Shown here piece by piece: positions 1 through 37,710 of a stretch of 37,710 nt of DNA. Under the pieces are notes generated by a model, which worked only from the letters and a program-made list of their open reading frames with translations, was not told the origin of the DNA and ran no database searches. Within the stretch, counting starts at the first letter, position 1. The number at the start of each line of letters is the position of its first letter. A program made the position numbers and the translations under genes. The stretch comes from SAR324 cluster bacterium (GTDB lineage Bacteria; SAR324; NAC60-12): NCBI GenBank assembly GCA_016764995.1, contig JAESQU010000158.1, forward strand, positions 1 to 37,710. Reading direction: 5' to 3'.

Positions 1-1317
1 CCGGTACTGTGTGGCAGTGCCTTTAAAAACAAGGGGGTACAGCAACTGCTTGACGCGGTTGTGCATTACCTGCCTTCTCCGCTTGATATTCCTCCAGTAC
101 AAGGAGATCATCCGGTAACAAAAAAAGTAATTAGCCGGGAGGCTTCTGCGTCTGATCCATTGTGTGCACTTGCATTTAAAGTCGCGAGCGATCCTTTTGC
201 GGGACAGATGACATTTGTTCGTGTTTATTCAGGGACGTTTGAGGCTGGTAAATCAGCTTTCAATCCTCGTAAACGCAAACAAGAACGGATCGGTAATCTG
301 GTCAAGCTGCACGCAAATAAGCGTGAAGAAGTCACCGCAATAAGTGCCGGAGACATAGGGGCAGTGATCGGAATGGAATTGATCACAGGAGACACACTCT
401 GCCCAAAGGATCATCCGATTGTACTGGAAAGAACACAGTTTCCGGAACCGGTAATTGATCAGGCAATTGAGCCAAAGACGAAAGCTGACCAAGACAAGCT
501 GGAAGACGCGCTGAAGCGATTGATGCAGGAAGACCCTTCGTTCCGGAGTAGAATTGATGCGGAAACAGGGCAAAACATTATTTCCGGAATGGGCGAACTT
601 CATTTGGAAATAATGGTAGCTCGGCTTCAGCGAGAATTCAAGGTTGACTGCAAAGCCGGAACACCACGTGTTGCTTACCGTGAAACGATTACGCAAGTTG
701 CGAACTCAGAAATGCGTTTTGAGAAACCGCTGGATGGCAAAGAACAATTCGCGTTTTGCAGGATCAGCATAGCACCACTTGATGCTGGAGGCGGGTTTGA
801 GTTTGAAAACAAGTTGGCTTCTGAGGAATTACCAACGAAGTTTGCGGAAGCAATCGAAAAGGGAATTCAAGACTCAATGAGCAACGGAGTCCTTGCCGGA
901 TTTGCGTTGATTGATCTGAAAGCGACCCTGATCGCTGCAAAATACGTGGAGGAACTTTCTACAGAAGTCGCGTTTACGATTGCGGGAATGAATGTTCTTC
1001 GCGCAGGAGTTCAGAAGGCAAAACCAACTTTACTTGAGCCTTCAATGAAGATAGAAGTTGTTTCACCGGTGTCGTTCACAGGTGAGGTAATAGGAGACCT
1101 GAATGCTCGCCACGGCCGTATACGCGGAATGGAGGAGCAGGGTGGAATTCAGGTTATTTCGGCTGAAGCTCCGCTTGCGGAGATGTTTGGCTACTCCACC
1201 CGTTTGCGTTCGCTCACACAGGGGCGGGCATCATTCACAATGCATTTCAGTCATTATACATCTGTGGCTGAATCAACCAGAAAGGCTCTCACAGGAGAGT
1301 CGGTCAGCTTAGGCTGA
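1..1317 (+). CDS. fusA: Elongation factor G, C-terminal part (5' truncated by window edge)
   Basis: Frame is open from base 1 (PVLCGSAFKNKGVQQLLDAVVHYLPSP); EF-G motifs HANKREEV, SGMGELHLEI, PLAEMFGYSTRLRSLTQGRASFTMHFSHY; followed by tuf. Confidence 0.97.
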   Translation, partial: PVLCGSAFKNKGVQQLLDAVVHYLPSPLDIPPVQGDHPVTKKVISREASASDPLCALAFKVASDPFAGQMTFVRVYSGTFEAGKSAFNPRKRKQERIGNLVKLHANKREEVTAISAGDIGAVIGMELITGDTLCPKDHPIVLERTQFPEPVIDQAIEPKTKADQDKLEDALKRLMQEDPSFRSRIDAETGQNIISGMGELHLEIMVARLQREFKVDCKAGTPRVAYRETITQVANSEMRFEKPLDGKEQFAFCRISIAPLDAGGGFEFENKLASEELPTKFAEAIEKGIQDSMSNGVLAGFALIDLKATLIAAKYVEELSTEVAFTIAGMNVLRAGVQKAKPTLLEPSMKIEVVSPVSFTGEVIGDLNARHGRIRGMEEQGGIQVISAEAPLAEMFGYSTRLRSLTQGRASFTMHFSHYTSVAESTRKALTGESVSLG

Positions 1318-1365
1318 GCGTAATTTATTAATTAGTCAAAAACAGGAAAAGGAACAGGAGACGAG

Positions 1366-2565
1366 ATGGCAAGAGAAAAATTTGAGCGCTCAAAACCACA
1401 TGTAAACGTTGGTACAATTGGCCACGTTGACCACGGAAAAACAACTTTGACAGCTGCAATCACAAAAGTTTTGAGCTTGGATGGTTTGGCTGAAGCTAAA
1501 GGCTTTGACGAGATTGACGGCGCACCAGAAGAAAAAGAACGTGGGATTACAATCGCAACGTCACACATTGAATATGAGACAGTTAATCGTCACTATGCAC
1601 ACGTCGATTGTCCAGGTCACGCCGATTATGTAAAAAATATGATTACGGGCGCAGCACAGATGGACGGCGCAATACTTGTTGTTTCTGCTGCTGATGGTCC
1701 AATGCCTCAAACACGCGAACACATTTTGCTTGCACGTCAGGTTAACGTTCCGTATCTCGTGGTATTCCTGAATAAAGTTGATCAAGTTGATGATGAGGAA
1801 TTGCTCGAACTCGTTGAGATGGAAGTTCGCGAATTGCTCGACTACTATGATTTTCCTGGAGATGATACACCGATTATCAAAGGTTCCGCATTGGCTGTGA
1901 TGGATAGCACTGCAACTGATTCCAGTGACGCGTCGTATGCTTCGATTAAAGAGTTAATGGAAGCCGTTGATAGCTTCATTCCTCAGCCCATACGTGATCT
2001 TGACAAAGACTTTCTGATGTCTGTTGAGGACGTATTCACAATTTCCGGACGTGGAACTGTAGCAACCGGACAAATTGAACGCGGCATTGTCAAGGTTGGT
2101 GAGGAAATTGAAATTACAGGACTCCGTGACACACAAAAAACAATTGTTACCGGTGTGGAAATGTTCCGTAAATCACTCGATCAGGGACAAGCAGGAGACA
2201 ATGTCGGTATCCTGTTGCGAGGTCTCAAACGTGAAGATCTTGAGCGTGGACAAGTTATTTGCAAGCCTGGGTCAATTACACCGCACACAAAGTTCAAAGG
2301 TCAGGTTTATGTCCTTGGTAAAGACGAAGGCGGAAGGCACACGCCATTTTTCACCAACTATCGTCCACAGTTTTATTTCCGCACAACAGACGTAACCGGA
2401 ATTGTTACCTTAGAAAGCGGAGTTGAAATGGTGATGCCAGGAGACAATGTGGAGGTCACAATTGAGTTGATCAGCCCCATTGCAATGGAAAAAGAAGTGC
2501 GTTTTGCAATTCGTGAAGGCGGCCGGACCATTGGTTCGGGTGTCGTAACCGAAGTTATTGAATAA
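1366..2565 (+). CDS. tuf: Elongation factor Tu
   Basis: [78 protein letters not shown] upstream of the start. Confidence 0.99.
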
Positions 2566-2583
2566 AAAGAGTCTGGTGGTTAA

Positions 2584-2895
2584 ATGGAACAAAAAATAAA
2601 AGTTCGTTTCAAAGGATACGACGACAAACTTCTCGACAAAACAATCAGCGAAATTGTTCATACAGTTAAGAGAACAGGCGCAGAAATTGTCGGGCCAATT
2701 CCACTTCCTACAAAGACGAACCGCTATACTGTTTTGCGTTCTCCACATGTGGACAAGAAGTCAAGAGAGCAGTTTGAAATTCGTACACACAAAAGACTAC
2801 TCTATATTTTGGAAACAACCCCGCAGACAATGGACGCTTTGATGCGCCTTGATATTTCTGCAGGTGTTGACATCGCCATCAAGCAAGAAGGATAA
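2584..2895 (+). CDS. rpsJ: 30S ribosomal protein S10
   Basis: [38 protein letters not shown] signature. Confidence 0.98.
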
Positions 2896-2917
2896 GGCCT
2901 TTTGAGGCAATAAAACC

Positions 2918-3544
2918 ATGGCAACATTAAAAACCGTAGATACAGGCAATAAAGCAGCAGGCGAAATCGAAATTGATGATTCAATTTTGGATACACCTTA
3001 CCACCGAAAAGCAGTTTCCGACGTGGTACGTCAGTTTTTAGCCTCAAATCAACAAGGAACACATTCTACAAAAAACCGTTCTGAAGTTTCATACAGTACG
3101 CGCAAACTATATCGGCAAAAAGGTACAGGCAGCGCTAGAGCAGGTAGTGCAAAATCACCAATTCGTCGGCATGGTGGAATAATTTTCGGTCCGCAGCCTC
3201 GAAGCCATTCATTTAGGTTGAATAAGAAAACCAGGGCTCTGGCAACACGCTCTGTGTTTGCAGAAAAAGTTCGGCAGGATGGAGTGCTGGTTCTTGACAA
3301 TCTCAACCTTGCTGACAACAAAACTAGAAACCTGAAAGCACTACTGACAAAACTTGAACTGCCCGCAAAGGTTTTAATTGTAACAGATGTGGTGTCGGAT
3401 AACTTGCGACTTGCTTCCAGAAATCTTCCGGACGTACATGTACTGAGTTACCGAAGCCTTAATGTTTATGAGATGATGCGATACACAAAAGTGATTTTCA
3501 TCAAAGATGCTCTTGAGGCATACAAGGAAAGGTTGAGCAAATGA
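2918..3544 (+). CDS. rplD: 50S ribosomal protein L4
   Basis: YRQKGTGSARAGSAKSPIRRHGGIIFGPQPRS L4 signature. Confidence 0.97.
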   Translation: MATLKTVDTGNKAAGEIEIDDSILDTPYHRKAVSDVVRQFLASNQQGTHSTKNRSEVSYSTRKLYRQKGTGSARAGSAKSPIRRHGGIIFGPQPRSHSFRLNKKTRALATRSVFAEKVRQDGVLVLDNLNLADNKTRNLKALLTKLELPAKVLIVTDVVSDNLRLASRNLPDVHVLSYRSLNVYEMMRYTKVIFIKDALEAYKERLSK

Positions 3545-3828
3545 ATATTTTTGATGTGATCAGAGCGCCAAAAATGTCTGAAAAAACTTTGTCACTAAAA
3601 GAAGAAGAAAATCAGTTTGCTTTTGAGGTTGACCCAAGAGCAAATAAAATTCAGATTAAAGAAAGTGTAGAAAAAGCATTTAAAGTCTCGGTCCTGAAAG
3701 TTAGAACAATGAATGTTCGAGCCAAAAAAAAGCGTCTCGGACGTCATGCGGGACACAAGTCCAGTTGGAAAAAAGCCCTGGTTACACTTAAGGCAGGTGA
3801 AACTATTGAATTTTTTGAAGGTGCCTAA
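3541..3828 (+). CDS. rplW: 50S ribosomal protein L23
   Basis: DVIRAPKMSEKT...FEVDPRANKIQIKESVEKAFKVSV; overlaps rplD by 4 nt (ATGA). Confidence 0.97.
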   Translation: MNIFDVIRAPKMSEKTLSLKEEENQFAFEVDPRANKIQIKESVEKAFKVSVLKVRTMNVRAKKKRLGRHAGHKSSWKKALVTLKAGETIEFFEGA

Positions 3829-3845
3829 ACTAAACGTATAGTATT

Positions 3846-4664
3846 ATGGGAATAAAATTCCACAAACCAACCTCGCCGGGACGTCGGGGAATGAGCGGTT
3901 TCATTTTTGAGGAAATCACAACTTCTACTCCGGAAAAAAGTCTGCTGGCGCCTTTAAAGAAAAAAGGCGGTCGGAATAACAATGGCCGAATTACGGTCAG
4001 ACATCATGGTGGAGGACACAAACGCCGCTATAGAATCATCGACTTTACCAGGAACAAACAAGAAATTCCGGCAAAAGTGGCCAGTGTTGAGTATGATCCG
4101 AATCGGAGTGCGAGAATCAGTTTGCTACATTATGTTGATGGTGAGAAACGCTACATTATTACACCAAACGGTTTGAAAGTAGGAGATGTTATTCTTTCAG
4201 GAGAAAATGCTGATATCAAACCTGGAAATGCTCTGCCTTTAAAAAATATCCCTGTGGGAACACTGCTTCACTGCATTGAGTTACGACCAGGAAAAGGCGC
4301 TCAATTGGGACGCAGTGCTGGAGCATCAATTCAGTTAATGGCAAAAGGCGACGATTACGCTCAACTGAAACTACGTTCAGGTGAAATCAGAAAAGTAAGA
4401 ATTGAGTGCATGGCAACAGTTGGTACTGTCGGCAATTCGGAGCACATGAATATTAAAAAAGGTAAAGCCGGACGAAATCGCTGGTTGGGGCGCCGACCTA
4501 CCGTACGTGGAGTAGTTATGAATCCGGTTGATCACCCGCATGGTGGTGGTGAGGGTAAAACGTCAGGAGGACGGCATCCGGTAACTCCGTGGGGTAAACC
4601 CACTAAAGGAGCAAAAACCAGAAAGCGTAAATCTACTGACAAATATATTTTGAAAAGGAAATAA
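3846..4664 (+). CDS. rplB: 50S ribosomal protein L2
   Basis: [60 protein letters not shown]. Confidence 0.99.
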
Positions 4665-4667
4665 ACA

Positions 4668-4949
4668 GTGCCAAGATCATTAAAAAAAGGGCCGTTTGTT
4701 GATGCCCATCTGGAGAAGAAAGTCGCGGTTGCCAAAGCCAGCAATGATCGGCGCCTGATTAAAACATGGTCACGCCGTTCGGTTATATTACCGGATTTTA
4801 TCGGCACAAACATTGCCGTACATAATGGCAACAAATTCATTCCGGTTTTTATTACAGAAGATATGGTCGGTTACAAATTAGGTGAATTCGCTCCTACCCG
4901 GACATATCGTGGACATGTCGGAAAAAACGATAAAAGAGCAAAACGCTAA
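4668..4949 (+). CDS. rpsS: 30S ribosomal protein S19 (GTG start)
   Basis: [18 protein letters not shown]...[21 protein letters not shown]. Confidence 0.98.
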
Positions 4950-5281
4950 TGACTGCCCAAGCAACAGCAAGGAATATAAGAGTAGCGCCAAGAAAAGCCC
5001 GTTTGGTTGTCGATTTGATCAGAGGTAAGAATGTCGTTCGGGCAATGGCGCAATTGAGTACATTGCGTAACCGAGCGGCTGAGCCTGTCATGAAAGTATT
5101 GCAGTCTGCAATTGCAAATGCAGACAAGCATGATCCAGAGGCTGATGTTGATAACTTCAAAGTAATTACAGCTTATGTAGATGAAGCACGTGCGCTCAAA
5201 CGTTTCCGGCCTAGAGCAATGGGACGTGCATCAGGTATAAAAAAACGCTCCAGCCATATCACGCTGGAAATCGGAGAATAA
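4949..5281 (+). CDS. rplV: 50S ribosomal protein L22
   Basis: [22 protein letters not shown]...[20 protein letters not shown]. Confidence 0.98.
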
Positions 5282-5292
5282 GGTCTTAATCA

Positions 5293-5318
5293 AATTCCCA
5301 TTTGTGAAAAAGGGAATT
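5293..5318 (+). promoter_or_regulatory. Inverted repeat in the rplV-rpsC spacer
   Basis: AATTCCC (5293-5299) / GGGAATT (5312-5318), 12-nt loop, in a 57-nt spacer of an otherwise tightly packed stretch. Confidence 0.45.
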
Positions 5319-5338
5319 CACGTATTTCAAGGTAAACT

Positions 5339-5992
5339 GTGGGTCAAAAAGCTAATCCAATAGGTCTGAGACTTGGCATTTCCAGGACATGGAATTCCAA
5401 GTGGTTTGCAGAAAAAGATTATGCAAGTCAGTTAAAACAGGATTTGGATATACAAAAGTTCGTGAAAGCTCGCCTCAAGCATGCGGCAATTTCAAAAATT
5501 GAAGTCGAGCGTACTGCCAAAAAAACCAAAGTAAATATTTTCTCAGCACGCCCGGGAATTATCATTGGTCGAAAAGGAGATGAAGTAGAGCGCTTAAAAC
5601 AAGAACTTAGCAAGCATACCCCACACGATGTGGTGATAAATATTAAAGAAATCAAACGTCCAGAAATTGATGCGACTTTAATTGCAGAAAATATTGCCAG
5701 CCAGTTAGAACGGCGAATTGCATACAGAAGGGCAGTCAAACGTTCAATACAGGCCGCAATGCGGATGAATATCGCAGGTTGCAAAGTTATGGTAGGAGGA
5801 CGCTTGAACGGCGCGGAAATCGCTCGTTCTGAGTGGGTTCGTGAAGGACAGGTAAGGTTACATACTTTACGTGTTGATATTGATTACGGAGTCGCGGAAG
5901 CAAACACAACCTATGGCATTATTGGGGTAAAAGTCTGGGTATACCGTGGAGAAGATTACGGAAAATCTCGTGGAAGACGATCATACAGCTAG
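5339..5992 (+). CDS. rpsC: 30S ribosomal protein S3 (GTG start)
   Basis: GQKANPIGLRLGISRTWNSKWFAEKDY; KH domain PGIIIGRKGDEVERL; C-terminal GVKVWVYRGE. Confidence 0.98.
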   Translation: MGQKANPIGLRLGISRTWNSKWFAEKDYASQLKQDLDIQKFVKARLKHAAISKIEVERTAKKTKVNIFSARPGIIIGRKGDEVERLKQELSKHTPHDVVINIKEIKRPEIDATLIAENIASQLERRIAYRRAVKRSIQAAMRMNIAGCKVMVGGRLNGAEIARSEWVREGQVRLHTLRVDIDYGVAEANTTYGIIGVKVWVYRGEDYGKSRGRRSYS

Positions 5993-6004
5993 GGAGTTAT
6001 AACC

Positions 6005-6421
6005 ATGTTAATGCCAAAAAGAACAAAGTTTCGAAAACAGATGCGTGGAAGAATGCAAGGTGACGCGCACACAGGTAATGTGATTAGTTTCGGCTCCATC
6101 GGACTGCAAGCTATTGGACGCGGATACGTAACCACACGGCAAATTGAAGCAGCTCGAAGAGTAATTGCACGGACATTAAAGCGTGGCGGAAAAACCTGGA
6201 TACGAGTGTTTCCGGATAAACCTGTCACCAAGCGACCTGCTGAAACCAGAATGGGAAAAGGCAAGGGAGCAGTAGATACTTGGGTTGCGTGTGTGCATCC
6301 TGGACGTGTTCTTTATGAAATTGCTGGAGTTCCGGAAACCATTGCGCATGAAGCACTGCGTTTGGCTGCTTACAAATTGGCTGTTAAAACAAAAATAATT
6401 AAAAGGGCTGCAGTATTATGA
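6005..6421 (+). CDS. rplP: 50S ribosomal protein L16
   Basis: [17 protein letters not shown]...RQIEAARR...[30 protein letters not shown]. Confidence 0.98.
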
Positions 6422-6627
6422 AGGCTTCTGAATTACGTGCACTGCCGGTCAATGAACTGGAGGCAAAAATGAGCGATCTGAAAGAAGAGTACCTGCGCTT
6501 GCGCTGTGGTCACGTTTCACGGCAATTAGCGGATGTACTTATGATAAAAAAAACACGTCGAAATATAGCCCGCTTGAATACAGTGTTGACTGAAATACAG
6601 GCGCAACAATCACAAGTGGAAGGCTGA
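6418..6627 (+). CDS. rpmC: 50S ribosomal protein L29
   Basis: [29 protein letters not shown]; position between L16 and S17. Confidence 0.95.
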
Positions 6628-6628
6628 A

Positions 6629-6868
6629 ATGAGCAAACTAAAGCTACAGAGTGGAATCGTTGTCAGTAACAATATGGACAAATCCATTGTTGTAAAGATT
6701 GAAAGAAAAATTAAACACCCAATTTACAAAAAGACAATTAAACGCTCAAAAAAATACGTTGCTCATGATGAGAAAAACGAATGTCAAATTGGAGATTTAG
6801 TTCAAATTGCTGAATGCAGACCATTGAGCAAGCGAAAGCATTACAGATTATATAAGCGGGCACAATGA
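6629..6868 (+). CDS. rpsQ: 30S ribosomal protein S17
   Basis: [40 protein letters not shown]...[20 protein letters not shown]. Confidence 0.97.
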
Positions 6869-7233
6869 TACAAAATCAGAGCATTTTGAGCGTCGCGGAT
6901 AATTCCGGAGCAAAAAGACTGATGTGCATCAAAGTCCTTGGCGGCTCAAAGAGACGTTATGCACGAGTTGGAGATATCATTGTCGCGTCTATCAAAGATT
7001 GTCTTCCTCATTCCAAGGTCAAATCAGGAGATGTAGTAAAGGCAGTGGTTGTCCGAACTAAAAAGGAATTCCGACGTAAAGACGGCAGTTACATTAAATT
7101 TGATGAAAATTCTGCTGTTGTGATTGACGCAAAGCGTGAGCCGGTTGGAACACGCATTTTTGGTCCTGTAGCAAGAGAACTACGTGCCGGAAAATTTATG
7201 CGTATTCTCTCACTTGCTCCGGAAGTATTGTAG
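6865..7233 (+). CDS. rplN: 50S ribosomal protein L14
   Basis: [61 protein letters not shown]. Confidence 0.99.
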
Positions 7234-7242
7234 AGTTTAGAA

Positions 7243-7584
7243 ATGAAAGCAAATCAGAAAAAAAAGAGAAGACTCACTATTCGTCGGGAAGATACTGTGA
7301 TGGTGATCTCCGGAAAAGAAAAAGGGCGTACAGGACGTGTAATAACGGTTGATTGGAAACGGGAACGTTTACTGATTGAAGGTGTAAATATGGTAACACG
7401 ACACACTAAACCAAATTCTGCAAATCAGCAGGGCGGTTTGGTAAAAACAGAAGCGCCTGTACATTACTCAAACGTGCAGCTTTACAACCCTAGTTTGAAT
7501 AGAGGTGTACGAGTGAAAATCAAAACCAGTGACGCAGGTGTGAAAAATCGTGTCTGTGTAAAATCAGGAGAGGTATTAGGATAA
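7243..7584 (+). CDS. rplX: 50S ribosomal protein L24
   Basis: [21 protein letters not shown] (KOW motif), [13 protein letters not shown]. Confidence 0.97.
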
Positions 7585-8129
7585 TGGCAGAAAGTCACTT
7601 GTTGCAGACCTACAAAACGAAGGTCGTGCCGCTTCTTCAAGAGAAGTTTAAATATAAAAACAAGCATCAAATTCCTGCAATCAAGAAAATCTCCTTGAAT
7701 ATAGGTCTTGGTGAAGCAGTACAGAATCCAAAAGTTGTTGAAGCAGCCAGCAAACAACTTGCCTTGATTGCCGGACAAAAACCTGTAATTACACGGGCAA
7801 AAAAATCGATTGCGGGATTTAAACTGCGTGAAGATATGCCTATCGGCTGCATGGTTACATTACGGAACCAGCAAATGTGGAATTTTCTTGATAAATTACT
7901 TCATGTTGCCATGCCTCGCATCCGTGACTTTCGGGGTATTTCACCAAAGGCATTTGATGGAGCAGGGAATTATACTATTGGTATAAAGGAGCAATTAATT
8001 TTTCCTGAACTTGAATTTGATGATGTGGATCACGTCCGTGGAATGAATATTTCTATTGTGACAAGTGCACCTAATGATAAAGAGAGTCTCGCAATGTTGC
8101 AGGACTTGGGATTTCCTTTTAGAAAATAG
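7584..8129 (+). CDS. rplE: 50S ribosomal protein L5
   Basis: [20 protein letters not shown]...[31 protein letters not shown]...[31 protein letters not shown]. Confidence 0.99.
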
Positions 8130-8134
8130 ATCTG

Positions 8135-8320
8135 ATGGCAAAAAAATCAATGATCGCTAAAAGCAAGCGTACACAAAAATTTAAAGTACGTCAAAATAGT
8201 AGATGTGGATATTGCGGACGTCCTCGTGCTTATTTGAGGAAGTTCGGCATGTGCAGAATTTGCTTTCGGAAAAATGCCAATGCAGGACTCCTTCCAGGAG
8301 TTACAAAGGCCAGTTGGTAA
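8135..8320 (+). CDS. rpsN: 30S ribosomal protein S14, short zinc-binding (C+) form
   Basis: 61 aa, CGYCGRP...[22 protein letters not shown]; four Cys (CxxC...CxxC). Confidence 0.97.
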
Positions 8321-8353
8321 AAAATTAAAAAAGATTCTCAATAAAATAATATT

Positions 8354-8749
8354 ATGTCAATGAGTGACCCCGTTGCGGATTTATTAACACGCATCCGCAA
8401 TGCGAATATGAGAAATAAAGCAAGTTTGGAACTCTTATCTTCCAAAATGAAAGTCAACATCGTCAAAGTGTTGAAGGATGAGGGATTCATTGTAAACTGG
8501 GAATTAGATGAAAAAGGTAAAGTTCCGCAACTCCGGATCTGGTTAAAGTATGTTGATGAATTACCGGTAATCCGTGAAATTAAACGTGCCAGCAAACCCG
8601 GTCTCCGTCTTTATGCAAAAGGTAAAGATTGCAAACCTGTTTTAAATGGACAGGGAATTTCGATCCTTTCTACCTCAAAGGGAATTATGAGTGATCGTCA
8701 ATGCCGTGCCGACAATATTGGTGGAGAAGTGCTTTGCACTGTCTGTTAG
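8354..8749 (+). CDS. rpsH: 30S ribosomal protein S8
   Basis: MSMSDPVADLLTRIRNANM...ISILSTSKGIMSDRQCRADNIGGEVLCTVC. Confidence 0.98.
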   Translation: MSMSDPVADLLTRIRNANMRNKASLELLSSKMKVNIVKVLKDEGFIVNWELDEKGKVPQLRIWLKYVDELPVIREIKRASKPGLRLYAKGKDCKPVLNGQGISILSTSKGIMSDRQCRADNIGGEVLCTVC

Positions 8750-8772
8750 TCTGAATTCGAAGAGAATATAGA

Positions 8773-9312
8773 ATGTCAAGAATTGGTAAAAGACCCATTA
8801 AACTTGTTCCGGGAGTCGAAGTGTCCTTTAATGAACGTCTTCTTTCTGTAAAGGGGCCAAAGGGGAAATTGGAACTTAAAGCCCATCCGGCAATTGAGTT
8901 ATCAATTGATACAGAAAATATATCAGTTGCTCCTGCTGATCTTAATGCGCCTATGACACCCATGCTTGGGACAACCTGGGCTTTGATCACAAATATGATT
9001 CATGGTGTGACTGAGGGTTTTCAAAAACAACTCAACTTAGTCGGTGTCGGTTATAGAGCGGCAGTAAGTCAAAAAATCCTAGAACTTAATTTAGGTTTCT
9101 CACATACGATAAAATACCCTCTTCCGGAAGGAATAAAAGCTACTGTCAACGCCAATACCATGATCCTGCTGGAAAGTTCCGACAAACAACTTTTAGGACA
9201 AGTCTCTGCGGAGATACAAAAATTCAGACCACCTGAGCCTTACAAAGGAAAAGGGATTTTATTTGAAGGTGTAAAAATTAAGCGTAAAGCTGGAAAAAGT
9301 GGTAAAACTTAA
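8773..9312 (+). CDS. rplF: 50S ribosomal protein L6
   Basis: MSRIGKRPIKLVPGVEV...VKGPKGKLEL...GVGYRAAV...RPPEPYKGKGILFEGVKIKRKAGKSGK. Confidence 0.99.
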   Translation: MSRIGKRPIKLVPGVEVSFNERLLSVKGPKGKLELKAHPAIELSIDTENISVAPADLNAPMTPMLGTTWALITNMIHGVTEGFQKQLNLVGVGYRAAVSQKILELNLGFSHTIKYPLPEGIKATVNANTMILLESSDKQLLGQVSAEIQKFRPPEPYKGKGILFEGVKIKRKAGKSGKT

Positions 9313-9332
9313 AACTCAAGTCACAGTAAGAA

Positions 9333-9701
9333 ATGGATAATGCAGCAAAACGCCTGAAGGGTAGACTAACCAGACACAGGCGTCTTAGAAAAAAAATCTC
9401 CGGTACTGATTTGCGCCCTCGATTGGCGGTATTCAGATCTGCACTTCATATTTATGTGCAGGCAGTTGATGATATTGCAGGGAGAACACTGGTTGCTTCT
9501 TCAACATTAGGGATCAAAAAGTCCTTGAAAAAAAGCTACACAGGCAACAAAGATGCCGCAAAAGCAGTTGGTGCGGATGTGGCAAAAAAACTTTTAGAAA
9601 AATCAATCTCCTCCGTTGTCTTTGACCGCGGTGGTTATGCTTATCATGGACGTGTACAGGCCTTAGCTGATGGTGCTAGGGAAGCTGGCTTAAAGTTCTG
9701 A
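9333..9701 (+). CDS. rplR: 50S ribosomal protein L18
   Basis: [37 protein letters not shown]...[28 protein letters not shown]. Confidence 0.98.
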
Positions 9702-9732
9702 AAACAGGTAAAGCTGAATAAACGGTAAAATA

Positions 9733-10236
9733 GTGGCAGAAAAACATTCAGAAAAAAATGAGTTGATCGAAAAGGTGATCCGTGTAAACCGAGTAGCCAA
9801 GGTGGTGAAAGGTGGACGGCGATTTAGCTTTAGTGCCTTGATTGTTGTCGGTGACGGACGCGGTCAAGTTGGTTTGGGTCTTGGAAAGGCCAACGAAGTT
9901 GTTGAGGCAATTCGCAAGGGAGTTGAACAAGCGTCGGCAAGTTTGAAAAAAGTTAATGTGGAAGGCACAACTATTCCACATTTGGCTGTTGGCAGATTTG
10001 GTTCCGGAAAGGTTTTAATGAAACCCGCAGAAAAAGGTCATGGAATAATTGCCGCCGGTGCGGTTCGGGCTGTCATGGAAGCCGCAGGAATCATGGACAT
10101 CAGCGTTAAGTGCTTGGGTTCACGGAATCCAAACAACTTGGTACGCTCTACCCTTGAAGGCTTGTATAATCTAAGAAGCAATGAATGGATTGCCAAAGCA
10201 AGAGGAAAAGACCTCGAATATTTAAGCCAGCAATAA
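9733..10236 (+). CDS. rpsE: 30S ribosomal protein S5 (GTG start)
   Basis: [42 protein letters not shown]. Confidence 0.98.
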
Positions 10237-10238
10237 AA

Positions 10239-10424
10239 ATGTCCAACAAAATTAAAGTTACACAGATTGGAAGTCGAATTGGCGCAAAAACAAATCAAAT
10301 TGCCTGCTTGCGTGGATTAGGCTTAAGGAAAATAAACAGCACTGCGGTGCTAGAAAATACGCCGGAAGTTAGAGGAATGATACGGAAGGTAAATCATCTT
10401 GTCCGGATTGAGACCGCAGTTTAA
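10239..10424 (+). CDS. rpmD: 50S ribosomal protein L30
   Basis: Internal ATG of the 10185..10424 track ORF: MSNKIKVTQIGSRIGAKTNQIACLRGLGLRKINSTAVLENTPEVRGMIRKVNHLV; starts just after rpsE stop. Confidence 0.95.
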   Translation: MSNKIKVTQIGSRIGAKTNQIACLRGLGLRKINSTAVLENTPEVRGMIRKVNHLVRIETAV

Positions 10425-10441
10425 TAATAAACGGAAACACA

Positions 10442-10900
10442 ATGTATCTCCACGATCTTGAATCAAGTAAATACAAGCCACGAAAACGTGTTGGCAGAGG
10501 CCCGGGAAGCGGTAGCGGGAAGAATTGCGGACGCGGACAAAATGGTGCAAAATCTCGTTCCGGATATAAACGGAAGAGAGGTTTTGAAGGCGGACAAAAT
10601 CCGCTTAGCCGACGATTGCCCAAATTTGGCTTTACAAGTCCAAACAAAGTATATGCTCAGCTGATAAATTTACAAAACCTGGAAGACGCGGTTGCCGTGG
10701 AAACAGGAAGCAGCCTTGATAAAAGCAAACTGAAAGAATTGGGTTTTATTAAAAAAGCAGACAAACCGGTAAAGCTTTTAGGCAATGGTGTGCTGAGCAA
10801 GAAATTAACTATTGAAGTAGACATGGTGAGTGCAAGCGCTGCTGAAGCAGTTAAAAAAGCTGGTGGAGAAGTGGTAACGACAGGTCCTGGACGACTTTAA
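10442..10900 (+). CDS. rplO: 50S ribosomal protein L15
   Basis: KPRKRVGRGPGSGSGKNCGRGQNGAKSRSGYKRKRGFEGGQNPLSRRLPKFGF. Confidence 0.98.
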   Translation: MYLHDLESSKYKPRKRVGRGPGSGSGKNCGRGQNGAKSRSGYKRKRGFEGGQNPLSRRLPKFGFTSPNKVYAQLINLQNLEDAVAVETGSSLDKSKLKELGFIKKADKPVKLLGNGVLSKKLTIEVDMVSASAAEAVKKAGGEVVTTGPGRL

Positions 10901-12231
10901 TGTTAAACATTATTCAGAACATTTTCAGGATAGAAGAATTAAGACAGCGTATTTTCTTCACTCTTTTCATGCTTTTCATTTTCCGTTTGGGGGCACATAT
11001 TCCGACACCAGGAATAGACGGTGCGGCACTAACGGCATTTTTTGAGGCACAGCAGGGTTCTATTTTACGCTTCTTTGATATGTTTACCGGAGGAGCTCTG
11101 GCGCGATTGACTGTTTTTGCGCTGGGTGTGATGCCGTACATCAGTGCATCTATTATAATTCAGTTATTGACTGCGGTATTTCCTTACCTTGAAAGATTAT
11201 CGAAAGAAGGTGATGCGGGTCGCAAAAAAATTACAGGATACACCAGATACGGAACCATTGTTCTCAGTATAGTTCAAGGCTTTGCCATTGCAGTTGGACT
11301 TGAAAGCATGGCTGCTCCAGGCGGGCAACCAATCGTAATTTCTACTTTAAGCCCCTGGGCTTTTCGAGCACTAACTGTCATCACCCTAACTGCGGGGACA
11401 GCGTTTTTGATGTGGGTCGGTGAGCAAATAAGTGAACGTGGAATTGGAAATGGAATCTCGTTAATAATTTTTGCAGGAATTGTGGTCGGCATTCCAGGTG
11501 CAATCATCAATTCGATTCGACTGGTTCAGGATAATGTGTTGTCACCATTGATACTGGTGATAGTTGGATTATTGATGATAGTGGTAATTTTCCTGGTTAT
11601 CTTTGCTGAAACTGCATACAGGAAAATTCCTGTACAATACGCAAAACGAATGCAGGGGAATCGGATGTTTGGGGGTCAGTCTTCACACCTTCCTTTAAAA
11701 ATTAATACGGCTGGAGTAATACCGCCAATTTTTGCATCTTCAATTCTTGCTTTTCCGGCAACCATCACAGGTTTTATTGCAATCCCGTGGGTGCAGGCAA
11801 TCGGCAGTCAGTTGCTGCCAGGTAGGATGTTGTATAATTTTATGTTTGCCCTGATGATTTTCTTCTTTGCCTTCTTTTATACGGCAATTACGTTTAACCC
11901 CGTAAAGATCGCAGAAGAAATGAAGAAGCATGGCGGATACATTCCGGGAATACGTCCTGGCAAAAAAACGGCTGAATATGTGAATTTAGTACTTACACGA
12001 CTTACTTTTGGGGGGGCAACTTACTTGGCCGTTGTCTGTCTTTTCCCGTATATACTTTTTGACCTTTTTGACATCCCTTTCTTTTTTGGAGGGACAGCAC
12101 TTTTAATTGTGGTTGGAGTAGGACTGGACTTGGTTAATCAAATTGAAGCCTTCTTGCTGAACCAGAATTATGACGGCTTTATGAAAAAAACAAAGCGACG
12201 GCAATTAAAATCCGGTACGTTGCGACTATGA
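10900..12231 (+). CDS. secY: Preprotein translocase subunit SecY
   Basis: RLGAHIPTPGIDGAAL...ALGVMPYISASIIIQLL...QISERGIGNGISLIIFAGIV...YAKRMQGNRMFGGQSSHLPLKINTAGVIPPIFASSIL. Confidence 0.99.
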   Translation: MLNIIQNIFRIEELRQRIFFTLFMLFIFRLGAHIPTPGIDGAALTAFFEAQQGSILRFFDMFTGGALARLTVFALGVMPYISASIIIQLLTAVFPYLERLSKEGDAGRKKITGYTRYGTIVLSIVQGFAIAVGLESMAAPGGQPIVISTLSPWAFRALTVITLTAGTAFLMWVGEQISERGIGNGISLIIFAGIVVGIPGAIINSIRLVQDNVLSPLILVIVGLLMIVVIFLVIFAETAYRKIPVQYAKRMQGNRMFGGQSSHLPLKINTAGVIPPIFASSILAFPATITGFIAIPWVQAIGSQLLPGRMLYNFMFALMIFFFAFFYTAITFNPVKIAEEMKKHGGYIPGIRPGKKTAEYVNLVLTRLTFGGATYLAVVCLFPYILFDLFDIPFFFGGTALLIVVGVGLDLVNQIEAFLLNQNYDGFMKKTKRRQLKSGTLRL

Positions 12232-12249
12232 TGCAATCAGAAAAATAAT

Positions 12250-12363
12250 ATGAAAGTACGATCGTCCGTAAAAAAAATCTGCGACAAGTGCAGAATCATT
12301 AAAAGAAAAGGAGTCTTGCGAGTGATTTGCGAGAATCCTAAACATAAACAGCGTCAAGGATAA
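12250..12363 (+). CDS. rpmJ: 50S ribosomal protein L36 (C+ form); absent from the ORF track because it is short
   Basis: Hand translation: [37 protein letters not shown] (37 aa). Confidence 0.96.
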
Positions 12364-12374
12364 GAAGGAGCTGG

Positions 12375-12743
12375 ATGGCAAGAATTTCCGGTATTGACTT
12401 ACCAAATGCTAAAAGGGTGGAAATTGGACTGACCTACATTTATGGTGTTGGCAGAAAAATTTCAAATGATATTTTAAGCAAAGCAAAAATTGATAAGGAT
12501 GTACGTGTACGTGATCTGAATGACGAACAGGTAAATCAGATCCGCACAATTATCGAAAAAGAATACCAGGTTGAAGGTGATCTTCGACGTGACATAAGTT
12601 TGAATATCAAGCGGCTGATGGATTTAGGAAACTACCGTGGATTGCGGCATCGCAAACATATGCCGGTCAGAGGCCAACGGACTAAAACCAATGCAAGGAC
12701 AAGAAAAGGTCCGCGAAGACTGGCAGTCAGCAAGAAAAAATAA
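12375..12743 (+). CDS. rpsM: 30S ribosomal protein S13
   Basis: [27 protein letters not shown]...[29 protein letters not shown]. Confidence 0.99.
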
Positions 12744-12775
12744 TTCATCATAAACACTGAAAAGAGCCGTAACTG

Positions 12776-13159
12776 ATGGCACAGGCAAAAAAGAAAAAAG
12801 AGAAAAAAATCGTTGAACAAGGCCGGGTTTATATCAAGGCTACTTTCAATAACACAATTGTGACTATTACTGATACTAAGGGTAATGTAATTGCCTGGTC
12901 AAGTACAGGCGTACACGGTTTTAAAGGGTCACGTAAAAGTACACCATTTGCTGCAAGAGTTGCTGCAGATGATGCTCTGAAAAAGGCAGTAGACAGCGGC
13001 ATGAAAAGTGTCGATGTATTTGTCAAAGGACCGGGCTCGGGACGTGAGTCGGCACTTCGTGCAATTTCCGCACTTGAAGATATGCGTATTACTTCCATCA
13101 ACGATATTACCCCTGTCCCTCACAACGGATGCCGACCACCGAAGCAGCGGCGGATCTGA
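12776..13159 (+). CDS. rpsK: 30S ribosomal protein S11
   Basis: [22 protein letters not shown]...[14 protein letters not shown]...[18 protein letters not shown]. Confidence 0.98.
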
Positions 13160-13176
13160 TTAAAATGTCTTTAATC

Positions 13177-13222
13177 ACAAAACTGTTTGGATGATAAATC
13201 ATCACTACAGTTTTGTTTTTTT
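13177..13222 (+). terminator. Rho-independent terminator between rpsK and rpoA
   Basis: Perfect 10-bp stem ACAAAACTGT (13177-13186)/ACAGTTTTGT (13207-13216), an inner GATGAT-AA-ATCATC hairpin, and a 7-T run 13216-13222. Confidence 0.85.
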
Positions 13223-13249
13223 GGTAGAATTAAACCAGAAAACTATACT
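13221..13249 (+). promoter_or_regulatory. Candidate sigma70-type promoter for rpoA
   Basis: TTGGTA (13221-13226), 17-nt spacer, TATACT (13244-13249), directly after the terminator. Confidence 0.4.
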
Positions 13250-13258
13250 GGAATGCAG

Positions 13259-14386
13259 ATGTCTGAAATAAATGAAACAATAGAAACAGCAGATCCGGAG
13301 GCAGAAACTGCCGTTCCGGAAGATGATCAAATAAATGGAACAAACTTGGATGCTGAAAGTGAAGAAGGCATTGAAGAGGAAAATCCTTTCTTTGCAAAGA
13401 ATTGGATGTCAATTGCAAAACCGTCTAAATTGCAATTTGAGCCTGATAGTTTAAAAGCAGATTATGGTAAATTCTCAATTGATCCTTTAGAACCTGGATT
13501 TGGTGTAACAATTGGTCATTCATTGAGACGTGTTCTCCTCTCTTCAATCAGGGGATCTGCGGTTTTTGCTGTACAGATTGACGGTGTAACGCACGAATTC
13601 AGCAACATTCCGGGAATAGTTGAGGACATGGTACAAGTCATCCTCAATATTAAGGAACTGAAAATTGAACAATTTGTTGATGAAATCATTGAACTGGAAC
13701 TCATCGGTGAAGGTCCTTGTGTAATAAAAGCAGGTGACATTTCAACTTTTGAAAAAGCAAGAATTTTGAATACTGATCTGGTTTTGGCAACTTTGCAAAA
13801 AGGCGCAACCGTCAGCATGACCATGTATTCACGTTTCAACAAAGGCTACATCACTTCGGAAGAAAATCAGCAGGAGGAATTACCTGTAGGCACAATATAC
13901 GTTGATTCAAACCATTCTCCTGTAACCCGAATTAACTATGATGTTGAAAATTCACGAGTTGATCAAAAAACCGACTATGACCGCCTGAATTTTGAATTGT
14001 GGACAAATGGTTCAGTAAATCCAACAGACAGTCTGGCCTATGCCGCAAAAATCATCAAAGAGCACATGGACGTGTTTATTAACTTTGATGAAAGCAGAAT
14101 AAAGGACGAACCGGAAGAAGAAATAGAAGACGAACCATTGAATGAAAATTTGTATCGTAGCGTAAGCGAACTTGAACTGTCAGTCCGCTCCATCAACTGC
14201 CTGCAAAACGCAAAGATCGAGACCATTGGTGACCTTGTCCAGAAGAGTGAACAAGCAATGCTCAAAACTAAAAACTTTGGTCGTAAGTCCCTGAATGAAA
14301 TTAAAGTAATCCTGACAGATATGGGATTGTCGTTGGGCACTACACTGGAAAATTTTGATCCAACGAACAACCCACACGAAAAATAA
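13259..14386 (+). CDS. rpoA: RNA polymerase alpha subunit with acidic N-terminal extension
   Basis: LEPGFGVTIGHSLRRVLLSSIRGSAVFAVQIDGVTHEFSNIPGIVEDM; alpha-CTD KTKNFGRKSLNEIKVIL. Track start 13187 (TTG) lies inside the terminator stem; ATG 13259 (or 13253) preferred. Confidence 0.95.
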   Translation: MSEINETIETADPEAETAVPEDDQINGTNLDAESEEGIEEENPFFAKNWMSIAKPSKLQFEPDSLKADYGKFSIDPLEPGFGVTIGHSLRRVLLSSIRGSAVFAVQIDGVTHEFSNIPGIVEDMVQVILNIKELKIEQFVDEIIELELIGEGPCVIKAGDISTFEKARILNTDLVLATLQKGATVSMTMYSRFNKGYITSEENQQEELPVGTIYVDSNHSPVTRINYDVENSRVDQKTDYDRLNFELWTNGSVNPTDSLAYAAKIIKEHMDVFINFDESRIKDEPEEEIEDEPLNENLYRSVSELELSVRSINCLQNAKIETIGDLVQKSEQAMLKTKNFGRKSLNEIKVILTDMGLSLGTTLENFDPTNNPHEK

Positions 14387-14404
14387 TTAGCACATAAATA
14401 AACG

Positions 14405-15241
14405 ATGCGACATTTAAAAGCAGGAAACCGTTTAGGAGTAACTACGTCACATCGCCGTGCAATGATGCGAAACATGGTCACATCTATTCTGGAGCATGGC
14501 CAAGTTACCTGCACTTTGGCGAGGGCAAAAGAAGTCCGGAAACCACTTGAGAAAATGATCAGCTGGGGCAAGCAGGGCGATTTGCATGCACGCCGACAGG
14601 CATTGCGTTTTGTGAAAAGTAAAGAGGCAATGTCACAGCTTTTTGAAGAATTGGCTGAACGATACAAAGACCGTCAGGGTGGTTATTCCAGAATCATTAA
14701 ATTGGGTAAGAACAGACTGGGTGATAACTCGGAGATGGCGATTATCCAGTTGCTTGGTAGTGAAAACGATCAATTAAGTGAGTTAAAATCACAGTCTGGG
14801 AAAAAGAAAAAGTCTCAGAAAAAAGATAGTACTGTGCTGAAAGAAGTTAGTGAGGAAGTGCAGGCGGAAGTAGCGGTTTCGGAAAATGCAGAAACGGATC
14901 CGGATTTAAATGCGTCCGCTGAAAAATCTGAAACAGATGAAGTTAAAGCAGAAACTGCAGCAGTTGAAACAGAAGCAGAAACTAAAGATGAGAGTCCGGC
15001 TGAAACTTCATCAGCGAATAGTGATGCCGAAGAAACTCCGGAAACAGCGGTAGCTCCGGTAGAACCAGAAGTTGAAACTAAAGAGGCGGCTCCGGAAGCA
15101 GCGGTAGCTCCGGTAGAACCAGAAGTTGAAACTAAAGAGGCGGCTCCGGAAGAAGCTGCTCCAGTGCAAGAAAATTCGGAAGTAGTTTCCGAAAAAGAAG
15201 TTGCTGATGAAACTGATGCTGAAAAAAAGACAGCAGACTGA
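14405..15241 (+). CDS. rplQ: 50S ribosomal protein L17 with long acidic C-terminal extension
   Basis: MRHLKAGNRLGVTTSHRRAMMRNMVTSILEHGQVTCTLARAKEVRKPLEKMI...DRQGGYSRIIKLGKNRLGDNSEMAIIQLL, then about 155 aa rich in E/A/V/T/K. Confidence 0.95.
   Translation: MRHLKAGNRLGVTTSHRRAMMRNMVTSILEHGQVTCTLARAKEVRKPLEKMISWGKQGDLHARRQALRFVKSKEAMSQLFEELAERYKDRQGGYSRIIKLGKNRLGDNSEMAIIQLLGSENDQLSELKSQSGKKKKSQKKDSTVLKEVSEEVQAEVAVSENAETDPDLNASAEKSETDEVKAETAAVETEAETKDESPAETSSANSDAEETPETAVAPVEPEVETKEAAPEAAVAPVEPEVETKEAAPEEAAPVQENSEVVSEKEVADETDAEKKTAD
15047..15154 (+). repeat. 54-bp tandem duplication within rplQ (two units)
   Basis: 15047-15100 and 15101-15154 differ by one base (final codon GCA vs GAA); encode AVAPVEPEVETKEAAPE[A/E] twice. 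Confidence 0.97.
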
Positions 15242-15267
15242 AACTAAAAATATCCCTTCCTTTGACG

Positions 15268-15293
15268 GGCTCCTTTTTCAAGGAGCCGTTTTT
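15268..15293 (+). terminator. Rho-independent terminator after rplQ
   Basis: GGCTCCTT-TTTC-AAGGAGCC stem followed by GTTTTT. Confidence 0.9.
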
Positions 15294-15328
15294 ACTCCTT
15301 CCATTTCCCCTTTTTCGAATTAACTGTT

Positions 15329-16702
15329 GTGACGCCAAATCCTGATTCATTATCTCCACCAGCAGAAACGAAGCGAATTTATCTGGAGACGTTAGGTTGC
15401 GCCAAAAATCGGGTTGATTCTGAAATAATGCTGGCGAGTCTTAAAAATCACGGATTTGAACTGACGATGGATCCGAAAGTCGCAGAGGTGATAATTGTCA
15501 ACACCTGTGCGTTTTTGACAGTGGCAAGTGAGGAGTCCATCAACAGGATTCTTGATCTCAGTGATTTCAAAAGCAGTGGAAATTGTGAGAAATTAGTTGC
15601 AACAGGATGTTTGACTCAGCGTTATCAAGATAGTCTTTCAAAACAGATTCCGGAATTGGACGGAATGCTTGGTTCAAACGGATTTGAACAGATTCCGGAA
15701 CTTGTTCATTCCATGTACGAAGGTTCCGGGCACTCACAAGTATCTCTGCATAAAAAACCTCATTACAAACAATTTGAAGAACAGGCACGGATACAAACAA
15801 CACCGCAACATTTCGTCTATCTGAAAATTGCGGAAGGCTGCTCCAACATGTGTTCGTTTTGTAACATCCCTTCATTAAGAGGAAATTTCAGTAGTCGTTC
15901 TGTCAATTCTATTGTAACGGAAATCCGCAGTCTCACTGAAAAAGGAGTTAAAGAAATAAATTTAATTTCTCAGGATACCTCATCTTACGCCAAAGATTTT
16001 AAAAACAATACCGGACTTGCAACACTCTTAAAAAGTATCAGTAAAATTGAAGGAGATTTCTGGATCAGACTTTTTTATTGTTACCCCAACACTTTCACTA
16101 CAGAGGCTCTGGAAATAATTGCGGGTGATACTAGATTTTGCCGCTACCTGGATATGCCTTTTCAACATATCAATGATGATGTTCTGAAAGCAATGAACCG
16201 AAAAATTGATCGCGCCCAAATTGAAAATAAGATGCAGGAAATCAAATCATATCTTCCAGACGCAGCTTGGCGTACCACCTTCATTGTTGGATTTCCGACT
16301 GAAACTGAAGAGAATTTTGAGGAATTGCTTGAATTTGTTTCAACAGGACATTTTCAACATGTTGGAGTTTTTTCATATTCCCATGAAGATAACATCCGCT
16401 CCGCAAAATGGGGTGATCCTATTCCAAATGCACTTAAACATGAGCGTCGAAACAAACTCATGGAGGCACAACAACAAGTCAGCTGCCAGAGGAATAAAGA
16501 CTACATAGGCAAAAAAATGAAAGTTCTGGTGGATGGCATCAGCGAAGAAAGTGAATTGCTGCTTCAAGGCCGGAGCGAATTTCAAGGTCCGGAAGTAGAT
16601 GGTCTTGTTTACATCAATGAAGGGACAGCTCGTCCGGGAACTTTCCAGAATGTTGAAATTACCGAAGCACACACTTATGATTTAATTGGACGCATTGTCT
16701 GA
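15329..16702 (+). CDS. rimO: Ribosomal protein S12 methylthiotransferase RimO (GTG start)
   Basis: ETLGCAKNRVDSEIMLASL; radical-SAM GCSNMCSFCNIPSLRGNFSSRS; C-terminal TRAM-like region. Confidence 0.95.
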   Translation: MTPNPDSLSPPAETKRIYLETLGCAKNRVDSEIMLASLKNHGFELTMDPKVAEVIIVNTCAFLTVASEESINRILDLSDFKSSGNCEKLVATGCLTQRYQDSLSKQIPELDGMLGSNGFEQIPELVHSMYEGSGHSQVSLHKKPHYKQFEEQARIQTTPQHFVYLKIAEGCSNMCSFCNIPSLRGNFSSRSVNSIVTEIRSLTEKGVKEINLISQDTSSYAKDFKNNTGLATLLKSISKIEGDFWIRLFYCYPNTFTTEALEIIAGDTRFCRYLDMPFQHINDDVLKAMNRKIDRAQIENKMQEIKSYLPDAAWRTTFIVGFPTETEENFEELLEFVSTGHFQHVGVFSYSHEDNIRSAKWGDPIPNALKHERRNKLMEAQQQVSCQRNKDYIGKKMKVLVDGISEESELLLQGRSEFQGPEVDGLVYINEGTARPGTFQNVEITEAHTYDLIGRIV

Positions 16703-16779
16703 TATAGTGTATTCTCCATGAATAAAATATTCAGGACGTAGCAGCAAATATAATTTTCAAATTCATAAAATAACTTGGT

Positions 16780-17532
16780 ATGTCTGGACACAGTAAATGG
16801 AGTACAATAAAGCATCGCAAAGCAGCGCAAGACGCAAAGCGTGGAAAAGCTTTTACAAAACTGATTAAAGAACTTACCATTGCGTCAAGAATGGGAGGAA
16901 GCGAGCTTGATGCAAATCCACGGTTACGAACTGCTGTCGCCAATGCAAAAAGCAATAGTATGCCCAAAGACAATATCGACCGTGCCATCAAAAAAGGTGC
17001 GGGAGAGTTGGACGGAGTAATTTATGAAGAAATTATTTACGAAGGTTATGGCCCTCACAATGTGGCGATTATTGTTGAAGTAATGACTGACAATCGCAAT
17101 CGATCCATTGCCTCTGTACGACATGCCTTCAACAAATGCAATGGCAATTTAGGTCCAGCAAATTCTGTTCAATATATGTTTGACCGGATCGGCTCAATAA
17201 TGGTTGATAAGAATGTTATTGATGAAGATTCGCTGACAGAATTAATTCTGGAAGCAGGCGCAGATGATATCAATACCGAAAATTCAGACGAGTTTCAGGT
17301 CATAACCGCACCTGCTGATTTTGATGCTGTCCGTTCATATCTGGAGGAAAAGGATGTTGCCATGCTTAGTGCGGAAGTGATCTGGAATCCGCAAAATCGT
17401 GTTGAAATTGATGAACTTAAAAAAGCGGAACAAGTAATAAAACTGATTGATATTTTGGAAGATGATGATGATGTGAACAGTGTTCATTCCAATTTTGACA
17501 TCAGCGAAAACGTAATGGCGGAACTTGGTTGA
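16780..17532 (+). CDS. yebC: YebC/PmpR family protein (TACO1-like)
   Basis: MSGHSKWSTIKHRKAAQDAKRGKAFTKLIKELTIASRMGG; MPKDNIDRAIKKGAGE. Confidence 0.96.
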   Translation: MSGHSKWSTIKHRKAAQDAKRGKAFTKLIKELTIASRMGGSELDANPRLRTAVANAKSNSMPKDNIDRAIKKGAGELDGVIYEEIIYEGYGPHNVAIIVEVMTDNRNRSIASVRHAFNKCNGNLGPANSVQYMFDRIGSIMVDKNVIDEDSLTELILEAGADDINTENSDEFQVITAPADFDAVRSYLEEKDVAMLSAEVIWNPQNRVEIDELKKAEQVIKLIDILEDDDDVNSVHSNFDISENVMAELG

Positions 17533-18022
17533 TTCTCTGCGTATTTTAGGAATAGATCCCGGAAGCAGAAAAACAGGTTACGGACTGATAGAACATTCGG
17601 GAAACCGCACACGTCATTTAGCCAGTGGGTTTATACGGCTAAATGCAAATGATTCTCTTGCGGACCGTTTGTTAATGCTTTCCAATGAACTGGGAAAATT
17701 GATTGGAGAATTCCAACCGGATTGCGGAGCAGTAGAAAAAATATTTTATGCTAAAAATGCTCAGTCCGCGCTTACTTTGGGTCATGCACGCGGGGTGATT
17801 TTGCTGAAATTTTCAGAGCGCCAATTACCTATTCATGAATATCAAGCTTTGAAGGTAAAACAAACGGTAGTCGGTGTGGGGCGTGCAGAAAAATCTCAAG
17901 TTCAGCACATGGTCAAAATTCTATTGAATTTGAAAAACGCACTTCAGGAAGATGAGGCGGACGCACTTGCCGTTGCAATCACACATGCCCATTTGGGGCT
18001 TTCCCGAAATCAGTTACATTAA
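17525..18022 (+). CDS. ruvC: Holliday junction resolvase RuvC (TTG start, overlaps yebC end)
   Basis: RILGIDPGSRKTGYGLIE; AVEKIFYAKNAQSALTLGHARGVI; DEADALAVAITHAH. Confidence 0.96.
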   Translation: MVDSLRILGIDPGSRKTGYGLIEHSGNRTRHLASGFIRLNANDSLADRLLMLSNELGKLIGEFQPDCGAVEKIFYAKNAQSALTLGHARGVILLKFSERQLPIHEYQALKVKQTVVGVGRAEKSQVQHMVKILLNLKNALQEDEADALAVAITHAHLGLSRNQLH

Positions 18023-18067
18023 CTTAATTCTCGGCCTGAACCGAACCTACATAAAGCAACCTCTCTC

Positions 18068-18685
18068 ATGATCGCTTACCTTGAAGGACAGATTTTACTT
18101 TCAGGAGCAAATTTAATTGTTCTCAAAACATCAAGTGGCGTAGGTTACGCGGTTCACGTTTCAACACAAATTGCTGAAAAGGCAACTCCGGAAGAATTCC
18201 TGACTTTGCATATTTATACAAATGTCAGAGAGGATGATTTGTCTCTGTATGGTTTCGAAAATATAGAGGAAAAAGAGTTATTTATAATGTTGATAAAAAC
18301 TTCTGGTGTAGGTCCGAAGTTAGGATTGGCAGTGCTTTCAGTACTTTCTCCTCGTCAAATCATAGACGCGGTTCACATGAGCAGCACCGAGAGTTTTAGT
18401 CAGGTTCCCGGAATTGGCAAAAAAACTGCGGCAAAGTTGTGTCTTGATTTGAAAGATCAATTGAAACGCCACCCAATTTCTGGAATTGATTCAGGACTTG
18501 GGACGAGCTCTGAAACAGGATCAACTCTGGCAGGAATGGAAATTGACGCGGTTTTTTCTGCCTTGAAAAACCTTGGTTATTCTGAAAAGGAAATCTTGGC
18601 CGTTCTCAGGGAAGCTGGAAGTCCCGATTTGCCTTTTGAGCTTAGACTGAAAAAAGCACTTTCATTATTGACTCCATTGCGTTAG
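18068..18685 (+). CDS. ruvA: Holliday junction DNA helicase subunit RuvA
   Basis: MIAYLEGQIL...VHVSTQIAEK...REDDLSLYGF...TSGVGPKLGLAVLS...PGIGKKTAAKLCLDLKDQL. Confidence 0.95.
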   Translation: MIAYLEGQILLSGANLIVLKTSSGVGYAVHVSTQIAEKATPEEFLTLHIYTNVREDDLSLYGFENIEEKELFIMLIKTSGVGPKLGLAVLSVLSPRQIIDAVHMSSTESFSQVPGIGKKTAAKLCLDLKDQLKRHPISGIDSGLGTSSETGSTLAGMEIDAVFSALKNLGYSEKEILAVLREAGSPDLPFELRLKKALSLLTPLR

Positions 18686-18725
18686 AACAGAAGAGCATAT
18701 TTAAAACTACTAAACAGGAGGAACG

Positions 18726-19190
18726 ATGGCAAACCTTAACAAAGCAATGTTGATTGGAAGATTGGGACAAGACCCAGAAATCCGTTATACTCAATCCGGC
18801 AGTGCGGTAGCGAATGTTACCATTGCAACTAACGATTATTGGACTGATAAGCAGGGTGAAAAACAGGAACGTACTGAATGGCACAGTCTTGTGTTGTGGG
18901 GAAAACTTGCTGACCTGGCACAGTCTTATTTGAAGAAAGGCTCTCAAATCTATGTTGAAGGACGTTTACAGACCAGAGACTGGGAAGATCAACAGGGCCA
19001 GAAGCATTACAAAACTGAGGTTGTAGTCACAACCATGCAGTTTCTAGATTCAAAAAATACTGAAAGTGGCAGTTCCCCAGATTATTCAGCAACTTCAGAG
19101 CTGCCGCCTACTTCAGCTCCAGTTGATTCTGTGAAGTCTAATGAGGCTCCTGAGGGAGACGACTACATCAAAGATGATATTCCTTTTTAG
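18726..19190 (+). CDS. ssb: Single-stranded DNA-binding protein
   Basis: [35 protein letters not shown]...[12 protein letters not shown]; acidic C-tail DDIPF; AGGAGG upstream. Confidence 0.97.
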
Positions 19191-19427
19191 TTCTGACTAC
19201 AGGATACATCTTGCTTAAACAGCTAAATTACAGTACATGGACGAATTGTAATTTGGGTCTCGCAAAATTATTATTAAGGCCCCAACACAACTCTCCAATT
19301 TTGTGTAAAGTCAGTATTTTCTTTATTGACCGCACTATGTCCCAAGTCCCAAAATAATACAATTGCACAAAATTCTGCTGCTATGCCATTCAAGAAGTTT
19401 TACCTTAAATCAGCTAACTTGGCTACG

Positions 19428-20201
19428 ATGTTAGCAAGCATAAAGTTGGACTCATTATTTGCGGAAAAGCGGCATAAAGGGAAATTTAAACAAAATCAAA
19501 TATCCTTCACAATTAAGCTGGAAGATACTGATGTGGAAGTGATTCAGAAGAAAATCAAAAATCTTAACCTACGGGTTTCACCTCCTGAAGGGAAAGTTCG
19601 TATTTCCGCCCCCTTACACATGAGTCAGGAAAAGATTAGTAAATTTGCAGTTGCAAAACTTGATTGGATCAGAAAACAACAACAAAGGATTCTAAATAAA
19701 GTTCGTCCAATTTCCGACCAATATTTAAATAATGAAACTCATTTTTTCGGAGGCAACAGCTATCCTTTAAGAATAATTGAAACCAACAAATCCCCGTTTG
19801 TAGAGTTGATTAACAATGAGATATTGCTAAACATACAAGCGGAAGCCGATACTGAAAAAAAGCGGTCAATCTTAAATGAGTGGTATCAACAACAACTTCT
19901 GCAGTTAATTCCACCTCTTATCAACAAATGGGAAATTATCTTAAATGTTTCTGTAGAAAATTTTTACATTCGCAGGATGAAAACCAGGTGGGGCAGTTGC
20001 ACACCTAAAACACGCAGAATTCGTTTCAATCTGGAGTTGGCCAAAAAGTCAACTCAATGTCTGGAATATATAGTTGTTCATGAATTAGTACATCTGCTGG
20101 AAGCAAGTCATAACAGCAGATTCAAGGCTTTGATGAACCAGTTTTATCCTGACTGGAAACTCTACCGGAAAGAGTTGCATAGTTTGCCGATTGCGTCATA
20201 A
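19428..20201 (+). CDS. YgjP/DUF45-type metal-dependent hydrolase (start uncertain; track ORF begins 19326)
   Basis: RMKTRWGSCTPKTRRIRFNLELAKKSTQCLEYIVVHELVHLLEASHNSRF, with HELxH...H zinc motif. Confidence 0.85.
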   Translation: MLASIKLDSLFAEKRHKGKFKQNQISFTIKLEDTDVEVIQKKIKNLNLRVSPPEGKVRISAPLHMSQEKISKFAVAKLDWIRKQQQRILNKVRPISDQYLNNETHFFGGNSYPLRIIETNKSPFVELINNEILLNIQAEADTEKKRSILNEWYQQQLLQLIPPLINKWEIILNVSVENFYIRRMKTRWGSCTPKTRRIRFNLELAKKSTQCLEYIVVHELVHLLEASHNSRFKALMNQFYPDWKLYRKELHSLPIAS

Positions 20202-20252
20202 TTGCCGGGTAAATAAAGTGTTTGCGTAAAAAATTAATGTTTTAAAAATATT

Positions 20253-23200
20253 GTGCGAATCAAAAACATAAAAGTTTCAGGATTCAAATCATTTTGTCAT
20301 CCTGTCAATCTAAAGTTCAAACAAAACGGAATTACTATTATTGTCGGCCCAAATGGCTGCGGCAAAAGCAATGTTGTTGACGCCATTCGCTGGGTACTTG
20401 GAGAACAGCGAATAAAGCACTTGCGGGGCGGGGCCATGGAAGACGTAATTTTTTCCGGAAGTTCCCTTCACAAACCTTCCGGAATGGCTGAAGTATCATT
20501 GACCTTCACCAATCCCCAAAGCGACACTCTTCGCCAATATGCAGATTACACAGAAATTGCGGTTACGCGTAGACTATTTCGTTCAGGTGACAGTGTTTAC
20601 ATGATCAATAAAACTCCGGTGCGCTTGAAAGATGTACGGGAATTATTCATGGATACAGGAATTGGAGGAACAGGATACTCGATAATTGAGCAGGGGCGTG
20701 TTGAAGAAATAGTCAGCGCAAAACCAATTGATCGCCGGACATTGATTGATGATGCGGCAGGTATTGTCAAGTTTCGCTTCAAACGTGAAACGGCAGAAAA
20801 ACGATTGGAGGAAACAACACAAAATCTACTTCGTGTGACCGATGTGCTGGGTACGCTTGCCGAACAAGAGGATGGTTTGCGGGAGCATGTTGAAAAGGCA
20901 GAAAGATATTTGGCGTTGCAGGAACAGAGCAGCCTGCTTGAGCGGCAGCATCTTAGTTTAAGTTTGCGTCAAGCCGCTAAAAATGAGGACAATGCACAAG
21001 TTTTGTTACAAAGTCAACAACAACAACAGCAGGACTTACAAAACGAAAAGTCTGTTGTTGAAACAGAAATGGAACGTCTGAAGTTAGAGCAAATTCAACG
21101 TGGTACAAAGGTTGGCGAACGGCGCGAAGAACTTTTTCAAAAAGAACAAAATATTCAGGAAGCTGAAAATCAGCGTGAACTTGAAAAACAAAATTTGCAA
21201 AATGTCAGTGAACAGCAGCAAGGGCAAGTGACTGAACTTGCAGAACTAAAACAACAACTAGCTGAAAGAGAAAAAGAAAGAGCAGAAATCGAAACGCGCC
21301 TCAAGGAATTGGCAGAGCGTTTGGGGGCAATTCAGGCAAAACTGATCAATATAGAAGAGGTTCGCGCTAAAGAAAATGAGACTCTCCAATTTGCCACTGA
21401 AGGCGCTGCAACACTGCAGAAACGGCTGTTGACAGTACACACTGAATTAACAAATCAAACAAATCAAAAGAATTTTCTAAATGAAAGACTGGAAAATCTT
21501 ACAGAACGTCAGCAACGGCTTCAAGACCAGCAACAATCTCACAAAAATCTTCTACAGGAAGTAACACTTCAAGTTTCGGACGGTGAAGAACAAATGGTGA
21601 CTATGCGTCTGCAGAAAGAAGAATTATCCGGACAACTTTCAGAACTTGAAAGTCAGCTTGAAGATCAGCGTTTGAAGCTGGTTGATGAAGAAAAACAACT
21701 CGAAGATTTGCGCTATCAACAAAGCACGGCACAATCTCGTATTGAGTCATTGCAACAAATTCAGACACACTATGAAGGATTTAGTGATAGTGTTAAAAAT
21801 TTCATGCAGCTAATGCAGGAGAATCCGGAAACAAAGAAAAAATTTGGTGTAGCCGGACTTCTCGCAGATTTTATTTCTGTTCCTGTGGATTTTTTAGCTT
21901 TGGTTTCTCCGGTCATGGCTGAGGTTCTGGATTGGGTGTTGATCGAACGTGCAGAGGCGCTTCCCCAGCTTGAATTGTTTTGTACAAAAAATGAATTGGG
22001 ACAACTCACGTTTGTGGCTTTAGATCATCCTGCGTCAGTTCCGGAAAACGGAGGCAAAAAGGGAACTCCTTTTTCAGAGATGCTCAAGTTCAAGGAACCT
22101 TTTCAAGAGTGGGGTGAAAAGTTTTTTTCACGCTTTGCATTGCTGAAAGATGAAAAATCCTTTTGGAGTGAAACAGAAATAAACTGGCCGGAAACACCCG
22201 AAGAGTGGCTCTCAAATTCCGGAATCCGGCTTTCAAATTCAACAGTCAGCATGGGACAAGTACAATCAGGATCGTTGGGCTTTTTGGAGCGCCAGCAACA
22301 AATTGTTGATGGTGAAAGCTATGCCGAGGAATTAAACAAAAAGATAAAGAAATTGGAAAGTGAGCTCGAAATTCTGCAAAAAGGATATGAGGCTTTGAAG
22401 GAAGAACAAGAATCCTGTGAGGAAGAGTCACGCAAATTGGATTTTTCGTTACTGAGCTGCAACAAAGAACTGGAACACCACCTGTTGGAAGAGCGCAGAA
22501 TGCAGCAAACTGTTTCACAAATTACACAAGATTCAGCAAGCATGCTCGCGGAGATGGACTCTTCAATGCAGAAAGAAAAGATTGCCGCTGAAACAATTAT
22601 CTCTCTGGAAAAAGAACGTACTGAATTGGAAGGAAAAACGAAAGAACTGCAGGAACGTATCCAACTCCAGCAAAGTCGTTCTGATGCTTGTGCTGAAGAA
22701 TTACTGAGCCATCGAGTTTCATTGACGGAAGTCACAGAGCAGCAAAAAAATACGGAGGATACCGCAAATCGATTGCGCCGTGAATATACAGAAATTAGTC
22801 TGCGGCTTGAACAACTTGAAACAGCCCGTAGTGATGGAAGTTTGCGAATCGAGCAGAGTCAGAAACGTATCTCTGAGATTGATGAATCATTTTCCGGATT
22901 ACTGGAAGCAAGATCACTCATGAAACTCGAATTGGAGGATGAAATTCAGCTTCACGAACAAAAGAGTGAGGAGCAAACTTTACTTACTCAAAAACTACAG
23001 GAACGGCAAGGACTGTTGGAAAACTCTGTGAGTGTCGCTCATCAGGAATCATTAAAGCTGACTGAATTCCGGATGCAGCGGGAGCAACTAGAAAATCAAT
23101 TGGAGGAAATTACTGAACAAACTCTGGCAGAAATTCTGTCAGGATTGGACATAGAAAATTCTGATATTAAAAAAATGGGTCAAGAATTACGTACACACAA

Positions 23201-23831
23201 AGTACGTTTAAATGCAATGGGTGCAGTCAACCTTTCCGCACCGGAAGAATATGCGGCCTTGACCGAACGGATTGATTTTTTGAAATCTCAGTCAGATGAT
23301 TTGCAAAAAGCATTAAATGATTTGAGAGAAACAATCAAGGATATCAATATTGAATCACGTAGACGTTTCAGAAAAATGTTTGATCTGATCAATGAAAATT
23401 TCAAAAATGTTTTCAGCTCATTGTTTGAAGGAGGCGAAGCAAAACTGGTGCTGACTGAAGCAGAAGACCTCTTGAATGCGGGAGTTGATATTGTGGCGCA
23501 ACCACCAGGAAAAAAATTGCAAAACATCAATCTACTTTCCGGAGGTGAAAAAGCATTAACCGCAATTTCATTGATATTTGCAATATTTTTGGTGAAACCA
23601 AGTCCATTCTGTTTTCTGGACGAAGTTGACGCGCCTTTGGATGATGTGAATGTGGTTCGTTTCAATCGCTTAATCACAAGCTTGTCTTATGATTCTCAAT
23701 TTATTCTTATCACCCACAACAAAAAAACAATGGAAATTGGAGACCTTTTGTATGGTGTAACAATGGAGGAGCCAGGAATTTCAAAAACTGTGTCTGTCGA
23801 ATTTAAAGAAGCATCACGCTTAATTGCCTGA
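20253..23831 (+). CDS. smc: Chromosome segregation protein SMC (GTG start)
   Basis: 1192 aa; Walker [25 protein letters not shown]; long coiled coils with hinge; [38 protein letters not shown]. Confidence 0.98.
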
Positions 23832-23872
23832 ACAAAAAAAGAACAGAAACTTCTGTCCCATGTTCAGTTTTT
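23828..23872 (+). terminator. Probable terminator overlapping the smc stop codon
   Basis: CTGAAC (23828-23833)/GTTCAG (23862-23867) enclosing ACAGAA-AC-TTCTGT (23843-23856), then TTTTT. Confidence 0.65.
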
Positions 23873-23895
23873 GACCAATAATTATTTTTTTAAAT

Positions 23896-24053
23896 AGGGC
23901 TTACTAAAAATATTGTTTGTCATCCCGGACTTGATCCGGGATCCAGATTTAAAATCAAGTTGAGTACAAGAATTGAGGCAGTTCCCCTGGATTCCGGGTC
24001 TATGCTTTGCTTCGCCCGGAATGACAAGGAGTAAATTTTAAATTGTAACAGCC
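23896..24053. repeat. Nested palindromic repeat element (REP/MITE-like), copy 1
   Basis: 111-bp core 23917-24027 TTGTCATCCCGGACTTGATCCGGGATCC...CTGGATTCCGGGTC...CGCCCGGAATGACAA; second copy at 33026-33187, same orientation; similarity extends into flanks (AGGGCTT...TAACA.GCC). Confidence 0.9.
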
Positions 24054-24144
24054 ATTTTTCTTATACTGTAATTTTCATGGAAGAAGAACATAAATAACAG
24101 ATTTCAAGCAATGAAAATAAGTAAAACATATTAAGAGCAAAAAA

Positions 24145-25422
24145 ATGCAGGTTAAAATATTTGAAGGATTTGAAGATTTCAGCAAAGCCTTTGAAGCAGA
24201 GGAAGCTAAAGACGTGTCTGGTACAGTACGCGAAATTCTGTCGAATGTTCGTAAAAATGGAGATGCGGCTTTGCGTGAATATACGGAGCGCTTTGATGAA
24301 GTTTTGCCTGAATCATGGCTGGTGCCAAAGTCTGCATTGGATGACGCGCTAGATTCACTGGATCATGACCTCTTTCACATTTTGGAAGAAGCCGCAGATA
24401 ATATCATGTATTTTCACGAGCGTCAGAAAACAGACAGCCAGCTGGATTTCAGTCCGGACGGTACAGTATTGGGCTGGAAAGTAACACCTGTTGATAGCGT
24501 CGGAATTTATATTCCAGGAGGACGCGCGGTTTATCCTTCTACTTTGTTAATGAACGTGATTCCAGCCCAAGTTGCCGGAGTGCCGCGAATTGCAATGGTA
24601 TCGCCACCAGGCGCTTCTGGTTTGCCTCACCGCTTAGTGATGGCCAGCGCAGCATTGATGGGACTTGAAGAGCTTTATGCTGTCGGGGGAGCACAGGCTG
24701 TTGGAGCATTAGCCTATGGAACAGAAACGATTCCGCAAGTTGTTAAAATTACCGGCCCGGGAAATGCGTTTGTCGCAGAAGCAAAAAGACAGGTTTACGG
24801 AACAGTCGGAATTGATTCATTTGCGGGACCAAGTGAAATAATGGTTGTCTGTGACCGTGAAGATATTCCGGTTGAATACCTTGTACGTGACATGTTATCA
24901 CAGGCAGAACATGATCCTGATGCTGGCGCAATTCTGGTGACAACTTCTGCAAAACAAGCCAAAGAAGTCGCAAAACGTCTTAAAACCCTCGTGCCTTCAC
25001 TACCGCGACGTGAAATTATTGAAGCTTCTTTTGAAAATCGTTCCGCAATAATTGTGGCAAAGGATTTGGACGAAATATTTGAGGCAGTTAATGAATTTGC
25101 GCCGGAGCATTTGGAAGTTTTGACAAAACAACCTTTTGAGGATCTGCACCGTATTCGCAATGCGGGCGCAATATTTTTAGGTCCAAACACACCTGAAGCA
25201 GTCGGAGATTATTTCGCAGGACCGAATCACACCTTGCCTACTTCCGGTTGTGCCAAATTTTCTTCTCCGCTTGGAGTCCAGGACTTTGTTAAAACAAGTT
25301 CTGTTATCAGTTATTCTGCTGAACGTCTGAAAAGTCAGGGTGAGCAAATAATTCGTTTTGCAGAGGAAGAAGAATTGTTTTCACATGCGGAAGCAATCCG
25401 TGTTCGTTTGGAAAATAAATAA
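24145..25422 (+). CDS. hisD: Histidinol dehydrogenase
   Basis: VDSVGIYIPGGRAVYPSTLLMNVIPAQVAGV; AYGTETIPQVVKITGPGNAFVAEAKRQVYG; SFAGPSEIMV; LSQAEHDPDAGAILVT; GDYFAGPNHTLPTSG. Confidence 0.98.
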   Translation: MQVKIFEGFEDFSKAFEAEEAKDVSGTVREILSNVRKNGDAALREYTERFDEVLPESWLVPKSALDDALDSLDHDLFHILEEAADNIMYFHERQKTDSQLDFSPDGTVLGWKVTPVDSVGIYIPGGRAVYPSTLLMNVIPAQVAGVPRIAMVSPPGASGLPHRLVMASAALMGLEELYAVGGAQAVGALAYGTETIPQVVKITGPGNAFVAEAKRQVYGTVGIDSFAGPSEIMVVCDREDIPVEYLVRDMLSQAEHDPDAGAILVTTSAKQAKEVAKRLKTLVPSLPRREIIEASFENRSAIIVAKDLDEIFEAVNEFAPEHLEVLTKQPFEDLHRIRNAGAIFLGPNTPEAVGDYFAGPNHTLPTSGCAKFSSPLGVQDFVKTSSVISYSAERLKSQGEQIIRFAEEEELFSHAEAIRVRLENK

Positions 25423-25443
25423 GGTGCAGAACTTCAACTGATC

Positions 25444-25605
25444 CTATTGGGATTCGATTTCAGGCAACGCTTCCGTTTGCGGCTTTATTTCTTGCTCTTT
25501 GCGAGCGATGCTGAGACCCTCTTTTTTTCCAAGTGAAAATGCAAAGAATGATGTTATTCCTATCACTAATCCAATTGCGAAAATATGAAATGTGAAAAGT
25601 ATCAT
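25444..25605 (-). CDS. Small single-TM hypothetical protein (53 aa), not in ORF track
   Basis: Hand translation of minus strand: MILFTFHIFAIGLVIGITSFFAFSLGKKEGLSIARKEQEIKPQTEALPEIESQ*; begins 1 nt after the yggT-like stop. Confidence 0.6.
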   Translation of the reverse strand: MILFTFHIFAIGLVIGITSFFAFSLGKKEGLSIARKEQEIKPQTEALPEIESQ

Positions 25606-25606
25606 G

Positions 25607-26233
25607 TTAATATATGCAGATAGAGACAGGAAAGGACAGAGTGCTGCCGTAAAATCCTATTGGTGAAATAATAGTTGAGCTGATCAAATAAAATAAGATA
25701 ACGCCAACAAGGGGAGACCAGTCGATACGTGTTCGTGGAAGATAACGCTGAAGAGGAGTGATCAGCGGATCGGCAAGAACATGAATAATCCGCACCAGAG
25801 GATTGTTTAAGGAAGGATTCACTAATCCCAGAATGAACCAGGCAATCAGCACGAATATGCAAAAAAACAACAGGCTCTGTACAACAATACTTGTGCCCTG
25901 CAACAAGTGGCCTCCGGACTGTAGAAGTAACCCCGCAGCATCCGTCTGTCCCTGAAAAAACAAACTCAGTGAACGTATTTCTGCCGGAATAACAATCTGG
26001 GCAAAGATCACAACCAGAATTGAGGCATAAGCACTGAAATGTGCCATCATAACCGGCATCCGCTGTTCACACCAAACCCATAAAGGGCGTGTAACCCTTC
26101 CGATCCATTGAACAATTTGATTATGAGGATCGGCACTGACCCAAGTCATCACCACTGCGGCGATGATAATCCATTTGTAAATAAACAGTCCGAAGCAGGT
26201 TGCACCAGCAAGCCATTCAAGAAAAGGGGCCAT
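25607..26233 (-). CDS. YggT family membrane protein
   Basis: Two YggT-like halves: WIIIAAVVMTWVSADPHNQIVQWIGRVTRPLW and FVLIAWFILGLVNPSLNNPLVRIIHVLADPLITPLQRYLP. Confidence 0.88.
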   Translation of the reverse strand: MAPFLEWLAGATCFGLFIYKWIIIAAVVMTWVSADPHNQIVQWIGRVTRPLWVWCEQRMPVMMAHFSAYASILVVIFAQIVIPAEIRSLSLFFQGQTDAAGLLLQSGGHLLQGTSIVVQSLLFFCIFVLIAWFILGLVNPSLNNPLVRIIHVLADPLITPLQRYLPRTRIDWSPLVGVILFYLISSTIISPIGFYGSTLSFPVSICIY

Positions 26234-26630
26234 TTTTTTTGCCGGTTTTCAAATCTTTTACAGGAGTGAAAGATTCCCCGCATCCGCACTGATGTCCGGT
26301 TTTCAACTGCTCAAAGATAAATCCTGATTCTACCAAATTTTTATCAGAAAAATCAATTTTGAGCGGCCCTAAAATATCAGTAAGCGCTTCGCGGTCTACA
26401 ACAACAGAAACTTTCCTTGAAAGCATTTTTACATCATTTGGACCAACTTCTTCCGGTGTACTCGATTCCAGCTCATATTTCCATCCGGAACATCCTCCAG
26501 GACGTGCACCGATACGCATATACGTATCTTCCAAAGTTGAGCCTTCCGCTTCACACGCTTCTCTAAAAACTTGCGCGGCACGTTCAGTAAGAATGATGGA
26601 AGGAAGTGGATTATCTGTTTCCGTAATCAT
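26217..26630 (-). CDS. A-type iron-sulfur carrier protein (IscA/ErpA/SufA family)
   Basis: IILTERAAQVFRE...MRIGARPGGCSGWKYEL...IDFSDKNLVESGFIFEQ...CGCGESF; three conserved Cys. Confidence 0.93.
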   Translation of the reverse strand: MITETDNPLPSIILTERAAQVFREACEAEGSTLEDTYMRIGARPGGCSGWKYELESSTPEEVGPNDVKMLSRKVSVVVDREALTDILGPLKIDFSDKNLVESGFIFEQLKTGHQCGCGESFTPVKDLKTGKKNGPFS

Positions 26631-26639
26631 GTATTTCTC

Positions 26640-27356
26640 TCAGTATTGAGGAATTGAAGAGTCAACATTGATAGACCAACCCTGTATTCCATCCGATACA
26701 TTGTAAACTTGTTGAAAGCCCTGAGAGGCAAAATATTGAGCGGCTTGTCTGCTACGTTCACCAAGATGGCAATGAAACATCATTACTGTGTTTGGATCCC
26801 ATGAGTCTAATATTTCCTCAACGAGTTCTTGATCCAATAAAACAGAATTTTCCAGACACGCTGTCTCCCGCTCCTCAGGCGTTCTCACATCCAAAATGCG
26901 AATTTCAGGATTTTCTTTCAGAATCGCAGATGCTTCCAGAGCTGCAACTTCCCGTACTTCTGCCGGAGGAGGCGGCGGTGTGATTTCCATGTCCGGAAAT
27001 GCCTCTGTCAACATTTCCCCAAGTTCACCGTTATTTGACATTTCTTCCACAACATCGGAACCGCCGACAAATTCTTTGTTGATATAAAGTTGCGGAATGG
27101 TCTGCCAGTTTGCATAATCCTTGATTCCCTGCCGAATGCTTTCATCAGCAAGCACGTTAAATGATTTAAATGGAACTTTCCAGGAATTCAAAATATCTGT
27201 GACTTTTGCGGAAAATCCACACTGAGGCGATTCCGGGGTTCCTTTCATAAATAAAAATACAGGGTTGACCGAAAGCATTTGCTCAATCTGAGACTGTGGA
27301 TTAGTTCCGGAGCTTCCGGCACTTTCCACATTTGGAGAAATAACTTTGAATTGCAT
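26640..27356 (-). CDS. Monothiol glutaredoxin-rhodanese fusion protein
   Basis: Grx4-type VFLFMKGTPESPQCGFSAKVTDIL...QTIPQLYINKEFVGGSDVVEEM, PPPPP linker, rhodanese IRILDVRTPEER...MMFHCHLGERSRQAAQYFASQGF..VYNVSDGIQGW. Confidence 0.93.
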   Translation of the reverse strand: MQFKVISPNVESAGSSGTNPQSQIEQMLSVNPVFLFMKGTPESPQCGFSAKVTDILNSWKVPFKSFNVLADESIRQGIKDYANWQTIPQLYINKEFVGGSDVVEEMSNNGELGEMLTEAFPDMEITPPPPPAEVREVAALEASAILKENPEIRILDVRTPEERETACLENSVLLDQELVEEILDSWDPNTVMMFHCHLGERSRQAAQYFASQGFQQVYNVSDGIQGWSINVDSSIPQY

Positions 27357-27627
27357 AACGTAACACCGAAAGAACGTTTAAATAAAATAAATAAAAATTG
27401 ACCGTTATTGGGAACACGAATTTTAATTGCGAAAAAACACAGGACGGCTTCCAAAGAAACCGTACTAACTTGGTCCTGATTGAATTATATTACTGGAAAT
27501 GAGTGTGTAAGTCAAACATATCTTGCTCGCGGCACAGTTCAAGCTTAACTTTTGGATTAAACTAAAGTTATGAGATTTGCAATGCTCTAGTTTAATATTT
27601 TTTAGATAGTTTTTGCCTGCTAAATTC

Positions 27628-29247
27628 ATGGACACAACAAGTATCATTCCAATTTCCGGAGACCATTTTGAGGATTTTATGCTCCTCACAAATCCGGAAC
27701 ACAAATCTTCAAGAACGAAGCACGCTTGGGTTGCCTTGCAACAGCAAATTCAGGCACATGTACCAAGTTTAAAAAGGGTTGATCTGAATCGAATTTGCGT
27801 GGACACGATCCGGATGGAATTGCTCATTTTTCCGGTTGTTGAACATTGGAAACGCCCATTGACGTATGCAGAATGGGCTCATATCGACAAGGAGGCAAAA
27901 CATCTTGAGAAGCAAATGGAGAAGATGCGAAAGTTATCCAGCCTTGTCCGCAAAAAAGATCCACTTGCCTTTCCTGATCTTGCGCCATTGTTTAATAAAT
28001 TATTTAAGCAAAACCAGGAGTTGCGTAATAACTGGGATACTTTCAAAGGGGCATGGTCAGATTACAAGAAAGATTGGCAACAATTTCAGACAAAGAAAAA
28101 ACAGTTGCTGAGAAGCAAACAGAAATCTTCCAAATCACAACCGGAACCTTTTCAAAAAGATAGTGCAACTGTTAATGATATTGAAACTCCTGTGTCACCT
28201 CCGATGTTTTCTCGTGACCGCTGGCATGCCCTGCGTATCAGTTCAAAAGCCCTTGAAATAGAAGTTCTGCACCAGTGCCAACGTTTTCGGGATGGAAGCG
28301 GACAGGAACCGGAAGACTTAAATAAAGAGACTCATCCCGGAGTAAAATTTCTTGTGGAAGAACTCCGGAAAATTTATCTTAAAACACATGGTTTTGAGTT
28401 AATTGAAAGAGTAAAATTGGTTCAGCAGCGCAATGATCAACTCATGCAGGAGTTGCAGCCTTTTTTCCCGGAGCCGATTATTTCGGCGGAAATGCGTGCA
28501 GAAACAAAACCAACCACTAAACATCGGCATAATTCCTCAGGCAAAAGAAAAAATGATAAATCTTCTGCAACAAATTTTTTACGGAAAATATTTTTTGGCT
28601 TAATTTTAATTTTTCTGGGCGCGTTTGTAATATTCTTATTACAAAAGCAGGGGACGACTCCAAGAAAAAATATCATCAATCATTTAAAATTTGTACCAAA
28701 AAACAAAACTTTGACCGCAAAAAGCTCGACTGCAAATAAACTTTCTGAGTTAAATATGGATGATATGATGCAGGCATTTGGATCAAACATTCCTGTACAA
28801 GAATCTAATGAGCGTTTGAAAAAAATGGTAACGGCGTCGCCTGAAATTTTGGATAATATTGCCAACAGTATTCTTCAGGAAATTGGTAAAAATACAGTGT
28901 TTGTTTTCTCGGAAGCGCAGACTTTGTTCCTTTTTTGGAAAGGAAAGCTGGAAGAATTTGCCTCTCCTGAAGATTTAAACAAAAAGCTCAAGCAACTTGA
29001 AAAACAATACAAGAATGTTGAATCGCTTTGGAAAAAAATGGGTGACAATGCTCCTGAAAATATAAAAGTGATTCCGGATATTCTCGATGGAAAATCGACT
29101 TATGCCTTGGAAATACTGGATGAAAACGGTGATCCAATGAAAGTTTACATGACAGAAGAAGGAGTCCTCTTGCGCCTGAGTAACGGAAAACTTTTGGATA
29201 AAACACTCACTCCTCAGGAAGCCACTTTGCGAATTTCTGAATTTTAA
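27628..29247 (+). CDS. Uncharacterised protein with one central TM segment and coiled-coil-like regions
   Basis: Long ORF (track start 27613, TTG; ATG 27628). Lys/Glu-rich cytosolic-like N-terminus, TM FLRKIFFGLILIFLGAFVIFLLQ, charged C-terminal domain. No family recognised. Confidence 0.8.
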   Translation: MDTTSIIPISGDHFEDFMLLTNPEHKSSRTKHAWVALQQQIQAHVPSLKRVDLNRICVDTIRMELLIFPVVEHWKRPLTYAEWAHIDKEAKHLEKQMEKMRKLSSLVRKKDPLAFPDLAPLFNKLFKQNQELRNNWDTFKGAWSDYKKDWQQFQTKKKQLLRSKQKSSKSQPEPFQKDSATVNDIETPVSPPMFSRDRWHALRISSKALEIEVLHQCQRFRDGSGQEPEDLNKETHPGVKFLVEELRKIYLKTHGFELIERVKLVQQRNDQLMQELQPFFPEPIISAEMRAETKPTTKHRHNSSGKRKNDKSSATNFLRKIFFGLILIFLGAFVIFLLQKQGTTPRKNIINHLKFVPKNKTLTAKSSTANKLSELNMDDMMQAFGSNIPVQESNERLKKMVTASPEILDNIANSILQEIGKNTVFVFSEAQTLFLFWKGKLEEFASPEDLNKKLKQLEKQYKNVESLWKKMGDNAPENIKVIPDILDGKSTYALEILDENGDPMKVYMTEEGVLLRLSNGKLLDKTLTPQEATLRISEF

Positions 29248-29351
29248 AAATTTCCGGAAAATCAACTTAAACTGCGGCTTTACCAATCGAATTCCACAAG
29301 GCATAATAGTTACTACCTTAGTACATCAATTTAACAAAATTTCTATTTGAT

Positions 29352-30218
29352 TTGAAAATGGAATTTCTAAAATATCATGCTCTCGGCAATGATTATCTCG
29401 TACTCATTTACGAAAATCAGGATTTTCCGGAAGCTGTTCTAACAGAGGAACAAGTCCGTAAAATCTGTCACCGAAATTTTGGTTTAGGCTCAGATGGAAT
29501 TTTAGTCGGCGGCAAAAGCAATTCCGAAAAATACTTCACACTCCGGATCTATAATCCAGACGGAAGCATGGCTGAAAAAAGCGGAAACGGCCTACGCATT
29601 TTTGCCCGTTCGCTTTGGGATCGAAAAATGGTAGCTGAGTCACAGTTTCAAATCATGACATCCGGTGGTCTTGTCAGCGCGCAGGTCGACAGTTCCGGAA
29701 ATTCTGTTACTGTGGAAATGGGGCGTGTTAGTTTTCAAAGTGACCTCATTCCGGTTAGCGGAAAAAGTCGGGAAGTCCTGAACGAAACCTTGGAAATAAA
29801 TGGTGAAAAAATAACAATTTGTGCCGCCACCATTGGAAATCCGCACTGCGTGGTTCTTCACCGAAAAATTTATTCGGAAGAAACCAGACGTCTTGGCCCT
29901 CAGCTTGAAACGCATCCGAATTTTCCAAATCGTACAAATGTTCAGTTTCTGGAAGTACTGAACCGCAACACAATCCGGATTGAAATTTGGGAACGTGGAG
30001 CCGGTTACACTTTGGCTTCCGGAAGCAGCAGTTGTGCTGCGGCAGCCGTTGCGCATCGGTTGGGTTTGTGTGATGATGAAATCAAAGTCTTAATGCCGGG
30101 TGGGAAAATAGAGATCACGATCTCCGAAAATTATAACATCACCATGAGAGGCGCGGTCACTCGAATTGGTAAAATGACGCTTGATTCAGCATGCTTTGAT
30201 TTCGAGATTCCTGCATGA
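29352..30218 (+). CDS. DapF-like (diaminopimelate epimerase superfamily) protein with both catalytic Cys replaced by Ser
   Basis: KYHALGNDYLVL, NFGLGSDGILV, YNPDGSMAEKSGNGLRIFAR, ATIGNPHCVV, NRTNVQFLEVLNRNTIRIEIWERGAGYTLASGSSSCAAAAVAHRLG. Confidence 0.9.
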   Translation: MKMEFLKYHALGNDYLVLIYENQDFPEAVLTEEQVRKICHRNFGLGSDGILVGGKSNSEKYFTLRIYNPDGSMAEKSGNGLRIFARSLWDRKMVAESQFQIMTSGGLVSAQVDSSGNSVTVEMGRVSFQSDLIPVSGKSREVLNETLEINGEKITICAATIGNPHCVVLHRKIYSEETRRLGPQLETHPNFPNRTNVQFLEVLNRNTIRIEIWERGAGYTLASGSSSCAAAAVAHRLGLCDDEIKVLMPGGKIEITISENYNITMRGAVTRIGKMTLDSACFDFEIPA

Positions 30219-30853
30219 TCGAAAGTTTATTGGGAGTTTTTACGGTAGGTTTCCTTTTGGGAGCACCGGCCGGAATTTCTCCGGGTCCAATGTTGGTGCT
30301 GATCATTTCGGAAACATTCCGCCACGGAATCCGCGCAGGCGCAAAAGTCGCTTTTATTCCTCTTTTGACTGATTTGCCGGTTGTTTTAGTTTCCGGATTT
30401 TTATACGCAGAACTCTCAAACATGGATTTTCTGCTGGGTGCGATTTCCTTGTCTGGAGCAGTTTTCCTCACGTATTTGGGAAGCAGAAGTATCAGAGCCG
30501 CCAGCGCCGAAATTCCGGATTTTACCCCCAGGCCGCTCCACCTGAAAGAATTAATGGTCGCAAATCTTCTCAATCCAAACCCATACCTTTTTTGGTTTAC
30601 TGTGGGAGCGCCGCTGATGGTCCGTTCTTTTCAGCAGACTTTAGAAATGGGTGCTGCTTTCCTAATCAGCTTTTATCTTGGTCTGGTTGGAGTCAAATTT
30701 ATGCTGGCAATTGTGGCAGGAAAATCCAGAAGTTTTCTGCAAGGCATTTGGTATCGCCGGATCATGCAGTTTCTTGGTTTGGCGTTAATTGGATTTGCGA
30801 TATTTCTACTTCAAGATGGTCTGAAATTTTTCGGAATTTTGCAGCAAATATAA
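30215..30853 (+). CDS. LysE family amino-acid exporter
   Basis: GFLLGAPAGISPGPMLVLIISETFRHGIRAGAKVAFIPLLTDLPVV; ANLLNPNPYLFWFTVGAPL; overlaps upstream gene by ATGA. Confidence 0.9.
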   Translation: MIESLLGVFTVGFLLGAPAGISPGPMLVLIISETFRHGIRAGAKVAFIPLLTDLPVVLVSGFLYAELSNMDFLLGAISLSGAVFLTYLGSRSIRAASAEIPDFTPRPLHLKELMVANLLNPNPYLFWFTVGAPLMVRSFQQTLEMGAAFLISFYLGLVGVKFMLAIVAGKSRSFLQGIWYRRIMQFLGLALIGFAIFLLQDGLKFFGILQQI

Positions 30854-30869
30854 TTTATTCCTCCAGACA

Positions 30870-30937
30870 GAGCAAAATATTTGCTCGACATACCGGCTGA
30901 GTGGCTATAGAATTCAACAAAGAAAACCGTTGAATTC
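30870..30937 (+). promoter_or_regulatory. Two consecutive perfect inverted repeats upstream of kynU
   Basis: GAGCAAA-ATA-TTTGCTC (30870-30886) and GAATTCAAC-10 nt-GTTGAATTC (30910-30937). Confidence 0.5.
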
Positions 30938-30963
30938 CTAACTCCGCAGCTCAAAAAACTTCC

Positions 30964-32226
30964 ATGACAATTAACATTTCCGCTTTACTTGAATCCAGAA
31001 CAGCGTGTGAAAAAGAAGATGCTGCGGATCCTTTGCGTAACTGGAGGGCGGCTTTTCACCTCCCGCAGGGTCTGATTTATTTGGATGGAAATTCATTGGG
31101 GCCGATGCCAAAAAAGGCGCTGGAACAACTTGATCAAGCTGTCCGGCACGAATGGGCTGAAGAGCTGATAACCAGTTGGATCAAGGCTGGATGGTGGGAG
31201 TTGCCGGAAACACTTGGTGAATTAATTGCCCCCGTTGTGGGCGCTGCTTCCGGGCAAGTGATTGTGTCTGACTCCACTTCGTTAAACTTGTTTAAAACCG
31301 TCCATGCTGCATTGGGTCTGCGTCCGGAACGCACGGTAATCGTTTCTGAAGCAGACAGTTTTCCGACTGATCTTTACATACAGGAAGGAGTCTCAACTAC
31401 ACGGAAAAACATTCAAAGGCGTTTGTTGGGCTTAGATGGAAATTCACTGGAAGAATTACTTGACGATCATGTTGCGGTTGTTTCATTTTCACATGTAAAT
31501 TACCGTACAGGTGAACTTTTTCCCATTGAGGAACTTGTCAAAAAAACACATGAGGCAGGAGCGTTATTTGTGCTGGATACCTGTCACAGCGCTGGTGTTT
31601 TACCAGTGGAACTAGACCAGTGGGGCGTGGATTTCGCAGTTGGCTGTACCTACAAATATCTGAACGGCGGCCCCGGTTCACCCGCCTTTTTATATGTGGC
31701 AAAGCGGCATCAGCAAGCAGCGGTAAATCCACTTTCTGGGTGGTGGGGACACGCACGTCCTTTTGCATTCGAAAAAGATTTTCAAGCCGCAGAAGGCATA
31801 CGACGTTTCCTCACTGGAAGCCAACCTGTTTTATCGCTCAGGGGACTGCAAGCCGGACTCGAAATTGCCCAAGCGGCTGATCCACAGCAAGTACGTAAAA
31901 AAAGTCAGCGCCTCACTCAACTTTTCATTGAGCTTGTTGAAAACCGCTGCGGGGAATTTGACGTGTCTCTTCAAAGTCCAACTGATCCGGAAAAACGTGG
32001 TTCCCAAGTCGCTTTTCTTTGTTTAAATGGTTTTTCTGTAATTCAGGCTCTTATTGCCAGAAATATAATTGCCGATTTCAGGGCGCCGGGAATTATGCGG
32101 TTTGGTTTTGCTCCACTTTATTTGCGCTACACAGACGTCTGGGATGCCGCGGAAGCTTTGGCTGATGTACTCAAAACAGAAGAATGGCGGGAAGAACGTT
32201 TCCAGCAGAAACACGAAGTTACCTAA
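30964..32226 (+). CDS. kynU: Kynureninase
   Basis: LPQGLIYLDGNSLGPMPKKA; DSTSLNLFKTVHAAL; VVSFSHVNYRTGELFPIEEL; DTCHSAGVLPVELDQWGVDFAVGCTYKYLNGGPGSPAFLYV; FLTGSQPVLSLRGLQAGLEI. Confidence 0.95.
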   Translation: MTINISALLESRTACEKEDAADPLRNWRAAFHLPQGLIYLDGNSLGPMPKKALEQLDQAVRHEWAEELITSWIKAGWWELPETLGELIAPVVGAASGQVIVSDSTSLNLFKTVHAALGLRPERTVIVSEADSFPTDLYIQEGVSTTRKNIQRRLLGLDGNSLEELLDDHVAVVSFSHVNYRTGELFPIEELVKKTHEAGALFVLDTCHSAGVLPVELDQWGVDFAVGCTYKYLNGGPGSPAFLYVAKRHQQAAVNPLSGWWGHARPFAFEKDFQAAEGIRRFLTGSQPVLSLRGLQAGLEIAQAADPQQVRKKSQRLTQLFIELVENRCGEFDVSLQSPTDPEKRGSQVAFLCLNGFSVIQALIARNIIADFRAPGIMRFGFAPLYLRYTDVWDAAEALADVLKTEEWREERFQQKHEVT

Positions 32227-32359
32227 TTCCACTGCTTAAATGAATCATTGTATTTTAAGCAAAGGGCTTAGCTTTCAGTTTCGAGACGTTTAACGCTGGA
32301 AAGGATTGTTCGAAAACGGACAAGATCGTTTCGGATAATTCATTGAACGAAATACAGAG

Positions 32360-32578
32360 TCAGCCCGTTCTTGAATCTCGAATCGCAGCCAAGATATCTT
32401 GGGTCGTGGCTTTAGTTTTGATCCCCGGTACATCAAATGGTGAACTTGCAGATTTCTTTTTTGAGGTCAAGGAAAAAGCTGCACCATCTCTTCTGCGAAT
32501 TTCGACTTCTTCAATTTGCGCTAATTTTAAGATTTCGGCAAAGTTTTGACGAGCCTCAGAATAGGTAAAGACTTTCAT
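32360..32578 (-). CDS. Antitoxin, Phd/YefM family
   Basis: MKVFTYSEARQNFAEILKLAQIEEVEIRRRDGAAFSL; overlaps the PIN toxin gene by 4 nt. Confidence 0.85.
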   Translation of the reverse strand: MKVFTYSEARQNFAEILKLAQIEEVEIRRRDGAAFSLTSKKKSASSPFDVPGIKTKATTQDILAAIRDSRTG

Positions 32579-32964
32579 GCTAAGACCTTTATATTGAGTT
32601 TGGTAGCCACTTTTTGTAAACGCTTATCCAGCGTCATTAAAGGTGCATTCAAGAATATTGCACAGCGCAAAAAATAAGCATCGTAAGCATAGATATCATA
32701 ATCTAAGGCAATTTTTAGCGAGTGCTGAACATCGACGCCAATCAATCTCACAGGAATAGAAGCCACCGTTTTTTGAGCAGACAAGGCTTCATCATGCGTA
32801 ACTTGCTTTCGTTTTGTCATTGCCGATAGCGCATTCCCAATTTCGTAAGGTAATATTTCTGGAGCAATGATATTTACTCCGGATGTAAACTGGATGATAC
32901 GCTTCTTTTCCGGCTCATTCAAAGCAATAGCTAAAAAAATATTTGTGTCTGCAATGATATCCAT
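32575..32964 (-). CDS. PIN-domain toxin (VapC-like)
   Basis: MDIIADTNIFLAIAL...PEILPYEIGNALSAM...DYDIYAYDAYFLRCAIFLNAPLMTLDKRL; acidic PIN residues present. Confidence 0.9.
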   Translation of the reverse strand: MDIIADTNIFLAIALNEPEKKRIIQFTSGVNIIAPEILPYEIGNALSAMTKRKQVTHDEALSAQKTVASIPVRLIGVDVQHSLKIALDYDIYAYDAYFLRCAIFLNAPLMTLDKRLQKVATKLNIKVLA

Positions 32965-33025
32965 ATTGACAATTGTACAACTAATATATTTTTTTTCAAG
33001 AACAAAAAAATAATTTCAGTTAAAG

Positions 33026-33187
33026 AGGGCTTCCTGAAAATCTTTTTCTTTGTCATCCCGGACTTGATCCGGGATCCAGGTTTTAATTCAAGGTTAATTG
33101 AAGAATTGAGACAGTTCCCCTGGATTCCGGGTCTACGCTGTGCTTCGCCCGGAATGACAAGGAAAGTATTTAAATTATAACAAGCCA
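33026..33187. repeat. Nested palindromic repeat element, copy 2
   Basis: 111-bp core 33050-33160 aligns without gaps to 23917-24027; outer AGGGCTT.CT.AAAAT and TTTAAATT.TAACA.GCCA flanks shared. Confidence 0.9.
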
Positions 33188-33301
33188 CCTCATTTCTCCT
33201 GAAAAACTGAATTCATTTTTGTTTTTTCTGGATTATTGATTCCAATGTTGATTATGATACAACTATCATTTCAACCTTAAATTAACATTCAGCAGCAAAA
33301 A

Positions 33302-34579
33302 ATGATTGAATCCCTGTTTGCCAGAATTGATTCCAAGCGTGAAGAGTTGGTTTCGTTCACACAAGAATTAGTCCGTATACCTACGATAAATCCACCAGGC
33401 GAGGACTACGCAAGATGCGCTGAATTTCTCGGCCAGCGTTTGGCGAAAAGCGGTTTTTCTATACTTTATGAACGAGCGAGAGACACTCCTGGCGATTCGG
33501 ATCGTTACCCCCGCAAAAATGTAATTGCGCGTTTTGAAGGCAAACATTCCGGACCTTGTGTTCATTTTAACGGACACCTCGATGTTGTCGTGCCTGGGAA
33601 AGGCTGGACGGTTGATCCATTTGAGGGACTGGTGCGGGATGGAAAAATTTACGGCCGCGGCACTTGCGACATGAAAGGCGGGCTCTCCGCCTCCGTGATT
33701 GCAATGGAGGCCATTTTGGAAGAAGATATTAACTTTCCAGGCGCAATCGAAATTTCCGGAACAGTTGATGAAGAAACAGGCGGATACGGCGGAGTTGCTT
33801 TTTTGGCGGAAAAAGGATTCTTCTCAAAACCACGGGTGGATCATGTGATAATTCCGGAACCTTTGAATGTGGACCGAGTCTGTCTTGGACACCGCGGAGC
33901 ATGGTGGGCGGAAGTGGAAACATTCGGCAGAATCGCGCACGGCTCAATGCCGTTTCTAGGCGATTCCGCCATCCGGCACATGAGCGCGTTTTTGGAACTT
34001 CTTGAGCAAAAACTATTTCCTGCACTGGACCAAAAGCAAACCCGAATGCCGGTTGTTCCGGAAGGTGCGCGGCGTTCCACTTTAAACTTACAGGCGGTTC
34101 ACGGCGGAGAGGACGAATCATTTTCGGGAATGCCAAGTCCGCTCGTTCCGGATTCGTGCCGGCTCATCATGGACAGACGATTTTTAATTGAAGAAGACAT
34201 CATGGAAGTCAAAGCGGAAGTCACAGATTTATTAGCAGAACTCGCTGATTCTCGGCCGAATTTTCGTTACCAAATCCGTGACATTATGGAATTTTTACCC
34301 ACGATGACCGATGCAAACGCACCAGTCGTACTTGCTGTCAGCGCTTCCATCAGGGAAGTACTGGGCAAAACAGCAGAGCATGTCATTTCTCCCGGAACCT
34401 ATGATCAAAAACATATTGCCCGAATCGGACATCTTCACGACTGTATTGCTTACGGTCCCGGAATTCTTGACCTTGCGCACCAGCCGGACGAGTACATTGT
34501 GATTGACGATATGGTAGCTGCGGCCAAAGTCATGGCGGCATCAACACTAAAGTTACTCGGAGTCACTGTAGAATCTTAG
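33302..34579 (+). CDS. M20 family metallopeptidase (ArgE/DapE/acetylornithine deacetylase-like)
   Basis: VHFNGHLDVVVPGKGWTVDPFEGLVRDGKIYGRGTCDMKGGLSASVIAMEAI; SGTVDEETGGYGGVAFLAEKGF; DSCRLIMDRRFL. Confidence 0.92.
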   Translation: MIESLFARIDSKREELVSFTQELVRIPTINPPGEDYARCAEFLGQRLAKSGFSILYERARDTPGDSDRYPRKNVIARFEGKHSGPCVHFNGHLDVVVPGKGWTVDPFEGLVRDGKIYGRGTCDMKGGLSASVIAMEAILEEDINFPGAIEISGTVDEETGGYGGVAFLAEKGFFSKPRVDHVIIPEPLNVDRVCLGHRGAWWAEVETFGRIAHGSMPFLGDSAIRHMSAFLELLEQKLFPALDQKQTRMPVVPEGARRSTLNLQAVHGGEDESFSGMPSPLVPDSCRLIMDRRFLIEEDIMEVKAEVTDLLAELADSRPNFRYQIRDIMEFLPTMTDANAPVVLAVSASIREVLGKTAEHVISPGTYDQKHIARIGHLHDCIAYGPGILDLAHQPDEYIVIDDMVAAAKVMAASTLKLLGVTVES

Positions 34580-34609
34580 CAGTATTGGGAAAGCACGCTT
34601 CTTTGTCGA

Positions 34610-36243
34610 TTAAGTGTCAATTTTGTGATTTCGATATTTGGATTTTAATTTGGTTGTCATTTTCACTGCTAGTTCTTCTCTAAAAACTACAAGCAACAGA
34701 AAATATAAAAAAGCGGAACCTACCAGTAGAGTCAGAAAGACTATCCAGTTATCAAAAAGAAAAGGGCCTTTTTCCCATGATCCGTATCCAGCAGAAAACC
34801 AGGCAAAACCAGCCATGCCAACTGAAGCTAACATATATAAAATAGCTGAGCGCAAGGGCCACCATTTTTTTCGTAATTCCGTTTCTTTCCGCAAAAAGAA
34901 GGTCAACAGTATCCACTGAAACCAAGTTCCTGCGGCCAGTCCCAAAGCAAGACCGAAAATTTCAAGACTTTGGCTCAACCACCAACCTAAAATTCCTGTC
35001 AGCAAAATACTGAAAATAGAAACTTTGACTGGAGTGCGGGTGTCTTTAAGCGAGAAAAATAACGCTGTCTGCAGGCGAATCATCGCCACTGCCGGAATGC
35101 TCAAAGCAAATGCCTGCAGCGTGAGCGCGGTATTTTGAACGTCGCTCCAAGAATATGCGCCATGGAAATAAAGCATTGCGACTATCGGTTCCGCGGCAAT
35201 GGCCAAACCGACACTGGCCGGCACGACAACCAATAAAGTAGTGGACATGGTAAAGCGCAGATTGTCACGAATTTTATTCCAGTTTTCGCTGGCAGTATGT
35301 CGGCTTAATTCCGGAAAGCTCGCAGTGGTTAAAGCAAACGCAAACAGCCCTAATGTCAATTCCGAAAGACGGCTGGCGTTGTAATAATGTGTGACTTGAC
35401 CAGTCGGCATGAAACTGGCGATGTTGCGCAGGACAATGATATTGATTTGATAGACTGCCACACCCAGCAATGACGGTCCAAGCAGTTTCAACAGCCGTTG
35501 AATATTTTCATCATTGAGGAAGAATTGCGGTTTTAAAGCTTGACCGACTTTCCTCAGCGATGGTATTTGAATTATTATTTGCGCGATTCCGCCCAAAATA
35601 ACACCAATTCCGATGCCGATAATAGGCTCATCCAACAGCGGCGAAATTCCAAAAGCGGCAGCGATAATTCCGAAATTTAATAAAATCGGCGCTGCGGCCG
35701 GAGCCGCAAAACGGCCTTCCGCATTCAGAACACCCATCGCCCAGGCGACCAGCGAAACAAAAATCAAGTACGGAAACATGACTCTGGTCAACAGCACTGT
35801 TAACTCAAACTTTTCCGGATTTGAGGCAAAACCTGCCGCAAAAAGAAAAACCAATTGAGAACTGAAAATAATTCCTAAGCCTGTCAGTATGGTGGTTGCG
35901 GCCAGGACGAGACCTAAAGTTTTTGCCGCAAAATCCCTTGCTGCTTGCGGATTTTTACGGTCACGGATTTCTGTGTAGAGAGGCAGGAAAGCCAGAGTCA
36001 TTGAACCCTCGGCAGTCAGGCGGCGCAGAACATTTGGAATGGTGAATGCCTGCACGAAGGCATCCGTAATCCAACCTGCACCAAAAACATGGCAATCACC
36101 AAATCACGTACTGCGCCGAGAATACGCGAAAACAGCGTAAAGATTGTGACCGTCCGCGCGTGTTTAAGGATGCGTCCGGACTCCTCAGGATTTTTTTTCA
36201 AAGGAATGGATGTCAAGTAGTTCAATGTTGACAGAATGGACAA
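34610..36243 (-). pseudogene. murJ: Lipid II flippase MurJ interrupted by an apparent 1-nt frameshift (or sequencing error)
   Basis: N-terminal ORF 36016..36243 (SRILGAVRDLVIAMFL...) and C-terminal ORF 34610..36055 (QAFTIPNVLRRLTAEGSMTLAFLPLYTE...) are consecutive MurJ/MviN segments in different frames; break near A5 run 36083-36087. Confidence 0.85.
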
Positions 36244-36270
36244 CGACTTTCAGCCCCGGAAGACTTCGAG

Positions 36271-37539
<1,269 letters not shown>

Positions 37540-37710
37540 TTATTTTTTGCTTTGGTTTTATGATATTCAAAATTTTTTTTGGCATCTATATAAGTATCAC
37601 TCATCTAAAGGCGCTTCAATCTAAAACATGGATTTCCCCTTTTACAATACTTTGTGAATGAAATTCTGTAATGGCCTCGGTTTTAAAATAATCAGTGGAT
37701 AGCGGAATCC

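Follow-up and report, generated by a model that had tools for sequence, protein, structure and literature searches.

A DapF-like clade with serine at both catalytic cysteine positions is probably a thiol-free DAP epimerase

Introduction

DapF is an enzyme of both cell-wall and lysine biosynthesis, the standard example of racemization catalyzed by a thiolate/thiol pair, and a studied antibacterial target. In the Anabaena enzyme, the proximal end of the substrate is contacted by Asn13, by the backbone of residues 76, 77, 225, and 226, and by Thr226, and the distal end by Asn66, Asn164, Asn197, Glu215, and Arg216 (PMC12039745). Cys-to-Ser mutants of PddB, a DapF relative that acts on diaminobutyrate and no longer has the Asn and Arg contacts of the distal end, have less than 0.1% of their activity left, and Cys-to-Ser mutants of M. 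tuberculosis DapF are cited there as likewise falling below 0.1% (PMC8225329). The same exchange greatly reduces the activity of HisR. Natural serines are found elsewhere in the proline racemase superfamily. Among the hydroxyproline-family proteins, B9JQV3 (Ser93/Cys236) is a 4-hydroxyproline epimerase and B9K4G4 (Ser90/Thr256) performs a dehydration; natural single-serine members work, and an Asn three positions further along places the serine (PMC4113996). In addition, chlamydial DapF has a PLP-dependent racemase activity on glutamate (PMC5885031).

Here, we describe a DapF-like clade in which both catalytic cysteines are replaced by serine (Ser/Ser). The clade appears new to the literature searched, where no description was found, including under the motif EKSGNG, most subscription papers lying outside that search; databases would label its members DapF.

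Results

The window (the whole stretch of DNA analyzed, 37,710 nucleotides of contig JAESQU010000158.1, assembly GCA_016764995.1, from the metagenome-assembled genome of a marine SAR324 cluster bacterium) contains an open reading frame at 29352-30218 on the forward strand, which we confirmed. The original prediction, made from the letters alone, had read it as a DapF-superfamily protein with both catalytic cysteines replaced by serine. The ORF tool starts at TTG 29352; we prefer ATG 29358 as the likely start, and the equivalent methionine begins close relatives. The resulting gene (29358-30218, forward strand) encodes 286 residues, numbered here from that ATG. The protein scores 245.2 bits against the TIGR00652 DapF model (cut-off 114.65), which 12 of 12 clade members tested also match. 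DapF families are its only matches in NCBIfam and Pfam, placing it by sequence outside the proline racemase (hydroxyproline) subfamily. An AlphaFold2 model of the protein (mean pLDDT 94.2) was compared with known structures using Foldseek, and matched Anabaena DapF (9MRO) with a TM score of 0.90 at 33% identity. The best 26 PDB chains are all DapF or O-ureidoserine racemase, and the hydroxyproline enzymes are structural matches at 12-17% identity.

Ser75, encoded by AGC (29580-29582, forward strand), aligns with the catalytic Cys73 of E. coli and H. influenzae DapF, and Ser221, encoded by TCC (30018-30020, forward strand), aligns with the second catalytic cysteine, Cys217 in E. coli. In the model, these serines directly precede helices 76-88 and 222-234, the same helix N-termini at which the catalytic cysteine pair of DapF is found. 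The protein consequently fails the PROSITE DapF signature, which contains C-(GI)-N-(GA)-x-R, and all 131 clade sequences are Ser/Ser. A catalytic cysteine at a shifted position, which would have refuted the original prediction, was ruled out by alignment and model; the clade-conserved Cys37 (131/131) and Cys164 (128/131) fall where canonical DapF varies. Chance or sequencing error was excluded, since the best 80 homologues, from other genomes, are Ser/Ser without exception. The predicted superfamily and double replacement, including both codons, are therefore borne out by the TIGR00652 match, the alignment, the model, and these homologues.

The homologues come from a scan of genome contigs, whose search patterns left out both serine positions and which returned at least 579 confirmed relatives. 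The best 80 of these are distributed over SAR324, Verrucomicrobiota, Desulfobacterota, Planctomycetota, Cyanobacteria, Chloroflexota, Armatimonadota, and others. In a phylogenetic tree, one branch with a support of 100/100 divides 33 Ser/Ser from 39 Cys/Cys sequences, and the stem of the Ser/Ser clade is 1.33 changes per site long. Verrucomicrobiota, cyanobacteria, and an actinobacterial MAG interleave inside the clade, a pattern suggestive of either horizontal transfer or errors in binning; several of the genomes compared are MAGs. No mixed Ser/Cys members were seen with a search pattern that admitted only Ser or Cys, and apparent Cys/Ser mixed sequences turned out to be regular-expression artifacts. 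A Phycisphaerales DapF (G073:C44) that resembled a selenocysteine or frameshift case proved to have a stretch of N in its assembled sequence. A plasmid search gave DapF-like matches only, all below 60% identity and, among the matches listed, at about 32-36%.

Both serines are invariant in the 131 clade sequences. This set was chosen by its serines, such that the invariance is informative mainly through the 80 of 80 scan matches and the codon evidence. Ser75 is encoded by AGY in 100 sequences and by TCN in 31, whereas for Ser221 the numbers are 18 and 113. Passage between AGY and TCN by single-base steps runs through Cys or Thr, and neither was seen at the two positions among the 131 sequences. 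Invariance despite the use of both codon boxes indicates that, on this codon evidence, Ser75 and Ser221 are themselves under selection.

Residues that contact both ends of DAP in DapF are also retained. These are Asn11 (29388-29390), the proximal amino-group contact; Asn66 (29553-29555; Asn64 in H. influenzae), a distal contact; Asn161 (29838-29840; Asn157) and Asn194 (29937-29939; Asn190), which contact the distal carboxylate; and Glu212-Arg213 (29991-29996; Glu208 and Arg209), which contact the distal amino group and carboxylate, all on the forward strand. These residues, and with them Gly76, Asn77, and Gly222, do not vary among the 131 sequences, and position 223 holds Ser in 126 and Thr in 5. 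The contact set of canonical DapF (Asn11, Asn64, Asn157, Asn190, Glu208, Arg209, and helix ends 74, 75, 218, and 219) is thus found in full, position 219 being Ser or Thr in the clade.

Other residues are fixed in the clade yet unlike DapF. They include, all on the forward strand, Lys74 (29577-29579; 130/131), which adjoins Ser75 and is Met in most canonical DapF; Gln196; Glu209 (29982-29984), which is Arg in 28 of 28 canonical sequences compared; Tyr217 (30006-30008; 131/131), which is Glu, Ile, or Val in most canonical DapF; and Ser224 (30027-30029; 130/131), three residues past Ser221 and Gly in canonical DapF. The sole sequence with Met74, from a SAR324 relative, has Val at 209, which hints that Lys74 and Glu209 may pair.

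A second, canonical Cys/Cys DapF, which the original prediction had suggested looking for, was found neither in the window's genome (85% complete) nor in the majority of Ser/Ser genomes, among them complete ones; 31 of the 40 Ser/Ser-carrying genomes checked have no other DapF homologue. For a sample of Verrucomicrobiota, proteins were typed by identity to the window protein (at least 47% for Ser/Ser, at most 38% for the rest), with motifs read directly in a subset. The Ser/Ser type occurs in 50 of 241 genomes and is the sole DapF homologue in 47 of these 50. The remaining three have an extra Cys/Cys homologue in which the DAP-binding Arg is replaced by Phe, whereas 172 of the 191 genomes that lack the Ser/Ser type have another DapF (Fisher p about 1e-30, uncorrected for shared ancestry). 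The Ser/Ser and canonical types are mutually exclusive in this sample. The extra homologue (L243, L244, L245) keeps both cysteines and has FEFG in place of WERG, and its substrate may differ. Within SAR324, families f3 and f4 and two f1 genera are Cys/Cys, and the other f1 and f2 genomes read are Ser/Ser. In the two f1 genera, the Ser/Ser type is replaced by a very divergent Cys/Cys DapF with the motif CGTAMSSS or CGTAISSS. Both types are found together in some cyanobacteria, Pseudomonas sp. 21, a gammaproteobacterium, an Armatimonadota genome, and a Planctomycetota genome, where the role of the Ser/Ser protein may differ.

We also sought to place the protein in its pathway. No DAP dehydrogenase scored over the cut-off in 48 genomes, and a bypass through this enzyme was therefore rejected. 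A MurE carrying the meso-DAP motif DNPR occurs in 13 Ser/Ser-only genomes, LysA in 27 of 27 genomes tested (23 over the cut-off), and DapL over the cut-off in 18 Ser/Ser-only genomes, where LL-DAP must therefore be epimerized. The complete Verrucomicrobia genome of IMCC26134 encodes DapB, DapL, MurE with DNPR, and LysA, no DAP dehydrogenase, and a single DapF homologue, of the Ser/Ser type. In relatives such as this one, the Ser/Ser protein occupies the place of the only epimerase linking the synthesis of LL-DAP to the use of meso-DAP. DAP has been detected chemically, its stereoisomers not distinguished, in Opitutus terrae and Lacunisphaera, for which the pathway has been given as DapA-DapB-DapL-DapF (PMC5303756); other Opitutaceae are Ser/Ser, and the link to these two is by family only.

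In the window's own genome (85% complete), we found DapB and LysA, and neither MurE nor DapL over the cut-off. Because SAR324 f1 has no recognizable MurE, only lysine synthesis clearly needs meso-DAP in the window's organism. MurE over the TIGR01085 cut-off is absent from seven f1 genomes, one of them 99% complete, and occurs in the related families f2 and f3. The window's genome encodes MurF and MurJ (L204:1420-2808; window 34610-36055). The same genome encodes a full cyanophycin synthetase (TIGR02068, 1120 bits; L239:773-3577, contig C210), after which comes a 580-residue Mur-ligase-like ORF.

A gene for a LysE-type amino-acid exporter (30215-30853, forward strand) has a start that overlaps the stop of the dapF-like gene. 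This arrangement is confined to two genera, one of SAR324 and one other, and a kynureninase gene then follows in part of the SAR324 genus only. No recurrent neighbor was found in 80 loci. Assignment of function from kynureninase or LysE was accordingly rejected, as neither is conserved as a neighbor outside SAR324, and with it the tryptophan/kynurenine link that had been raised. Upstream of the dapF-like gene, a 544-residue ORF (27613-29247, forward strand) has no Pfam or NCBIfam match and, of the loci compared, occurs in those of SAR324 only. The window also encodes a glutaredoxin fused to a rhodanese domain (26640-27356, reverse strand).

Discussion

Our preferred reading, to which we give a probability of about 0.7, is that the window protein took the place of canonical DapF as a thiol-free DAP epimerase. 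The Ser/Ser gene is usually the only copy and therefore probably does DapF's job; DAP epimerase activity as such is quite likely. Counting in its favor are the sole homologue, mutual exclusion, pathway genes, the DAP measured in Opitutus terrae and Lacunisphaera, DAP contacts, selection on the serines, the low dN/dS, and the superfamily precedents for serine. Counting against it are the losses in Cys-to-Ser mutants, the genomes with both types, the long stem, and the lack of MurE in f1. The original prediction that this is not a standard DAP epimerase thus stands chemically, as the catalytic cysteines are gone, and falls as a claim of non-DAP function. Its suggestion of a different isomerase or dehydratase, or of a binding protein, fares poorly given the invariant DAP contacts and the presence of MurE and LysA, with no DAP dehydrogenase, in relatives.

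In the proposed mechanism, the protein would bind LL-DAP with the usual fold and substrate contacts of DapF, and one alpha-carbon would be inverted between Ser75 and Ser221, located at the N-terminal ends of two helices that oppose each other. The roles of base and acid would be divided between the two serines, with help from the helix dipoles, backbone amides, and the clade-specific Lys74/Glu209, Tyr217, and Ser224. We lean slightly towards Ser75 and Ser221 themselves being the acid/base pair. Such chemistry would be surprising because engineered Cys-to-Ser mutants of enzymes of this kind lose nearly all activity. The broader proposal is of an alpha-epimerase free of cofactor and thiol, in which two helix-end serines invert an unactivated alpha-carbon and which would be the only DAP epimerase of many bacteria in several phyla; we see the chances for and against it as even.

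The Ser/Ser protein could instead bind a DAP-like two-headed diamino diacid and catalyze another reaction or act as a sensor, an unrelated and unrecognized enzyme epimerizing DAP. The loss of both cysteines, read with the mutant literature, fits this explanation, as does the canonical DapF found alongside in cyanobacteria, Pseudomonas sp. 21, and others; the long stem could likewise reflect a change of function. However, this explanation leaves the mutual exclusion in Verrucomicrobiota and SAR324 unexplained and calls for a second, unknown enzyme across several phyla, and no conserved neighbor points to another pathway. We consider it unlikely.

Somewhat less probable again is a DAP epimerase in which another group, such as Tyr217, Lys74, or a bound cofactor, transfers the proton and the serines only position the substrate. 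Tyr217 is invariant and Lys74 nearly so, both lie close to the catalytic positions, and the glutamate racemase activity of chlamydial DapF depends on PLP (PMC5885031). Against this, Lys74 is Met in one SAR324 relative, and both serines are invariant exactly at the catalytic positions with both codon boxes in use. A degenerate or non-functional DapF paralogue, for which cysteine loss is the sole argument, is highly improbable given a median pairwise dN/dS of 0.12 in the window's genus, serines and contacts invariant in 131 sequences, and a gene that is usually the only copy.

If the reading as a thiol-free epimerase is true, a large natural clade doing DapF's step would test the need for the thiol pair. 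Its enzymes would, we infer, resist thiol oxidation and thiol-directed inhibitors, and automatic annotation as DapF would be hiding a catalytically different enzyme. If the protein has some other function, a DAP epimerase awaits discovery in many bacteria.

Compared with known systems, the clade is most like DapF itself (9MRO, E. coli 4IJZ, and H. influenzae 1GQZ), with which it shares the fold, the DAP contacts at both ends, the catalytic helix positions, a score above the TIGR00652 equivalog cut-off, and, in relatives, a place in the lysine and peptidoglycan pathway. It differs in having serine for both catalytic cysteines, in Lys74, Gln196, Glu209, Tyr217, and Ser224, and in an identity of about 33%. 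The C73S and C217S forms of H. influenzae DapF (PDB 2Q9H and 2Q9J) each have serine at one of the same two positions and match the model of the window protein with TM scores of 0.84 and 0.83; these are engineered single mutants, whereas the clade has a natural double replacement. B9JQV3 and B9K4G4 of the proline racemase superfamily resemble the clade in having a natural serine at a catalytic cysteine position. They belong to another subfamily with another substrate, and in them the serine faces a cysteine or one residue alone is catalytic; Ser224, three residues past Ser221, is a loose parallel to the Asn that places serine in single-serine members. PddB, HisR, and O-ureidoserine racemase share the fold and two-residue logic of the clade but keep both cysteines. 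PddB lacks the distal DAP contacts, and the Ser/Ser clade is its opposite in keeping all of them.
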